Source: an uncultured Acidobacteriaceae bacterium
GTDB taxonomy: Bacteria; Acidobacteriota; Terriglobia; Terriglobales; Acidobacteriaceae
Assembly: GCA_903904755.1 (NCBI GenBank)
Contig: CAIVDV010000009.1
Location: forward strand, 62,001-126,000
Direction of reading: 5' to 3'
DNA: 64,000 nucleotides
Shown: piece after piece, positions 1-64,000 of the stretch
How positions within the stretch are numbered: position 1 is the stretch's first letter
How the letters are laid out: the number at the start of each line of letters is the position of its first letter
Made by a program: the position numbers and the translations under genes
Notes under the pieces: generated by a model
What the model was told of the DNA's origin: nothing
The model's input: only the letters and a program-made list of their open reading frames with translations
Database searches by the model: none

Positions 1-134
1 AAATTTGGGCAACCTCGAACGGCGGGGTCAACGAGGCAGGTAGCGGACAGACAGAGGGCCGGTGGTATCCTTGAGCCGAAACCCTGTTCCGCGCCCCCGC
101 TGGCGGCGCGAGATCCACGAGGCACAATCCTTTC

Positions 135-2087
135 ATGTCTGACCCTAATGCTGAACTTCTGCCGGCGGTAGCGCCGGAAGCCGAAACCGCGCCTGTCGCG
201 GAAGTTTCCCCTGCTTCGGAAGAAGCCGCCGAGCCCGCAGAGTCTGCGGCACCGGAATCCGAACTTGCCGACGCCCCCGAAGAAGTCGCGGCTGAGGCTG
301 TGGCCGAACCGGAGACCGTGCTGCCCGATGCCGTGCAGCCTGCAGTGACCGAGCCTGAGATGGTCACTGAAGCCCCCGTTGCACCCGAGCCTGTCCCGGC
401 GGCTCTTCCTGTGCCCGAGCCCATCCCTGAGCCCATCGAAGAAGGCCCCAGCTTCGGCGAAATCTTTGCCGAGTTCGAGCACACCCACCAGCGCCGCTCT
501 GAAGATGACCGCCGCCAGATCCGCGGCACCGTCCTCAAAGCCGATGACGAATTCGTCTATGTCGATATCGGCTACAAGAGCGAAGGCACCCTCCCGCTCA
601 CCGCATTCCCTGCCGGCAAACTGCCCGAACAAGGCGCAACCGTGCTCGTCAGCGTCAAGGGCCGCAGCCAGGATGGCTACTACGAACTCAGCCTCTTCCG
701 CACAGCAGTCCCCAAGGACTGGACCGGCCTCGAAGCCGCCTTTGCCGAAAAGGCAACCATCGTCGGCACCGTGACCGCCGTGGTCAAGGGAGGCCTCCAC
801 GTCGATGTCGGCGTCCGCGCCTTCCTGCCGGCGTCGCGTTCCGGCGCTCGCGAAGCCGGCGAACTCGAAGCCCTCGTCGGCACTGAGATCCGCTGCCGCA
901 TCACCAAGCTCGACGTAGCCGACGAGGACGTCGTCGTCGACCGCCGCGTCGTCCTCGAGCAGGAAGCCCTCGCCCAGAAGGCCGAAAGCTTCGCCGCCGT
1001 CACCGAGGGCTCCGTCGTCTCCGGCACCGTCCGCAGCCTCACCGACTACGGCGCGTTTGTCGACCTGGGCGGCGTCGATGGCCTCCTCCACATCAGCGAT
1101 ATCTCCTTTACTCGCATTGCAAAGGCCAGCGACGTGCTCACCGTCGGCCAGGAAATTGAGGTCAAGGTACTCAAAATTGACCCGGCCACCCAGAAGATCT
1201 CCCTCGGCCTCAAGCAGCTCCAGGCCGACCCATGGGCTACCGCAGTCGAAAAGTACCCCCTCGGCACCACCATTCGCGGCGTCGTCACCCGCACCACCGA
1301 CTTCGGCGCATTTGTCGAAATTGAGCCCGGCCTCGAAGGCCTCGTCCACCTCTCTGAAATGTCCTGGTCCCGCCGCATCCTCAAGGCGACTGAAGTCATG
1401 AAGGCCGGCGACGTCATCGACGCCGTCATCCTCAGCGTCACTCCCGGCGACCGCCGCATCTCCCTCAGCCTCAAGCAGGCCTTGGGCGACCCCTGGGCTG
1501 AAGCCGCCAAAACCCTCCACGTCGGCGCAGTCGTCGATGGCAAAGTCGCCAGCATCCAGAAGTTTGGAGCCTTCGTGCAAATCGCCGAAGGCGTCGAAGG
1601 CCTCGTGCACATCAGCGAAATCGTCGCCGACCGCCGCCTCAACCACCCCTCTGACGTCCTTCGCGTCGGCGAAAAAGTGCAGGCACTGGTCCTCGGCATT
1701 GACCAGGAAAAACGCCAGCTCAAGCTCAGCATCAAGCAGCTCATCCCAACCGGCCTCGACGAATTCCTCGCCGAGCAGACCGTCGGCACCGTCGTCACCG
1801 GGCGTGTGGTCACCGTGGACGCAGACCAGTTGGCCGTGGAACTCGGCGACGGTATCGTCGTCCGCACCAAGGCACCGGCTGCAAAGGTGGAAGAAGCCGC
1901 CCCGGCTGCAGCCGCCGGCAAGGTCGATCTCTCAGCGTTCAGCTCCATGCTCAAGAACAAGTGGAAGACCGGCGGCGATTCCAACACAAAGGCCAAGGCT
2001 GCGGTGGCGGCGGGTCAGGTCCGCAGCTTCCGCATCACCGCGCTCGACGCAGCCGCCAAGCGGATTGAAATCGAGATGCTTCCGTAA
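135..2087 (+). CDS. S1 RNA-binding domain protein, ribosomal protein S1-like
   Basis: The 650-residue product would bind single-stranded RNA, probably on the 30S ribosome. Residues 1 to about 120 are an Ala/Pro/Glu-rich, low-complexity acidic extension. S1 domains then start near residues 130, 210, 296, 381, 468 and 555. The first two have the divergent look of ribosome-binding S1 domains 1 and 2 (KSEGTLPL, GVRAFLPASR); domains 3 to 5 carry the classic TDYGAFVDLGGVDGLLHIS type signature. The sixth is split: its first strands (TGRVVTVDADQLAVELGDG) are separated from its last strands (RSFRITALDAAAKRIEIEM) by about 55 Ala/Lys-rich residues. The six-domain order argues for a genuine S1 homologue, but the long acidic N-terminus and the insertion mean it could be an S1 paralogue. 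A strong terminator follows directly. Confidence 0.88.
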   Translation: MSDPNAELLPAVAPEAETAPVAEVSPASEEAAEPAESAAPESELADAPEEVAAEAVAEPETVLPDAVQPAVTEPEMVTEAPVAPEPVPAALPVPEPIPEPIEEGPSFGEIFAEFEHTHQRRSEDDRRQIRGTVLKADDEFVYVDIGYKSEGTLPLTAFPAGKLPEQGATVLVSVKGRSQDGYYELSLFRTAVPKDWTGLEAAFAEKATIVGTVTAVVKGGLHVDVGVRAFLPASRSGAREAGELEALVGTEIRCRITKLDVADEDVVVDRRVVLEQEALAQKAESFAAVTEGSVVSGTVRSLTDYGAFVDLGGVDGLLHISDISFTRIAKASDVLTVGQEIEVKVLKIDPATQKISLGLKQLQADPWATAVEKYPLGTTIRGVVTRTTDFGAFVEIEPGLEGLVHLSEMSWSRRILKATEVMKAGDVIDAVILSVTPGDRRISLSLKQALGDPWAEAAKTLHVGAVVDGKVASIQKFGAFVQIAEGVEGLVHISEIVADRRLNHPSDVLRVGEKVQALVLGIDQEKRQLKLSIKQLIPTGLDEFLAEQTVGTVVTGRVVTVDADQLAVELGDGIVVRTKAPAAKVEEAAPAAAAGKVDLSAFSSMLKNKWKTGGDSNTKAKAAVAAGQVRSFRITALDAAAKRIEIEMLP

Positions 2088-2109
2088 CTCGCGCCTAAGT
2101 GACAAGCGA

Positions 2110-2150
2110 ATGCCCGGCTGGTTTGCCTTCCAGCCGGGCATAACTTTTTG
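2110..2150 (+). terminator. Rho-independent terminator after the S1-domain gene
   Basis: Perfect 12-base-pair stem, ATGCCCGGCTGG at 2110-2121 with CCAGCCGGGCAT at 2130-2141, eight-base loop, then AACTTTTTG. It lies 22 bases after the S1 stop and separates that gene from the next cluster. Confidence 0.9.
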
Positions 2151-2205
2151 CACAGCTTCACCCATAAAACAATTCAAGAATCTGCGCGTCGAATCCACAT
2201 CCGCA

Positions 2206-2234
2206 TTGTGTTTTCGGCCCGGCTGAGATATCCT
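2206..2234 (+). promoter_or_regulatory. Weak sigma-70-like promoter candidate for the envelope cluster
   Basis: TTGTGT (2206-2211) and TATCCT (2229-2234) are 17 bases apart, downstream of the S1 terminator and 26 bases before the first start codon of the cluster. The match is only partial (3/6 and 4/6), but some promoter is expected here because the terminator isolates the cluster. Confidence 0.3.
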
Positions 2235-2260
2235 CCGCTTGCCCGACAGGATAGACTCCC

Positions 2261-4219
2261 ATGACTTACAAATGGCGGCGGTGGGCGGTTCCCGGAATCG
2301 CAGCCCTCGTATTGTGTCTTTTTGCAGGGGGATGGGTCTTCTGGCGGGCACAGCAGACACTCAAAAACGCCGAAAGCGGCCTGGCAGGCGCGCGAAGCTT
2401 TGCCGTCGCCGTGGGCCCGGTGGCCTCCCTTCCCAATCCCGGCTTTGAAGCTGTCAGCTCGCCTGCTGCCTTCCGCTCGGCAGCAGAACTCAACGGCCTC
2501 AACTATCTGGCCGGGCCGGCCGGGCTCTTTGCCTACTCCCCCGATGGCACCCTCCAAAAAGCCTACCGCCCCGGCCTCGACTACCCCGCAACCACCCTCG
2601 GCGCAATGCACGTGGCTACGCTCGCCGACTCCAAAGCACCTGAGCTGCTCATCGCCACCGCCAGCGAGGGCGTCCTCGCCTTCGACGGGCAGCACTTCCG
2701 CCAAATCCGCGCCAAAATCCCCGAAGCTCGCGCGGTAACGGCCCTCCTGCCGCTCGGCTCAGGCCGCCTCCTCCTTGGCACCGCAAAGCTGGGCCTGCTC
2801 GTCTACGACGGCAATGCCCTCAGCCGCTTCCATCCCACCACCGACAACCAATACGTCACGGCCCTCGCCGGTAGCGAATCCGACCTCTGGATAGGCACAC
2901 TCGACCACGGCCTCCTCCACTGGCGCGGTGGCCAAACGGAGACCCTCACCGAGGCCGACGGCCTCCCCGACGCCCGCGTCGAATCCATTGTGGTCGACGG
3001 CGACCGCGTCTTTGCCGGAACCCCGGTAGGCGTCGCAGAGATTCGCACCGGCAAAATGGCCCGTGTTCTGGCACCGGGGCGATACGCCAAATCCCTGTTG
3101 GTGGCAAATGGTGAGTTGCTCATCGGCCAGGGTGATGGCGGCATCATGCGCCTCCCGCTGGAAAGCGCCACAGGCCATAACGCGCCCCGGCGGGCAATCA
3201 AAATCACAGGCGAACCTGTCACCCGCACCGGCAGCGACGCCGTCGAAGATATGCTCACCATCGACGGCACAGCCTGGGCCCTGACAGCCAAAGGCCTCCA
3301 GCGCACAGGGGAACAGTCCGCCGAAATTGGTGCCAGCGGCCACCTGCTCTCCGACGGCAACGTCTCCAGCGTCATGGTCGCCGGCGACGGGCGCATCTGG
3401 GTCGGCTACTTTGACCACGGCCTCGACATCCTCTCCTCCGCCGCATCCCAGTCCGCATCCCTCCTCCACATTGAGGATGACCACACCTTCTGCGTCAACC
3501 GCATCACCGAAGACCCCGCTCACGGCACCGTCGCCGTGGCCACCGCCAACGGCCTCGTCATCTTCAGCAAAGACGGCACCCTGCGCCAAACCCTAACCCA
3601 CGAAACCGGCCTCATCGCCAACCACGTCACTGATGTCGCCATCCTCGGCGCGGGCATGGTCGCGGCAACCCCGGCGGGCATCACCTTTCTCGACGAAACC
3701 GGAGCCCACAGCCTCTACGCCTTTGAGGGCCTCGTCAACAACCACGTCTACGCCCTCGGCCTGCGCCCCGGCCAGCAGGCAACAGCGCCCTTCCTCGTCG
3801 GCACGCTGGGCGGAATCAGCCAAATGGCCGCTGAAGCCGTCGCCCGCAACCTCACCACTGCCAACAGCGGCCTCAAAGCAAACTGGATTACCGGCCTCGT
3901 CCCCATCGGCGCAGACTGGCTGGTAGGCACCTACGGCAGCGGCGTGGAGCGCCTGGACGGCACCGGCCAGGTCACCACCACCGATGCCACAAAGAACGGC
4001 GTCGTCGTCAATCCCCTGGCCATGGCCGCAGACAACCGTCTCGTCCTCGCCGGCACACTCGGCCAGGGCCTCCTCGTCGGCGATGCCACCGGAACCCGCT
4101 GGCACACAGTCCTCGGCGGCCTCCCCTCAGCCAATGTCACGGCGGTCGCAATCGACAAGGGCATCGTGTATGTGGGAACCGACAACGGCCTGGTACGAAT
4201 CTCGGAAGACAAGCTGTAA
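2261..4219 (+). CDS. Membrane-anchored beta-propeller protein (two-component-regulator propeller repeats)
   Basis: 652 residues. A basic start (MTYKWRRW) and one hydrophobic helix at about residues 9-28 suggest an N-terminal membrane anchor with the rest outside the cytoplasm. The body consists of repeated blades with the pattern aromatic-hydrophobic-G-T/Y-x-x-x-G-hydrophobic, for example DLWIGTLDHGLLHW, RIWVGYFDHGLDIL and VYVGTDNGLVRI. These resemble the sensor propellers of hybrid two-component kinases, but no kinase or output domain is present. It opens a cluster of overlapping genes, with the next start 11 bases after its stop. A ligand- or partner-binding scaffold is the most that can be inferred. 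Confidence 0.8.
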   Translation: MTYKWRRWAVPGIAALVLCLFAGGWVFWRAQQTLKNAESGLAGARSFAVAVGPVASLPNPGFEAVSSPAAFRSAAELNGLNYLAGPAGLFAYSPDGTLQKAYRPGLDYPATTLGAMHVATLADSKAPELLIATASEGVLAFDGQHFRQIRAKIPEARAVTALLPLGSGRLLLGTAKLGLLVYDGNALSRFHPTTDNQYVTALAGSESDLWIGTLDHGLLHWRGGQTETLTEADGLPDARVESIVVDGDRVFAGTPVGVAEIRTGKMARVLAPGRYAKSLLVANGELLIGQGDGGIMRLPLESATGHNAPRRAIKITGEPVTRTGSDAVEDMLTIDGTAWALTAKGLQRTGEQSAEIGASGHLLSDGNVSSVMVAGDGRIWVGYFDHGLDILSSAASQSASLLHIEDDHTFCVNRITEDPAHGTVAVATANGLVIFSKDGTLRQTLTHETGLIANHVTDVAILGAGMVAATPAGITFLDETGAHSLYAFEGLVNNHVYALGLRPGQQATAPFLVGTLGGISQMAAEAVARNLTTANSGLKANWITGLVPIGADWLVGTYGSGVERLDGTGQVTTTDATKNGVVVNPLAMAADNRLVLAGTLGQGLLVGDATGTRWHTVLGGLPSANVTAVAIDKGIVYVGTDNGLVRISEDKL

Positions 4220-4229
4220 GGAGCACCCG

Positions 4230-6668
4230 GTGAAGCAACAATCGGCGTTGTACAAATTTCGACAAGGCAGCGCAGCAGTCCTCGGGCTGACGCTGGGCCT
4301 GGCCATCTTTTCAGGCATAGCCCACGCCGCCGACACCGGCGTCCTCGTCCCCATGGACAAGCAGGAACCCGACCCCAAGGTCCTCAGCCTCACCGAGATG
4401 CAGGTCGATATCCGCATTGACAACGGCGATGCCCGCGTCTGGATTCGGCAAATCTTCACCAACCACACCAACCGCCAGCAGGAAGGCAACTACCTCTTCG
4501 CCCTGCCCACCGGCACCACCGTCTCCGACTTCGCCGTCTGGGATGGCCCCGTCCGAATCCCCGCCGTCATCCTCGAACGCAAACGCGCCCAGGCCCTCTA
4601 CCAGGAGCTCAAAAGCCAGGCCATCGACCCCGGCCTCCTCCAGCAGGGCGAGCGCAGTGAAGACGACGCCCGCAAAAACTCCATCTTCTCCGCGCACATC
4701 GTGCCCATTCCCGCCTGGGGCACCAAGCGCCTCGAAATCGAGTACCACCAGCACCTCGGCGTCGACGCCCGCAAGAGCTATTTCCTCCTCCCCCTCAAGC
4801 CCGACGCCTACGCCAGCCAGCACGTCGCCCATCTTGAGGTGAAGTTCTCCCTCAAATCCGCCGCTCGCCTCGCCAACTTCGCCATCGCCGCCAAAATTCT
4901 CCCCTTCAAAATCACCCGGCAGGACGAGCACAGCGTCACCGGCGAACTCATCGCCGACAACCTCGACCTCAGCGAAGACCTCGCCGCCACCTGGACTGTC
5001 GCCGAACCCGCCAACGCCGTCCAGGTCATCGCCTACCGCAATCCCCATCCCGAGGCAACCACCGCTAGCCTGGACCTCGCCGCACACCCTGAGGATGCAA
5101 AAGCCGCTGCCAAATCCCCCGCCAAACCCGCCCCGGAACCCGGATTCTTTGAGGCCACAGCCCAGTTGACCGCCGCCAAGCCCGCTGCCACTGCCCCCTC
5201 CGGCGGCCGCACCGTCGTCATCCTCATGGATACCTCCCTCTCCATGCAGTGGGAAAAGCTGGAACGCAGCTACATGGCGGCCTACAAGCTCATGGCAGGC
5301 CTTGGCACAGGCGACCGCTTCAACCTCCTCCTCTTCAATACCCATGTCGACAGCTTCAAACCCGCCCCCGTCCCCGCCGACCCGGCCACCGTGACTGCTG
5401 CCATCAATTGGCTGCGCGCCAGCCACCTCCGCGGCGGCACCGACCTCGGCAAGGCCCTCGAAGCCGGCCTCGCCCAGGCACGCGGTCCCAAGGCCGCGCT
5501 CGTCCTCCTCACCGATGGCGGAGTCGACCGCGGCATCCTCAAAACCGGCAAGCTCACCGCCTGGTACGCCGCCCAGTGGGCCAAAATTCCACCCACCGAG
5601 CGCCCCAAAACCGACGTCTTTGCCGTCGGCGACGATGCCAATCTCCCCCTCCTCCGCATCTTGGCCCGCCAGGGCGGCGTCATGGAAGCCGTCCTCTCCA
5701 GCGAGCCGGTGGACTTCAAACTGGCCTCCTTCATGAGCAAGACCGGCGAAACCCCCATCGGCGACCTGCACCTCACCGTTGGTCCGCAAGCTTCCGTAGA
5801 CAAGGTCTACGCTCTCGAAGATGCCGTCTTTGACAACGGCGAAGAGCGCTGGGTCGGCCAGTATGCCAAGCCCGCCAAAGGCGTCAGCTTCCACGCAGAG
5901 GGCGTCCTCGATTCGCAGTCCCTCAAGGCCGACACCAAAGCCGACCTGCCCGCCGAGGCCCTCGAACACGATCAGCTTCCCCGCCTCTGGGCCTGGGCTC
6001 GCGTCCAGGCATTGCTGGAGCAAATTGAGCGCGACGGCGAAACCGAAGCCGCCGTTCAGGAAATCATCCGCCTCGCCCGCAAATACAAATTCGTCACCCC
6101 CTACACATCCTTCCTCGCCGCCCCGCGCGCCCTCCTTCGCCCCAGGGTCATCCGCCCTGGCGACCCCGTTCTCCGCGTTCACACTGACGCGGCAATCGTC
6201 TCCGTCATGGCCCTCTTCCCCTTCGGCCTGGAAAAACCCCTCAAGTACCTCTCCGGCGAAGATGTCTGGGAAACCCGCTTTCTCGCCCCCGAAGACATGC
6301 AGGACGGCAGCTACACCGTGCGCCTCCTCCTCCGAGACAAGAACGACCAGGTCTACCGCGAGACCAAGAGTTTCGTCATCGCCTCCAAGCCGCCCACCGT
6401 GAAGGTCCATCTCAATCGCACCCGTTACCGGGCCGGCGAAGTGGTCCCGCTCAAGGTCAGCGCATCAGCCAACACCCGCACCCTGACGGCGCGCCTCGAA
6501 GGCCTCGCCCCGGTCAGCCTGCGCTGGAACCACGAGGCGGAAGCGAGTACCGGAATGCTGGAGTTGCCGCAGAGCCTGCCCGCGGGGCGGTACACGGTCA
6601 CGGTGACGGCAGAAGATGTGGCGCACAACCTGGGCACGGCGGAGGTGCAGCTTGATGTTCTTCCCTGA
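4230..6668 (+). CDS. Secreted VIT and von Willebrand factor A domain protein
   Basis: 812 residues from a GTG start with AAGGAG six bases upstream. The reading frame is open further upstream, but that part lies inside the preceding gene. A signal peptide ends near ..SGIAHA-ADTG. The VIT domain covers roughly residues 45-170 (FALPTGTTVSDFAVWDGP). The VWA domain starts near residue 328 with a complete MIDAS: D334-T-S336-L-S338, T404 in GGTDLG and D429 in LLTDGG, so divalent-cation-dependent ligand binding is expected. A C-terminal Ig-like region follows from about residue 710. I see no LPxTG sorting motif and no C-terminal membrane helix, unlike the sortase-target VIT/VWA proteins of marine proteobacteria, so it is probably periplasmic or released. 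Its stop overlaps the next start by 14 bases. Confidence 0.9.
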   Translation: MKQQSALYKFRQGSAAVLGLTLGLAIFSGIAHAADTGVLVPMDKQEPDPKVLSLTEMQVDIRIDNGDARVWIRQIFTNHTNRQQEGNYLFALPTGTTVSDFAVWDGPVRIPAVILERKRAQALYQELKSQAIDPGLLQQGERSEDDARKNSIFSAHIVPIPAWGTKRLEIEYHQHLGVDARKSYFLLPLKPDAYASQHVAHLEVKFSLKSAARLANFAIAAKILPFKITRQDEHSVTGELIADNLDLSEDLAATWTVAEPANAVQVIAYRNPHPEATTASLDLAAHPEDAKAAAKSPAKPAPEPGFFEATAQLTAAKPAATAPSGGRTVVILMDTSLSMQWEKLERSYMAAYKLMAGLGTGDRFNLLLFNTHVDSFKPAPVPADPATVTAAINWLRASHLRGGTDLGKALEAGLAQARGPKAALVLLTDGGVDRGILKTGKLTAWYAAQWAKIPPTERPKTDVFAVGDDANLPLLRILARQGGVMEAVLSSEPVDFKLASFMSKTGETPIGDLHLTVGPQASVDKVYALEDAVFDNGEERWVGQYAKPAKGVSFHAEGVLDSQSLKADTKADLPAEALEHDQLPRLWAWARVQALLEQIERDGETEAAVQEIIRLARKYKFVTPYTSFLAAPRALLRPRVIRPGDPVLRVHTDAAIVSVMALFPFGLEKPLKYLSGEDVWETRFLAPEDMQDGSYTVRLLLRDKNDQVYRETKSFVIASKPPTVKVHLNRTRYRAGEVVPLKVSASANTRTLTARLEGLAPVSLRWNHEAEASTGMLELPQSLPAGRYTVTVTAEDVAHNLGTAEVQLDVLP

Positions 6669-9600
6669 ACGGAATCCTGAAGTCGCTGCAAAGCAACCCG
6701 CCATCCTTCGCGGCCTCGCCGCCGCCGGGGTCACGGCAGCAGTAGTACTGGCCGCACCGTGGCTCATCTCCGGAACCGTGCGCGGGGCAGCCTCCAGCCT
6801 TGGGCACCTCTGGCCCACCATCCTCGGCAGCCGCGCCATCACCGTCGGCTCCGGCCACGGCTTTGCTCGCTGGGTCGAGAATCTTGAGGCCGGATCCGCT
6901 GCAGAAAAGGCAATCTTCCGCCTCATGACGCTCCCCGGCGGCCAGGTGCTCTTCCGTCGTCCCGCAGCCGAAAGCATTCCCGCTCTCGGTCAAACAGGCT
7001 CAGACGACGCCAGCCTCTACAGCCTCCGCGCTCTCGAAGAAGAGAACGGCCAAAACTTTGACGCCGCCGAAAAAGACTGGAAAACCTGGGCGGCCAAAGC
7101 TGCCGACAAGCCAGCCGCATATCTCGACCTCGCCGACTTCTACCAGCGCCGTCTGCGGCCAGCAGACGAGCTTGCAGCCCTCGAAGCCATCGGCGCAAGC
7201 CCGGTCGCAGCCGATGAAAAGCGCGTCGCCCCCGAAGACCAGCGCGCCTGGAAGGCCTGGGCCCGCACCCTGACCGTCGTCGACGACTACGCCCTCGGCC
7301 GCGCCGTCAAGGAGCGGGAGTACGCCGCCTGGAGCGCCCGCTACCCACAAGATCCGCGCCTCTACCAGCAGCAGCTCGGCTTCCAGCTCGAAGGCAGGCA
7401 GTTCGACAAGGCGGCGCAAATCATCGCCCAGTACCGCAAGGCCTTCCCTGGCGACGAGGTCTACCCCGTCGAGGCCGAGGCACAACTCGCCACCGCCAAA
7501 GGCACCGCAGCCGATGGGCTTGCCGTCTATGAGCGCAGCTTCCGTCCCGATTGGCCGGCAGATCTCGTCAACGCCTACCTCGGCGCAGTCTCGGCCAGCG
7601 GCGGAGAGCGCGCCATGGCCGACCGCCTCCGCGCCAAACTCGCCGCCGACGGCAACGACTGGCAGAACGCCGTCCGCCTCTTTGATCTCGAGCAGCACCG
7701 CGGCCAGTTGGAGGCCGCCAAAGCTGTCCTCAGCAGCTACCGCGAGCGCAAGGACGCCTCCGGAGCCACCTGGACACCGGAAGAGCTCGGAACCTTCTCC
7801 CAGCTCTATGAGGGAGTTTCCGACTACCCTGAAGCCGCCCGCTTCTACTACGCCCAGGCCGCGGACGAAAAGCACCCCGATTCCCAGCAGCGCGGCATTG
7901 CCGGCCTCGCGCGGATTCTCCTCGCCGCGCCAGAGCAGCCCTTGCGCCTCGGCGCTGCCAACCTCGCCATGTACAAGAGCATCGCCCGCATGGACCGCGG
8001 GCCGGGCTACCTCAACGGAATCCTCTCTCTCTGGCTCAACACCCAGGGCCCCGATGGCGAGTTTGCCAGCGAAAACCAGACCGCGCAGCCCTACTTCCGC
8101 CGCGCCCGCGCCGCCGAACTCGTCGCCGACCTCGACAAGCGATTCCCTGCCAGCACCGACCGCCCCGCCCTCCATCTCGCCCTGATGCACGCCTATCAGG
8201 TCTACGGAGAGAACGACGCCGTCATCCGCGAAGGCGAAGGCTACCTGGCCCAGTTTCCCAAAGACCCCCAGCGCATCACCGGTGCCATGGAGCTGGCCGA
8301 CGCCTACGTCCGCACTGGCCAAACGCAGAAGGAATTCGCCCTCTATCAGCAACTCCTCAAGGAACTCGCCGCAGCAGCCGACGGCGTCCCCCTCGGCGAC
8401 GGCTTCTCCGGCTCCCGCCACCCCGGCGAAGTCCGCCGAACCATCGCGCAGCCCACCAACGCAGTCGCCGTCTTCACCCAGCAGCAGGAGGACCCAAATC
8501 CCGAGAGCCAGATAGCCTCCTCTATCGCGAACTCCGCCAGCTACCAGCAGGTCCTCGACCGCTACCTCTCCCGCCTCGTTTCCCTCCAGCGCCTCCCCGA
8601 CGCCCTCGCCGTCCTCAAGGGCGAGCTCGACCGCAACCCCCAGGACCCCGGCCTCTACCAGCGCCTCGCAGACTTCTTCGAGCAGAACGCGCTCAACGCC
8701 CACGTCGAAGAGGTCTACCAAAAGGCCATAGACCACTTCCAGGAGACCGGCTGGTACGCCAGGCTGGCCCGCTTCTACCTCCGCAGCAAGCGCAAGGCGG
8801 AGTACGGCGACCTCACCAAAAAGGTGACAGGAATCTTCGCCGGAACCGAACTCGAAGACTATCTCAAGGACGCTCCCGCGCCCGACGCCTCCATGGGAGC
8901 CGAGGTCAGCCGCTTCGCCCTCACCCGCTTCCCCCACAACCTCACCTTCGTACGCCGCCTACTCAACACGAGCACCAAAAACGGCGTCACCGACGCAGAG
9001 CGCGAGCAACTCCTCTGGGCCCACTGGGCTGAGGCCACCGACCTCCGCAACGATCTCCTCCAGCGCCTCAGCTGCACCGGCAAGCTGGCAAGCACCCTCG
9101 CGTCCCTCAACTCCGAAGCGCCTGAAATCAGCAAAGGCGACTGGGCCGGGCTTACCAAACGCAACCCCGCCGCCGGACGCCTCTGGGTCGAAGCCAACCT
9201 CTGGCAGTCGCACTACGAGCAGGCTGTCGACGAGGCCGGCGAACTCGCCCGTGCCTATCCCGCCGACGGAACCGTCACCGACGAAGCAACCAGCCTCTAC
9301 CGCTCCTTTGCCTACTTCCACCCCGAGGATACCGACAAGGCAGCCGCCACCGCCCAGCTGCTCGTCAACGCAAATCCAGCAGATCTCGACCGCATGGCAC
9401 GCGTCGGTGACATCTACGCCGACCGCGAGCGCATGGCCGAAGCCGGCCCCTGGTTTGCAAAGATGGCCAAAGCCCGCCCCGGAGTCGCCAACGGCTACCT
9501 CCAGGCCGCCACAGTCTACTGGGACTACTTCGACTTCCCGGCCGCCCTCGCCCAACTGCAGGCCGGCCGCGAAAAACTCGCCCAGCCCACCCTCTACGCC

Positions 9601-12600
9601 TACGAAGCCGGCGCAGTCCTCGAAAGCGAAGGCCAGCGCGAAGCAGCCCTCAGGGAGTACCTCTCCGGCGCACTCGCAGATACCCCCTCCGACGACTGCC
9701 GCCTGCGCCTCATGGCTCTCGCCAAACGCCGCGATGCCGGCCCCCTCATCGAGGCCGCCACCGGCACGCTCCTCACCAAAGGTCAACCCACCTCCTCAGC
9801 CATCGCCCTGCGCGTCGCCGTCCTCGATGCCACCGGGCACAAAACCCAACTGGAGCAGGAACTCCGCGCCGCAGTCGGAATTGCCTCAACCCTCGGACTC
9901 CTCGACCAGCTCAGCTCCGTCGCAGAGCAGCATGCCCTCGCCCCCGTCCAGGAGTTGGCACTCCGCCGCCAGATTGCCCTCACCACCGACCCGGCCCGCG
10001 CCCTAGACCTGCGTTATCAGTTGGTCAACAAACTCGCAGAGCGCAGCCGTGCCGATGCCTCCGCTGAAGTCGACGCAATCTACCGCGACCACGCCAAGGT
10101 GCTCGGCGTCATCCGCGCCACCGTCGACTACAACTGGGACCACCAGCGTCGCGACCAGGCAATCACCGTGCTCACCGCCGCAGCCGCTGCGGCCTATCCT
10201 GAGCTCGCCGCCAGCTTCCGCCTGGAAGCCGCGCGCAAGCTCACCGAACTCGGCGACACCGCCAAATCCAGCAAGCTCCTCCAAGCACTCCTGGCCGAAA
10301 AGCCCCTGGACCCCGCCTACGAAGCAGCTATGCAGGAGAACCTCGCCAAGGCAGACGACACCGCCGGCCTCCAGGCCTTCAACCAGTCTCAAATGGACAA
10401 GGTCCGCCAGGCCTCGCTCGACAAGGACGAAAAAACCACCCGCATAGCCCAACTGCGCCGAGGCATTATCACCGCGGCAACAAAACTGAAAAAGCCTGAG
10501 GAGGCCACCGACCAGTACATCGAGTTGGCCAAGGCCTACTCCGACGATGCTGGCCTCGAGCAGGAAGCCGCCCTCTACGCCCTCGACCACGGCACCCGCG
10601 ACCGTCTCTTCGCTTACTTCCGCAAGGCCGTCGCCGATTCGCCCCGCGACGCCCGCTGGCCCATCGTTGTCGCTCGCATGGCTACTGCGGCCGAAGACTA
10701 TCCCATGGCCGTCGACTACTACGCCAAAGCCATCCTCCTCCGTCCCGAGCGCCGCGAGCTCGTCGAGGCCCAGGCTGACCTCTACGTGCGCCTCCATCGC
10801 CTCGACGAGGCCGTCGCCGACTACCAGAAGCTCTACACCCTCAGCTACAAAGACCCCGCCTGGATGGAGAAGACTGCCGAAGTCCGCGCCCGCCAGGGCC
10901 GCACCGCAGATGCCGTGGCAGCACTGGAAATCGCCTGGATTGCCGGCCGCAAACCTGACGCCGGCCGCTGCTTCACAGTCGCCCAGAAGCTCGAAGCCTG
11001 GGGCCTCCTCGACGATGCCCGCAAGTACGCTGAGCAGGGCCTGTCCCTCGCCGGCGATGACCTCCTCGTGGACGGCACCGACCAGCAGGGCGCGGCAGTC
11101 TACGCCCGCATACTCGCCCGCCAGCGCCAGGCCGACGCAGCCTTTACCCGCCTCGCCCAGGCACGCGAAAAGGCCGCCACACTCACCGTCTCCGTCGTGG
11201 CCCAGCAGGTCCAAAAGGAAGGTGCCGGCGCAGTCACCGACCAGGAATGGCGGCAACAGCGCATCTACCAGCGCGAGCAGGCTGCCACCGGCGGCTTTGC
11301 TCGTGCACTGGCGGCAATCGGCTCAGTCGCTGGCGAGTTCTACACCCCCGAAGAGAAAGCCCAGTTCGCCGGCTGGCTCGCCGGCAAGCGCGGCAACTCC
11401 GGCCTTGAGGAGCTCGGAACCGTCTACCTCCCCACCGCCAAGGCAGCCGGTCTCGAAGACCTCGTCGCCGAATGGGGCTGGGAGCGCATCGCCAACAGCG
11501 ACGACGCCCGCCACAGCGAGCTCAGCGCCTGGATCAGCTCCCAGGAGAACCGCGGACTCGCAGCCGAAGCCGCCGCCCAGATCGAAAAACTCGCGGGAAC
11601 CATCAAGAAAATCGATGACAAGCGCAGCCTCTGGCAGACAGCAACCGGTTTGTATGCCAAACTCGGCAACCGTGCCGGCGAGCTCCGGACCCTGCAGGCC
11701 CTTGTCACCAGCGCAGGCGGCAACGGCACCCAGGACCGCTACTACGCCCTCCTCCTCGCCCAGCGCCCACAGGCCATGGTCGCTGAAGCCCGAAACGACG
11801 CAGGCGCGCAATACCTCGTAGCCCACGGCACCCCCGACCAGGCCCAGGCCGGCGTCGCCACCCGTGCCCAGCGCCTCCAGCCAATCTGGAAGAGCGCCTA
11901 CACCGCCCTCACCGGCCTCTACATGCGCCAGTCCGGGCCGGAGATTGGCCAGGCCTTCGCCGCAACCCTTGGCGACGCCACCATCGGCGACCGCGTTGAC
12001 CATCCCGTCAACCGCGAGCAGCAACTCGCCGGCGAAACCTGGTTCTACTACGCCGCCCGCTACGCCGCCTGGCTCGACGCCGACAAGGACCCCCGCGGAG
12101 ACGACTACCGCGAGGCCGAACTTGAGCAAACGCCCGAAAGCGCCCAGGCCTACCGTCTCCTCGCCGACCATGAACAGGAACTCGGCCGCACCGACGCCGC
12201 CCTAGCCGACTATCAGGACTCCCTCGAGCTCCACCCCGACCAGCCCGCCGTCGTCGACGCCATGGCAACAATCCACTGGCAGGCCGGCAGGCAGCCCGAG
12301 GCCCTGCAGGAGTGGACCCACGCCGTGGAATTGCTCGCCGCGGAAATCGACGCCCGCCACGTCCCCGAAACCTTCTGGGGAGACTTTTCCCAGGTCGTCG
12401 CCAGCCTGGCCGCCAAGCGGCAATATGCGACAATCCGCCCCGGAATCGACGGCCTCCTCCACACCTACATCGCCCGTAACGGCGAGTACATGACCGACTC
12501 GCTCCTCGAGGCCGCCTACCACGCCGAAGGCGACAGCCTTGCCTGGGTACTCACCGCAGCGGGCTGGGCCAAAGAGCCCTCCGTCGTCCTCGATGCAATC

Positions 12601-14040
12601 CCCACCTCCGAAACCTACGGTGGCCATCCCTGGCTCAAGAAGCAAGATGTAATAGGCCTGCGGCGCCGCATCCTGGAGCTGGCCGAAGCGCAGCCCGCCG
12701 ACAACCCTGAAATCACCGGCTATGCTGTCAACTCCGCCCGCCGCAACCTGGTGGAGTCGCTCGAAGACGCGAAAGACTACACCGGAGCCCGCCAGGTCAT
12801 GGCCGCGCTCAAGCCCGGCGAACGCAACAGCAGCGAGTGGCTGGGCCTCTGGCTTGCCGCTCAGGAGTCCGACGGACGCCTCGACCAAACCCTCTCCGCC
12901 TGGAAAGCTGGTGCTCCCGACGCCCCCGACGCCACAACCCTCCGCCAGCGACGCGGCAGCCTCACCGAAAAAGGTAGCCGCGCAGTCATGCGCTTCGTCT
13001 ACGAGCAAGCCATCGGCAATCGCGAACTCACTGAGGTCAACTTCCTCGGCCTCGCCGATATTCGCCTCACCGAAGGCGACCCCGCGGGAGCCATGGAACT
13101 CCTGCGCCGCATGACCCTCGTCGCCGGCGACCCCTGGACCGAGAGCGACGCAGCCGCGGCAGTCCTCGAAAAGCACCAGCGCTGGGCTGAGGCAGTCGGC
13201 TTCCTCAAGCCCCTCGCCGAGGCCTCCCCCTGGAAAGCCACCTACCGCCTTCGCCTGGCAAAGGCGATGCTCGGCGTAACTCCCGCCGCGCCCGACGCCG
13301 TCGCCATGCTCGCCATCGTCGCTGCCGATCCCAACGCCGGCTATGACACCCGCCTCTCCGCAGCCTCCGCCCTCCACGGCCTGCCCACAACCACCACCCC
13401 CGGCAGCGCCGAACTTGCCCTCGTTGAAAGCGCCGGATGCCCCTCCGCCGACGCCGCCGCCAAGCCCTTCTTCACCGTCGCGCGCGAGACTGCGGCCGCC
13501 TGTGCCGGCAAGCCCGCCGTCGCCGAAAAGCTCCTCCACGAGGCCCTGGCCAACCAGCCTGACGACCGCGCCTTGCGGCTCAAGTACGTCTGGGCCGCCT
13601 TCGATGCCGGCTCAGACTCCCGCGCCCTCATCGCCGCCGAGCCCTTCCTCGACTCCTTCGAAGGTTACAGCTACATGCGCTACCGCAGCGCCTCGGCAGC
13701 CGGCGAAGACGACAACGGCGAGCCCGTCACCCTGCTCCAGCCCGCCGACAAACTCAAGCTCTACCAACTCGCCGAAAAGACCCGCGAAAAACGCCTGGAA
13801 CCCTCCGAAGCCCTCTCCCTCGTCAAATCCGCGAAGGAGTTCGTCAAGGACCCCCGCCAGCTCGCCGCCTTTGACGAAATCCAGAAGCGCCTCCAACTCG
13901 ACGCCGACCGCGAATCTGAAAACGCCGCCCGCGCACCCACCATCCACAACGACCTCGTCCAGGACCACGTAGTCGAGCCGCGTATCCTGCCGGGAATGTC
14001 CTTTGTCCGCCGCGTCAAGGCCGATGAGGAGGGAGACTGA
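6655..14040 (+). CDS. Giant membrane-anchored tetratricopeptide-repeat protein
   Basis: 2461 residues from ATG 6655, which has GGAGGTG seven bases upstream. One hydrophobic helix at about residues 20-38 (AAGVTAAVVLAAPWLI) anchors the N-terminus. Almost all the rest is alpha-helical, Ala/Leu-rich solenoid with many degenerate TPR units (for example YYAKAILLRPERRELVEAQA, LYVRLHRLDEAVADYQKLY). I saw no catalytic motif and no thioester CxEQ of alpha-2-macroglobulins. Such solenoids act as scaffolds for multiprotein complexes. The position between a MIDAS-containing protein and peptidoglycan-type proteins suggests it organises them in the periplasm. No frameshift is apparent across 7.4 kb. The start overlaps the previous gene and the stop overlaps the next ATG (TGATG), implying translational coupling. 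Confidence 0.85.
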   Translation: MFFPERNPEVAAKQPAILRGLAAAGVTAAVVLAAPWLISGTVRGAASSLGHLWPTILGSRAITVGSGHGFARWVENLEAGSAAEKAIFRLMTLPGGQVLFRRPAAESIPALGQTGSDDASLYSLRALEEENGQNFDAAEKDWKTWAAKAADKPAAYLDLADFYQRRLRPADELAALEAIGASPVAADEKRVAPEDQRAWKAWARTLTVVDDYALGRAVKEREYAAWSARYPQDPRLYQQQLGFQLEGRQFDKAAQIIAQYRKAFPGDEVYPVEAEAQLATAKGTAADGLAVYERSFRPDWPADLVNAYLGAVSASGGERAMADRLRAKLAADGNDWQNAVRLFDLEQHRGQLEAAKAVLSSYRERKDASGATWTPEELGTFSQLYEGVSDYPEAARFYYAQAADEKHPDSQQRGIAGLARILLAAPEQPLRLGAANLAMYKSIARMDRGPGYLNGILSLWLNTQGPDGEFASENQTAQPYFRRARAAELVADLDKRFPASTDRPALHLALMHAYQVYGENDAVIREGEGYLAQFPKDPQRITGAMELADAYVRTGQTQKEFALYQQLLKELAAAADGVPLGDGFSGSRHPGEVRRTIAQPTNAVAVFTQQQEDPNPESQIASSIANSASYQQVLDRYLSRLVSLQRLPDALAVLKGELDRNPQDPGLYQRLADFFEQNALNAHVEEVYQKAIDHFQETGWYARLARFYLRSKRKAEYGDLTKKVTGIFAGTELEDYLKDAPAPDASMGAEVSRFALTRFPHNLTFVRRLLNTSTKNGVTDAEREQLLWAHWAEATDLRNDLLQRLSCTGKLASTLASLNSEAPEISKGDWAGLTKRNPAAGRLWVEANLWQSHYEQAVDEAGELARAYPADGTVTDEATSLYRSFAYFHPEDTDKAAATAQLLVNANPADLDRMARVGDIYADRERMAEAGPWFAKMAKARPGVANGYLQAATVYWDYFDFPAALAQLQAGREKLAQPTLYAYEAGAVLESEGQREAALREYLSGALADTPSDDCRLRLMALAKRRDAGPLIEAATGTLLTKGQPTSSAIALRVAVLDATGHKTQLEQELRAAVGIASTLGLLDQLSSVAEQHALAPVQELALRRQIALTTDPARALDLRYQLVNKLAERSRADASAEVDAIYRDHAKVLGVIRATVDYNWDHQRRDQAITVLTAAAAAAYPELAASFRLEAARKLTELGDTAKSSKLLQALLAEKPLDPAYEAAMQENLAKADDTAGLQAFNQSQMDKVRQASLDKDEKTTRIAQLRRGIITAATKLKKPEEATDQYIELAKAYSDDAGLEQEAALYALDHGTRDRLFAYFRKAVADSPRDARWPIVVARMATAAEDYPMAVDYYAKAILLRPERRELVEAQADLYVRLHRLDEAVADYQKLYTLSYKDPAWMEKTAEVRARQGRTADAVAALEIAWIAGRKPDAGRCFTVAQKLEAWGLLDDARKYAEQGLSLAGDDLLVDGTDQQGAAVYARILARQRQADAAFTRLAQAREKAATLTVSVVAQQVQKEGAGAVTDQEWRQQRIYQREQAATGGFARALAAIGSVAGEFYTPEEKAQFAGWLAGKRGNSGLEELGTVYLPTAKAAGLEDLVAEWGWERIANSDDARHSELSAWISSQENRGLAAEAAAQIEKLAGTIKKIDDKRSLWQTATGLYAKLGNRAGELRTLQALVTSAGGNGTQDRYYALLLAQRPQAMVAEARNDAGAQYLVAHGTPDQAQAGVATRAQRLQPIWKSAYTALTGLYMRQSGPEIGQAFAATLGDATIGDRVDHPVNREQQLAGETWFYYAARYAAWLDADKDPRGDDYREAELEQTPESAQAYRLLADHEQELGRTDAALADYQDSLELHPDQPAVVDAMATIHWQAGRQPEALQEWTHAVELLAAEIDARHVPETFWGDFSQVVASLAAKRQYATIRPGIDGLLHTYIARNGEYMTDSLLEAAYHAEGDSLAWVLTAAGWAKEPSVVLDAIPTSETYGGHPWLKKQDVIGLRRRILELAEAQPADNPEITGYAVNSARRNLVESLEDAKDYTGARQVMAALKPGERNSSEWLGLWLAAQESDGRLDQTLSAWKAGAPDAPDATTLRQRRGSLTEKGSRAVMRFVYEQAIGNRELTEVNFLGLADIRLTEGDPAGAMELLRRMTLVAGDPWTESDAAAAVLEKHQRWAEAVGFLKPLAEASPWKATYRLRLAKAMLGVTPAAPDAVAMLAIVAADPNAGYDTRLSAASALHGLPTTTTPGSAELALVESAGCPSADAAAKPFFTVARETAAACAGKPAVAEKLLHEALANQPDDRALRLKYVWAAFDAGSDSRALIAAEPFLDSFEGYSYMRYRSASAAGEDDNGEPVTLLQPADKLKLYQLAEKTREKRLEPSEALSLVKSAKEFVKDPRQLAAFDEIQKRLQLDADRESENAARAPTIHNDLVQDHVVEPRILPGMSFVRRVKADEEGD

Positions 14041-15791
14041 TGCCAATGCAACCCAAATTCAACCGGATGCGAAATTGGCTCGCGGTAGCCCTCGGCGCCT
14101 GCCTCGTCAGCGGCGTCTACGCGGCCGTCGAGCTCAACGCGCCCATGACCGCCCTGCTGCCCGCTCTCATGCCGCAGGGCGCGCTCCTCTACGTGGAAAC
14201 CCCCGACCTGCACGCCCTCCTCGGCGAGTGGAACCAGAGCGCCGAGCAGAAAGCCTGGCTCATGGGGGCAAATTACCAGGCCTTCAGCCGCTCCCGCCTC
14301 TTCGGCCGCCTCAGCCAGGCGCAGGACGAGTTCTCCAACACCGCCGGCCTCCCCGCCGACAGCTCCCTCCTCTCGACCGTATCAGGCCGCGAAAGCGCCC
14401 TCGCCGTCTACGACATCGGCAACCTGGAGTTTGTCTTCGTCACTCGCATGGACGAGGCAACCCTCGCCTCCTCTCCGCTCTGGCAGCTGCGCGGCAAATT
14501 TGAAGAGCGTAAGGCCGGCGAAACCACCTTCTACACCCGCAAGGACGAGCAGTCCGGCCGTGTCGCCAGCTTCGGCGCTGCCAAAGGCTGGCTCGTCATC
14601 GCCACCCGCGAAGACCTCACCGCCAGCGTACTCGGGCGAGTCAACGGCGCGGAAGACCGCACCCTCACCGAAGAGCCCTGGTACGCCGCCCTCGGCCATC
14701 TCGCCACCAGCCAGCCCGAGCTGCGGATGGCCCTCAATCTCGAAAAAATCGTCCCCTCCCCCTACTTCCGCAGCTACTGGATCCAGCGCAACATCACCGA
14801 AATGAAGCAGTACTCCGCAGCCGAAAGCGACCTCTACCGCGAATCCGGCCTCTTCCGCGAAGAGCGCCTGCTCATCCGCAAAGCCGCGGAAGAAACGCCC
14901 GGCCCGCAGCCCGTCACCATCGGTGACCTCGCCCAGATGCGCGGCACAATCCCCGAAGATGCAACCTTTGTCCAGGGCCAGGCCGCCCCCACCCCTGAGG
15001 CCGTCCTCGCTGCCCTGCGCGACGATGTTCTGGAACGCAAACCCGAGGGCTGGAGCAGCGGCAACACCACCGCTCCTCACGCAGCGGGGATGGATGGCAA
15101 CGTGGGCGCCGGAGAAATGGAAACCAAAATCGACGACGCCCCCAAAGTCACCGTCGCGCCCGATTCCTGGCTGGCAATCAGGCAGACTCTCGCCGCAGCC
15201 GCCCCCACCGCCCTGGTCGAGGTCTTCGAAGACCGCCCGCCCGTGGCCGATGGAGTTTTCGTCCGCCTCGATGCCGGCTGCGCCGTCATGAGTTCGCAAG
15301 CCTGGAACCTCCCCGCCGTCGAGGATGCCGTCGTGCATTCCCTCGGCGCAGGCATCACCGCTGGCGGCCTCGGCACTGGCTGGCAACAGCGCACCGGCGC
15401 CGGCGGCAGCTACCAGACCCTCACCGGCGCCGTGGGCCTGTATCTGGCCGTGCGCGACCGCATCCTCCTCGTCACCACCGACCCCACCCTCATGGAATCC
15501 ATGCTGGCCGGCCTCAAATCCGGCGCGGTCCGACCCACCGGCATCACCTATGCCGCCCGCTTCCGCCACTCCAAAGACGAGCAGGAAAACTACAAGCGCC
15601 TCTTCACCCGCCTCGACCGTGTCAGCCGGGGCGCTGCCAGCTCCGACAGCGATGAAGGCCAGCAACCCGCCTTCTTCAGCGGAAACATCGGCAGCCTCGA
15701 CCGCACCTTCGCCGCACTCACCGAGGAGCAGGTCGTCGAGCGCGACCAGGGCACCCGCGTAACCCAGACGGTGACCTACCGGTGGAAGTAG
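14040..15791 (+). CDS. Exported DUF3352/DUF2138-like protein of unknown function
   Basis: 583 residues. A signal sequence or anchor lies at about residues 13-29 (WLAVALGACLVSGVYAA). The early MPQGALLYVETPDLHALL segment and the later GWLVIATREDLTASVL and RILLVTTDPTLMESML segments resemble proteins of the DUF3352 type, where each half of a repeated fold ends with a 'who is larger' style beta strand; DUF2138 (E. coli YfaA, P. aeruginosa MagB) is the other candidate. I recognise no catalytic residues. It starts on the A of the previous TGA, and its end overlaps the next gene's possible GTG start. Family membership is a judgement from pattern, not a search. Confidence 0.7.
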   Translation: MPMQPKFNRMRNWLAVALGACLVSGVYAAVELNAPMTALLPALMPQGALLYVETPDLHALLGEWNQSAEQKAWLMGANYQAFSRSRLFGRLSQAQDEFSNTAGLPADSSLLSTVSGRESALAVYDIGNLEFVFVTRMDEATLASSPLWQLRGKFEERKAGETTFYTRKDEQSGRVASFGAAKGWLVIATREDLTASVLGRVNGAEDRTLTEEPWYAALGHLATSQPELRMALNLEKIVPSPYFRSYWIQRNITEMKQYSAAESDLYRESGLFREERLLIRKAAEETPGPQPVTIGDLAQMRGTIPEDATFVQGQAAPTPEAVLAALRDDVLERKPEGWSSGNTTAPHAAGMDGNVGAGEMETKIDDAPKVTVAPDSWLAIRQTLAAAAPTALVEVFEDRPPVADGVFVRLDAGCAVMSSQAWNLPAVEDAVVHSLGAGITAGGLGTGWQQRTGAGGSYQTLTGAVGLYLAVRDRILLVTTDPTLMESMLAGLKSGAVRPTGITYAARFRHSKDEQENYKRLFTRLDRVSRGAASSDSDEGQQPAFFSGNIGSLDRTFAALTEEQVVERDQGTRVTQTVTYRWK

Positions 15792-16660
15792 TGCTGGCGG
15801 CAAAAGGCCGCACCCCTCAATTCTGGAGAACGGCGCTCTTCGCCTGCCTGGCGCTCGCCGCTCTCCTCATCCCCGCCGCTCACGCACAGGCCACTCTCTT
15901 TGCCCAGGGCGCAGCCGCCCGTCTGGAATCCCGTTTCGGTAGCCGCCCTCTCAGTTGGATCCTCCTCGATGCGACCGGCAAGCCCATCCTCCAGCACTGG
16001 CTCGACCCCAACAAACCAGTACCGCCGGGTTCCCTTGCCAAGCCCTTTACCGCCCTCGCCTGGGCTGACCAGCACCAGGGCGCATTTCCTCAACTCGTGT
16101 GCCACGGCGCAAAAGGCCGCTGCTGGCTGCCCCGTGGCCACGACCGCCTGGGCCTCGAAGAAGCACTCGCCCAAAGCTGCAACGACTACTTCCTCGGCCT
16201 CGCGAACGGCCTCGATGCGTCCCGGGCACGCACCTTCGTCCAGCAATTCGGCCTCGCCGGCCCCGCACAGGGCGCCACCCCCGAGGCCTGGGTCGGGCTC
16301 ACTCCCGATTGGCAGGAACGCCCCGAAACCCTCGCCCGCGCCTTCTGGCAACTCAGCCAGCAGCACGATTCCGTAGCCGCCCAGGTCCTCGCCGGCATGG
16401 CCGCCTCTGCCGCCCACGGCACCGCCCGCGCCATCGACTCAGCTCTCGCCCCCGGCGCAGCCCTCGCCAAAACCGGCACCGCGGCCTGCACCCATACCCC
16501 CCGAGGCCCAGCCGACGGCTTCGTCGTGGTCCTCTACCCGGCAGAAGCACCCCGTCTCCTCCTCCTCGTCCGGGCACACGGCAAAACCGGCGCTGCCACC
16601 GCCGCAATTGCCGCAGAAATGCTGCGCTCCCTCGATCTCGCCCCCGGAGCCAAACCATGA
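15782..16660 (+). CDS. Small exported penicillin-binding/transpeptidase-fold protein
   Basis: 292 residues if the GTG at 15782 is used; GTG 15791, overlapping the previous TAG, is an equally good start. A signal peptide ends near PAAHA-QATL. All three motifs of the serine penicillin-recognising fold are present in the right order: S84-L-A-K87 (PGSLAKPFTALAW), S132-C-N134 (AQSCNDYF) and K230-T-G (LAKTGTAAC). So it should acylate on Ser84 with beta-lactam-like or D-Ala-D-Ala-like substrates. It is short for a PBP and has no N-terminal pedestal domain, as in DUF2300-type (YfaQ/MagC) and class-D-like proteins. Extra cysteines (VCHGAKGRCW, SCN, AACTH) may form disulphides. It shares an ATGA overlap with the SpoIID-like gene. 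Confidence 0.82.
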   Translation: MEVVLAAKGRTPQFWRTALFACLALAALLIPAAHAQATLFAQGAAARLESRFGSRPLSWILLDATGKPILQHWLDPNKPVPPGSLAKPFTALAWADQHQGAFPQLVCHGAKGRCWLPRGHDRLGLEEALAQSCNDYFLGLANGLDASRARTFVQQFGLAGPAQGATPEAWVGLTPDWQERPETLARAFWQLSQQHDSVAAQVLAGMAASAAHGTARAIDSALAPGAALAKTGTAACTHTPRGPADGFVVVLYPAEAPRLLLLVRAHGKTGAATAAIAAEMLRSLDLAPGAKP

Positions 16661-17688
16661 AGCGGTCGGCAATCGCGTTGGCCCTCGCGGCCTCAGCGGC
16701 CAGCCTTTTCGCCCAGGTGCCGCCCACAGTCAAGGTCAGCGTCCTCGGCCTCTTCCACCCCGCCGTACTCGTAATCGAGCCCGACAACCAGCCCGTCCTC
16801 GCAACCAGCGGCGAAACTCAGGTCCTCCTCTCTCATGAACCGGGCGCGCAACGCCTCGAGCTCCGGGCCGCCACAATCACCCCAGCCGCAACCTGGACCT
16901 TCGCCGCCCGCGACGGCGGGCCGGTCAACTTCGCCGTCACTGTCCCCGGCAAAATCCACCGCGTCTACCGCGGCGTCCTCAACATCACCGCCCAGGCCGG
17001 CATCCTCACCGCCGTCGTCACCATGGACCGCGAAACCGCTGTCGCCAGCATCGTCGCCGCTGAAATGCCCCCCGGCACGCCGCTCGAAGCCCTCAAGGCC
17101 CAGGCCGTCGCCGCACGCTCCTATCTCTCCGCCGGCCCCCGCCACACCGCCGACGCCTTCGACTTCTGCGACACCACCCACTGCCAGTTCCTCCGCTCGC
17201 CCCCTGCCCCAGCCACCGCCGCCTCCCGTGCGGCTTCCGAAACCCGCGGCCTCGTCCTCCGCTACAACAACCAGACAATCGCCGCCATGTACGCCAGCCG
17301 CTGCGGTGGCCACACCCACAGCCTGCGCGAGGTCGGCCTCGAGCCGGATTCCGCTGGCCAGGGCTACCCCTACTACGGTGTCGTCTGCCGCGCCTGCCGC
17401 CGCCATCCCCAGCCCTGGACAAGCGACGTCGCCGGGCCAAAACCGGTACCCGGCAGCGAGCGCCGCCGCATCGCCGAAGTCCGCCAGTGGGGCTGGGGCG
17501 CTCTGCCCGGCTCCACCTTCACCGCCACCAAAGACGGCGACTCCTGGCAGGTCACCGGACTCGCCGTCGGCCATGGCCTCGGCCTCTGCCAGTTCGGCGC
17601 CTCCGAAATGGCCCGCGAAGGCGCAACCTTCCGCGCAATCCTCCGCCACTACTATCCCAATGCCGAGGTTAGTCAGGCACCGAGGTGA
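16657..17688 (+). CDS. SpoIID/LytB-domain protein, probable peptidoglycan lytic transglycosylase
   Basis: 343 residues from ATG 16657, overlapping the previous stop (ATGA). A signal peptide ends near SASAASLFAQ. The SpoIID domain is clear: the catalytic glutamate E136 sits in IVAAEMPPGTPLEALKAQ, followed by AVAARSYLSAG, then SRCGGHTHSL and a C-x2-C segment (VVCRACRRHP) that in SpoIID proteins contributes to metal binding, and GHGLGLCQFGASEMA near the end. SpoIID enzymes cleave glycan strands lacking stem peptides. In endospore formers this drives engulfment; in a non-sporulating phylum the role must be different, probably wall remodelling with the adjacent transpeptidase-fold protein. Last gene of the cluster. 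Confidence 0.9.
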   Translation: MKRSAIALALAASAASLFAQVPPTVKVSVLGLFHPAVLVIEPDNQPVLATSGETQVLLSHEPGAQRLELRAATITPAATWTFAARDGGPVNFAVTVPGKIHRVYRGVLNITAQAGILTAVVTMDRETAVASIVAAEMPPGTPLEALKAQAVAARSYLSAGPRHTADAFDFCDTTHCQFLRSPPAPATAASRAASETRGLVLRYNNQTIAAMYASRCGGHTHSLREVGLEPDSAGQGYPYYGVVCRACRRHPQPWTSDVAGPKPVPGSERRRIAEVRQWGWGALPGSTFTATKDGDSWQVTGLAVGHGLGLCQFGASEMAREGATFRAILRHYYPNAEVSQAPR

Positions 17689-17895
17689 CCGCTGCTTACC
17701 CCTGCCAACTGCCGGCAACTTCCTGTCATAGCCCTCTCCTCAACCCGCGTTTCCCGCACAAGCACGCTCAGTGAGTGCGAAGTTTAGGTCTTGGTGCGCT
17801 ATCAGGTTGAGCGCCGACGAAACAGCGAGCCGGGACGGCTGCGGTTTGCATCGATTTCCTTGGGAGCCCGGGATATCCGGCTGGGATACACGCGG

Positions 17896-18447
17896 TTACC
17901 GCCAGTGCCGGTGGAGAATCGCTTCATATTCCCGAACTGGAGGTGTTACCAAGCTGGGAATCTTGGCCGCATCATCCCAATACCGAAGCTGAATCGCAGC
18001 CTCAAAGTGGGGATTGGCGGCAAATTCCGCTGCTTCCTCGCTCGCCATCGGTCCGCCCTGCAGCCTGAGGCTGAGCGCGGATGCCGCAGAAAGCCCGGCG
18101 AGATATTCCGGCTCAACCCGGCACAGGTACCGCTTGGCCGCGACGTGCAGGCGGATGGGCTCGGTAACGGCGGGTGCAAGGTGCTCCCCCAAAAGCGCGA
18201 CCGCCAGCTCCTCGTGGCGGGTGTCAACGCCATGCTCGGCGGCGTCTTCCCCTGCGGTGTGCAGCAGGTGGCCGATATCGTGCAACAGGGCAGCAAGAAC
18301 AAGCGGCTCAGGGTGGCCGCCCTGGGCTGCAAAATGCGCAGCTTGCAGGCTGTGTTCCAGAACCGTCACCGGCTCGCCGAAGTAGGCTTCGCCCCCGCCG
18401 GATTCGAGCAGAATAAGCAGTTCGTCCACAGTGGCAATCGTTGTCAT
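17896..18447 (-). CDS. phnZ: PhnZ-type HD-domain mixed-valence diiron oxygenase, phosphonate breakdown
   Basis: 183 residues starting at ATG 18447, which overlaps the antiporter stop (ATGA). PhnZ converts 2-amino-1-hydroxyethylphosphonate to glycine and phosphate with O2. From memory of the marine PhnZ sequence, the whole active-site set is conserved with a two- to three-residue offset: Y22, E25, H32 (LEHSLQAAHFA), the HD pair H56-D57 (AALLHDIGH), H60, H78, H101 and K105 (HVAAKRY) and D158 (YWDD). The block LQGGPM is also shared. This places it in the phosphonate-associated HDIG family rather than among general HD phosphohydrolases. Its usual partner PhnY is not in the window, so the exact substrate is uncertain. 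Confidence 0.85.
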   Translation of the reverse strand: MTTIATVDELLILLESGGGEAYFGEPVTVLEHSLQAAHFAAQGGHPEPLVLAALLHDIGHLLHTAGEDAAEHGVDTRHEELAVALLGEHLAPAVTEPIRLHVAAKRYLCRVEPEYLAGLSAASALSLRLQGGPMASEEAAEFAANPHFEAAIQLRYWDDAAKIPSLVTPPVREYEAILHRHWR

Positions 18448-19892
18448 GCGGCACGCCCCGCTGCCAGCCGAATCTGCGCCTGCCGCCGCTGCTGGATGGC
18501 CAGCACCAGTGCCACCAGAGCGGTGCCCAGGCACGTGACTCCCAAAGCCAGGAAGGAGCTGCGCCATCCGTAGAGCACCGTGAACCGAGCCATCGTGTCG
18601 CCCGAGAGGACGCCGGCCAGGTAGCCTACGCCGTCGATGATACCGGCCGCCGTGGCGCTGCCGGTTTCTCCACCGAAATCCATCGACATGGCGCCGGCCA
18701 GGTAGGAGTACGGCCCCATCAGCAGGAAGCCAATCAGAGCGACAATCGTGACGGGAATCCACGGCGAGGAATGGGAGGGAACCTGCGCCAGGAGGCAGAT
18801 AGCCGCTGCGCCGGAGAGCAGCCCGCCGAAGAGGACGAGACTGCGGCCGTTGAGGCCCAGCTTGTCGCTCAGGAAGCCGGCGAGAAGGACAGAAACGCCG
18901 CCGAAGAGCGGAAACAGCGCACTGCGGCTGGCAGACTCAGCATTGGTAAGGCCAACGAACGCGGAGAAGTAGGTGGGCGTCCAGAGGTTGAAGGTCTCGC
19001 GCAGCAGGGTTGTGCCAAGGCTGAGACCACAGACCAGCCAGAAATTCCCGCTCGTGAGCAGCGGACCAAGGATGCCCATCAGGCCCGGATGCGCTTTGGG
19101 GGCCGACTTGATTGCGGCACCGGATTCCGGGGATTTCTCAGTCCCGGCAAAGAGGTTGAGCGGGTTGGCAATGGCTGCCGGCAGGCCGCGCTCCTGCGGA
19201 GTCTCTTTCAGCAGAATCAGGTTGAGCAGGAAGAAGACGCCCAGTATCCCTGCACCCGTGAAGAAGATGCCCCGCCAGCCAACTCCGGCATCAAGCAGCA
19301 GGCTCATCCCGTAGCGGCTGGCCGCGTCGCCGAAGAGGAAGCTGAGGCTGAGTACCGCCATGACGGTGCCGCAGATGGAGTAGGAGAACCAGCGGGAACT
19401 GACCTTGACCATGCCCACCCACCCGGCAGACTGGAAGGCCCGGTTGCCAATCCAGGCCAGGGTGAAGATGGGAAAGCCCCCGCCGAGGCCGAAAAGTACC
19501 GTGAAGGCGATAGCCCCGGCCATGCCGGCCAGGAAGTTGTTGCGCCCACCGAAAAGGTCGGCCAGCGAGCCCCACAGAAATTTGCCAATCGCGTATGCAA
19601 GCACAGAGATGGAGGCGATGGAGCCCAGGCGAACCTGCGCCTCCGTGGTGGTCACACCGTGCTGGGCCAGGTCTTTGATCAGCAGCGGCATCACCACCGA
19701 AAGGTCGCTGCGGCAGAAGTAGTAGGCCGCGTAGCCGAAGACCAGCAGGGAGAGCGTAAGCAGGTGCCACCGGGTAAACTTGGGCGTTTCTCCCTGGATT
19801 TCGACTTCCCCCGCCGTCTCAGTGCCCTTTGCCATTCTGTCACCCAGTCCTGTCTCATCTCGGCTATGTTCCATCACCGCCCGGAAGTCCAT
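18444..19892 (-). CDS. Major facilitator, organophosphate:phosphate antiporter family (GlpT/UhpT/PgtP-like)
   Basis: 482 residues, about twelve membrane helices. The start MDFRAVMEHS is assumed; ATG codons at 19874 and 19835 are alternatives. The family signature FGYAAYYFCRSDLS carries R61, and LLRETFNLWTPTYF carries R298; they match the two arginines that bind phosphate in GlpT, so an organophosphate or phosphonate substrate exchanged for phosphate is likely. It is translationally coupled to the PhnZ-like gene, suggesting uptake of a phosphonate that the oxygenase degrades. OPA-type transporters are known next to phosphonate-associated HD genes. The specific substrate cannot be read from sequence. 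Confidence 0.85.
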   Translation of the reverse strand: MDFRAVMEHSRDETGLGDRMAKGTETAGEVEIQGETPKFTRWHLLTLSLLVFGYAAYYFCRSDLSVVMPLLIKDLAQHGVTTTEAQVRLGSIASISVLAYAIGKFLWGSLADLFGGRNNFLAGMAGAIAFTVLFGLGGGFPIFTLAWIGNRAFQSAGWVGMVKVSSRWFSYSICGTVMAVLSLSFLFGDAASRYGMSLLLDAGVGWRGIFFTGAGILGVFFLLNLILLKETPQERGLPAAIANPLNLFAGTEKSPESGAAIKSAPKAHPGLMGILGPLLTSGNFWLVCGLSLGTTLLRETFNLWTPTYFSAFVGLTNAESASRSALFPLFGGVSVLLAGFLSDKLGLNGRSLVLFGGLLSGAAAICLLAQVPSHSSPWIPVTIVALIGFLLMGPYSYLAGAMSMDFGGETGSATAAGIIDGVGYLAGVLSGDTMARFTVLYGWRSSFLALGVTCLGTALVALVLAIQQRRQAQIRLAAGRAA

Positions 19893-19942
19893 TTCCGCAG
19901 CGTTCGGGACAGCCTGTAAGTTCTACTACTAGCAGACGTTGC

Positions 19943-19971
19943 TTGACTCTTTGTAAAAAATGCCGGATAAC
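19943..19971 (+). promoter_or_regulatory. Sigma-70-like promoter for the amine oxidase gene
   Basis: TTGACT (19943-19948) and GATAAC (19966-19971) are separated by 17 bases. Transcription would start near 19978, giving a leader of about 128 bases before the TTG start at 20107. The position rules out an upstream ATG at 19960 as the translated start. Confidence 0.5.
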
Positions 19972-20106
19972 GGTACAAATCCTGCCGCGATCCCGGATTT
20001 TCCTGCCGCCGGCTCGCCTGCTCTTCCCGGCGAGTATGCCATCCTTCGACAATCGTCACCCCCCTTTCTGTTGCCCCGCTCCAACCCTCTGGACAAGGAG
20101 TCCTGC

Positions 20107-22143
20107 TTGCCGAACACCGCACCTGCCCGCAAAGCCCTTCGGGGCATTTTGTTGCTGATTTTCTCCATCTGCCTTCTCTCCGCCGTCGCCCCCGCGCTCG
20201 CCCCGGCTGTCCATCATCCGCTGGACGGCCTCACGCCAGACGAGTACTGGAGCGTCTATGGCATCCTGCAGAGTTCCGGCAAGCTTGAGGAAAAGACCAT
20301 CTTCGCGAGTGTTCTGCTGCATGAGCCGCCCAAGGCTGAAGTGCTGGCCTGGAAGGAAGGCATGCCTGTCCCTCGCCAGGCAGATGTCGTGCTCTACAAC
20401 GACGGCAAGAGCTGGGAAGCCCTGGTGAATATCACCACCGGCAAAATCGATTCCTGGCGACAACTGAAGGATGCCCAGGCCCCCATCACCGAGACTGAGG
20501 CGCATTCCTTTGACGATGTCATCTACCACGACCCGCAATTGCTGGCCGCGCTCAGCAAGCGGGGAATCAAGGATTTACGGCAGGTGACCTGCTTTGTCAG
20601 CCCAGCCGGATACGTCGGTCTGCCGGAGCAGACCGCTGGCCGCCGAATCGGCTGGGGTTCCTGCATTGACGCCACCGGTGCCAAAAGCACCTGGGACCGC
20701 GAGATTCCCGGTATCTTCTTCCTCATCGATATGACAGAAAAGAAGATCATCCGATTTTCTGACGATGGCGCAGCCCCAATGCACGCTTCCTCATCGCTCT
20801 TCGACGCAGACGGCGGCACGGCTCTGCCCGGCACCCAGCCCATCGTCGTCTCCCAGCCAAACGGGCCCAGCTTCAGGCTGGAAAACGGCGAAGTGCGGTG
20901 GCAACACTGGCGCTTTCGCTTCCGCCTGGATGCCCGTCTGGGCCCAGTCCTGAACCAGGTTGCATGGGACGACAGGGGCAAGCTGCGGTCCGTCCTGTAC
21001 GAGGGATCGCTGGCAGAGCTGTACGTCCCCTACATGGACCCGACCGAGGCGTGGAACTCGCACGTCTTTCTCGATGCGGGCGAGTATTTCACCAGTTCCG
21101 GCTCCGGCGGCATCCTCAAGCCCCTCCAGCCCGGAATTGACTGCCCGGCACAGGCCACCTACTTCTCCGCCACCTTTGCCCACGACAACGGTGCGCCGTG
21201 GGTACGCCCCATGACCGCCTGCCTCTTTGAGCGCACCTCCGGTGACCCGGCCTGGCGCCACTGGGACGAGGACACCTCAGCCGTTTACGGCCGCCCCTCC
21301 CGCGAGCTGGTCTTCCGGACCGTGGCCACAGTCAGCAACTACGACTACCTGGTTGACTGGCGCTTCGAGCAGGATGGCTCGATCAACGTTGCGGTGGGCG
21401 CAACCGGCATTCTGGAAGTGAAAACCGTGGCCGACCGGCGAGCGGACGAGCCCAGGACGGCTGCCATCGCCGCGACCGACCCGGATGGAAACCCCGTGGA
21501 GTTTGGTCAGTTGGTCGCCCCCGGCACAGACGGAGTCGACCACGATCACTACTTCAGCTTCCGGCTGGATCTTGACGTGGATGGCCCCACGAATTCCCTG
21601 ATGGTCGACCACCTCGTGCCCTACAAGCTCCCCGAAAACTCCCCAGGGCGCAAGTGGATATGGGCGATGAAGCCGGAGATGCTGCACAGCGAAGACCAGG
21701 CAAAGCTCAACGTCTCCATGGACCACCCATCCATGTGGCGCTTCGCCAGTGAGTCCCGGAAGAACTCGCTCGGGCAGCCCACCAGCTTTGAAATCATGCC
21801 CGGAGAAACCGGCATCTCCCTCATCCCACCAACCGAATGGCCCCAGAAGCGGGCCGGCTTCTCAGAGCACACGCTTTGGGTTACACCCTACGATGCCTCC
21901 CAGCGCTATGCCTCAGGAACGTATGTCTGGGGTACAAAGGGAGAGGACAGCCTGCCGGAATGGGTGAAGCAGAAGCGAAGCATCATGAACACTGACATTG
22001 TGGCCTGGTACACCGTGGGCTTCCACCATGTTCCGCGTCCGGAAGACTGGCCGCAAATGCCAATCATGTGGCACAGCTTCTCGCTGCGGCCGTTCCAGTT
22101 TCTTGACAACAATCCGACCATGGATCTCCCCATGCAGCCCTGA
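20107..22143 (+). CDS. Secreted copper/topaquinone primary amine oxidase
   Basis: 678 residues from TTG 20107 with AAGGAG six bases upstream; the product then opens with a good signal peptide (RKALRGILLLIFSICLL). Copper amine oxidases deaminate primary amines to aldehyde, ammonia and H2O2 in the periplasm. All catalytic elements are present: the cofactor tyrosine Y412 in SNYDY, which self-processes to topaquinone; the general base D323 in VFLDAGEYF; copper ligands H479 and H481 in DHDHYF; and the third histidine near 640-641 in FHHVPRPEDWPQMP. The length fits the family without the extra N-terminal D1 domain of E. coli TynA. It stands alone, with a probable terminator downstream, and could supply nitrogen from plant or microbial amines. 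Confidence 0.95.
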   Translation: MPNTAPARKALRGILLLIFSICLLSAVAPALAPAVHHPLDGLTPDEYWSVYGILQSSGKLEEKTIFASVLLHEPPKAEVLAWKEGMPVPRQADVVLYNDGKSWEALVNITTGKIDSWRQLKDAQAPITETEAHSFDDVIYHDPQLLAALSKRGIKDLRQVTCFVSPAGYVGLPEQTAGRRIGWGSCIDATGAKSTWDREIPGIFFLIDMTEKKIIRFSDDGAAPMHASSSLFDADGGTALPGTQPIVVSQPNGPSFRLENGEVRWQHWRFRFRLDARLGPVLNQVAWDDRGKLRSVLYEGSLAELYVPYMDPTEAWNSHVFLDAGEYFTSSGSGGILKPLQPGIDCPAQATYFSATFAHDNGAPWVRPMTACLFERTSGDPAWRHWDEDTSAVYGRPSRELVFRTVATVSNYDYLVDWRFEQDGSINVAVGATGILEVKTVADRRADEPRTAAIAATDPDGNPVEFGQLVAPGTDGVDHDHYFSFRLDLDVDGPTNSLMVDHLVPYKLPENSPGRKWIWAMKPEMLHSEDQAKLNVSMDHPSMWRFASESRKNSLGQPTSFEIMPGETGISLIPPTEWPQKRAGFSEHTLWVTPYDASQRYASGTYVWGTKGEDSLPEWVKQKRSIMNTDIVAWYTVGFHHVPRPEDWPQMPIMWHSFSLRPFQFLDNNPTMDLPMQP

Positions 22144-22177
22144 CACCCTCGCAGTTCTGTGACAGGCTCCCCACTCA

Positions 22178-22212
22178 GCCCCGGCGAGCATCGCCGCCGG
22201 GGCATCCTTCCC
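22178..22212 (+). terminator. Putative terminator after the amine oxidase
   Basis: Nine-base-pair stem GCCCCGGCG (22178-22186) with CGCCGGGGC (22195-22203), eight-base loop, followed by pyrimidine-rich ATCCTTCCCCTT rather than a clean T run. Confidence 0.5.
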
Positions 22213-22343
22213 CTTCCCCCGAATTTCTGCACCCCTGGCCTCAAAGGCCAAAATCAGGGAATCCCCGCGTCATTCCAGCGAAAAGGCGATACACTAATGC
22301 GGTAATTTTCTTATTTCCTCCCCCTTCTGAAAGAGGTGCCCCG

Positions 22344-25300
22344 TTGCCCAAAGCTGTTTCCGTGTGGCGTGCTGTCTTGTCGCAATCCCGATTTGCGCGA
22401 GTTGTTTTCACCCTCATGCTGGCCGTGGTTCTTACCGGTTCGGCTCACGCGCAATCCACCTTTGCCACACTGCTGGGAACAGTCAAGGACGCCACCGGCG
22501 CGGTGGTTTCCGGCGCGACGGTTGAGGCCGTCAACACTGGTACCAGCGCGCACCGCACCATGGTGTCAGACGCCTCCGGCAGCTTTTCGTTCCTGAATCT
22601 TGAAATCGGAAAATATTCACTCACCATCACCGCGACTGGCTTTGAGAAGTACAGCCTGCCGGAGCTGGTGCTCACGGCGCGCGAGTCCCGCCGCGTGGAT
22701 GCGACGCTGGCCCTGGGGACCGAGAGCCAAACCGTCACCGTCGTCGAGCAGTTGCAGAACGTAATCACCACCGAAAGCTCGAACCTGGCTGAGACCAAGG
22801 TCGGCGACGAGTTGGTGGCGCTGCCCGTGGCCATCTACTCGCGCTCGGCCGGGTCGACAAGCCCGATTTCCACGCTCACAACCGAGAGCGGCGTGCAGAC
22901 CGATGACAGCGGCAATCTCGCCGTAATGGGCACCACCCCGGCGCTGATGTCGGTGACCATCGATGGCATTTCGTCGGTGGGTGTGGAGTTTTCCGGCCCG
23001 GTCAGCGAGATGTTTCCGTCCTTCAACTCGATTGAGGAAATTCGTGTTTCCGAGTCGAACAACAACGCCGAGTTCTCGGGCGTGGCCGACATCACCACCG
23101 TCTCCAAGGCGGGTACCAACCAGTACCACGGCGGTATCTTTGAGAACCACGAAAACACGGCTCTGAATGCCGGCAACCCGTTTGGCGCGAAACCGAAGAT
23201 CATCATGAACGACTTTGGCGCAACGCTGGGCGGGCGCCTCTCTATTCCCCACTTGTACGACGGACGCGACCGCACCTTCTTCTTCGCCAGCTACGAGGGG
23301 CTGCGCCTGCCACGCGAGACGCCGATTGTGGCGAGCGTTCCTTCGCTCGAAATGCGCAACGGCAACCTCGTGAATTACCTCGCCGGCCAGGGCATCTCGA
23401 CCATTTACAACGCCGACGGTACACCGATTGCCGACCCCAGCAACGTGCCCGTCAGCCCGATTGCCGCCAACGTCATCCAGTACCTCTTCCCAAAGCCGAA
23501 TACAGGTGACCCCAGCGCCTACGCGAACAACTACGCGGTCAATATCCCGGCGCCTGTCTCGACCAACCAGGGCGACATCCGCCTCGACAAGGTACTCTCC
23601 ACACGCCAGTCCATCTTCGTTCGCTTCAGCTACAAAAATCGCCAGGTGGTAACCGCGCCGGTGACCAACTGCGGCACCTCCTGCGGCACCTCTGGCGATT
23701 TGCTCTTCGGCGGCTTCAACACTCCCGAAATTGACGAGGGCCTTACGCTGGCGCACAACTACCAGATCAGCGCTTCCCTCATCAACGAGTTCCGCGCGGG
23801 ATACAACGCGCAGCACAGCTCCACCACTCAGGACTTCAGCACCCAGCAGATTCTGAATCAGACCGGCATCACCGTGCCTCAGGTCAACACCGCCTGGGCT
23901 GAGTCGCCAAATATCGTGATTACCGGCTTTGCGCCGACCGGCGGCTCGAACCCTACCCGCCAGCGCGGGCAGATTATCCAGGCGCTCGACAACCTCTCCT
24001 GGACACGCGGCAATCACGCCTTCAAGTTCGGCGCCGACGTCAAGCGCATGACCGACCACGACGACAACGCCTTCGGCAACTACTCGTCAGGGTGGTATGT
24101 CTTTGACAGCTCTTCGCCGGTTGGCACCACCGTCGGCGACCCGTTTACGGCCTTCCTCCAGGGCTTTCCAGACTACACCGAGGCCTCCACGGTGAACAAG
24201 CCCACCCAGCAGGGCCGCGGCTACTCTTACGCCTTTTACGCGCAGGATGACTGGAAGGCGACGCCGAACCTGACGCTGAACATCGGCCTCCGCTACGAAC
24301 TCCACCCGCCCCTGAAGGAAGTGAACGGGAATACGGCGTTTTTTCTGCCCGACTATACCTCCACCGTGGATGGCCAGACCGTGAATGGAGCAGTCGTGGT
24401 GCCTGACCAGAAGGCACTGGCCGCCAATGACCCGCTGCTGGAGCAGGCGATTACGCCAACCCCGATTCTGACCGCCCGGCAGGCCCACCTTCCCCAAACC
24501 CTTCGCTATACCGACAAAACCGATTGGGGCCCGCGCGTCGGCTTTGCCTGGCGTCCCTACGGCAACGATAAGACTGTCGTCCGCGGCGGCTGGGGACGAT
24601 TCCTGGAGACGCCGCTGGGCTTTTCCCTGGTCGCCGGCTGGGCTGTCAACTCCAGCTACACGGGCTACTATCCGCAGGCCTACCAGGCCGATGGCGTAAC
24701 TCCCTCGCTCTCGCTGGCAAACGCCTTTCCGGCGGCGACGCTGAGTGATGGTGTTACTCCCTGCCCCACCAGCGGCACTGCCATCTGCTCCACCACCGGC
24801 TCCGCAGGCTACTACTACGCCTTCCCCATCCACTACAAAGACCCCTCCGTCCAGCAGTGGAACCTGACGCTCGAGCAGGACCTTGGGCACGGAATCGGCC
24901 TCCGCCTCAGCTACACCGGATCCCACGGCGCCAACCTGGAAGAGATGGTAGACCTCAACCAGGTGGCCCCGAACATCTACGGCTACTACAACGTAACGCC
25001 GGATGCGCCCGTTGACCCGGCAAGCCACTCCTGCATCGCTGACGGCACCGGCGACCAGGTGGCCGACCATCGCCCGTACCCCTGCTGGTCGGTCATCCAG
25101 AGCGTCGCCAACATTGGCGAAAGCAACTACAACGGCATGACCGCCGAGCTCAGCAAGCACTCCGGCAAGGGGCTGCAGTACGACATCAGCTATATGTGGA
25201 CCCGCGACCTCTCGGACGAAGCCGGCGCAATCCCGACCGGCTTTGTGGGCTCGGGCGGCAACTTCCTCACCGACCGCAACCACCCCGGCCTCGACTACGG

Positions 25301-25922
25301 CAACGTGGAGTACGACCGCAAGCACCGCTTCCTGGCGACCTGGCTCTATGACCTGCCGTTTGGCAAAGGCGGGCGATGGCTCACCGGCGCTGGAGCGGCA
25401 AATATGCTGGTGGGCGGCTGGGAACTGGCCGGCGTAGCCATCCTCCAGACCGGGCCGTTCCTGACGCCGTCGGAGTCGACCTATGACCCGGCAAATACGA
25501 ATATCCTCTCGACGGTGCTGGGCGCGCGCCCTGACCGCGTGGCCGGCACCACCATCTACCCGAGCCACAAGAGCACGGCGCAGTGGCTCAATCCCAATGC
25601 CTTCAGCTACACCAACCTGACCCAGTACTCCGGCGGTCAGCCCACCGGCATCGGAATCGGGCGCTTTGGCACGGCGCCTGTGGGCGGATTCGCCGGGCCG
25701 GGCACGGAGAATTTCTCCCTCTCCGTGCTCAAGACCGTACACTTCACTGAGCACGCCAACCTGCAACTCGGCCTGGCCGCCGCCAACGTCCTCAACCACC
25801 GCAACTACGAACCGCCCAGCACAGCCGTGGACCAGGCCGGCTTCGGCACCATTACCGCGCTGCAGACAGCCGAAGGCTCAGGCCCGCGCAGCCTGCAGTT
25901 GTCTGGACGGATCACGTTTTAG
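22344..25922 (+). CDS. Oar-like TonB-dependent outer-membrane receptor
   Basis: 1192 residues from TTG 22344, with AAGAGGTG a few bases upstream. A signal peptide ends near GSAHAQST. Residues about 45-125 form a carboxypeptidase-regulatory-like domain (GTVKDATGAVVSGATVEA ... GSFSFLNLEIGKYSLTI). A plug region follows (about 130-260), then a long beta-barrel with repeated aromatic strands and a terminal LSGRITF. This architecture is the hallmark expanded family of Acidobacteriota, related to Myxococcus Oar, and is thought to import or bind oligosaccharides or peptides. The substrate is not predictable. No TonB/ExbBD genes are nearby. A bidirectional terminator separates it from the convergent FG-GAP gene. 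Confidence 0.92.
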   Translation: MPKAVSVWRAVLSQSRFARVVFTLMLAVVLTGSAHAQSTFATLLGTVKDATGAVVSGATVEAVNTGTSAHRTMVSDASGSFSFLNLEIGKYSLTITATGFEKYSLPELVLTARESRRVDATLALGTESQTVTVVEQLQNVITTESSNLAETKVGDELVALPVAIYSRSAGSTSPISTLTTESGVQTDDSGNLAVMGTTPALMSVTIDGISSVGVEFSGPVSEMFPSFNSIEEIRVSESNNNAEFSGVADITTVSKAGTNQYHGGIFENHENTALNAGNPFGAKPKIIMNDFGATLGGRLSIPHLYDGRDRTFFFASYEGLRLPRETPIVASVPSLEMRNGNLVNYLAGQGISTIYNADGTPIADPSNVPVSPIAANVIQYLFPKPNTGDPSAYANNYAVNIPAPVSTNQGDIRLDKVLSTRQSIFVRFSYKNRQVVTAPVTNCGTSCGTSGDLLFGGFNTPEIDEGLTLAHNYQISASLINEFRAGYNAQHSSTTQDFSTQQILNQTGITVPQVNTAWAESPNIVITGFAPTGGSNPTRQRGQIIQALDNLSWTRGNHAFKFGADVKRMTDHDDNAFGNYSSGWYVFDSSSPVGTTVGDPFTAFLQGFPDYTEASTVNKPTQQGRGYSYAFYAQDDWKATPNLTLNIGLRYELHPPLKEVNGNTAFFLPDYTSTVDGQTVNGAVVVPDQKALAANDPLLEQAITPTPILTARQAHLPQTLRYTDKTDWGPRVGFAWRPYGNDKTVVRGGWGRFLETPLGFSLVAGWAVNSSYTGYYPQAYQADGVTPSLSLANAFPAATLSDGVTPCPTSGTAICSTTGSAGYYYAFPIHYKDPSVQQWNLTLEQDLGHGIGLRLSYTGSHGANLEEMVDLNQVAPNIYGYYNVTPDAPVDPASHSCIADGTGDQVADHRPYPCWSVIQSVANIGESNYNGMTAELSKHSGKGLQYDISYMWTRDLSDEAGAIPTGFVGSGGNFLTDRNHPGLDYGNVEYDRKHRFLATWLYDLPFGKGGRWLTGAGAANMLVGGWELAGVAILQTGPFLTPSESTYDPANTNILSTVLGARPDRVAGTTIYPSHKSTAQWLNPNAFSYTNLTQYSGGQPTGIGIGRFGTAPVGGFAGPGTENFSLSVLKTVHFTEHANLQLGLAAANVLNHRNYEPPSTAVDQAGFGTITALQTAEGSGPRSLQLSGRITF

Positions 25923-25940
25923 GAAACTTGCTAACGCAAA

Positions 25941-25975
25941 GAGGCGGAGCCCTGCGGCTCCGCCTCCCGTCTTTT
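25941..25975. terminator. Bidirectional terminator between convergent genes
   Basis: Perfect 11-base-pair stem GAGGCGGAGCC (25941-25951) and GGCTCCGCCTC (25956-25966) with loop CTGC. It is flanked by CCGTCTTTTA on the plus side and TTTGCG on the minus side, and lies between the Oar-like stop and the FG-GAP stop. Confidence 0.8.
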
Positions 25976-25985
25976 ACTGGAAAAG

Positions 25986-27830
25986 CTATTTCCCGCCGCC
26001 CTCAGTCAGTGTGACGATGCGGTCCACCCCAGCCACCGTAAACTGCTCCACCTTGCCGCTCGGCCACCTCACCTCAATCGCATCCACCGCCGTCGCCGCG
26101 CCCAGCCCGAAATGCGGGCGTGGGTCATTCGTCGAGATATAGCTCCCGCCGGAAATCACATCCCCGCGCTGCTTCATTCCATTTGCGGTGACGTACACAG
26201 TCGCACCCACACCATCCTTCGGACTCTTCGGCCCGCCCACCAGCTTCAGTTCAAGCCAGTGGTTCTTGTCCGGGCTCATGTTGCGCAGCAGCACCGGGTG
26301 CTGGTCTTCCACGTTGATCACCGCGTCCAGTTTGCCGTCGTTGAACAGGTCGCCTGCGGCGAGGCCGCGGCCGGGGATGACATCGGCCAGACCCGTGCCT
26401 TCAACTGCCGGAATCAGCTCAAACTTCTTCCCCTGCAGGTTGTGGAAGAGCAGAGGCTTCTGCGCCCAACTGGTGCCCCACTGGTGCTGGTCCACCTGCG
26501 GGTACACATGGCCGTTGACCTCCAGAATGTCCTTCCAGCCATCGTTGTCGTAGTCCAGAAAATCTGCGCCCCACCCCAGATAGGGCACAGTCGCTTCGGC
26601 GATGCCCAACTGGTAGCTGATGTCAGTAAAGTTCGCGTCGCCCTCGTTGCGATAGAGGGGCTTGTAATCGTCAGAGAAGGTGGTGTTGAAGATGTCGAGC
26701 TGGCCGTTGTTTTCAAAATCGCCCAGCGCAATGCCCATCGTCGCCGTCTCGCGCCCCGCTTCATTCAGCGCATATCCCGACGCGTACGAAATATCCTCAA
26801 ATGTCCCGTCGCCCTTGTTCAGATACAGGTAGTTCGGCGTCGAGTCGTCGCCAACAATCAGGTCGGGCTTCCCGTCGCCATTCACGTCGGCAAAGACGGC
26901 GGTCAGGCCGTAGTAGCCGGGCTTGTCGCCCACGCCGGCCTGCTCGCTCACGTCCGTAAACGTGCCGTCGCCGTTGTTGTGGAACAAGTGGTCGGGCTCG
27001 CCAGGCAGGCCATGGGGGCCGCAGTTCACCTGCTCGCCGCGATAGCTGCAAAAGGCGTTGGCGATGCCGTCTTCCCCGCTGATCGGCGGGTGGTCCTTGT
27101 CGAAGTGGACGTAGCCGGCCACGAACAGGTCCAGCCGGCCGTCGCCATCATAGTCTCCCCACGTCGCCCCGCTCGACCAGTTGCCCAGCGTGATGCCGGC
27201 TTTCTCGGCCACGTCGGTAAACGTGCCGTTGTGGTTGTTGTGGTAAAGCCGGTTCTTGCCGTAGTTGGCCACAAAAATATCCGGCCAGCCGTCGTTGTCG
27301 TAGTCGGCAATGGCGACCCCAAAGCCCCAGCGGTCGTTGGTCACGCCGGCCTTGGCCGCTACATCAGTAAATGTGCCGTCGTGGTTGTTGTGGAAGAGCG
27401 CGGCGTGGGGGGACTCTTCCTTCCCGTCAAGAGCCTTCATGGTGGAGCTGTTGACCATGTAGATATCCAGCCAGCCGTCGTTGTCGTAGTCAATCAGGCC
27501 CGCACCGGATCCGTTGGTTTCCAGAATGAACTGCTTCGTGGCGTTGCCCTGGTGGTGGGTCCAGTGGGTCAGCCCAGCCTTTTCGCTGACGTCCTGAAAG
27601 AGAACCGGGCCTGCGGAAACAAAGCCCCCCGCGGTGATGGGCCGGTTGTGCGCGTCAAGCTGTGCCGAATGCGCGCCGCCGGTCGCCGCGCCGCCCATGG
27701 GTCCGCCATCGGCTGCGGGCGCTTCCGCTTTGGGCGAGCCGGCGGGTGCCTGCGCATAGGTCAGGCAACCCGCGAGAAGGACGGGGAGGCAAACGGACAC
27801 ACCAATACCGGGACGGGACGACACGAACAT
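25986..27830 (-). CDS. Secreted CRTAC1-family FG-GAP/VCBS repeat protein with ASPIC/UnbV C-terminus
   Basis: 614 residues with an N-terminal signal (VSVCLPVLLAGCLTYA); the LLAGC could serve as a lipobox. From about residue 85 there are at least seven FG-GAP repeats, each with a calcium-loop motif: DYDNDGWLDI, DYDNDGWPDIF, DYDGDGRLDLF, DVNGDGKPDLI, DFENNGQLDIF and DYDNDGWKDIL. The last ~90 residues are the ASPIC/UnbV module (GLGAATAVDAIEVRWPSGK). These proteins form extracellular seven-bladed propellers, but their function is mostly unknown. The gene is 67 bases downstream of a small secreted-protein gene on the same strand with no terminator between, so it may be the end of the kinase/regulator transcript. 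Confidence 0.9.
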   Translation of the reverse strand: MFVSSRPGIGVSVCLPVLLAGCLTYAQAPAGSPKAEAPAADGGPMGGAATGGAHSAQLDAHNRPITAGGFVSAGPVLFQDVSEKAGLTHWTHHQGNATKQFILETNGSGAGLIDYDNDGWLDIYMVNSSTMKALDGKEESPHAALFHNNHDGTFTDVAAKAGVTNDRWGFGVAIADYDNDGWPDIFVANYGKNRLYHNNHNGTFTDVAEKAGITLGNWSSGATWGDYDGDGRLDLFVAGYVHFDKDHPPISGEDGIANAFCSYRGEQVNCGPHGLPGEPDHLFHNNGDGTFTDVSEQAGVGDKPGYYGLTAVFADVNGDGKPDLIVGDDSTPNYLYLNKGDGTFEDISYASGYALNEAGRETATMGIALGDFENNGQLDIFNTTFSDDYKPLYRNEGDANFTDISYQLGIAEATVPYLGWGADFLDYDNDGWKDILEVNGHVYPQVDQHQWGTSWAQKPLLFHNLQGKKFELIPAVEGTGLADVIPGRGLAAGDLFNDGKLDAVINVEDQHPVLLRNMSPDKNHWLELKLVGGPKSPKDGVGATVYVTANGMKQRGDVISGGSYISTNDPRPHFGLGAATAVDAIEVRWPSGKVEQFTVAGVDRIVTLTEGGGK

Positions 27831-27897
27831 GAAAGCCAGTATACGAAGCGGCGGGGCCGGCGGCTATCGTCCAAAGGGTGGAGTGCCGCAGAGTGCG

Positions 27898-28422
27898 CTA
27901 ATCCTCAAGCTCGTAAGGCACAGCAAACCGGCCCACCTGAAGCAATGGCTTGTCGCCCGGCGGCCAGATGCGCAGGCTTTCCACCCGCACCGGCCCCTGA
28001 AATTTTTTGGCTTCCACTTCGCCCAGGAACTTGCCGTTGAGCGCCTCGTGAAAGTGGATGACAATTCCCTCCCCCGACTTGTCGCGCTCCCAGCCGAAGA
28101 CGTAGTCGCCCGCAGCCAGGGTAAGCCCGCCGATTTTTACCGGGGACTGGACGATCAGGTAGTGGGAGTATTTACCGTCGGCCGAGTAGCCGGCGGTGAT
28201 CAGGATGACACCGGCGATAAAGCGGCCATGGCCGTTGGTGATGCCCGAGGCGGTGCGCATCTCGGTCTCAATATGCTCTTTTTCCACCGGCGCGCGGGCC
28301 GGCAGCAACGCTGAAAGCTCGTCGGCCGTAGCTGCGCGCCAGGCCTGCTTTTGCGCAATTGCCGGAAGGGCTACCGCTGCCGCCAACCCCAATGCCAGTG
28401 CCACCATCCGCAGCGTTCTCAT
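27898..28422 (-). CDS. Small secreted protein of unknown function
   Basis: 174 residues. The signal peptide ends near VALPAIAQ-KQAW. The mature part is about 150 residues, predicted mostly beta (HGRFIAGVILITAGYSADG, YLIVQSPVKIGGLTLAAGDY) and free of cysteine. It resembles the soluble DUF2911-like or lipocalin-sized secreted proteins common in Acidobacteriota, but I cannot assign a family. Its ATG overlaps the stop of the response regulator gene (ATGA), so its expression is tied to the two-component system. Confidence 0.75.
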   Translation of the reverse strand: MRTLRMVALALGLAAAVALPAIAQKQAWRAATADELSALLPARAPVEKEHIETEMRTASGITNGHGRFIAGVILITAGYSADGKYSHYLIVQSPVKIGGLTLAAGDYVFGWERDKSGEGIVIHFHEALNGKFLGEVEAKKFQGPVRVESLRIWPPGDKPLLQVGRFAVPYELED

Positions 28423-29066
28423 AGCCGTATATCTCCGGGCGTTTCCAACTGAACCAGTCCACGTTGCAGGGCGACCGTTGCCGCCTGGGTACGATCGGTG
28501 ACGCCAAGCTTGCCCAGCAGGCTGTTGATGTGGGTTTTTACGGTGGCCTCGGAGATGTCGAGTTCCTGGCCAATCTCCTTGTTGCTCTTGCCGCGGACAA
28601 TCTGTTCCAGCACGTCCTGCTCGCGGTGGGTAAGCTGCTCGGTGCCCATGCGCTCCGCCAGCTTCTGCGCAATGACAGGCGGGATGCAGGACTTGCCGGC
28701 GTAAACCTGGCGAATCGTCGAGATGAGAACATCCGCGGTCATGCCCTTCAGCAGGTAGGCGCGCGCACCGGCCTGCAGGGCGCGGTAGATGTCCTCGTCA
28801 CCGTCGAAGGTCGTGAGCACTATAAACCGCGCGCCCGGCACCGCCGCCCGCACCCGCTGGATGACGTCGACGCCACCCATCTTGGGCATGCGGAGATCGA
28901 TCAGGGTGATGTCTGGCCGGGTGGCCTGGTACTGCTTCAGGGCCTCATGCCCATCGGCGGCCTCACCCACCACTTCCACTCCCTCCACGACCGAAAGCAA
29001 TGCGATCAGTCCCTGGCGGACAACATGATGGTCTTCCACCACCAGGATGCGAATCGGTTTTGCCAT
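28419..29066 (-). CDS. NarL/LuxR-family response regulator
   Basis: 215 residues. The receiver domain (about 5-120) has the acidic pair E11-D12 (VVEDHH), the phospho-acceptor D57 (LIDLRMPKMGG), the switch threonine in VLTTFDG and the lysine in YLLKG. The C-terminal LuxR helix-turn-helix is LTHREQDVLEQIVRGKSNKE with SEATVKTHINSLLGKLGV. It is a DNA-binding transcription factor controlled by phosphorylation. The gene starts two bases after the stop of the propeller histidine kinase, its evident partner, and overlaps the start of the secreted-protein gene. Confidence 0.95.
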   Translation of the reverse strand: MAKPIRILVVEDHHVVRQGLIALLSVVEGVEVVGEAADGHEALKQYQATRPDITLIDLRMPKMGGVDVIQRVRAAVPGARFIVLTTFDGDEDIYRALQAGARAYLLKGMTADVLISTIRQVYAGKSCIPPVIAQKLAERMGTEQLTHREQDVLEQIVRGKSNKEIGQELDISEATVKTHINSLLGKLGVTDRTQAATVALQRGLVQLETPGDIRL

Positions 29067-29068
29067 GC

Positions 29069-32000
29069 TCAGTTCTCCTTCTCTGCTTCGTCTGCCTTGC
29101 GGGCCGGGGGCGCGGGAATCTCCATGCGCACCTGTGTTCCATTGCCCGGGTTGCTGGTGATTTCGATGGTTGCGGAAATCAGCGCCGCGCGTTCCTGCAT
29201 TCCGGTCAACCCGTAGTGGCCGTCGCCGACGCTTTCCTCAGAGGCAAACCCCTTGCCATTATCGGTTACGGTCACGGCAAGCACGCGCTGGTCGTACTCC
29301 ACCCGTACGGCGAGTTCAGTGGCCTCAGCGTGCTTCTGCACGTTGTGGATTGCTTCCTGGGCGATGCGCAGGATTTCCTTTTCCGTGCCGGGGGAAAGCG
29401 GCCGGTAGGCTCCGTGAACCTCAAGCGTAGCAGTCATGGAGCGGGTCTCAGCCTTCTCGACCAGCCGGCGCAGGCGGATGGGCAGGGTTTGCTCGCCGGC
29501 ATCCTGCGAGCGAAGCGCCCAGATGGAGCGGCGGGCATCGTCAAGGCCCTCGCGGACCTGCTCCTGAGTAAGCGCGAGATGCTTCTGCGCCAGCTCCGCC
29601 CGGTTGTGGCGCAGCAACTCGCCCAGCACTTCCAACTGCATGGAGACGCCGACGTAGCCCTGCGCCAGCGTGTCGTGGATTTCGCGAGCAATTCGGTTGC
29701 GCTCGGCCATAACCGCGCGGAGTTCCCGCTCAACCAGCCTGACGCGGCGGCGGAAGAGCAAGAAGACCGCAGCACCGGCCAGCACCAGCAGGACCAGCCC
29801 AAACCACAGCGTCTGGTAGAAGTGGGGCAGCAGTTGGAAGGCGAGGTCGGCTTCTGGCGCCTCCGAGCCCTCCTGCGCGCCCTGGTCCGGAAGAGCGGCA
29901 CGCACGCGGAAGCGGTACTTGCCCGGCGGAATGTTGGTGTAATACGCGGTGCGGCGGGCGCCGGCCTCGGTCCAGCCGTGGTCAAAGCCCTCAAGCATGT
30001 ACTGGTAGCGCAGCTTTGGCCCCGCCGCAAAGCTCAGACCGGCGTAATCAAACTGGAAGCGCAGATGCCCGGCGGCGATCCGCAGCAGCGGCGTTTGCAG
30101 CGCGTCCACCTCGCGGTCGTCTACTGCAAAGCGCTCAATGGCGACCGGCGGCGCGGGCAGCGGGGCAAAGTGGCGCGGATCGGCCACGACCACCCCGCGC
30201 GGAGTGGCAAACCAGAGCGCGCCGACACGGGTGCGGAGAGCTGTCGGGTGGCTGTTGACGCTGGTTTCGCGTGAGCGGAGGCCATCGGCAGTGCTGTACC
30301 GCGCGACGGCGAGGCGGCAGTCCCCACCTGCGGCGCAGGCTCCCAACTCAGCCAGCGGCGCACGGGCAAGGCCGAAGTCTGAGGCCATCCAGAGCCACCC
30401 AAGGCCATCGGCAACCAGGGCATGCACCGCACCGGGCAGACGGGCCAGGTCGCCACCCGTACCGTGGATGGCGCGCAGACGCTTGCCGTCCCACAGGTTC
30501 AGGCCATCCGCCTGGGTGCCGATCCAGAGGCGGCCGTCCGGGGTGGCCTCAAGCGTGGTAATCACGTTGCTGGAGAGGCCGTCGGCGGTGGTGTAATTCC
30601 TGATCTTGCCATCGTGCAGGCGGCTCAGGCCGTTCAACGTCGCAATCCACAGGTCGCCGTCGGCGGTCCGTGCCAACGCGCCCACCAGGTTGCTGCCCAG
30701 CCCGTCAGCCTGGGTCAGGTTGTAAAAGGCGAACTGGCCTTCCCTGCCGATCATCATGTGGGTCAGGCCGCGCCGGGTTCCAATCCACACCGACCCATCT
30801 GGCTCAACCAGCAGCGAGCGGATAAAGTCATCAGGCAGACCATCGGCCGAAGTGTAGTTCCACGTCCGCCCATTTTTCAGCAGGGTAAGCCCGTCGGGAG
30901 TGCCCACCCACAAGTAGCCGGCAGGGCTGGCCGCAAGCGAAAGAATGACATTGCTGGCCAGGCCGCTGGATGCGGTGAGCGAAGCGATAATCCGGCCCCC
31001 GGCCCAGTGGTTCAGGCCGGCATCGCGGGTGCCAATCCAGACGCCGCCGGTGGTGTCCTCGACAACGGCTGTGGTGTTATCGGAGCTCAACCCTTCCGCC
31101 GAGCCGATGGCCTCAAAGTGCGCATCGCGCAGGATTTGCAGGCCGCCGGTCTCCGTGCCCGCCCACAGGTCGCCTTCGCGGTCTTCCATCAGGGCAACGA
31201 CGGCGTTCGCGGCCAGCGGATCGGTTGCGGGAAGCTGCTCAACCCCGGCGGCAGAGATGCGCGCCAGGCCGTGATTGGTGCCGACCCAGAGAGAACCCTC
31301 GCGGTCCGGGTAGATGGTCTCGATACGACTTCCTGGCAGGGCGCGTCCCGTCTCATAGCGGACAATGACGCGCGAATCCTTCCCGAACTTTGCCAAAACA
31401 ACGGCACTTTTCCCGGCGGCGGCGACTTGTCCATCAGCAAGCAGGGCCAGCGCGCTCACGCCCTCCACAGGCAGCGAAGTGCGCGGAATCGCAAGCCATA
31501 AAGTGCCTGCCTTGGGCGCGAGTTCGTAGACGCCTTCAACTCCTGAAACCAGAACGCTGCCGTTGCCGCCGGCCGCCACCAGGGCCTGCCCGCTGCGGGC
31601 TTCAGGAAGTTGCTGCCATGTGCCGCCGCGCAGCACCGCCGCACCCTGGCTGGTACCCACCCACAGGCCACCGGCGCCGTCTGCGGCAAGGGAGTTGATG
31701 ACCCCCGATTCCAGCGCATGCGGCAAGCCGTTGCCGGTGACCGCGCTGAACTGCTGCGGAGCGCCCTGCCCCGGCTGCTGGCTGGACTGCGGCCCACGCC
31801 AGCGTGCCAGACCCATTTCTGTCCAGGCCCACACCTCACCGTTGGCGGTTTCGGCCAGGCCGCGGATGGCGTTGCCGGGAAGACCGTTGCGGGTCGTGAT
31901 CAGGGTGGTGCGGCCGCCGTCCATCTGGACCAGGCCATCGCTGGTGCCAATCCACAGCGCTCCACTGCCGTCTCCCTTGCGCGCATCCAGTACGCAGCGA

Positions 32001-32323
32001 ATCTCGGCATCGGGAAAGTAGGGATTGGAAGCGTGGTCGTAAAGCTGGAAGCTGACGCCGTCAAACCTCGCCAAACCAAGCTCGGTCCCGGCCCACACAA
32101 AGCCATCGCGGCTCTGCGCCAGCACCATCACCGTGTTCTCGGGCAGGCCATTGTCCACTGTCCAGGCCTGGCGGCCCAGCCGGGCAAGCGGGGTCTGCGG
32201 CTCCAGCGCAAAGCTGCAGCAGACGGCAACGAGGATGGCCGCGCCAAGCCCGCCCCACCTTGCCCAATTTCGCCGCTGCCGAAACGCTTCTTGCATCACA
32301 CTGCTATCGAACACGACCCCCAC
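29069..32323 (-). CDS. Propeller-domain sensor histidine kinase (HisKA_3 type)
   Basis: 1084 residues from GTG 32323; ATG 32296 (1075 residues) is an alternative and neither has a strong ribosome-binding site. A signal or anchor is followed by two seven-bladed propellers of two-component-regulator repeats over about residues 60-720 (DGFVWAGTELGLARF, GSLWVGTNHGLARI). Next come a Y_Y_Y domain (about 735-800, GFDHGWTEAGARRTAYYTNI), a membrane helix near 825, the DHp with H883 (REIHDTLAQG) and an HATPase_c domain (TDNGKGF, GHYGLTGMQERA). Periplasmic sensing with cytoplasmic phosphorylation of the adjacent LuxR-type regulator is expected. Unlike Bacteroides hybrid sensors, it has no fused receiver or AraC domain. 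Polysaccharide fragments are a plausible but unproven ligand. Confidence 0.93.
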   Translation of the reverse strand: MGVVFDSSVMQEAFRQRRNWARWGGLGAAILVAVCCSFALEPQTPLARLGRQAWTVDNGLPENTVMVLAQSRDGFVWAGTELGLARFDGVSFQLYDHASNPYFPDAEIRCVLDARKGDGSGALWIGTSDGLVQMDGGRTTLITTRNGLPGNAIRGLAETANGEVWAWTEMGLARWRGPQSSQQPGQGAPQQFSAVTGNGLPHALESGVINSLAADGAGGLWVGTSQGAAVLRGGTWQQLPEARSGQALVAAGGNGSVLVSGVEGVYELAPKAGTLWLAIPRTSLPVEGVSALALLADGQVAAAGKSAVVLAKFGKDSRVIVRYETGRALPGSRIETIYPDREGSLWVGTNHGLARISAAGVEQLPATDPLAANAVVALMEDREGDLWAGTETGGLQILRDAHFEAIGSAEGLSSDNTTAVVEDTTGGVWIGTRDAGLNHWAGGRIIASLTASSGLASNVILSLAASPAGYLWVGTPDGLTLLKNGRTWNYTSADGLPDDFIRSLLVEPDGSVWIGTRRGLTHMMIGREGQFAFYNLTQADGLGSNLVGALARTADGDLWIATLNGLSRLHDGKIRNYTTADGLSSNVITTLEATPDGRLWIGTQADGLNLWDGKRLRAIHGTGGDLARLPGAVHALVADGLGWLWMASDFGLARAPLAELGACAAGGDCRLAVARYSTADGLRSRETSVNSHPTALRTRVGALWFATPRGVVVADPRHFAPLPAPPVAIERFAVDDREVDALQTPLLRIAAGHLRFQFDYAGLSFAAGPKLRYQYMLEGFDHGWTEAGARRTAYYTNIPPGKYRFRVRAALPDQGAQEGSEAPEADLAFQLLPHFYQTLWFGLVLLVLAGAAVFLLFRRRVRLVERELRAVMAERNRIAREIHDTLAQGYVGVSMQLEVLGELLRHNRAELAQKHLALTQEQVREGLDDARRSIWALRSQDAGEQTLPIRLRRLVEKAETRSMTATLEVHGAYRPLSPGTEKEILRIAQEAIHNVQKHAEATELAVRVEYDQRVLAVTVTDNGKGFASEESVGDGHYGLTGMQERAALISATIEITSNPGNGTQVRMEIPAPPARKADEAEKEN

Positions 32324-32487
32324 CGGAAAGGCAACTGGCTAGTGGGCCTTTTTCGCCCTCAACCCGCAAAAAATCATGGATTTGGCTCAAATCTACAACC
32401 AACGATTGACCCCAGTCTCAGTCCTCCGGTTCAAGACGCCAATTCCCTTTCGGCCTAATCTGTAAATGTCTCTTGAGAAGCAGTCCT

Positions 32488-32523
32488 GGTAGCAACAGAT
32501 CTCGCCTGTTGCTACCTTTTCTT
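32488..32523 (+). terminator. Strong intrinsic terminator with no upstream gene on its strand
   Basis: Perfect 11-base-pair stem GGTAGCAACAG (32488-32498) and CTGTTGCTACC (32506-32516), seven-base loop, followed by TTTTCTTTTT. It is oriented for plus-strand transcription, yet the nearest upstream gene on that strand is more than 6 kb away. It ends about 70 bases before the hydrolase start, so it may be an attenuator in that gene's leader or the 3' end of an unannotated small RNA transcribed from about 32410-32470. Confidence 0.8.
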
Positions 32524-32592
32524 TTTCTCCGCCAAACCCCTCACAGCTAAACTTGTTCGCAGGCGCCGCTCACGGCCGCCCACGGAGCAGCC

Positions 32593-33369
32593 ATGCCCAC
32601 AGCAATCATCGAAGGCCTTCCCCTGCACTACACCCTTTCCGGCCGACCGGGCCATCCCGTGCTGGTCTTTGCACATTCGCTCGGCGTGAACCTGGAGATG
32701 TGGCAACCGCAGCTTGCCTCGCTGAGCCCCCGTTTCCAGATTCTCCGCTACGACGTGCGCGGCCACGGCGGGTCGGGGATTCCCACGGGCCCGGCAAATG
32801 TGGAGCAACTGGGGCGAGATGTCCTGGGGTTGCTGGACCACCTGAGACTGGAGCGGGTGGCCTTCTGTGGGCTTTCGATGGGCGGGTCGATTGGCCAGTG
32901 GCTGGGCATCAACGCGCCCGGGCGGTTGCAGCGACTGGTTCTTGCAAACGCCGCTGCCAAAATTGGCTCGGCAGAAACCTGGAACCCTCGCATTGCCCTT
33001 GTTGAGCGCGAAGGCCTCGCCCCCGTCATCCCCGGCACGCTCGAGCGCTGGTTTACCCCCGCCTTCCACGCCGCCCATCCCGAAGTCATCGCATCCACCC
33101 GATCCCAACTCGAAGCCACCGCCGTTCCCGGCTACACCGCCTGCTGCGCCGCCGTCCGCGATGCCGACTTCCGCTCCACCGCCGCCTCCATCTCCGTCCC
33201 CACCCTCGTCCTCACCGGCTCCCACGACCCCGTCACCCCACCAGCCGACGCCCGCTGGCTCGCCGACCAAATCCCCCACGCCCGTTACCTCGAACTCCCC
33301 GCTGCCCACCTCTCCAGCGTGGAAGCGGCTGAGACCTTCAACCACGCGCTGCTCAACTTCCTCGGCTGA
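32593..33369 (+). CDS. Alpha/beta hydrolase, 3-oxoadipate enol-lactonase (PcaD)-like
   Basis: 258 residues, no signal peptide, so cytoplasmic. The catalytic triad is visible: nucleophile S95 in CGLSMGGSIGQWLG, acid D212 in TGSHDPVTPP and H239 in AAHLSSVE. The oxyanion segment is FAHSLGVNLEMW. The arrangement and the FCGLSMGG / GSHDPVTPP segments match 3-oxoadipate enol-lactonases of the beta-ketoadipate pathway, but no other pca genes are in the window. Other small lactonases or esterases of the family remain possible. It converges on the GH115 gene with only 12 bases between stops. Confidence 0.85.
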   Translation: MPTAIIEGLPLHYTLSGRPGHPVLVFAHSLGVNLEMWQPQLASLSPRFQILRYDVRGHGGSGIPTGPANVEQLGRDVLGLLDHLRLERVAFCGLSMGGSIGQWLGINAPGRLQRLVLANAAAKIGSAETWNPRIALVEREGLAPVIPGTLERWFTPAFHAAHPEVIASTRSQLEATAVPGYTACCAAVRDADFRSTAASISVPTLVLTGSHDPVTPPADARWLADQIPHARYLELPAAHLSSVEAAETFNHALLNFLG

Positions 33370-33381
33370 AACGGTGCCAAA

Positions 33382-36303
33382 TCATCGCCAGGCCCACCAG
33401 TGGCATGTCCCGTTGGCAGGCATGCACCACGACTCAGGCGGACCCAGATAGCTCTCCGGCACTATGCCTCGGCTCACCACCACCCGCTCCAGGACCACCC
33501 CAGGGTCCACCATTCCAACGTGCAGCACATGAACCCCCGCTGCCACTTCTCCCAGTGGCGTCACAACCCGCCGCATATTGTCGCTAACCGCCTTTGCCCA
33601 GTCCGGCTGCTCGCGAAGCACATCCACCACCACCGGCTCGCCCTCATCCAGCCACACGGCATACCTCAGCCCCCTCCCCGGCACAAATCCCAGCGTCGGA
33701 CCCACGGTCACCTGCGCCTCCACCTTTCCCGCGTCCAAAAGGAATATCTCGTAGTCAAGGCGAGCACCCTTCCGCGCATCCTCCACGCTCGCCGCCGTTC
33801 CGGGTGCAATCGTTACTCCGCTCAGCGTCGCACCGTATCCCGGCAGCCGAACCCACTCACCTCGCTCACCCGGCGTCATCTGCGCTGCATGTTCCGCCTC
33901 AATTGCCACCAGCCCATCGCGCTCCACATACCCTCGAAATCCTTCCGGCATCCCGAACGGTCTGCTCCTCTGCCCCCGATTCCACTCGCTCACCTTCTGC
34001 GCTTCCACCGGAATCTCGGCCACCACCCCAACACCGGCCTGCTCCACTCGCAGCGTCGCTCGCACAACCTCGCCATGCCCCGCCGGTGGAAATTTCCCCC
34101 AGTCCACGGCAACTCCCAAACCAACGTCGTCCACAACCTCGCCGGACCCCAGCAACCGAAGCCAGTCTGCAGACGATGTCAACCGGTACTTCGCCCGCAC
34201 ATTTCCCGGGTTCACCAGGATTACTTTCCGGAACGGATCGTTGAAGCTGTCGAACCGCAACACCGGCGGTTCATGCGGCCCAAACCCCTCCACCGACACC
34301 ACCAGCTTCGGCCCATCCACAGCCTTCACCTCGCTCACCGCAGGCATCACATTCACCGGGGGCTCCTGCCACCACGTGTACCCCAGATGCGTCTGGTCCA
34401 TCATGTGGTTCCACTTGCCTCCCGCAAGTTCGTGGTTATACCTGGCGCTCAGCCGCGCATCCTCGGCAAACAACTCCCTCACCCGCTCCGCCTCCACATT
34501 GGCCTTCACGTCTCCCCTCGCCGCGTACTTGTGGTTCCGCCCCGCCGCCAGATACATCTCCGTCACCGTTGCCGAGGCAAGAACCGGATACTCCACCAAC
34601 TCAAAATACGCATCCCGGTACTCAGCCGGCAGCTCCGACTCCACCGCCTTCGCATGCTCGCTCAGGTCGGCCCACTCCTTCTCCACCCGTTCTGCTTCCC
34701 CAAAGTGGTACTGGCTGAAAGTATCCGCATCCATCAGCTCCGGCTTCCGCCGCCCATTCAGCCGCGTATACCCCTCAATCAGCCCCGTAATCTCTGCATC
34801 CTGCTTCGTCCCAAACTGCCGCCGAACCCAATCGTACGTATACTGCCCCAGGCTGTCCGGCCCAAGCGCTTCTGGCCTCCGCGCGTACCGCAGAACGAAA
34901 TCAATCGGAAACTCCATCGGCTTCAGGTCGCCCACATTCACCACCCACAGCCGGTCAGCCCCATACTCCAGCGCCAGGTTCATCTGCTCGCGAATCTTCG
35001 CGATCGGGTTCGTATTCAGCCACTTGTAGTTCCGCGGATCCCCCACATAGTCAAAGTGGTAGTAAATCCCCGCCCCACCCGGTCGCTTGCGTTCCTCAGG
35101 CGTAGGCAGCCGGCGCAGGTTGCCCCAGTTGTCATCGCACCACAGCAGCGTGACGTCGTCCGGAACGCGCATCCCTTTCTCGTAGTAGGCCTGCACCTCT
35201 TTGTACAGCGCCCACACCTTCAGGTCGCTCTTCAGCGTTGGCGTCTCGTGCTCGGCCAGAATCTTCCGCTGGTCCGCCACAATCTGCTCCAGCAGGGCAA
35301 TGTTCTGCCCCTCGGTCATCGGCATGTCGCCATCGCCCCGCATGCCCAGCGTGATGGTGCTCTCAAAGTTCTTGTTTCGCTCAATGCCCTCTGCCCAGAA
35401 CTTGCGCAGCACCTCGCCATTCTTCGCGTAATCCCATACATCGTTCCCGTGCCGCTTCCACTCCTGTTGCGCACGCAGCATCGGCTCATGATGGCTCGTC
35501 CCCATCACAATCCCATACTCATCCGCCAGCCTCGGATTCTCCGGGTCGTCCTCGTTGAAAGCACTCCCCCACATCGCCGGCCACAGATAGTTCGCCTTCA
35601 GCCGCAGCAGCAACTCGAAGACATGCTCGTAAAACTTGTGGTTATACCCGCCAAACTTCTCCTTCGTCCATCCACTCAGCGCCGGTGCCTCGTCATTCAG
35701 AAAAATCCCGCGATACTTCACCCGCGGCTCGCCTTCCACCTGCGCGCCGGGCAATACATACAGCGCATCGCGGTGCTTCACCGGCACATCCGCCCACCAG
35801 TACCACGGCGAAACCCCCATATCCTCGCTCAACCCATACAGCGCAAAAATCGTCCCCCGCTTGTCACTGCCGGCAATGACCAGGGCCTGCGCCACGCCCG
35901 GAAACGGATGCGCGATGACCACGGTGAGCGAGGCCTCCCACTTCCCCGCGATGGCCGAGACATCAATCTTCCTGCGGCGGACGAGGTCGTCAATCCAGTG
36001 GCTGTGGCCCACTGTGCCGGCAAAGACGACCATGCCGGCAGGCTTGGCAGCGGGAAGCCCGGCTGCAATCCCAGTGACGCGATGGAGGTCCTCGCGCAAG
36101 TCCTGGGCGGCGCGGAGAACGCCGGCATAGTCGCGCTCGTCGAGGAACAATGGCGCGACATGGCCCCCTGCGGCCAGGGGAAAACTGCCCGCTCCTGGCG
36201 CGAACGCAACGCGCTTTGCGTCGCCAAGAGCGTGGACCGCAATGGGCCCCAGCAGCACCACACCCAGCGTGAGGGCAATCCGGACTCGAACGCTATTCGC
36301 CAT
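33382..36303 (-). CDS. GH115 family alpha-glucuronidase
   Basis: 973 residues from ATG 36303, chosen because AAGGA lies eight bases upstream and it opens with a signal peptide (ANSVRVRIALTLGVVLL). Family 115 enzymes remove (4-O-methyl)glucuronic acid from xylan side chains. Hallmark segments are present: GSDKRGTIFALYGLSEDMGV, SPWYWWADVPV, VKYRGIFLNDEAPAL, LKANYLWPAMW, MGTSHHEPMLR and LLWCDDNWGN, followed by the C-terminal beta-sandwich region with VAIEAEHA. The length fits family 115. It lies 28 bases downstream of the GH8 gene, forming a two-gene operon for glucuronoxylan. Confidence 0.95.
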   Translation of the reverse strand: MANSVRVRIALTLGVVLLGPIAVHALGDAKRVAFAPGAGSFPLAAGGHVAPLFLDERDYAGVLRAAQDLREDLHRVTGIAAGLPAAKPAGMVVFAGTVGHSHWIDDLVRRRKIDVSAIAGKWEASLTVVIAHPFPGVAQALVIAGSDKRGTIFALYGLSEDMGVSPWYWWADVPVKHRDALYVLPGAQVEGEPRVKYRGIFLNDEAPALSGWTKEKFGGYNHKFYEHVFELLLRLKANYLWPAMWGSAFNEDDPENPRLADEYGIVMGTSHHEPMLRAQQEWKRHGNDVWDYAKNGEVLRKFWAEGIERNKNFESTITLGMRGDGDMPMTEGQNIALLEQIVADQRKILAEHETPTLKSDLKVWALYKEVQAYYEKGMRVPDDVTLLWCDDNWGNLRRLPTPEERKRPGGAGIYYHFDYVGDPRNYKWLNTNPIAKIREQMNLALEYGADRLWVVNVGDLKPMEFPIDFVLRYARRPEALGPDSLGQYTYDWVRRQFGTKQDAEITGLIEGYTRLNGRRKPELMDADTFSQYHFGEAERVEKEWADLSEHAKAVESELPAEYRDAYFELVEYPVLASATVTEMYLAAGRNHKYAARGDVKANVEAERVRELFAEDARLSARYNHELAGGKWNHMMDQTHLGYTWWQEPPVNVMPAVSEVKAVDGPKLVVSVEGFGPHEPPVLRFDSFNDPFRKVILVNPGNVRAKYRLTSSADWLRLLGSGEVVDDVGLGVAVDWGKFPPAGHGEVVRATLRVEQAGVGVVAEIPVEAQKVSEWNRGQRSRPFGMPEGFRGYVERDGLVAIEAEHAAQMTPGERGEWVRLPGYGATLSGVTIAPGTAASVEDARKGARLDYEIFLLDAGKVEAQVTVGPTLGFVPGRGLRYAVWLDEGEPVVVDVLREQPDWAKAVSDNMRRVVTPLGEVAAGVHVLHVGMVDPGVVLERVVVSRGIVPESYLGPPESWCMPANGTCHWWAWR

Positions 36304-36331
36304 TGCAGGATCCTTCCCGGAAATCAACTCC

Positions 36332-37630
36332 CTATTTCGGCGCGAGAATCCGGTATTCGCCACCAACATGCATCGTGCTCATCAGCCAGAGTAATCCGTC
36401 ATAGTAGCGCTGCCCACCCGTGGGAGCGGGAGTTGCCCAAAGCGCGCTGACAAACTCCCCCGCATGCGGGTTGGTAGCGGCCAGGCTGGCAACGGCATTG
36501 GTCCCGGTCAGCCCGGGGGAGCAGCTTGCTCCGGGCGCTCCGGGATGGCCGGCACTCAGCGACTTGCCCTCCAGCGTGTACCGGTCGGCACAGGCTTTGC
36601 CCTGAGCCGTAAAGAAACCCTGGATGCGATCGCTCAGCACTCGCTCGCTGGGCGATTTGCCCCACCAGGCCCAATCCACGCTCCAGTTGCTGGCGGTGCG
36701 CCACGCGTCGTACCCAAAGGCTCCCGTGGAGCCGAAGAGAGTCTTCGGCGTGCCATCAAAGTTCGCGTAGTCCGGGGCAAGACCGGTTTGCGGGTTGGTG
36801 GAGGCAACGAAGAACTTGCGGCTTACCTCAGCGGCGCGGGCCCAGAATTCGCGGTCTTCGGCTGGCCCCCAACGCGCCCACAACTCGTAGAAGGCGGGCA
36901 GGTGGTAGCTGGGGTCGGTAAAGTCGCCCCATTTTCCGGGGACGAAGCGAATCATGGCGTGGGTCTCGTCGGTCTCGGCCCCCTCAGTGCGAGGGCCAAA
37001 CTTCGTCGGCCCGGTCATCACCTCCCGATGGCGCATGGTGTGTAGCAACCGGTCGGCCATCGCTTTGTAATCGTAGATTCCGGTGCCGTTTCCCCAGCGA
37101 TTCCCCGCAAAGTACAGCGCCATCACGAAGTACTCTTCGCCGTCAGGAGCAGCCGTCTCGTCGTTGGGGCGACCATCCGTTCGCACCGACCAGGAGAAGT
37201 ACCCATGCGAAGGGTGATTGGGGTCAGAGATGTACATGTAGGTCATCGCCCAGTTCCACAGAGCGTCGAACTCGGCCTTGTGGTTGAGCTGAACACTCAC
37301 CATCATGCCGTACGACATACCTTCCGTACGGGCGTCGTAGTTGGCCCAGTCCGTGATGTAAGCCAGTGGCCCGTTGGCATTTTGCCCGGCGGGAAAGAAG
37401 ATGGCCTCGGTGTTCGGGTTGCCGTGGAAGAGTTGCTGGTAGCCGGCCTCGATGTGGTCGCGGACCTCGGCCTCGCTGTGCCCCTGTGCTGCGAAGAGGT
37501 TTTGGTATTTGCCGCTGGCATAGGCTCCGCCTCCGTCACCCTGCGCAGATGTTTGAGCGGCGACAATCCCCGCACAGGCCACCAACCCCACAGCGACAAC
37601 TCCCAACAAACCCCAAAACCTTCCGCGCAT
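36332..37630 (-). CDS. GH8 glycosidase, probable reducing-end xylose-releasing exo-oligoxylanase
   Basis: 432 residues from ATG 37630, preceded by GGGAGGG. A signal peptide ends near ACAGIVAAQ, giving a periplasmic or secreted enzyme. The family 8 (alpha/alpha)6 fold is indicated by NYDARTEGMSYGMM, with E103 as the likely proton donor, ATYM-type helix segments, GYFSWSVRTDG, and YHLPAFYELWARWG. The overall pattern (EGYQQLFHG-like start, SYGMM, DPNHPSHGYFSW) is that of Rex enzymes, which remove xylose from the reducing end of xylo-oligosaccharides, rather than of cellulose or chitosan enzymes. It is first gene of the operon with the GH115 gene. Confidence 0.9.
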   Translation of the reverse strand: MRGRFWGLLGVVAVGLVACAGIVAAQTSAQGDGGGAYASGKYQNLFAAQGHSEAEVRDHIEAGYQQLFHGNPNTEAIFFPAGQNANGPLAYITDWANYDARTEGMSYGMMVSVQLNHKAEFDALWNWAMTYMYISDPNHPSHGYFSWSVRTDGRPNDETAAPDGEEYFVMALYFAGNRWGNGTGIYDYKAMADRLLHTMRHREVMTGPTKFGPRTEGAETDETHAMIRFVPGKWGDFTDPSYHLPAFYELWARWGPAEDREFWARAAEVSRKFFVASTNPQTGLAPDYANFDGTPKTLFGSTGAFGYDAWRTASNWSVDWAWWGKSPSERVLSDRIQGFFTAQGKACADRYTLEGKSLSAGHPGAPGASCSPGLTGTNAVASLAATNPHAGEFVSALWATPAPTGGQRYYDGLLWLMSTMHVGGEYRILAPK

Positions 37631-37674
37631 TGAACCCTCCCAGTCGCAATACAACAGCCACAAATGGCCACCCC

Positions 37675-37703
37675 TTTATAGCGAGTAAAGCGATTCAATG
37701 CAA
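37675..37703 (-). promoter_or_regulatory. Promoter candidate for the GH8-GH115 operon
   Basis: On the minus strand TTGCAT (37703-37698) and TATAAA (37680-37675) are 17 bases apart. The -10 lies 45 bases before the ATG at 37630. Confidence 0.45.
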
Positions 37704-37738
37704 GCAATCCGGCAGCCTGCGAACGCCCGGAGAACCGC

Positions 37739-37768
37739 TTCAAACCCGCTGTGGCGCAAGAGTACAAT
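37739..37768 (+). promoter_or_regulatory. Promoter candidate for uxaA-uxuA
   Basis: TTCAAA (37739-37744) and TACAAT (37763-37768) are 18 bases apart. A start near 37775 would leave a 42-base leader before TTG 37817, and argues against any translation start further upstream. The two divergent promoters lie within 100 bases of each other, so a shared regulator is possible. Confidence 0.45.
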
Positions 37769-37816
37769 CCAAAAGAGCCGGCCGCTTCCCTTTTCGCTGG
37801 TGATGAGGATTCCAGA

Positions 37817-39448
37817 TTGAGCCCACAGATTTCCACCCCCGCGCGCACCATGCGCCTTGATCCTCGCGACAACGTCATGGTTGCCCTCACGGACTTGCCC
37901 GAAGGCGAGCTGATTGCCCACGACGCAGGCAGCTTTGCGCTGGTTGAGCCGATTGCTGCGAAGCACAAGTTTTCCCTCACGCCGCTTGCGCCCGGCGACG
38001 AAGTGACCATGTATGGGGTTCTGGTGGGGCGCGCCAGGTTGGCCATCCCGCAGGGCGGGCTGATTTCAACAGACAACCTCGCCCACGATGCCTCTCCCTT
38101 CGCCCGTCGCGCAACCAGCTTCCAGTGGACCGCCCCTGATGTGTCGGCCTGGAAAGGCCGTACATGGCTCGGCTATCACCGCCCCGGCGGTCAGGTGGGC
38201 ACCCGCAACTACTGGCTGGTCATTCCGCTGGTCTTCTGCGAAAACCGCAACGTGGATGCGCTGCGGGAAGCCTTTGAGGAGGAACTGGGCTATCCGCGGC
38301 CTCGCCGGTATCGAAACCAGGTCCGCGCGCTGGTGCAGGGGCACACCGCCGGGGCTGATCAAACACCAGCGGCGCGGCGGGTCTTCCAGAACCTCGACGG
38401 AATCCGCTTCCTCACCCATACGCTGGGCTGCGGGGGAACCCGCCAGGACGCGCAGGCGCTCTGCGGCCTGCTGGCAGGGTACATTCACCATCCCAATGTA
38501 GCCGGGGCCACGGTACTCAGCCTGGGCTGCCAGCATGCCCAGCCGGAGATGCTGCTGGAAGAGCTGGAAAAACGCGGGGAACGGGCAGGCAAACCGGTGC
38601 TGGTGTATTCGCAGCAGGCCATTGGGAAGGAAACCGACCTGCTGGACCGCGCCATCGCCGAAACCTTCGCCGCCCTCGTCCAGGCCAACGAGGTCCGCCG
38701 CGAGCCCGCCGGCCTCGACAAGCTCGTCGTCGGCCTCAAGTGCGGCGGCTCCGATGGCTTCTCCGGCCTCAGCGCAAATCCCGCCATTGGCCACGTCAGC
38801 GACCTGCTGGGCGCGCTGGGCGGCCGCACGCTGCTATCGGAGTTTCCCGAGCTCTGCGGCGTCGAGCAGAGCCTGATCGACCGCTGCCAGAGCGACGAAG
38901 CCGCCGACCGGTTCATCGAGCTGATGACCAGCTACAACGCCCGCGCCAAAGCAGTGAACTCGGGCTTTGAGATGAATCCCTCGCCGGGGAATATCCGCGA
39001 CGGGCTGATTACCGATGCCATCAAGTCTGCCGGGGCGGCGCGCAAGGGCGGCACAGGGCCGGTTGCCGATGTGCTGGACTACCCGGAGTACGTCCGCCGA
39101 AACGGACTCACGCTGCTCTGCACCCCTGGAAACGATGTGGAGTGCGTAACCGCCCAGACCGGCTCCGGCGCAAACCTCGTGCTCTTCACCACCGGACTCG
39201 GCACCCCCACCGGCAACCCCATCACCCCCGTCGTCAAGCTGGCCACCAACACCGCGCTCGCCGAGCGCATGCCCGACATCATCGACATCGACACCGGCCC
39301 GGTCATCCGCGGCGAAGCAACCATCGAAACCATGGGCGAAGCCATCCTCGAGCAGATGATTGCCATCGCCAGCGGGGAAAGACTGGTCTGCGCGGAGCAG
39401 TTGCGGCAGGAAGATTTCATCCCCTGGAAACGGGGCGTTTCCCTGTAG
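37817..39448 (+). CDS. uxaA: UxaA family hydrolyase (altronate dehydratase type)
   Basis: 543 residues from TTG 37817, with GAGGA seven bases upstream; ATG 37850 (MRLDPRDNVMVAL) is an alternative. It has an N-terminal SAF domain (about 12-95) and a C-terminal UxaA/GarD domain with PGGQVGTRNYW, CGGTRQDAQ, LGCQHAQPE, GLKCGGSDGFSGLSANPAIG and the terminal FIPWKRGVSL. The enzyme dehydrates D-altronate to 2-keto-3-deoxygluconate with iron or manganese; close relatives act on galactarate. Altronate arises from galacturonate, so this gene broadens the cluster beyond glucuronate. uxuA follows 51 bases later. Confidence 0.93.
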   Translation: MSPQISTPARTMRLDPRDNVMVALTDLPEGELIAHDAGSFALVEPIAAKHKFSLTPLAPGDEVTMYGVLVGRARLAIPQGGLISTDNLAHDASPFARRATSFQWTAPDVSAWKGRTWLGYHRPGGQVGTRNYWLVIPLVFCENRNVDALREAFEEELGYPRPRRYRNQVRALVQGHTAGADQTPAARRVFQNLDGIRFLTHTLGCGGTRQDAQALCGLLAGYIHHPNVAGATVLSLGCQHAQPEMLLEELEKRGERAGKPVLVYSQQAIGKETDLLDRAIAETFAALVQANEVRREPAGLDKLVVGLKCGGSDGFSGLSANPAIGHVSDLLGALGGRTLLSEFPELCGVEQSLIDRCQSDEAADRFIELMTSYNARAKAVNSGFEMNPSPGNIRDGLITDAIKSAGAARKGGTGPVADVLDYPEYVRRNGLTLLCTPGNDVECVTAQTGSGANLVLFTTGLGTPTGNPITPVVKLATNTALAERMPDIIDIDTGPVIRGEATIETMGEAILEQMIAIASGERLVCAEQLRQEDFIPWKRGVSL

Positions 39449-39474
39449 TTTTGCAACGTGGGGTTTCCCTCTAG
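39425..39474 (+). repeat. Imperfect duplication of the 3' end of uxaA
   Basis: The last codons of uxaA (encoding W-K-R-G-V-S-L-stop, to 39448) are followed 26 bases later by a second stretch (39457-39474) that also reads R-G-V-S-L-stop in another frame relative to uxaA. The two 24-base segments agree at 19 positions. The copy has no reading frame upstream. Confidence 0.45.
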
Positions 39475-39499
39475 GCAACAGGAAAGCAGGAGGCAGATT

Positions 39500-40687
39500 G
39501 TGCAGCAGACATGGCGATGGTTCGGCCCTGCGGATCCGGTGACGCTGGCAGATGCCCGCCAGGCCGGCGCAGAAGGGATCGTTTCGGCGCTGCACCAGTT
39601 CCCGTCCGGCGAAGTGTGGCCAGTGGAAGCCATCCGCGCGCGGCAGGCGGAAATTGCCGCGGCCGGCCTCCCCTGGTCAGTGGTGGAAAGCGTCAACGTC
39701 AGCGAGGCAATCAAGACCAACGGGCCGCTGTGCCCGGCGCACACCGTCGCCTGCATTGAGACGCTGGCCAACCTCGCCGCCTGCGGGCTCAAGACGGTTT
39801 GCTACAACTTCATGCCGGTGCTGGATTGGCTGCGCACAGACCTTGCGTATCCCATGCCCGATGGCTCCCTGTCGATGCGCTTCCACGAGCCGACTCTGGC
39901 GGCCTTCGACCTCTTTGTGCTGAAGCGGCCGGGCGCCCAAGCCGACTGGACGGAAGACGAGCAGCGGCAGGCGCGAGCGATTTTTGATGCAATGAGCCCC
40001 ACAGAGCTGGACCGCCTGACGGGCATTGTGCTCGCCGGACTGCCCGGGACGCAGGGGCGCTATTCGCTGGAGTATGTGCGCGGCGAGATTGCCCGCTACC
40101 AGGAGCTGGGTGAGGCTGGCCTGCGCGCAAACTACCGCCAGTTTCTGCGGGCCGTTTCCCCCGCTGCCGAAGAGCTGGGGATCCGGCTCTGCGTCCATCC
40201 CGATGACCCGCCGCGCAGCTACCTGGGCCTGCCGCGGATTGTATCGACGGAAGCGGACCTGGCCTGGGTGCTGGACCAGTCGCCGGAGTACGCGAATGGA
40301 ATTACCTTCTGCTCAGGCTCCCTTGGCGTGCGCGCGGACAACCGCCTGGTCGCCATGGCGGAGCGATTTGCGCCGCGCACGCACTTTGTCCACCTGCGCG
40401 CGACCCGGCGGGAGGGCACTGCGGCAGCAGCCGCGCGCAGCTTCCATGAGGCACCGCACCTGGCCGGAGACGTGGACATTGTCGGGCTGATGCGGGTCTT
40501 TGTGGCCGAGAAGCGGCGGCGGCAATTGACCGAGGAACCCGCGAATATCCCCTTCCGGCCCGACCACGGGAACCGTATGCTGACCGACCTGGGCCGCGAA
40601 AACGTGCCCGGCTACCCCGCCGTGGGGCGCCTGAAGGGGCTGGCAGAGCTGCGCGGCGTGCTCGCGGCTGTGGAAGCACTGGTGTAG
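39500..40687 (+). CDS. uxuA: Mannonate dehydratase UxuA
   Basis: 395 residues from GTG 39500, with CAGGAGG six bases upstream. The enzyme dehydrates D-mannonate to 2-keto-3-deoxygluconate in glucuronate catabolism. The TIM-barrel of the xylose-isomerase-like superfamily shows QTWRWFGPADPVTL at the start, SALHQFPSGEVW, VESVNVSEAIKT, VCYNFMPVLDWLRTDL, the metal-site segment LCVHPDDPP, GITFCSGSLGVRADN, FVHLRATRRE and RPDHGNRML. Standard length. It receives mannonate derived from the glucuronate that the GH115 enzyme releases; uxaC and uxuB are not in the window. Confidence 0.96.
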   Translation: MQQTWRWFGPADPVTLADARQAGAEGIVSALHQFPSGEVWPVEAIRARQAEIAAAGLPWSVVESVNVSEAIKTNGPLCPAHTVACIETLANLAACGLKTVCYNFMPVLDWLRTDLAYPMPDGSLSMRFHEPTLAAFDLFVLKRPGAQADWTEDEQRQARAIFDAMSPTELDRLTGIVLAGLPGTQGRYSLEYVRGEIARYQELGEAGLRANYRQFLRAVSPAAEELGIRLCVHPDDPPRSYLGLPRIVSTEADLAWVLDQSPEYANGITFCSGSLGVRADNRLVAMAERFAPRTHFVHLRATRREGTAAAAARSFHEAPHLAGDVDIVGLMRVFVAEKRRRQLTEEPANIPFRPDHGNRMLTDLGRENVPGYPAVGRLKGLAELRGVLAAVEALV

Positions 40688-40748
40688 ACGAGCGAATCGC
40701 CATGGAAAACACAGTGTGAAAGAATAGAAACTGTACTTTTCTGGACAG

Positions 40749-41717
40749 ATGAAGACACTCGAACCCGGCGAACTCCTGGACAATTTCCGCATTGAGAAGA
40801 TGGTGTCGCACAGCGGCATGGCCACCATCTACCGTGCCACCGACACGCGTGACAACACAGTTGTCGCCATCAAGGTGCCGCACCCGCAGATGGAAGCCGA
40901 TCCGGTCCTCGCAGACCGCTTCAATCGCGAACAGGAAATTGGCCTCACGACGGACCATCCGAGCGTGCTGAAGATGCTGCCGTCCGACGACCACTCGGCC
41001 CTCTACATGGTCATGGAGTGGGTGGAAGGCGACCTGCTCCGAAACATCATGACCGAGCAGAAGCAGTTGCCCATTGAGCAGGCCGTGGCCATCACCAGCC
41101 AGGTTTGCGATGCGCTGGAGTACCTGCACAAGCACGGCATCATCCATCGCGACCTGAAGCCGGAAAACATCATGATCGACAGCCACGACAACATCAAACT
41201 GATCGACTTCGGCATCGCCATGAAAGAAAACGCCCGCCGCCTCACCTTTACCAGCATGTCGCAGACGCTGGGCACGCCTGACTACATCTCTCCGGAGCAG
41301 GTGCAGGGCAAGCGCGGCGATGCCCGCAGCGATATCTACTCGCTCGGCGTGATTCTCTACGAAATGCTGGTGGGCTCCGTACCCTTTTCCGGCGCAAACC
41401 CCTTCACGGTGATGAACGCCCGCGTCATAGCTGACGCGCCCTCAGCCCGCAAGCAGCGCAAGGAGATTACGCCCGCGCTGCAGGAGATTCTCTATCGCGC
41501 CCTCGAACGCGACCCGCACCACCGCTACTCCACCGCGCACGAGTTCCAGTGGGACCTCGAGCACCAGGAACAGGTCGGCGTGGAAGAAGGCCGCGAGCGC
41601 AACTCGCCCCGTCTGCGCAAGGTGGGCCTCAACAAGAAAACACTGCTGTATGTCGCTGTGATCGCGGTACCGGTGGCGCTCTTTGGCCTGATGCTGCTTC
41701 TCGCGCGAGGGCACTGA
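40749..41717 (+). CDS. Membrane-anchored Ser/Thr protein kinase (PknB type)
   Basis: 322 residues. The kinase domain (about 12-270) has K42 (VVAIKVPH), catalytic loop H133-R-D135-LKPEN, D153-F-G and SPEQVQGKRGDARSDIYSLG. The glycine-rich loop is unusual: MVSHSGMATIYRA keeps one glycine where PknB-type kinases have LGxGGMG, though nucleotide binding is still expected. A basic linker (about 270-297) leads to one C-terminal membrane helix near residues 300-319 and a short RGH tail, so there is no extracellular sensor domain. It is monocistronic, with a terminator 12 bases after the stop. Confidence 0.93.
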   Translation: MKTLEPGELLDNFRIEKMVSHSGMATIYRATDTRDNTVVAIKVPHPQMEADPVLADRFNREQEIGLTTDHPSVLKMLPSDDHSALYMVMEWVEGDLLRNIMTEQKQLPIEQAVAITSQVCDALEYLHKHGIIHRDLKPENIMIDSHDNIKLIDFGIAMKENARRLTFTSMSQTLGTPDYISPEQVQGKRGDARSDIYSLGVILYEMLVGSVPFSGANPFTVMNARVIADAPSARKQRKEITPALQEILYRALERDPHHRYSTAHEFQWDLEHQEQVGVEEGRERNSPRLRKVGLNKKTLLYVAVIAVPVALFGLMLLLARGH

Positions 41718-41728
41718 GCAAAGCAGCA

Positions 41729-41764
41729 ACGGCCCGCTCGATTGCTCAGGCGGGCCGTCTTGTT
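41729..41764 (+). terminator. Intrinsic terminator after the kinase gene
   Basis: Nine-base-pair stem ACGGCCCGC (41729-41737) and GCGGGCCGT (41750-41758), then CTTGTTT. It also lies at the end of the convergent ammonium transporter gene. Confidence 0.8.
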
Positions 41765-41778
41765 TGGTATGAACTCGC

Positions 41779-43071
41779 CTACCGGTGGAACTCGTCCCGG
41801 TGAATCACAAACTCCGGATACGCACTCCCGCCCAGCTCGGCCAAATCCATTCCCATGCGTTCGCCTTCGCTGTCGGTGCGGAAGCGGATCACCTTGTTCA
41901 GCCCCAGGAAAACCACGTACAGCAGCGGGAACAGCAGGCCAAGCAGCACCACAACACCAACCAGTTGCGCCAGAATCTGCGCGCCGCGGTCTGCCGTGGG
42001 AGCCAGGCGGGCGAAGAATCCCGTTGCCAGCAGGCCCCAGATGCCGGCGACTCCGTGAACCGCAATGGCACCCGATGGGTCATCGATGGAGAGGCCGAGT
42101 TCCAGCAGTTCAACCAGCAGCGGCGTAATCACGCCCGCCACGCAGCCAATGAAGATGGCCGCGCCGGGGCCGACCAGCGCAGCCGTTGCGCTGGAGGTGA
42201 CCAGGCCGGCAATCCACCCGTTGGCGCACAGGCTCGCGTCGGGCTTGCCAAAGCGGGCGCGGGTGATGAAGAAGGTGGCCAGCACTGCGGCAGAAGCCGC
42301 CAGGACCGTATTGACCGCCGCACCCACGGCAACTGGCAAGGCGGCTCCGGGGGCCAGCAGTGCGGCGGCAGAGTTGATGCCCAGCCAGCCCACCAGCGCC
42401 AGGCCGCAGCCCAGCAAAACATAGACCGACTGATGCCCTGGAATGGCTGTCGAAACACCCTGTTTGGGGAACTTGCCCTTGCGCGGGCCCGCAACCCATA
42501 TAACCACCAGCGCGGTCACGCCACCCAGCACATGCGTTGCGGCAGCATTCGAGGAGTCGGCGAAACCCTGCGAGAGGCCGAAGTTGGTGCCCAACTGAGC
42601 CAGCCAGCCAGACCCGGTCCAGTGTGCGATCAGCGGGAAGACAAGGCCGGCACCGAAGACAGTGGCCGCCATGGCCGCTACAGTGCGCCAGCGATCACTG
42701 CCGGAGCCCCACGGGATGAGCGCCAGAATAGCCACCGACCAGAGCTGCAGCAGGGTAATCAGCGGTGCCCGGCCGAGCGCATTCAGGCCGTAGGAAATGG
42801 AAAATACCGGCCCATGGCCGATGACATCCCACGACTGGCCCCCCAGGGAAATGTGCCCGCCCGGACCGCCGGCAAGGCTGGCGCCAAACGCGACAAAGGC
42901 CAGCACCGCAACCGCAACCAGCAGCAGACTGCCCAGCAGCGACTGCGCGGCAGAGCGCGAGCGCCCCAGGCCGGTGTTCATCAGGGCCAGACCAAAAACG
43001 GCAAGAGGCGCAAGAAGCAGCAACGCGAAGACGAGAATCCAGGTTGACTCACTCAAGGCGACAGGGGTCAT
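41779..43071 (-). CDS. amt: Ammonium transporter (Amt/Rh family)
   Basis: 430 residues from ATG 43071, about eleven membrane helices. The twin pore histidines are conserved, H180 (AAATHVLGG) and H339 (IAVHGVAGIWG). The aspartate eight residues before the first histidine, equivalent to D160 of AmtB, is present (D172), but the usual DFAGGxxVH block reads DSSNAAATH. The cytoplasmic tail GMDLAELGGSAYPEF matches the regulatory tail of AmtB that responds to GlnK. No glnK/glnB gene is adjacent. Instead the start overlaps the stop of a 60-residue membrane protein gene. Function as an ammonium channel is likely, with an altered vestibule. Confidence 0.9.
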   Translation of the reverse strand: MTPVALSESTWILVFALLLLAPLAVFGLALMNTGLGRSRSAAQSLLGSLLLVAVAVLAFVAFGASLAGGPGGHISLGGQSWDVIGHGPVFSISYGLNALGRAPLITLLQLWSVAILALIPWGSGSDRWRTVAAMAATVFGAGLVFPLIAHWTGSGWLAQLGTNFGLSQGFADSSNAAATHVLGGVTALVVIWVAGPRKGKFPKQGVSTAIPGHQSVYVLLGCGLALVGWLGINSAAALLAPGAALPVAVGAAVNTVLAASAAVLATFFITRARFGKPDASLCANGWIAGLVTSSATAALVGPGAAIFIGCVAGVITPLLVELLELGLSIDDPSGAIAVHGVAGIWGLLATGFFARLAPTADRGAQILAQLVGVVVLLGLLFPLLYVVFLGLNKVIRFRTDSEGERMGMDLAELGGSAYPEFVIHRDEFHR

Positions 43072-43250
43072 CGGCTGATCTCCAGGGCTTCTGCCATGTG
43101 GCTGCGCACGGCAAGCGTCAGCCCCGTGCCTTCCAGCGCCAGCGCGCAAATCACAAAGGCAAAGCGCGCTCCCAAAGCGGGCAGCAGCACCAGGGCCGCC
43201 ACCGCAAGAAAGAAGCCGGCAAACAAAAGAAAGAACCCGGCAAACTTCAT
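43068..43250 (-). CDS. Small two-helix membrane protein coupled to amt
   Basis: 60 residues from ATG 43250, with GGAAG just upstream. It begins MKFAGFFLLFAGFFLAVAAL and contains a second hydrophobic stretch (RFAFVICALALEGTGLTLAV), so two membrane helices with short tails. It has no family I recognise. Its TGA overlaps the ATG of amt, giving strict translational coupling, so a role with the transporter is plausible. An in-frame upstream extension to 43361 exists but has no better initiation signal. Confidence 0.65.
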   Translation of the reverse strand: MKFAGFFLLFAGFFLAVAALVLLPALGARFAFVICALALEGTGLTLAVRSHMAEALEISR

Positions 43251-43409
43251 CGTCTTCCACTCCTCGAAGATCAGGCTCAGGGGCAAAATACTCAAAAGGC
43301 AGACCATCGCCACATCAGCAACGGACCTGCATACGAGGCAACTGATCCCGGCGTGGTCCACGCCAACCCGTTCCTCATGGAAACATCATGCCTTGACTGC
43401 TAGTTATGG

Positions 43410-43490
43410 ACGTGACTCAGGCCGAAACCAGAGTGGTTCCAACGCGAATCACAAAGGGGCGGTTCTGAGATGAATTTTACGTGACTCACG
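43410..43490. repeat. Repeated ACGTGACTCA motif, possible operator
   Basis: ACGTGACTCA occurs exactly at 43410-43419 and again at 43479-43488, 69 bases apart. The second copy extends to the odd palindrome CGTGA-C-TCACG (43480-43490). Both sit between the divergent amt-side and small-membrane-protein genes, where a regulator could bind. Confidence 0.4.
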
Positions 43491-43565
43491 CGCCGACAAC
43501 AATTCCAGGCGTTCAAACTCCGGGACAGCTTCCCCGCTCCCCGATTATCCCAGAGGAGAACATCG

Positions 43566-43925
43566 TTGGGTTTGCTCGACAAAATCGTCTCTATGCCCGC
43601 CGGGGCCTTCCTGATTCTCGCCTTTGCCGCGCTGCTGGAGGCGCTGGGCGACTCCTGTTTCCAGACCGCCTTCTACCGCTCGTCCGGTTTGGCACGGGTT
43701 CTGTGGATCGCACTCGGTGCGGTTGTCTTGGCCAGCTACGGCTGCGTCGTCAACATTCCACCGTGGGATTTCGGCAAGCTGCTCGGTGCCTACGTGGTGC
43801 TGTTCTTCATCACGGCACAGGTCCTGAACAAGGTCCGGTTCCACCAGTCGCCCACTGCCCCGGTCTATGTGGGTGGATCCCTGATCGTCGCCGGCGGGCT
43901 GGTCATCGCATTCTGGAAAAATTGA
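43566..43925 (+). CDS. YnfA/SMR-like four-helix membrane protein
   Basis: 119 residues from TTG 43566, with AGAGGAGA seven bases upstream. Four hydrophobic helices fill nearly the whole length. The first helix has a membrane-embedded glutamate (LILAFAALLEALGDSCFQTA), as in the small multidrug resistance superfamily. The pattern GKLLGAYVVLFFITAQVL in helix three and a final TAPVYVGGSLIVAGGLVIAF resemble YnfA-type proteins. Such proteins act as dimers exporting small cations, but similarity here is by pattern only. A terminator with a GAAA tetraloop follows, so the gene stands alone. Confidence 0.75.
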   Translation: MGLLDKIVSMPAGAFLILAFAALLEALGDSCFQTAFYRSSGLARVLWIALGAVVLASYGCVVNIPPWDFGKLLGAYVVLFFITAQVLNKVRFHQSPTAPVYVGGSLIVAGGLVIAFWKN

Positions 43926-43944
43926 TCTCCCTTGACTCCTTCAC

Positions 43945-43979
43945 AGGGTCGAAGAGGAAACTCTTCGGCCCTCCTTTTT
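43945..43979 (+). terminator. Intrinsic terminator with GAAA tetraloop
   Basis: Twelve-base-pair stem AGGGTCGAAGAG (43945-43956) and CTCTTCGGCCCT (43961-43972) with a single G-U pair, GAAA loop, then CCTTTTTG. Confidence 0.88.
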
Positions 43980-44099
43980 GCGCGGGAGAATTTGGAATAT
44001 ATTGCCCTGGCGGTACAAATCATGGGCAATTTCCCCCAATCGTCAATACAAAGCACCGTCCGGCTGATTAGAATTGGCGACGTAGCTGCATAAGCTATC

Positions 44100-44303
44100 C
44101 GCGCGCCTGTGGCAATCTGCCCTGCACCGCGGGTCACTCGTCCGGCAGGGCAAAGTTACGCAGTTGCCGGCATCTGGCGTCACCAGGCTTCCCAAAGAGG
44201 GGCCGGGACACTCCTCAACCAGATGAAGTGCTCCGCATGGGTCACGATTCCATAGTCCACCAGACGGGAAACCGCCTGTGCGCAGGACCACGGAAGGACC
44301 GCC
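44100..44303 (+). other. Long leader region before the GH31 gene with two competing hairpins
   Basis: No gene occupies 43926-44303. After the terminator at 43979 the stretch holds two mutually exclusive stems: TGCCCTGC (44118-44125) with GCAGGGCA (44145-44152), and CCGGCA (44142-44147) with TGCCGG (44165-44170). They share 44145-44147. I do not recognise a known riboswitch class, and chance pairing in GC-rich DNA is possible. Confidence 0.3.
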
Positions 44304-46685
44304 ATGTTGCACTTCAATCAGCGTTTGCGTCAGTGTCTGCAGGTGGCAGTGTCTCTGCTGCCTGGTGTCTTCGCCTTGTGTAGCGTGCCCGCCCTGGGCC
44401 AGCAGTTGTACAACCCCGTAGCCGACCCTGCCGCCGTCGTGCACTCCGGTCAGGCCCGTTTTACCGTCCTTGCTCCCAAACTCATCCGCCTGGAATGGGC
44501 CGCCGACGCCCAGTTTGAAGACCGCCCTTCGTTCGTGGTAGTCAACCGCAGGCTGCCGGTGCCGGCCTTTACCCAGGCGACCGACGGCGACGCACTTGTC
44601 CTGCGTACCGATGCCCTGGAACTGCGCTATAAGAAAAATTCCGGCAAGTTCACGGCAGAGAATCTCACCATCCGCTTCACCCTCAACGGAGCCGAGCAGG
44701 TGTGGTCGCCGGGTTCGGTTCCCACCGGCAACCTGATGGGCACCACCCGCACGCTCGACGGCGTCAAGGGCGACGGAACCTCCCTGGAACCCGGCCTGCT
44801 TTCGCGCGATGGATGGGCCGTGATTGACGACTCAAAGGGCGCTCTCTTTGATTCCCCTGACTTCCGCTGGCAGCAGGGCGAGAACAGCCCCTGGCCCTGG
44901 GTCGTGGAACGCGCGCCGGGTGACCGGCAGGATCTGTACTTCCTCGGCTATGGACACGCCTACCGCGAGGCCATGCACGATTACACCCAGATTGCCGGCA
45001 AAATCCCCCTCCCGCCGCGCTTTGCCTTCGGCGCCTGGTGGTCGCGATACTGGGACTACTCGGCGACGGAACTGCAATCGCTGGTCGCCCAATTCCACGA
45101 CCACGACGTCCCCCTCGACGTCCTTGTCATCGACATGGGCTGGCACCTGAGCCCGGCCGAGATTCCCCACAAGACCGACATTGACGCATCCGGCCACTCC
45201 CTGGCTTGGTCCGGATACACCTGGAACCCCAAATACTTCCCTGACCCCAATGGCTTCTTGAACTGGGTCCACTCCCAGGGATTGAAGGCTACCTTGAATC
45301 TGCACCCAGCCTCCGGCGTGCAACCCTGGGAAAAAGCCTATCCCGAGATGGCAAAGGCTATGGGGATCGACCCAGCCACCCAGCAGTACGTCCCCTTTGA
45401 CATCACGGACAAGAAGTTTGCCACCAACTACATGAACCTCCTGCATCATCCCCTGGAGAACCAGGGCATCGACTTCTGGTGGCTTGATTGGCAGCAGGAG
45501 ATGACGACAAAGCTGGCCACCGTCAACCCGACCTGGTGGCTGAACTACGTGCACTTCACCGACCAGGAGCGCGAGGGCAAGCGTCCGCTCATCTTCCACC
45601 GCTGGGGCGGCCTGGGCAACCACCGCTACCAGATCGGCTTCTCCGGCGATACGGTTTCCGTATGGGAGTCCCTGGCCTTCCAGCCGTACTTCACCGCAAC
45701 GGCAGCCAACGTGGCCTATGGCTACTGGAGCCACGACATTGGCGGCCACATGCCAGGTGCGGTCGCCCCGGAGCTCTACACGCGCTGGATTCAGTTCGGC
45801 ATCTTCAGCCCCATTCTGCGCACCCACACCACGAAGAACCCGGATGCCGAGCGCCGCATCTGGGCCTACCCCGACCCCTATTCTTCGGCAATGAAGGCAG
45901 CATTCCAACTGCGCTATGCCATGCAGCCCTACCTGTACACCGAAGCGCGTCGCACCTGGGAGACCGGCGTGGCCTTTGTGCACCCGCTGTACTACGACTC
46001 CCCGGAAGCCGACCAGGCCTACGCGCGCAAGGACGAGTACAAGTTCGGCGACAACATCGTGGTTGCGCCAATTGTGACCCCGGCCGACCCGCAGACAAAG
46101 CTCTCAGAGAAGTCCATATGGCTGCCGGAAGGCGACTGGGTGGAATGGATGACGGGCGAGCGGCTCAAGGGCCCCGGCGTCTTTGACCGGAAGTTCCAGA
46201 TCAACCAGATTCCGGTCTATGTGCGTGCCGGCACGATTGTGCCCGAGCAGCCGGAGATGCGCTACACCGGCGAGAAGCCGGTGGACCCGCTGATTTTCGA
46301 GGTGCTTCCCTTTGCCGATGGGCAGAAGGAGAGCGAGTATTCCGTTTACGAGGACTCCGACATCGCCGAGCGCTACCAGCAGGGCGAGTTTGCCCGGACT
46401 GCCATCAAGGTGACGCGCAACGGCCCCGGCGAATTTCTTGCGCAGATTGGCGCAGCCGAGGGCCACTACCAGGGAATGCCCAAAGCGCGCGCCTACGAGC
46501 TGCGCTTTGACGGCGCAAGCCAGCCCACGCAGGTGACTGTGGACGGGCACAAGCTGAAGCCCTGGAAGCTGGTGGCTCAGAACGCCGGCTGGCGCTTTGA
46601 CAAAGACAGGATGCAGTTGACCATCCGCATCGATGCCGCCCCGGTGCAGCAGGGCCGCACGGTGAAGGTGAACTTCGGGAAATAG
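44304..46685 (+). CDS. GH31 family alpha-glycosidase, secreted
   Basis: 793 residues from ATG 44304, with GGAAGGA five bases upstream. A signal peptide ends near CSVPALGQ. Order: N-terminal galactose-mutarotase-like domain (about 40-235), (beta/alpha)8 barrel with FAFGAWWSRYWDYS, LDVLVIDMGWH, nucleophile D395 in FWWLDWQQE and acid/base D449 in GFSGDTVSVW, then two C-terminal beta domains including DUF5110 (YEDSDIAERYQQGEF). The retaining mechanism is conserved. The WLDWQQ nucleophile motif differs from the common DMNE of alpha-glucosidases, so substrate (alpha-glucoside, alpha-xyloside or alpha-galactoside) is uncertain. Single gene ending at a terminator. Confidence 0.93.
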   Translation: MLHFNQRLRQCLQVAVSLLPGVFALCSVPALGQQLYNPVADPAAVVHSGQARFTVLAPKLIRLEWAADAQFEDRPSFVVVNRRLPVPAFTQATDGDALVLRTDALELRYKKNSGKFTAENLTIRFTLNGAEQVWSPGSVPTGNLMGTTRTLDGVKGDGTSLEPGLLSRDGWAVIDDSKGALFDSPDFRWQQGENSPWPWVVERAPGDRQDLYFLGYGHAYREAMHDYTQIAGKIPLPPRFAFGAWWSRYWDYSATELQSLVAQFHDHDVPLDVLVIDMGWHLSPAEIPHKTDIDASGHSLAWSGYTWNPKYFPDPNGFLNWVHSQGLKATLNLHPASGVQPWEKAYPEMAKAMGIDPATQQYVPFDITDKKFATNYMNLLHHPLENQGIDFWWLDWQQEMTTKLATVNPTWWLNYVHFTDQEREGKRPLIFHRWGGLGNHRYQIGFSGDTVSVWESLAFQPYFTATAANVAYGYWSHDIGGHMPGAVAPELYTRWIQFGIFSPILRTHTTKNPDAERRIWAYPDPYSSAMKAAFQLRYAMQPYLYTEARRTWETGVAFVHPLYYDSPEADQAYARKDEYKFGDNIVVAPIVTPADPQTKLSEKSIWLPEGDWVEWMTGERLKGPGVFDRKFQINQIPVYVRAGTIVPEQPEMRYTGEKPVDPLIFEVLPFADGQKESEYSVYEDSDIAERYQQGEFARTAIKVTRNGPGEFLAQIGAAEGHYQGMPKARAYELRFDGASQPTQVTVDGHKLKPWKLVAQNAGWRFDKDRMQLTIRIDAAPVQQGRTVKVNFGK

Positions 46686-46705
46686 AGGAGCTGCAGACAA
46701 CGAGA

Positions 46706-46736
46706 AAGGGCGGCCGCCTGGCCGCCCTTACCTTTT
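46706..46736. terminator. Terminator between GH31 and glpK
   Basis: Ten-base-pair stem AAGGGCGGCC (46706-46715) and GGCCGCCCTT (46720-46729) with loop GCCT, followed by ACCTTTTG. It serves the plus-strand GH31 gene and perhaps the convergent glpK. Confidence 0.8.
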
Positions 46737-46751
46737 GCCCGAGTTCCAGGG

Positions 46752-48263
46752 CTATGCGTTCCAGCCCCGGCTGCGGGAGACGGCATCCTGCCAGCGGGCC
46801 CGCCGCGCAGCCACCACATCTGCCGGCAAGCCGGGCTCAAAGCGTGTATCGCTCTGGCGCTGGGCGCGCAGATCCTCCGGCCCCGCCCAGAAGCCCGTTG
46901 CCAGCCCGGCCAGGTACGCCGCGCCGAGCGCTGTGGTCTCCGTTACCCGCGGGCGAACGACGGGAACGCCAAGGATATCCGCCTGGAACTGCATCATCAG
47001 GTTATTGACCGCCGCCCCACCGTCGACCCGCAGCGAGGAAAGCCGTGTTCCCGCGCCAGAGGCCGAGTCCTGCTGCATCGCTTCCAGCGCATCCGCCACC
47101 TGGAAGGCAACCGCCTCCAGCGCCGCCCGCGCAATGTGCCCCGGCTGCGTTCCGCGTCCCAGCCCAATCAGCGTTCCGCTGGCATGCGGATCCCAGTAAG
47201 GCGCACCGAGACCGACGAAGGCGGGCACAAAAACAACCCCGTTGGAGTCTGGCACGCTGGCGGCAAGCGCTTCCACGTCAGAGGAAGCGTGGATGATACG
47301 CAGGTTGTCCCGCAGCCACTGCACCACTGCGCCGCCAATGAAGATCGACCCCTCCAGCGCATACTCGAGCTTCCGGTCGGCACTCGCCGCCACCGTCGTG
47401 ATGAGTCGGTTCTTCGACTCAAGGAAGGTATGGCCGACGTTCTGCAGCAGGAAGCAGCCGGTGCCGTACGTGTTTTTAGCCTCACCGGCCGAGAAGCAGA
47501 GCTGGCCAAAGAGCGCCGCCTGCTGGTCGCCCGCAATCCCGGCAATGGGGATGCCGCCCAGGCCGTGGGTGGTGTTCACCTTGCCGACAACTTCCGACGA
47601 CCACTTGACCTCGGGCAGAATGGCCGCGGGAATGCTGAACAGCTTCAGCAGGTCCTGGTCCCACTCCCCTTTGACGATGTTGTAGAGCAGGGTGCGGCTG
47701 GCATTGGTCTGGTCGGTGACGTGGACTGCGGCACCGTCGCCGCCGTTGGTCAGGTTCCAGATAAGCCAGGTGTCGATCGTTCCCATCGCCAACTCCCCGG
47801 CTTCGGCACGGGCGCGTGCGCCGGGAACGTGGTCCAGAATCCACGCCGCCTTGGTCGCCGAAAAATAGGGGTCAAGCACCAGCCCGGTCCGGGCGCGGAC
47901 GTCTGCCTCGTGGCCGGCGGCCTTCAGCTCCGCGCAATGGTTCGCGGTGCGGCGGTCCTGCCACACAATGGCGTTGTGGATAGGGCGTCCGGTAGCGCGC
48001 TCCCAAATCACGACCGTCTCGCGCTGGTTGGTAATGCCAAGCGCGGCGACTTCGTTGGCCTCAACGCCGGCGCGCACCAGGCACTCGACGGCAACCGCCT
48101 GCTGCGACGAGAGGATTTCGAGCGGGTCGTGCTCCACCCAGCTCGGATTGGGGTAAATCTGCTGGAACTCCTGCTGCGCCACCGAGACGATGGTGCCGGA
48201 GTGGTTGAACAGGATTGCGCGGGAGCTTGTAGTGCCTTGGTCGAGAGCGAGGATGTATGCCAT
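46752..48263 (-). CDS. glpK: Glycerol kinase
   Basis: 503 residues from ATG 48263 ([17 protein letters not shown]); the open frame extends 18 codons further upstream without support. It phosphorylates glycerol to glycerol 3-phosphate with ATP. FGGY-family features are complete: [68 protein letters not shown] and [16 protein letters not shown]. No glpF or glpD lies nearby. It is 88 bases downstream of the DUF2252 gene on the same strand. Confidence 0.97.
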
Positions 48264-48351
48264 GGGGCCAAGGTTTATCACGGTGCGCGGAGGGGTGGCA
48301 AGCCCCTGTGCACGCAAATGGAAACGATTTCAGAAACCCCAGACTTTTCCG

Positions 48352-49644
48352 CTATTTCCGCCGCTTCTTCAACTCGGCCCAGTCCTTGTCGGTCTGCTCG
48401 GCATAGCGCTGGCCCCATTCGGCAATCGCATCGGTAAAGCTCTCACCCGTGCCGATGTAACCGGAAATCTGCCAGGCATCACCGCTGCGGGCATGGCCCC
48501 GGGCCAGCAGTTCCCCGGCCAGCCGCGCATACTCGACAAGTCCATCGCCACACAGGTCTTCAATCTCAATCGAGCCCTTGTGGTCGCAAAGCTGGCGCAC
48601 CAGGTACTCGTGACCGGCAATGGTTGTGTAGCCCAGGAAGGCGTCAGAACCTCGCTGAACAAGCCGCTGGCCTTCCATCACGCGCTGGCCGTGGTGGCGC
48701 GCCGCGTGGGAATCGGTCAGGTAGGGCGCATAGGCTGAGGCCACCGCCTCCTTGACCTGCAGGAAAAGCGGATCGCGCTCGCCGTTGCCTTCCAGATAAA
48801 CCACATAGTCCCGCAATCCGACCGAACCCGTGCCAACCACCTTGAAGGCCACGTCAAGGGGGCGATACAAATCGAGGAAGTGCGCCCGCTGCGGCTCCAG
48901 CGTGGCCCGGTAGCCCTCCAGCCCGGCAAGCACCGCCTTGGCCTTGGCTCCGGTCACGCAGGTCAGAATTGGCTTGTCTTCCTTGAACTGCCGTGATCCG
49001 GCGGGGGATGGCTCAGTGAACAGGTCTAGCGTATGCAGCGGAGTGGCGCGAACAGCCTTGTGCAGCGCTGCGTGGACCGGCTCGACATGCCCCACCCGCA
49101 TGACCTCGGCCCGGGTAAGCTCCAGAACCGGCACCGGAGCAAAGGCGCGCATCTGCTCGGCATAGCTGGCCACCGAGGCCTGAGCCGCCGCCATGCAGGC
49201 CCCGGCCTTGTTCCCGGCTTCGCGCCCGGCAAGCACAAGCGAGGCGGCCATCCGCTTCAAATCCCACTCAAATGGGCCGCTGAAGGTCTCGTCAAAATCG
49301 TTCAGGTCAAAGATGAGACGCCCGCCCTCATCCGCATAGGCACCCAGGTTGCGCACATGTGCGTCCCCGCAAAGCTGGACTGTGAGCCCCGTATTGGGAG
49401 CGGCGGCCAGGTCGGCGGCCATCACCGGAACCGCGCCGCGGAAGAATCCAAAGGGCGAGAGCGCCATCCGGTCGTACTTCACCTTGACCAGCGCGGGAAT
49501 CCGCCCGCGTGCGCTGCGCTCAAGCAGCGTGAGGGCCGGGGTAAGACGGTTCTTTGCGGAAAAATTGGCCTGGTCGCGGCGTTTGAGCTGCTTGCGACGG
49601 CTTTGGCCGAGTGCTTCACGTTCCTGCTGGGTTGCCCAATGCAT
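48352..49644 (-). CDS. DUF2252 family protein
   Basis: 430 residues, no signal peptide. The family hallmarks are KYDRMALSPFGFFRGAV, QLCGDAHVRNLG, IFDLNDFDETFSGPFEWDL and VGTGSVGLRDYVVYLEG, which look like a protein-kinase-like or aminoglycoside-phosphotransferase-like active site (CGDxHxxN, DxNDFDE). The biochemical function is unknown. The start is 59 bases after the last RND pump gene and the stop 88 bases before glpK, all on one strand; read-through from the efflux operon is possible because no terminator is evident. Confidence 0.9.
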   Translation of the reverse strand: MHWATQQEREALGQSRRKQLKRRDQANFSAKNRLTPALTLLERSARGRIPALVKVKYDRMALSPFGFFRGAVPVMAADLAAAPNTGLTVQLCGDAHVRNLGAYADEGGRLIFDLNDFDETFSGPFEWDLKRMAASLVLAGREAGNKAGACMAAAQASVASYAEQMRAFAPVPVLELTRAEVMRVGHVEPVHAALHKAVRATPLHTLDLFTEPSPAGSRQFKEDKPILTCVTGAKAKAVLAGLEGYRATLEPQRAHFLDLYRPLDVAFKVVGTGSVGLRDYVVYLEGNGERDPLFLQVKEAVASAYAPYLTDSHAARHHGQRVMEGQRLVQRGSDAFLGYTTIAGHEYLVRQLCDHKGSIEIEDLCGDGLVEYARLAGELLARGHARSGDAWQISGYIGTGESFTDAIAEWGQRYAEQTDKDWAELKKRRK

Positions 49645-49703
49645 GTGGGGAAGATACCGCCTCGAGGCGCGTGGCGCAAGCCGGATTGGAACACCCGGTG
49701 CCT

Positions 49704-52700
49704 TTAGTCACCGCCCTGGGGCTGCTGGATGGAGCGGTTTCCCCGGTACAGCGCAACCAGAATCCCCCAAAACTTGCGAATCTCAACGCCGAGCCATTCA
49801 AAGAAGAGGTACACCGCCGGGGTGGTGAAGAGCGTCAGCAACTGCGAGACGACGAGGCCGCCGACAATGGTGATGCCAAGCGGGCGCCGCAACTCAGACC
49901 CGACACCGAAGCCGATGGCCAGTGGCATGCCACCGAAGATGGCTGCCATCGTGGTCATCATGATGGGCCGGAAGCGCAGCTTGCAGGCCTCATAGATTGC
50001 CTCAGCCGCAGGCAGCCCCTGGTCGCGTTCTGCCTGGATGGCAAAATCGATCATCATGATGGCATTTTTCTTCACAATGCCAATCAGCAGCAGGATTCCA
50101 ATCACCGCAATGATGCTGAGGTCGGTCTTGGTCAGCAGCAGGGCGAGAATCGCACCCACACCGGCAGAGGGCAGCGTGGAGAGAATCGTCAGCGGGTGGA
50201 TGAAGCTTTCGTAAAGGATTCCGAGCACCAGGTACACCGACACGATTGCGGCCAGCAGCAGCAGCGGCTCATTGTGGAGCGAGTCCTGAAAGGCCTGCGC
50301 CGTGCCCTGGAAGCTGGCGTGGATGCCGGAGGGCATTCCAAGTTCCTGCCTGGCCTTTTCCAGTGCGGTCACGGCATTGCCGAGCGCGACATTGGGGGCG
50401 AGATTGAAGGTCTGGGTGATCGCTGGATACTGGCCCTGATGGTTCACCTGCAGGCTCGTCCGGCTTGGCGCAAAGTGCGCTATCGTCGCCAGCGGTACCA
50501 TCGCCCCGGTACCCGTCTTGATGAAGATTCCGTTCAGCGCATCCGGGCTGGTCTGGAACTCCGGCGCCACTTCCATGACGACAAAGTACTGGTTCAGCGC
50601 CGTGTACATGGTGGAGACCTGGCGCTGGCCGAAGGCATCGTACAGGACCTGGTCGATTTGCACCGGCGTGATCCCGAGCCGCGAAGCGGTGTCGCGGTCG
50701 ATTTGCAGCGTGGCTTCGAGCCCCTGGTTCTGCTGGTCGGTGGAGACGTCACGGAGCTCGGGCATCTGGCGCATCTTGGCAAGCAGCTGAGGAGCCCACG
50801 TGTTCAGCTCGTTCAGGTTTTCATCCGAAAGTGTGTACTGGTACTGCGAATCACCGCCGCGGCCGCCAATCTGAAACTCCTGTTGCACCTGGAGAAAGAG
50901 TGTTGCGCCAGGAACACTGGTGAGCTTGCGGCGGAGCCGATTGACCACATCGTCTGAAGTGACCCGGCCGGGGCGCTCGTTCAGCGGCTTCATGGCGATG
51001 AACATGCGCCCAACGTTACTGGAGCCGCCACCGGGGCCGCCGCCGCCCACAAATGCCGTCACAGTCTGAATTGCGGGGTCGTCGAGAACCATCTGGGCCA
51101 GCGTCTGCTGCTTCACCTTCATGGCGTCGAAGCTGATGTCCTGCGCCGCGCGGGTGGCTCCGCCCAGGCGCCCCGTATCCTGCTGCGGGAAGAGCCCCTT
51201 GGGAACGATGGCCCACAGGTAGAGATTGAAGAGGAAAGTGAGAATCGTAACCCCGAGCGTAATCCACTGGTGGCGCAGAACCCAGCGCAGCCCAATCAGA
51301 TACTCCTCAGCAAGCCAGTTGAAGGCCCTCTCCAGCCCGCGATAAATCAAGCTGTGCTTGCGGCCATCCTGAGCCTTCAGAAACTGCGCGCACATCATCG
51401 GCGTCGCGGTAAGCGAAACCACCAGGCTGACGGCAATGGCCACCGAAAGTGTAACCGCGAACTCCCGGAAGAGCTTGCCGACAATGCCGCCCATCAGCAG
51501 GATGGGGATGAACACGGCAATCAGCGACGTGCTCATGGAGAGCACCGTGAAGCCAATCTCCTTGGAGCCGCGCATCGCCGCATCCCACGGGGACATGCCC
51601 TTTTCGAGATACCGGGTGATGTTCTCGATCACCACAATGGCGTCGTCCACGACAAACCCGGTAGAAATGGTCAGCGCCATCAGCGAAAGATTGTCGAGCG
51701 TGTACCCCAGCAGGTACATGACCCCAAAGGTGCCCACCAGAGAAAGCGGCACGGCCACCGAAGGGATGATGGTCGCCCAGATCTCCCGCAGAAAGAGGAA
51801 GACGACCAGCACCACCAGAATCACGCTGATCACCAGCGAGCGCTCCACGTCAAAGACGCTGGCGCGGATGGTGGTAGTGCGGTCGACAGCGACGTTGATT
51901 TTGATGGTGGGGGGAATCTGCGCGCGCAGTTGGGGCAGTTCGCGCATCACGTTGTCCACCGCAGAGATGACGTTTGCCCCTGGCACCTTGAAGACAATGA
52001 TCAGGATGGCGGGCTTCAGCAGCGAACCCGGGCCATCGTTCACCCCGGCCAGCCCGGCGGTGCGCAGGTCGGCAACAGAGTCCGTCACCTGGCCAAGGTC
52101 AGAGAGGCGGATGGGCGCGCCAGTCGCCTTGTTGTAACCGACGATGATGGGGGCGTAGTCCTGGGCCTTGAAAATCTGGTCCGTGTCGTTGACAAGCCAG
52201 CGATGCTCCGCGTCCTGGAATGCTCCCTTGGGGCGGTTGGCGTTGGCGGCAGAAAGCGCAGTGCGAACCTGCTCAAGGCCGACACCGTAGGCACTCAACT
52301 GGAGTGGGTTAAGCTCCGCACGAACCGCGGGGCTCGCCGATCCACCGACAAAGACCTGGCCGACACCCTGAATCTGGGCAATCTTCTGGGAAAGGATGGA
52401 GTCCGCAATGTCGTAGATCTGCGGCTTCTCCAGCACGTCCGAGGTCAGGGAGAGAATGAGAATCGGTGCTTCCGCCGGGTTCGCCTTGCGGTAGCTCGGA
52501 TTCTGCGGCAGGTAGGCCGGCAACTGGCTCCGGGCGGCGTTGATGGCAGCCTGCACGTCGCGTGCGGCAGCATTGATGTCGCGATTGATGTCGAACTGGA
52601 GCGTGACCGATGCCGAGCCCAGCGAGCTGGAGCTGGTCATCTGGTTCACGCCGGCGATGTGGCCGAACTGGCGCTCCAGCGGGGCCGCCACATTGGAAGC

Positions 52701-52877
52701 CATGGTCTCCGGGCTGCCCCCAGGCAGGCCGGCGCCAACGCCGATAACGGGGAAATCCACCTCAGGCAGCGATGCCACGGGCAGCAGCGAGTACGCCACC
52801 GCACCGGCCAGCAGCAGCGCCACGCTCAACAGCGTGGTGGCTACCGGCCTGCGGATAAATGGCGCTGAAAGATGCAT
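49704..52877 (-). CDS. RND efflux pump subunit, MdtC/MdtB-like
   Basis: 1057 residues, twelve membrane helices in two repeats with two large periplasmic loops. It begins [20 protein letters not shown]. The proton-relay aspartate pair in helix 4 is present ([14 protein letters not shown]). LFPQQDTGRLGG and the QRQVSTMY segment are typical of HAE1-type drug pumps. A tandem pair of related pump genes behind one adaptor is the MdtABC arrangement, in which the two subunits form a heterotrimer. It starts 20 bases after the first pump gene's stop. Likely substrates are hydrophobic drugs, bile-salt-like compounds or plant phenolics. Confidence 0.93.
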   Translation of the reverse strand: MHLSAPFIRRPVATTLLSVALLLAGAVAYSLLPVASLPEVDFPVIGVGAGLPGGSPETMASNVAAPLERQFGHIAGVNQMTSSSSLGSASVTLQFDINRDINAAARDVQAAINAARSQLPAYLPQNPSYRKANPAEAPILILSLTSDVLEKPQIYDIADSILSQKIAQIQGVGQVFVGGSASPAVRAELNPLQLSAYGVGLEQVRTALSAANANRPKGAFQDAEHRWLVNDTDQIFKAQDYAPIIVGYNKATGAPIRLSDLGQVTDSVADLRTAGLAGVNDGPGSLLKPAILIIVFKVPGANVISAVDNVMRELPQLRAQIPPTIKINVAVDRTTTIRASVFDVERSLVISVILVVLVVFLFLREIWATIIPSVAVPLSLVGTFGVMYLLGYTLDNLSLMALTISTGFVVDDAIVVIENITRYLEKGMSPWDAAMRGSKEIGFTVLSMSTSLIAVFIPILLMGGIVGKLFREFAVTLSVAIAVSLVVSLTATPMMCAQFLKAQDGRKHSLIYRGLERAFNWLAEEYLIGLRWVLRHQWITLGVTILTFLFNLYLWAIVPKGLFPQQDTGRLGGATRAAQDISFDAMKVKQQTLAQMVLDDPAIQTVTAFVGGGGPGGGSSNVGRMFIAMKPLNERPGRVTSDDVVNRLRRKLTSVPGATLFLQVQQEFQIGGRGGDSQYQYTLSDENLNELNTWAPQLLAKMRQMPELRDVSTDQQNQGLEATLQIDRDTASRLGITPVQIDQVLYDAFGQRQVSTMYTALNQYFVVMEVAPEFQTSPDALNGIFIKTGTGAMVPLATIAHFAPSRTSLQVNHQGQYPAITQTFNLAPNVALGNAVTALEKARQELGMPSGIHASFQGTAQAFQDSLHNEPLLLLAAIVSVYLVLGILYESFIHPLTILSTLPSAGVGAILALLLTKTDLSIIAVIGILLLIGIVKKNAIMMIDFAIQAERDQGLPAAEAIYEACKLRFRPIMMTTMAAIFGGMPLAIGFGVGSELRRPLGITIVGGLVVSQLLTLFTTPAVYLFFEWLGVEIRKFWGILVALYRGNRSIQQPQGGD

Positions 52878-52897
52878 CGCGTAAAAGCTCCCTGAGG

Positions 52898-55800
52898 CTA
52901 GTCGCCGGCTGCCAGCGCGGGTTCCAGCACCTTCTTCGCGCCGAACCGCACGGCAAGCCGGTCAAAGTAGAGGTAGACGACAGGCGTTGTGTACAGCGTC
53001 AAAAGCTGCGAAACCAGCAGGCCGCCGACGATGGTGATGCCGAGCGGCTGGCGAAGCTCCGCGCCAACACCCTGCCCAAAGGCCAGCGGAACGCCGCCCA
53101 GCAGCGCGGCCATGGTGGTCATCATGATGGGCCGGAAGCGCAGCAGGCAGGCCTGGTAAATGGCCTCATGCGCCGGCTTGCCCTCAGTCCGTTCGGCGTC
53201 CAGCGCAAAGTCAATCATCATGATGGCGTTTTTCTTCACAATGCCGATCAGCAGAATCACGCCAATCAGGGCAATCACACTGAAGTCGGTCCTCGTAATC
53301 AGCAGCGCCAGGATGGCACCGACGCCGGCCGAGGGCAGCGTGGAGATGATGGTGATGGGATGGATGTAGCTCTCGTACAGCACGCCCAGCACGATGTAAA
53401 CCGTGATCAGCGCGGCCAGAATCAGCAGCGGCTCGTTGGTCAGCGAGGCCTGGAAGGCCGCAGCGGTCCCCTGAAACGTGCCCGCAATCGAAGCCGGCAT
53501 CTGGATCTGCTTTTCCACGCGCTGCGTGGCGGCGACGGCGTCACCCAGGCTCTTGCCGGGCGCGACGTTGAAGCTCACAACAGTCGCCGGGAACTGCCCC
53601 TGGTGCCCAATCGCAAGCTGCGCCCGCGTCTGCTCCCAGTGCGCCAGGTTGCTCAGCGGCACCTGCGTTCCGCTGGAGGACTTCACGTAAAGATTCGAAA
53701 GCACCGAAGGGTCAGTCTGGAAGTTCGGCCCCACTTCCATCACCACGTGGTACTGGTTGAGCTGGGTGAAGATGGTCGAGACCTGGCGCTGGCCGAAGGC
53801 GTCGTAAAGCGTGTTGTCGATGTCGGCAACAGCAATCCCCAGCCGCGCCGCCGTGTCGCGGTCAATCACAAGCTGCGCTCCCAGTCCGCGGTCCTGCAGG
53901 TCGCTTGCAACATCGCGCAGCTCCGGCTGCTTGCTCAGCTCCTCAACCATCTTGCGGGTATAGGTGGCGAGCTCCGTCTGGTTCGGGTCTTCCAGCGAAT
54001 ACTGGAACTGTGTGCGGCTGACGCGGTCTTCCACCGTCAGGTCCTGCAATGGCTGCAGGAAGAGCTGGATCCCCTCAAGCCCGGTGACCTTGGGCTGCAG
54101 CCGCGCGATAATCTGCGACGCCGAGAGCTTGCGAACCTCCAGCGGCTTCAGGTTGATTTGGATGCGGCCCGAGTTCAGCGTGGTGTTGCTGCCGTCCACT
54201 CCGATGAAGCTGCTGATGGACTCCACCGCGGGGTCGGTGAGCAAAATCTCCACCAACTGCTGCTGCCGCTGCGCCATCGAGGTGAAGCTGACCGTCTGCG
54301 GAGCCTCCGAGATGCCCAGAATGACGCCGGTATCCTGCACCGGAAAGAAACCCTTGGGCACGATGAGGAACAGAACAACCGTCGCAACCAGGGTGCCGAT
54401 GGTGACCAGCAGCGTGATGAACTGGTGGCGCAGGACAAAGGTCAACGTACGCCCGTAGAAGGAGATGACGGCGTCAAAGACGCGCTCGGAGGCGCGGTAG
54501 ATGCTGCCCTGCTGGCTGACCGGCTTGTGGCGCAGCAGGCGGGCGCACATCATCGGCGTCAGCGTCAGCGAAACCACCGCGGAAACCAGAATCGTGACAG
54601 CCAGCGTGACAGCGAACTCGCGGAAGAGCCGGCCCACGACATCGCCCATGAACAGCAGCGGAATCAGCACGGCAATGAGCGAAACCGTAAGCGAAACGAT
54701 GGTGAAGCCGATCTGCTCCGAGCCCTTCAGCGCGGCGGCCAGCGGGGTTTCGCCCTCTTCAATGTACCGGGAAATGTTCTCAATCATCACGATGGCATCG
54801 TCCACCACGAAGCCGGTGGAGATGGTCAGCGCCATCAGTGTGAGGTTGTTTAGCGAGTAGCCCAGCAGATACATCACCCCGAAGGTGCCCACCAGCGACA
54901 GCGGAACGGCCACCGAGGGGATGATGGTGGCGGCCAGGTTCCGCAGAAAAAGGAAGATGACCATCACGACCAGGCCCACCGTAAGCATTAGCGAGAACTG
55001 GACGTCTTTCACGCTCGCGCGGATGACGTTGGTCCGGTCAGTAAGGACCTCAACCTTCACCGATCCGGGCAGCGATTGGCGCAACTGGGGCAGCAGGGCC
55101 TTGATGCGGTCAACGACCGCGATGATGTTGGCGCCCGGCTGGCGCTGGATGTTGAGAATGACCGCAGGCTGCTTGTCCTTCCACGCCGCCTGCTGGGAGT
55201 TCTCTGCCGCATCGATTACGCTGGCCACGTCAGAGGTGCGGACTGCGGCCCCGTTGCGATAAGCGACGATGACCGGCTTGTATTCCTCGCCAGACAGAAG
55301 CTGGTCATTGGCGCCGACAGTGAAAGTCTGGCGGGAGCCGTTCAGCGTACCCTTGGCCTGGTCCACGTTGGCCGCAGCCAGCGCAGTGCGCAGGTCTTCC
55401 AGGGAAAGGTTGTACGCCGCAAGCTGCGCCGGGTTGGCCTGGATGCGGACGGAAGGCTTCTGCCCGCCGGCAATCGAAACCAGACCCACCCCGGTCACCT
55501 GGGAAATCTTCTGCGCAAGATTGGTATCTGCCGCGTCCTCAACCTTGTCGAGCGGCAGGGTGTCACTCGTCAACGCCAGCGTCATAATGGGCGCGTCCGC
55601 AGGGTTCACCTTGCTGTAGACGGGCGGGTTGGGAAGGTCCTGCGGCAGAAAGTTGGAGGCGGCGTTGATCGCGGCCTGCACTTCCTGCTCGGCGACGTCA
55701 ATGTTCTCGTCGAGATTGAACTCAAGCGTGATCACCGACCCGCCACCCGAGGAGACCGACGTCATCTGCTTCAGCCCCGGCATCTGGCCAAACTGCCGCT

Positions 55801-56002
55801 CCAGCGGCGAGGTGACCGAACTCGACATCACCTCCGGTCCGGCGCCGGGATAGAAGGTCAGCACCTCGATGATGGGGTAATCCACCTCAGGCAGCGCGGA
55901 AACGGGCAGTTGCAGATAGCCCACCGCGCCGGCCAGCAGGATTGCCACCATCAGCAGCGTCGTGGCTACCGGGCGGACGATAAATGGCCGGGAGGGATTC
56001 AC
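52898..56002 (-). CDS. RND efflux pump subunit, MdtB-like
   Basis: 1034 residues, HAE1-type RND permease. It begins [20 protein letters not shown] and keeps the helix-4 proton relay ([14 protein letters not shown]) and the [11 protein letters not shown] segment. It is clearly a paralogue of the next pump gene. The start overlaps the adaptor's stop (ATGA). Together with the adaptor and the following pump it forms an MdtABC-like system spanning the inner membrane. Confidence 0.93.
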
Positions 56003-57354
56003 TGCTTCTTCCTCGGCTGGTCACCGGCCTTACCGGGCCACGCGTGCTGGGATGTCGCTGCGCCGGGGGCCCCTGCCTGGCCCTCCGCCTTGCCCGCCCA
56101 CGGAGCCGCGGGATTCGCGGAAGCCGGTGCGCCCGCTCCGGCCGCGCCGCCACGACCCGCGCGCGGGGCGCTGACGATGACGCTGGCCCCGTTGCGCAGA
56201 CGGTCAGCGCCGTCGATAACAACCTTGTCGCCAGGGGTAACCCCAGTGTCGAGAATCGTCACCTGGCCCTCGGCGAGGGCAATCTTCACCGACTGGTTCT
56301 TCACTGTGTTGTCCGGCTGCACGGCCCACACAAAGGTGCCCTGCGTGCCGGTCTGGATCGCGGCCCCTGGAACAACAAGTGCGTTGGGCCTCTCTTCCAG
56401 AATCAGGTGAATGTTCACAAACTGATTCGGGAACAGTGTCTCCTGCGGATTTGCGAAGACGGCCTTCAGCTTGCCGGTGCCGGTAGTGGTATCAATCTGG
56501 TTGTCGGCGGTCAGCAACTCCCCGGTGGCGATCTTCGCGGTCTCGCCCCGGTCCCAGGCCTCAACGGTAAGGCTGCGACCCTCGTGCAGCATCCCCAGCA
56601 CCTGCGGCAGCTGATTTTCCGGCAACGTGAAGTAGACCGCGATTGGATCTACCTGGTTCACAATCACGAGATTGGTGGTGTTGGCCGTGATGATGTTCCC
56701 GGCATCCACCAGCCGCAGGCCGAGCTTGCCGGTAATCGGCGACTGCACCGTGCACCAGTCCAGCTGGAGCTGCGTGTTCTCAATCGCGGCCTTGTCGGCC
56801 TCAATCGCTCCCTCGTACTGGCCCAGATTCGACTGCTGCAGATCAAGCTGCTCTTTTGAGACGATTCCGGCCTCAAAGAGCGCCTTGTAGCGCGTGTACT
56901 CGGCCTGGGCGTTCTTCAGCAGCGCGCTGTCGTGGGCCAGCGTCCCCTTGGCCTGGTCGAGCGCCGCCTTGTACGGCTTGGGGTCAATCTGGAGAATCGT
57001 CTGCCCGGCGTGAATCGTTTGCCCCTCAGTGAAGTTCACCTTCTCAAGCTGCCCGCTGACCCGCGCCTTTACCGTGACGGAGTTGTAGGGCGTCACGGTA
57101 CCCAGCGCGTTCAGATAGATGGGCATCGGCCGGGATTCCACTGGAACCGCCTGCACCGGGGTGGGGCGCGCCTGCAGGGCGTTGGCCTGGCTGGCTGCCT
57201 GGTCGGCACTGGCCTTATGGTTCGAATAGATCCGCCAGCCGGCTGCGCCGAAAAGCACCAGCACAAGCAGATAAAGAATGGGCCGCAACCAGCCGCCCGA
57301 GCCCGAACCGGAGGCTGGTGCAGTGGGTTTCATCTCAGTCGAAATCGAATCCAT
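55999..57354 (-). CDS. RND membrane-fusion (periplasmic adaptor) protein, MdtA-like
   Basis: 451 residues, with AGGAAAG eight bases before the ATG. An N-terminal membrane anchor lies at about residues 25-43 ([17 protein letters not shown]). Then come a biotinyl-lipoyl half-motif ([20 protein letters not shown]), a helical hairpin (about 120-190), the second lipoyl half ([19 protein letters not shown]) and beta-barrel and membrane-proximal domains. The C-terminus is a Gly/Ala/Pro-rich tail. It links the two pumps to an outer-membrane channel, but no channel gene is on this strand. Confidence 0.93.
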
Positions 57355-57803
57355 AGAATGTTCTTTCCTGGCAAAGCCGGCCTGGCGTTCCGTGGCAAAC
57401 CTTCGCAGTTACCACAGTGAGGCTCCTCCCTTCGGACGGTCAAGCCGCCGATTTTGTTTCGCAATGCTTGCGGATCCCCGGAAAAGGGCATTTCCGCCCG
57501 CCAGGAGCCGCTGAATGCCCCCACCAGCCTGCAAATCCCGCCCGGAATATGCAAATCCCGTCATTCTCATGGGAATCCGGGAAATCCTGCGTCCTGGATT
57601 CCTCGCGGTACGCCTTTTAATCACTGGCGCCGCTGGTTCGGCGGCTCAAGCAAACGTTTTTCTTTCCACCCCCAACCTCGTACACTGAAAGTCAACCTCG
57701 GATCGTAACGCCTCCCAAGGCGCTGCCAATGCCCAATGCAGCGCTGACGGTCGCGCAAATTTGCCATACCCCGGCCTGGCAGGGGAGAGCGAGCAGAACA
57801 ACT
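57355..57803. other. Divergent control region between the two RND operons
   Basis: This 449-base gap holds no gene that I can support. It must contain the promoters of both efflux operons. Weak candidates are TTGACC on the minus strand (57444-57439) and TACACT on the plus strand (57681-57686). It also carries the phased repeat at 57530-57560. No regulator gene (TetR, MarR or two-component) lies beside either operon. Confidence 0.5.
57530..57560 (+). repeat. Direct repeat TGCAAATCCCG with 20-base period
   Basis: TGCAAATCCCG occurs exactly at 57530-57540 and 57550-57560. The 20-base spacing is close to two helical turns, as expected for cooperative binding of a regulator to one face of DNA. 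Confidence 0.5.
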
Positions 57804-60800
57804 ATGTGGATTGTCCGGCTGGCGCTTCGGCGGCCTTATACCTTTGCCGTCTTCGCCTTATTGCTCTTGATTCTCGGTGCCTACAGCATCCTCACGATGC
57901 CTACGGATATCTTCCCCAATATCAATATCCCTGTCGTCACGGTGGTGTGGCAGTACACCGGCCTCTCCGCGCAGGAGGTGGCAAACCGCATCGTCACCAA
58001 CTCCGAGCGCGGCCTCACCTCCACCGTCAACGATATCGAACACATCGAATCCCAGTCGCTCAACGGCATCGGAGTCATCAAGGTCTTCTTCCAGCCCCAC
58101 GCCAACATCGGCACCGCCGTTGCCCAGGTTACGGCAATATGTCAGGTGCAGCTGCGACAGCTGCCTCCCGGAACCACGCCCCCCTTCATCATTCAATACA
58201 ACGCTTCCAGCGTACCTGTCCTCCAGATTGGCCTCCGCGGCCAGGGCCTCACCGAGCAGCAGTTGGGCGACCTCGGCACCACGGTCATCCGGACAGGGCT
58301 TGCAACGGTCGAAGGCGCCTCGATTCCCTTCCCCTTCGGCGGAAAACAGCGCCAGATTCAGGTGGACCTCAACATCCCCGCGCTGCAGGCCAAAGGGCTG
58401 GCCCCGGGCGATGTCGTCAACGCCATCTCCGCGCAGAATCTCGTAGCCCCCAGCGGCACCATGAAGGTTGGCGGGCTGGAGTATGCGGTTGAAACCAACT
58501 CTGCGCCAACCGTGGTGGAAGAGCTCAACAACCTGCCCATCCGAACCATCAACGGCGCGGTGATTTACGTCCGCGACGTGGCCCATGTCCGCGACGGCTT
58601 CCCCCCGCAGACCAACATCGTTCGCGTGGACGGCCAGCGCTCGGCGCTGATGTCGGTGCTCAAGACCGGCTCCGCCTCCACCCTGGACATCATCGCCAGC
58701 ATCCGCGAGAAGATGCCGGAAATCAAGACCCACGTCCCGCCGCAACTGCAGATTGCGTACCTCACCGACCAGTCCATCTTTGTGCGCTCGGCCATCAACG
58801 GCGTGGTGCGTGAAGCCATCATTGCCGCCTGCCTCACGGCCATCATGATTCTGGTCTTCCTGGGCAGTTGGCGCTCCACCATCATCATCGCGGTTTCCAT
58901 CCCGCTCTCGATTCTCAGCTCCATCATTCTTCTGGCGGCCCTGGGCGAAACCATCAATATCATGACCCTCGGCGGGCTCGCCCTGGCCGTAGGCATCCTC
59001 GTCGATGACGCCACCGTCGCCATTGAGAACATTAACCGCTATCTCGAACAGGGCAAGGAGCTGGAGCAGGCAATTCTCGACGGCTCCGCCCAGATTGCGG
59101 TCCCGGCGCTGGTCTCCACCCTCGCCATCTGCATCGTCTTTGTCCCCATGTTCTTCCTCAGCGGCGTTTCGCGGTACCTCTTTGTCCCGCTCGCCGAAGC
59201 CGTCGTCTTTGCCATGCTCGCCAGCTATCTCCTCTCGCGTACGGTCGTGCCCACCATGGCCAAGTACCTGCTCAGGGAGCATGACGACGCCGAGGCCGCC
59301 CGCCGCCAGGTCAGCCGCAACCCATTCTCCATCTTCCAGCGCACCTTCGAGCGGGCTTTCGGCGCAGTGCGCTCGGGCTACATCCGCCTGCTTACCTTCT
59401 GCGTGGACCATGCCACAGCCTTCCTGCTGATATTCCTCCTGATTTCCCTCGGCTCGGCTGCCGTCATCGCTCCCTGGCTCGGGCAGGACTTCTTCCCCAC
59501 CGTGGACTCTGGCGCCTTCAAAATTCACGTCCGCGCGCATACCGGAACGCGGATTGAAGAGACCGCGGCCCTCTGCGACCGGATTGACTCGACCATCCGT
59601 CAAGAGCTGCCGCCCCACGAAGTCACCACAATCATCGACAATATCGGACTGCCGTTTTCCGGCTACAACCTGGCATACTCCACCTCAGCCCCCGTCGGCA
59701 CGGCAGACGCCGACATCCTGGTGCAGTTGACCGCGGACCACCAGCCAACCGGCCCCACCATCCAGCACCTGCGCGAAGTCCTGAGCCGCAAGTACCCCGG
59801 CGATCTCTTCTACGTCCTGCCAGTGGATATCGTCACCCAGATTCTGAACTTCGGCCTCTCCGCCCCAATCGACATCCAGATCATCGGGCCGAACTTGCAG
59901 GGCAACCGGGCCTATGCGGAAAAGCTCCTGAACGACATCAAGTACGTTCCCGGTGCGGCGGATACCCGCATTCAGCAGCCCTTCAACGATCCCGCCCTGA
60001 AGGTCGAGGTTGACCGCACCCGCGCCCAGGAGATTGGCCTCTCCCAGCGGGACGTGGCGCAAAGCGTGCTCGTGGCCCTCAGCGGCAGCTTCCAGACCAC
60101 CCCCAGCTTCTACCTGGACCCGCGCAGCGGGGTCACCTACAGCGTGGCAGTGCAGACGCCCCAGTTTGACATGAATTCGGTCGCTTCCCTGCGCAGCCTG
60201 CCCGTCACCTCAACCGCAGGCACGCCACTGGCACAGAGCAACCCCGGCAGCGCGCGCAGCGTGGGCGCCCCAGGTAGCCAGTTGAACTATCAGTTGCTGG
60301 GCAACCTGGCTAGCATTTCGCCGGGCACTGAGCTTGGCGAAATCAGCCACTTTGATATCCAGCCGGTCCTGGACATCTACGCTAACGTGGACGGCGCCGA
60401 CCTGGGCAGCGTGACCCGTGCGATCGAGGCCAAGATTGCCGCCCACAAGGGCGAACTGCCCACTGGAACCAAAGTCGTGCTGCGCGGCCAATCGGAGACC
60501 ATGACCAAGTCCTACATCGGCTTGCTGGTCGGGCTCGTCTTCTCGATTCTGCTCGTGTACCTGCTGATTGTGGTCAACTTCCAGTCGTGGCTTGACCCGT
60601 TCCTGATTATCTCGGCACTGCCGGCAGCAATCAGCGGCATCATCTGGTTCCTCTTCCTCACCAATACGCGGCTCAGCGTGCCGGCCTTGACCGGCGCAAT
60701 CATGTGCATGGGCGTGGCCACGGCCAACTCGATTCTGGTGGTCAGCTTTGCCCGCGAGCAACTGGACGTGCTCGTTGGCAATGCCCGCCAGGCCGCGCTC

Positions 60801-61067
60801 AATGCCGGATTTGTCCGATTCCGCCCGGTGCTGATGACCGCGCTTGCCATGATGATCGGCATGGTGCCGATGGCCCTCGGCCTCGGCGATGGCGGCGAGC
60901 AGAACGCCCCGCTGGGCCGCGCCGTTATCGGAGGACTGCTGCTGGCAACCGTTGCCACGCTCTTCTTTGTCCCCACCTTCTTCTCGGCTCTGCACGGACG
61001 GACGGAACGCCGCCGCCGCGCCGCTTTGTCGACCCATCCAGCCATTGATGAGCAGTTTTCGGAGTAG
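57804..61067 (+). CDS. RND efflux permease
   Basis: 1087 residues from ATG 57804 (MWIVRLALRRPYTFAVFAL); a frame open to 57729 upstream lacks initiation signals, though the ribosome-binding site at 57804 is also weak. Twelve helices and two periplasmic loops; helix-4 aspartates are in GILVDDATVAIENI. FFPTVDSGAFKIHVRAHTGT and the second-half segment PAAISGIIWFLFLTNTRLSV suggest a branch distinct from the MdtBC pair, between the CzcA/CusA heavy-metal and HAE1 types. I see no methionine or metal-site cluster typical of CusA. It heads an operon with adaptor and channel. Confidence 0.92.
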   Translation: MWIVRLALRRPYTFAVFALLLLILGAYSILTMPTDIFPNINIPVVTVVWQYTGLSAQEVANRIVTNSERGLTSTVNDIEHIESQSLNGIGVIKVFFQPHANIGTAVAQVTAICQVQLRQLPPGTTPPFIIQYNASSVPVLQIGLRGQGLTEQQLGDLGTTVIRTGLATVEGASIPFPFGGKQRQIQVDLNIPALQAKGLAPGDVVNAISAQNLVAPSGTMKVGGLEYAVETNSAPTVVEELNNLPIRTINGAVIYVRDVAHVRDGFPPQTNIVRVDGQRSALMSVLKTGSASTLDIIASIREKMPEIKTHVPPQLQIAYLTDQSIFVRSAINGVVREAIIAACLTAIMILVFLGSWRSTIIIAVSIPLSILSSIILLAALGETINIMTLGGLALAVGILVDDATVAIENINRYLEQGKELEQAILDGSAQIAVPALVSTLAICIVFVPMFFLSGVSRYLFVPLAEAVVFAMLASYLLSRTVVPTMAKYLLREHDDAEAARRQVSRNPFSIFQRTFERAFGAVRSGYIRLLTFCVDHATAFLLIFLLISLGSAAVIAPWLGQDFFPTVDSGAFKIHVRAHTGTRIEETAALCDRIDSTIRQELPPHEVTTIIDNIGLPFSGYNLAYSTSAPVGTADADILVQLTADHQPTGPTIQHLREVLSRKYPGDLFYVLPVDIVTQILNFGLSAPIDIQIIGPNLQGNRAYAEKLLNDIKYVPGAADTRIQQPFNDPALKVEVDRTRAQEIGLSQRDVAQSVLVALSGSFQTTPSFYLDPRSGVTYSVAVQTPQFDMNSVASLRSLPVTSTAGTPLAQSNPGSARSVGAPGSQLNYQLLGNLASISPGTELGEISHFDIQPVLDIYANVDGADLGSVTRAIEAKIAAHKGELPTGTKVVLRGQSETMTKSYIGLLVGLVFSILLVYLLIVVNFQSWLDPFLIISALPAAISGIIWFLFLTNTRLSVPALTGAIMCMGVATANSILVVSFAREQLDVLVGNARQAALNAGFVRFRPVLMTALAMMIGMVPMALGLGDGGEQNAPLGRAVIGGLLLATVATLFFVPTFFSALHGRTERRRRAALSTHPAIDEQFSE

Positions 61068-61071
61068 CCCA

Positions 61072-62313
61072 ATGTCGCACGAGAATCCAAATCGTCCCGC
61101 CGACCATGCCGCAGCCCAGCATGAACACGAAAGCGCGCCCGAGCAGAAGCCGATAGCGGCAAGTCGCGTCATTCTCGCGGCCCTGCTCGTGGTGCTGTTC
61201 TTGGCGGTGCTGGCGGTTGTCGGCATCCTGCCGCGCCAGCGCGCCCAGGCCGCCCTGCGCGACACCACAAACGAGCTGGCCGCCCCGAGCGTCATCGCTG
61301 AGGCTCCCAAGCCCGGCGCACCCGTGCAGGAGCTGAACCTGCCGGGGAACGTAACGGCCTACACCGATGCTCCCATCTACGCCCGCACCGCCGGCTACCT
61401 CAGCAAGTGGCACTTTGACATCGGCGCAAAAGTAAAGAAGGGCGCCCTGCTCGCAGAGATTTCAACCCCCGAAGTGGACCAGCAACTGCACCAGGCGGAA
61501 GCCGACCTGGCCACAGCGGAAGCAAACGCCGCCAACGCCCGCACCCAGGCGGATCGCTACAAAGGGCTGCTGGCCCAAAACGCAGTCTCGCAACAGGATG
61601 CCGACACCTTCGCCAACCAGGCAAATTCCACCCAGGCCCAGGTCCGCAGCGCCCAGGCAAATCTCTCCCGCCTGCGGGAACTCAAGAGCTTCCAGAAAGT
61701 CTATGCCCCCTTTGATGGCGTCATCACCGCCCGCCTCGTGGATACCGGCCAACTGGTCGATGCGGGATCGGCTGCCGGCTCTGGCCGGGAACTCTTCCGC
61801 CTCCAGGCCACCCAAACCCTGCGCGTCTACATCAACCTGCCCGCCGTCTACTCCGCCTCGGCAAAGGTTGGCGAGACCATTGAATTGTCTCTTCCTGAGC
61901 GGCCCGGGCAGCCCGTCAAGGGCACGCTCGTCCGCACCTCGGACGCGATTGACCCCATGAGCCGCACCCTGCTCGTAGAGATTGACATCGACAACCACGA
62001 CGGCAAACTGCTGGCCGGCTCGCTGGCCCAGGTCCACTTCAAGGTCACTCCGGTGGGCTCGGTCTTTGTGGTCCCCGTGACAGCCCTTATCTTCCGGCAG
62101 GAGGGCCTGCGGCTGGGCACCGCTGCCAACGGAGTCGCCCACCTGGTCCCGGTAACCATCGGCGAAGACGACGGGCGCACGGTGCAGATTATCAGCGGAT
62201 TGACCGCTGCGGACCGCGTGATCGTGGACCCGCCCGACTCCCTCGTGGATGGCGAAAAGGTGCATATCCTCTCCCCGGATGAGGTTCGCGCGGCGGCTGG
62301 AGGCAAGCAGTGA
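61072..62313 (+). CDS. RND membrane-fusion protein
   Basis: 413 residues from ATG 61072, with GGAG seven bases upstream, four bases after the permease stop. The N-terminus is hydrophilic and His/Glu-rich (HAAAQHEHESAPEQ), followed by a membrane helix at about 34-52. Lipoyl halves are YTDAPIYARTAGYLSKWHFD and YAPFDGVITARLVDTGQLVD, flanking a coiled-coil hairpin (about 140-205) rich in Ala/Gln. The C-terminal beta-barrel and membrane-proximal domains follow. Its GTGA overlap with the channel gene supports one assembled tripartite system. Confidence 0.94.
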   Translation: MSHENPNRPADHAAAQHEHESAPEQKPIAASRVILAALLVVLFLAVLAVVGILPRQRAQAALRDTTNELAAPSVIAEAPKPGAPVQELNLPGNVTAYTDAPIYARTAGYLSKWHFDIGAKVKKGALLAEISTPEVDQQLHQAEADLATAEANAANARTQADRYKGLLAQNAVSQQDADTFANQANSTQAQVRSAQANLSRLRELKSFQKVYAPFDGVITARLVDTGQLVDAGSAAGSGRELFRLQATQTLRVYINLPAVYSASAKVGETIELSLPERPGQPVKGTLVRTSDAIDPMSRTLLVEIDIDNHDGKLLAGSLAQVHFKVTPVGSVFVVPVTALIFRQEGLRLGTAANGVAHLVPVTIGEDDGRTVQIISGLTAADRVIVDPPDSLVDGEKVHILSPDEVRAAAGGKQ

Positions 62314-63800
62314 CGCACACGGCCACAAACCGGATTGTTGCCGCCGCCGCAATCTGCGCGCTGACCGCCCTGCTGGCAGCAGGATGCAAGCCAGTCGGCC
62401 CGAACTACCAGCGCCCCGGCTACACCGCGCCCCCAACCTACAAGGAGGCCGGCGCAACGGCAGTCCTGGCGCCGCCTCCGGCACCCGAAGGCGGCTCTTG
62501 GACCCCGGCTTCGCCCTCCGACGGAATGCTGCGGGGCAAGTGGTGGGAGGTCTACGGCGACCCCAGGCTGAACGAACTCGAAGAGCGCATCGACACCTAC
62601 AACCAGAGCGTCCGTCAGGCGATGGAAATCTGGATGGCTGCTAACGAACAGGTAACCCAGGCTCGCAGCGCACTGCTGCCCACCTTGAGCGCAGGGCCCA
62701 CGTTTTCGCACGAAAAGCTCTCAGACCATCGGCCCTTCAACTACGGAACCGGTGGCACATCCCAGTACAACGACCTGAACTTGACCGGGCAGGCAAGCTG
62801 GGAACCGGATCTTTGGGGACGGGTGCGGCGCAGCGTGGAAGCCTCGCAGGCCGGGGCGCAGGCCTCTGCCGCAGACCTTGCAAATGTGCGGCTGAGCCTT
62901 CAGTCGCTGATGGCCGAAAGCTATCTGCAACTGCGCGGCCTGGATCTCCAGCGTCACTTGCTGGACACCGCGATTGCCGACCTCACCCACCAGCTCGACC
63001 TCACCCGGAAGCGGCTCGCCGGCGGCGTTGCTACCGAGGCCGATGTGGCCCAGGCCCGCACCCAGCTGGAGCAGGTCAAGGCCCAGGCAATCGAAGTCGG
63101 CGTGGCTCGCGCGCAGTACGAGCACGTTGTCGGCTCCATCGCGGATATCAAGCTGCCCGGCTTCAGCCTCGCGCCGAATCCCCTCGACCTCAAGCTGCCG
63201 CAGATTCCGCTCGGTATCCCCTCCCAGTTGCTGCAGCGCCGGCCGGATATTGCCGCCGCCGAACGCCGTGCCGCAGTCGCCAACGCTCAAATTGGCATCA
63301 CCCAGGCCGCCTTCTACCCTTCTCTTTCGCTTGGCTCCGCCGGAGGATTTGAAAGTACGCATGGCGGCACCTGGCTGCAAGGGCCCAGCGCACTCTGGTC
63401 GCTTGGCGCGCAGGCCAGCGAACTGCTCTTTGACGCGGGACGCCGAAAAGCAGCCAACCGGCAGGCGCAGGATCTCTTTGAAGCGGCGGCCAGCGGATAC
63501 AAGGGCGTCGTCTTCCTGGCCTTCAGCGAGGTGGAAGACAAACTCTCTACCCTGCGCATCCTGGAAGAGGAAGAAAAGACCCAGCACCAGGCCGTCCTGA
63601 GCGCAAAGCACTCGCTCGATATCGCGAATACGCGCTATACAGGCGGCGTCACCAGCTACCTGGAAGTGCTGACCGCCGAAAACACCTACATCCAGACGCA
63701 GGTGACCGAATCCACCTTGAAGACGCGCCAGTTTGCAGCCAGCGTCGAGCTGATTCGCGCCCTCGGCGGCGGCTGGGACGCCGGCCAACTGCCGAAGTAG
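62310..63800 (+). CDS. Outer-membrane efflux channel lipoprotein (NodT/OprM family)
   Basis: 496 residues from GTG 62310. The signal ends with the lipobox LLAAGC, so Cys25-26 would be lipidated. Two outer-membrane-efflux-protein repeats (about 85-275 and 295-485) include the KWWEVYGDPRLNELEE segment, SWEPDLWGRVRR, LLQRRPDIAAAERR (the strongest family signature) and YTGGVTSYLEVLTAENTY. It forms the trimeric exit duct for the adaptor and permease upstream, and could also serve the divergent MdtABC-like system. Confidence 0.95.
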   Translation: MTHTATNRIVAAAAICALTALLAAGCKPVGPNYQRPGYTAPPTYKEAGATAVLAPPPAPEGGSWTPASPSDGMLRGKWWEVYGDPRLNELEERIDTYNQSVRQAMEIWMAANEQVTQARSALLPTLSAGPTFSHEKLSDHRPFNYGTGGTSQYNDLNLTGQASWEPDLWGRVRRSVEASQAGAQASAADLANVRLSLQSLMAESYLQLRGLDLQRHLLDTAIADLTHQLDLTRKRLAGGVATEADVAQARTQLEQVKAQAIEVGVARAQYEHVVGSIADIKLPGFSLAPNPLDLKLPQIPLGIPSQLLQRRPDIAAAERRAAVANAQIGITQAAFYPSLSLGSAGGFESTHGGTWLQGPSALWSLGAQASELLFDAGRRKAANRQAQDLFEAAASGYKGVVFLAFSEVEDKLSTLRILEEEEKTQHQAVLSAKHSLDIANTRYTGGVTSYLEVLTAENTYIQTQVTESTLKTRQFAASVELIRALGGGWDAGQLPK

Positions 63801-63815
63801 ACAGGGAAAGCCGCC

Positions 63816-64000
63816 CTACCCCACCCAGGCCCCCACCGTCACCATCCGCACGTTCGCCACCCGCGCCGCCAAAATCCGCCCCACCGCGCCCACACTCGCC
63901 CCCCGCTCCGCCTCCGGCATCCTGTGGCTCCCGTCATGCAGCACCAGGTTCGTAGCCCGCCCCGCCCGCCGATTCTTTCCAATCTTCTTCAGCAGCGCTG
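63816..64000 (-). CDS. C-terminal part of a polysaccharide deacetylase (NodB/CE4), cut by the window edge
   Basis: Reading the minus strand from the window edge gives 60 codons ending in TAG at 63816-63818. The translation contains ATNLVLHDGSHR followed by AVGRILAARVANVRMVTVG, which matches the end of CE4 deacetylases (leucine-His-Asp-Gly loop, then the final helix and strand). The start and catalytic N-terminal motifs lie outside the window. It converges on the efflux channel gene with 15 bases between stops. Confidence 0.75.
   Translation of the reverse strand, partial: ALLKKIGKNRRAGRATNLVLHDGSHRMPEAERGASVGAVGRILAARVANVRMVTVGAWVG

Follow-up and report, generated by a model that had tools for sequence, protein, structure and literature searches.

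A cluster of six tightly packed genes, arranged in the order PROP, VIT/VWA, TPR, D3352, TP and SpoIID, spans positions 2261-17688 of the window, the 64,000-nucleotide stretch of Acidobacteriaceae DNA analysed here. We consider it somewhat better than an even bet (about 55%) that these genes form one operon for a periplasmic complex tethered to the inner membrane and equipped with an accessory pair of peptidoglycan enzymes. In the model that we propose for the function of this complex from the sequences, the giant TPR solenoid would serve as a scaffold, and PROP and D3352 would anchor it in the inner membrane, in the way MagB does for MagD. The VIT/VWA protein, which resembles ITI heavy chains, would use its MIDAS to bind a partner or ligand, while the accessory TP and SpoIID would relink or trim peptides and cut glycan strands at the site of the complex. 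Such an assembly could couple ligand capture to peptidoglycan remodelling. No published description of the cluster was found in the titles and abstracts of the literature searched, and the model provides a definite function hypothesis for an operon of ~15 kb that is found repeatedly across Acidobacteriota and whose giant products are largely unannotated.

Organization of the six-gene cluster

Table 1. Features of the cluster and its upstream boundary (window coordinates)
Feature	Position	Strand	Evidence
Terminator-like hairpin	2110..2141	+	12-pair stem, 9 GC pairs, T-rich tail; pattern match only
PROP, 652 aa	2261..4219	+	Pfam Reg_prop 1.6e-9; N-terminal hydrophobic anchor
VIT/VWA protein, 812 aa, GTG start	4230..6668	+	Pfam VIT 2e-18, VWA_3 2.8e-10
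Giant TPR protein, 2461 aa	6655..14040	+	TPR families and solved TPR chains
D3352, ~580 aa	14040..15791	+	N-terminal hydrophobic segment; no Pfam/NCBIfam family
TP, 292 aa, GTG start	15782..16660	+	Pfam Transpeptidase 5e-10; PBP structures (PDB) from 3.5e-14
SpoIID, 343 aa	16657..17688	+	Pfam SpoIID 5.5e-19; PDB SpoIID 6.5e-34

The initial annotation had described six consecutive genes with overlapping or near-overlapping starts, and re-derivation confirmed its coordinates and sizes: along the cluster, a single 10-nt gap is followed by overlaps of 14, 1, 10 and 4 nt. The accompanying claim that all six products carry export signals or anchors is supported in the form of predicted N-terminal hydrophobic segments, with 53 of 58 sequences across the six families passing a crude hydropathy count. 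The count fell short in one TP and four SpoIID sequences, some of which have uncertain starts. The hairpin stands between an upstream S1-type gene (135-2087) and the cluster; terminator-like matches in the region are no commoner than in shuffles (18 vs 17.0). We rejected the S1-type gene as a cluster member, as genome G058 has the cluster on contig C24 and S1 on C78. In a search for an empty site, four neighbours from the window were looked for around S1 in G075, G031, G002 and G058, and none was there.

Conservation across Acidobacteriota

Gene order was never broken in the 79 related loci (79/79), which were found via the TPR protein alone and derive from the best 80 of 117 relatives in a contig scan with two short patterns; this count left out minus-strand matches and matches of 50 bits or less, among them a 78-bit minus-strand PROP match in L043. 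Chance adjacency was rejected on this basis. At least three of the six families occurred in 72 of the 79 loci and all six in 36, presence being called from profile matches to six-frame ORFs. Among loci with full flanks, all six genes were found in 33 of 47, a count that stayed the same with deeper profiles. The cluster thus holds up as one conserved exported unit, as first proposed, with its genes co-occurring in other genomes. All loci carry Acidobacteriota taxon labels except L046 ("Betaproteobacteria"), which sits next to L079 in the TP-SpoIID phylogeny and whose label is probably wrong. The other comparisons covered 297 genomes, with the contig scan and plasmid searches extending beyond the phylum. 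Among 72,556 plasmid records D3352 had no match and PROP one weak match, and spread on known plasmids was rejected accordingly.

A recurrent seventh gene was likewise sought within flanks of up to 10 kb and rejected: the top neighbour family reached 10 of the 79 loci, on mixed sides and strands. These gene tables came from a simple ORF picker that mis-picks frames in high-GC DNA. The flanks also bear on the idea that the cluster encodes an apparatus that assembles or anchors a secreted polymer or a structure on the cell surface, in which PROP and VIT/VWA bind cargo, TPR crosses the periplasm and the wall enzymes open the sacculus. Wall opening by lytic transglycosylases is indeed common for trans-envelope machines, and weak NCBIfam matches pointed to the T9SS protein PorZ, a sortase-target VIT protein and the PEP-CTERM TPR protein PrsT. 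All three, however, lie far under their cut-offs (PorZ 25.6 of 260 bits, XrtA PrsT 45.7 of 312.2, marine sortase target 123.3 of 551.65), and because no flanking family exceeds 10 of the 79 loci, the cluster has no constant outer-membrane or secretion partner beside it. We regard such an apparatus as unlikely.

The VIT/VWA and giant TPR proteins

Following its N-terminal export segment, the VIT/VWA protein has an ITI heavy-chain-like core and then ~200 C-terminal residues, which are Ig-like only by weak Pfam matches. Consistent with the description of the protein as MIDAS-complete, the five predicted MIDAS residues (D334, S336, S338, T404 and D429) are invariant in 38 aligned sequences. Its nearest solved relatives are ITIH4 (1.7e-35, profile 34-604) and ITIH1 (2.4e-35, profile 40-603), and the VIT and VWA heavy-chain core aligns with theirs over ~570 residues. 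In contrast to ITIH4, whose protease-sensitive region we take to sit after the heavy-chain core, the family has no bait-like variable region at that place and carries the ~200 conserved C-terminal residues instead. Residues 626-650 are in fact the most conserved stretch of the family (mean 0.95 over 38 sequences), and the sole gap-rich variable stretch in the interior of the protein is a linker at ~276-300, ahead of VWA.

These features are relevant to a Mag-like periplasmic defence in which VIT/VWA replaces alpha-2-macroglobulin (A2M) as a protease trap, held by TPR and the anchors. The kinship with ITIH4 and ITIH1 speaks for a trap, as does the occurrence of homologous TP-SpoIID pairs both near A2M and in the cluster. 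ITIH4, moreover, inhibits MASP-1 and MASP-2 as a non-covalent complex after cleavage, according to a review (PMC10855846). Against a trap, VIT/VWA is most conserved precisely where the protease-sensitive region would be expected, and genomes G338 and G345 have retained both the cluster and an A2M locus. We consider this explanation quite doubtful.

The giant TPR protein also begins with an export segment. Its TPR matches in Pfam are weak, and its C-terminal tail carries a motif, N..R.P.....L.Q...V.PRL, conserved at 70% or more in 46 aligned sequences.

PROP and D3352

PROP (E<=1e-50, a threshold chosen after the list was seen) and D3352 have an identical distribution, 25 of the 297 genomes, although in G187, G211 and G248 they lie more than 240 kb apart. 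The PROP family alignment holds 10 sequences. D3352 relatives also adjoin SPFH or SpoIIE/GAF genes, and a divergent form found in three loci matches D3352 at an hhalign E-value of 2e-16.

The fourth gene had been likened to DUF3352 and DUF2138. The first label was not borne out, as D3352 matched no Pfam or NCBIfam family at E<=1, and the DUF2138 profile PF09909 had no match in the 297 genomes. Profile-profile comparison of D3352 with YfaA/DUF2138 gave an E-value of 0.043 (0.033 with the three divergent members added) over 170 colinear columns; the score of 24.4 was narrowly above the background maximum of 23.1 in 94 comparisons, and the divergent clade alone gave 0.6. Attempts to widen the diversity of the DUF2138 set were unsuccessful, yielding seven plasmid records (six from Escherichia) and seven viral contigs, the viral copies being 91-99% identical to that of E. 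coli.

TP and SpoIID as probable accessory enzymes

TP is, judging by its profile match and three motifs, a class-B-PBP-type transpeptidase domain. The motifs (S84LAK, S132CN and K230TG) are complete, and their residues are invariant in 40 aligned sequences; the "minimal transpeptidase fold" of the initial annotation undersold its SxxK/SxN/KTG set. SpoIID, whose Pfam match agrees with the SpoIID-like glycan cleaver originally named, is a lytic transglycosylase by profile match and a conserved Glu, E136, which is present in 61 of 61 sequences from loci in which both genes were long enough and is presumably the catalytic residue; the CDTTHCQ motif is also present. In the same set, TP motifs were complete in 42/45 cluster, 4/4 fused-cluster, 6/6 A2M-linked and 3/4 other sequences, and in 0/2 YfaQ.

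The pair is not obligatory, since 7 of the 47 full-flank loci lack both enzymes. Six others lack one enzyme, and in one further locus SpoIID and PROP are both missing. The cluster is also carried by two culturable soil strains, Granulicella rosea DSM 18704 (L049) and Granulicella mallensis (L044), the latter without either enzyme. At the genome level, G040 matched neither enzyme profile (for TP, 8 of 37 candidates scored) and G084 had no SpoIID match among the best few candidates scored per genome. The four core genes can evidently be retained without the pair, and these losses imply a core function other than peptidoglycan chemistry. They would also fit a view of TP and SpoIID as mere neighbours of a four-gene unit whose function is unrelated to peptidoglycan. 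Yet where present, the two hold the same place and order; the window's TP and D3352 genes overlap, and the divergent cluster version (L167-L170) has TP and SpoIID fused but still in place. A purely neighbourly relationship thus appears very unlikely to us, and we retain the operon with an accessory pair as the preferred reading.

Comparison with Yfa/Mag and A2M loci

The last three genes had been said to recall the yfa/mag genes, and this was established for two of them. TP aligned with the N-terminal half of YfaQ (hhalign E 2e-7, score 59.5, background maximum 23.7) and SpoIID with the C-terminal half (7.6e-8, score 63.8, background maximum 23.4), each against 94 background comparisons, with a YfaQ profile of two sequences and background targets of one sequence each. 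On this profile evidence the adjacent TP and SpoIID genes correspond by homology to the N- and C-terminal halves of YfaQ, with their order preserved; D3352 matches no DUF2138 profile in Pfam, and its profile-profile score against YfaA is narrowly above background. The Pfam DUF2300 profile itself matched neither TP nor SpoIID, and none of the 297 genomes had a match over its cut-off (one had a match below it). The reported absence of A2M from the cluster was confirmed and extends to the source genome (97.5% complete), in which PF00207 had no match while an E. coli control was positive. Across the six products, the sole match to an A2M domain was a weak one to MG2 (0.0044, under cut-off) in VIT/VWA. 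Since DUF1175 (YfaT) and DUF2135 (YfaP) also matched none of the six products at E<=1, membership in a Mag/Yfa operon was rejected.

In other Acidobacteriota, a TP-SpoIID pair lies near a true A2M in six of nine assessable loci. Five of these pairs are fused, and that of L180 is split; the enzyme gene is on the same strand as A2M in L172 and L173 and convergent in the other four, and a hydrophobic protein of 236-266 aa comes after A2M in five of the six. In a FastTree phylogeny of TP-SpoIID, the A2M-linked sequences form a clade (0.92) that falls between lineages linked to the cluster, with low deep support (0.596 and 0.678). Because G338 and G345 hold both an A2M locus and the cluster, the two are not simple substitutes. 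Complete-motif pairs thus occur in two settings, a non-A2M scaffold operon (separate or fused) and near A2M, which makes the role of the A2M-operon enzyme pair testable in harmless bacteria from soil.

These data suggest a broader possibility, a phylum-wide envelope machine whose four-protein core of PROP, VIT/VWA, the ~2450-residue TPR solenoid and the D3352 anchor would, like bacterial A2M, be partnered by a transpeptidase-SpoIID cassette with catalytic activity. We hold this tentatively, at less than even odds, because four of the six A2M-linked pairs are convergent and MagC formed no stable complex with MagD. If true, a single module for peptidoglycan editing would serve giant periplasmic proteins of two unrelated classes, with E. 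coli YfaQ as its decayed remnant. The literature searched offered no explanation of why a protein combining transpeptidase and SpoIID halves is encoded in the bacterial A2M operon. E. coli cells lacking yfaQ are wider and have a phenotype profile that links to those of mepS, mepK and nlpI deletions (PMC12282094); MagB tethers MagD and is the only Mag protein with a predicted TM helix (PMC5764988).

Like class B PBPs (PBP2/MrdA), TP carries SxxK/SxN/KTG, but it stands alone at 292 aa, with no space for their extra domains. The cluster SpoIID shares the conserved Glu and CDTTHCQ with SpoIID/LytB, and the cluster differs from both enzyme classes in that TP and SpoIID share an operon with a TPR protein. 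With Mag (P. aeruginosa magABCDEF) and E. coli yfaA-T-S-Q-P it has in common, besides the ordered match to the YfaQ halves, one operon with a ~570-aa membrane-anchored protein and one very large periplasmic protein. Unlike those systems, it lacks A2M, DUF1175, DUF2135 and DUF2138 matches and adds the propeller, VIT/VWA and giant TPR proteins, and its TP motifs are complete where those of the two YfaQ examined are degenerate. The Acidobacteriota A2M loci (L172, L173, L178, L179, L180 and L183) share with the cluster a homologous TP-SpoIID with complete motifs, whereas A2M stands there in place of PROP, VIT/VWA, TPR and D3352.

Gene order and conservation of the cluster

The six-gene span proposed in the initial annotation was borne out, with a 10-nt gap between the propeller and VIT/VWA genes and overlaps of 14, 1, 10 and 4 nt at the later junctions. 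The adjoining S1-domain protein, one of two multi-S1-domain proteins in this genome, has a long Pro/Ala/Glu-rich N-terminus.

Searching the GTDB collection with the TPR profile alone yielded 117 relatives, and the best 80 of these gave 79 loci. That the genes co-occur elsewhere, a question raised at the outset, was answered by profiles of all six families: counting plus-strand hits above 50 bits, we found no violation of the order propeller-VIT/VWA-TPR-D3352-TP (stand-alone PBP-type transpeptidase)-SpoIID in any of the 79 loci, which contained one (2 loci), two (5), three (7), four (19), five (10) or six (36) families. Where the flank sufficed, the propeller was present in 56/57 loci, VIT/VWA in 62/62, D3352 in 60/60, TP in 48/59 and SpoIID in 43/57. 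All six genes occurred in 33 of the 47 loci with both flanks complete; TP and SpoIID were absent from seven, SpoIID from five, TP from one, and propeller plus SpoIID from one, and repeating the count with deeper profiles and a relaxed cut-off left this table unchanged. Beside the cluster no other family was recurrent, the most frequent one reaching 10/79 loci, on mixed sides and strands. Judged from sequence, the six genes are thus shown to form one conserved unit, a conserved operon.

Features of the cluster and of related loci (L, individual loci; G, Acidobacteriota genomes, G000 being that of the window; C, contigs; unprefixed positions refer to the window)
Feature	Position	Description
Six-gene cluster	2261-17688	plus strand
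S1-domain gene	135-2087	upstream of cluster
Terminator-like hairpin	2110-2141	5' of cluster; pattern match, equally common in shuffles
Propeller		Reg_prop, N-terminal anchor; 652 aa
VIT/VWA protein		812 aa
TPR protein		2461 aa
D3352		~580 aa; no family match
TP		PBP-type transpeptidase; 292 aa
SpoIID protein		343 aa
MFS transporter, copper amine oxidase		downstream of cluster; MFS transporter on minus strand
Polysaccharide-use neighbourhood	22344-52877	outer-membrane barrel with carboxypeptidase-regulatory domain, GH115, GH8, GH31, RND pump
Second multi-S1-domain protein	G000:C9:182650-184479	
A2M with TP-SpoIID fusion or pair	L172:3755-11831, L173:3461-11960, L178:114-10229, L179:3290-11200, L180:2380-10368, L183:2951-10578	
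yfaQ	L020:3149-4798 (E. coli), L159:15758-17404	SxN and KTG absent (SCG, KTW); SpoIID glutamate kept
YfaT (DUF1175), E. coli	L020:9337-9960	
DUF2300 sub-cut-off match	G192:C51:18468-18602 (L110)	inside 903-aa open frame
SpoIID proteins adjoining ClpX-like AAA ATPase genes	L175:8264-10411, L176:3452-4678	G107 and G331, one family; L175 ORF also bears a VTT domain
D3352 relatives outside cluster	L143:11313-13226, L146:11413-13356	beside SPFH/Band-7 genes
D3352 relatives outside cluster	L148:11740-13653, L149:8494-10404	beside GAF-SpoIIE phosphatase

Distribution in Acidobacteriota

The distribution of the cluster is wide yet patchy. D3352 occurs in 11 of 100 genomes of the order, including that of the window, is absent from two congeners, and is found in 25/297 genomes of the phylum (E<=0.001). 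Propellers of the cluster kind are common at the same threshold (188/297); a line at E<=1e-50, chosen post hoc with the match list already known, picks out the same 25 genomes. By genomic position, D3352 sits inside the cluster in 21 of the 25, two of them (G269, G162) assigned by spacing only. G156 has a TPR-D3352 pair only, and in G187, G211 and G248 more than 240 kb separate the propeller from D3352. Next in the propeller ranking come four genomes (G204, G298, G258, G242) whose cluster is a divergent one with TP and SpoIID fused; in G298 it is split between two contigs. The fourth gene of this divergent cluster is D3352 in G204, G258 and G242 (hhalign 2e-16).

The cell-wall enzymes are homologous to the halves of YfaQ

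YfaQ has already been described as a transpeptidase-like half joined to a SpoIID-like half (PMC12282094). In E. coli YfaQ, residues 42-199 aligned with the TP profile (score 59.5, E 2e-7) and residues 287-398 with that of SpoIID (score 63.8, E 8e-8). Against a background of 47 other proteins, each taken as a single sequence in forward and reversed form (94 comparisons per profile), the two profiles reached at most 23.7 and 23.4. Pfam SpoIID also matches YfaQ (7e-6). The suggested yfa/mag likeness holds for TP and SpoIID; D3352 gave no match to the DUF2138 profile.

Among loci with both genes long enough for the tree, TP motifs are complete in 42/45 cluster, 4/4 fused-cluster, 6/6 A2M-linked and 3/4 other copies, and the SpoIID glutamate is kept in 61/61. 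The incomplete cluster TPs read KTS (L154, L155) or lack the first motif in the available sequence (L098). Motifs two and three read SCG and KTW in YfaQ of both E. coli and Citrobacter, whose transpeptidase half is likely a decayed enzyme half. The DUF2300 profile gave nothing over the cut-off in 297 genomes; the 903-aa frame around its sole match below it (21.6 of 25 bits, E 3.3e-4) is possibly another YfaQ-like protein. In the yfa operon, a sub-cut-off NlpC/P60 match of YfaT (E 4e-4, 20.8 of 23 bits) gives a second hint at peptidoglycan hydrolysis. Our literature search found no description of intact YfaQ relatives as separate genes in a non-A2M operon.

Relatives of the pair also accompany alpha-2-macroglobulin

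The PF00207 search found no alpha-2-macroglobulin (A2M) in the window's genome. Outside the cluster we inspected ten TP-SpoIID loci, picked from the better hits and not at random; L186 (3 kb) was too short to judge. A full A2M (MG2, bait region, A2M, TED, bMG10) lies close to the pair in six of the nine assessable loci, so that relatives of the pair belong to two settings. L174, L181 and L182 contain no A2M-length ORF (longest 1250, 1005 and 911 aa), and their scanned neighbours (four, two and one) were other proteins or without match. A2M and the pair share a strand, and so could share a transcript, only in L172 and L173; in the remaining four loci they converge. In the five loci checked (not L183), A2M is followed by a 236-266-aa hydrophobic protein without Pfam match, multi-TM by eye and matching neither YfaT nor YfaP. 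G338 and G345 combine an A2M locus with a core cluster lacking its own TP and SpoIID.

A putative binding complex at the cell wall

By sequence, the N-terminal export or anchor segments and the complete MIDAS were confirmed, and the catalytic residues of the cluster enzymes are complete. D3352 and the propeller would tether the complex, the TPR protein would act as its scaffold, VIT/VWA would do the binding, and TP and SpoIID would edit the wall locally.

The nearest solved relatives of VIT/VWA are the ITI heavy chains H4 and H1 (about 570 residues aligned). ITIH4 being a plasma protease inhibitor (PMC10855846, a review), VIT/VWA might be thought to replace A2M as a protease trap; but the stretch directly after the heavy-chain core is its most conserved part, and its sole gap-rich variable stretch is the linker before VWA. 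We therefore favour MIDAS-dependent binding over trapping.

For wall editing, support comes from elsewhere: deletion of E. coli yfaQ widens cells, with a phenotype profile linked to those of peptidoglycan and envelope mutants (PMC12282094). Counting against a strict peptidoglycan role, neither enzyme profile matched in G040 (candidates scored: TP 8/37, SpoIID 41/41), and G084 had no SpoIID match. MagC showed no stable complex with MagD, which makes docking of the enzymes on the giant protein less likely if MagC corresponds to YfaQ.

Comparison with known systems

The label D3352, taken from the initial annotation, finds no support in profile searches, and the DUF2138 profile matched in 0/297 genomes. 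Profile-profile comparison with YfaA was marginal (E 0.043, 170 colinear columns; 24.4, just above a background of 23.1), and the divergent D3352 clade gave no signal. The likeness to MagB is accordingly architectural only: about 580 residues, an N-terminal anchor and operon membership. D3352 belongs to a wider protein family, which Pfam profiles fail to recognise in the copy from the window.

We found no published account of the six-gene cluster among the titles and abstracts searched. Membership in the P. aeruginosa magABCDEF and E. coli yfa operons failed when tested, so the cluster is not filed there. A bolder reading would see a categorically new core. By homology, the enzyme pair is common to YfaQ, the A2M-linked loci and the cluster. 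We rate the cluster as a variant within a broader kind of periplasmic complex, in which a giant protein goes together with a transpeptidase and a SpoIID enzyme.
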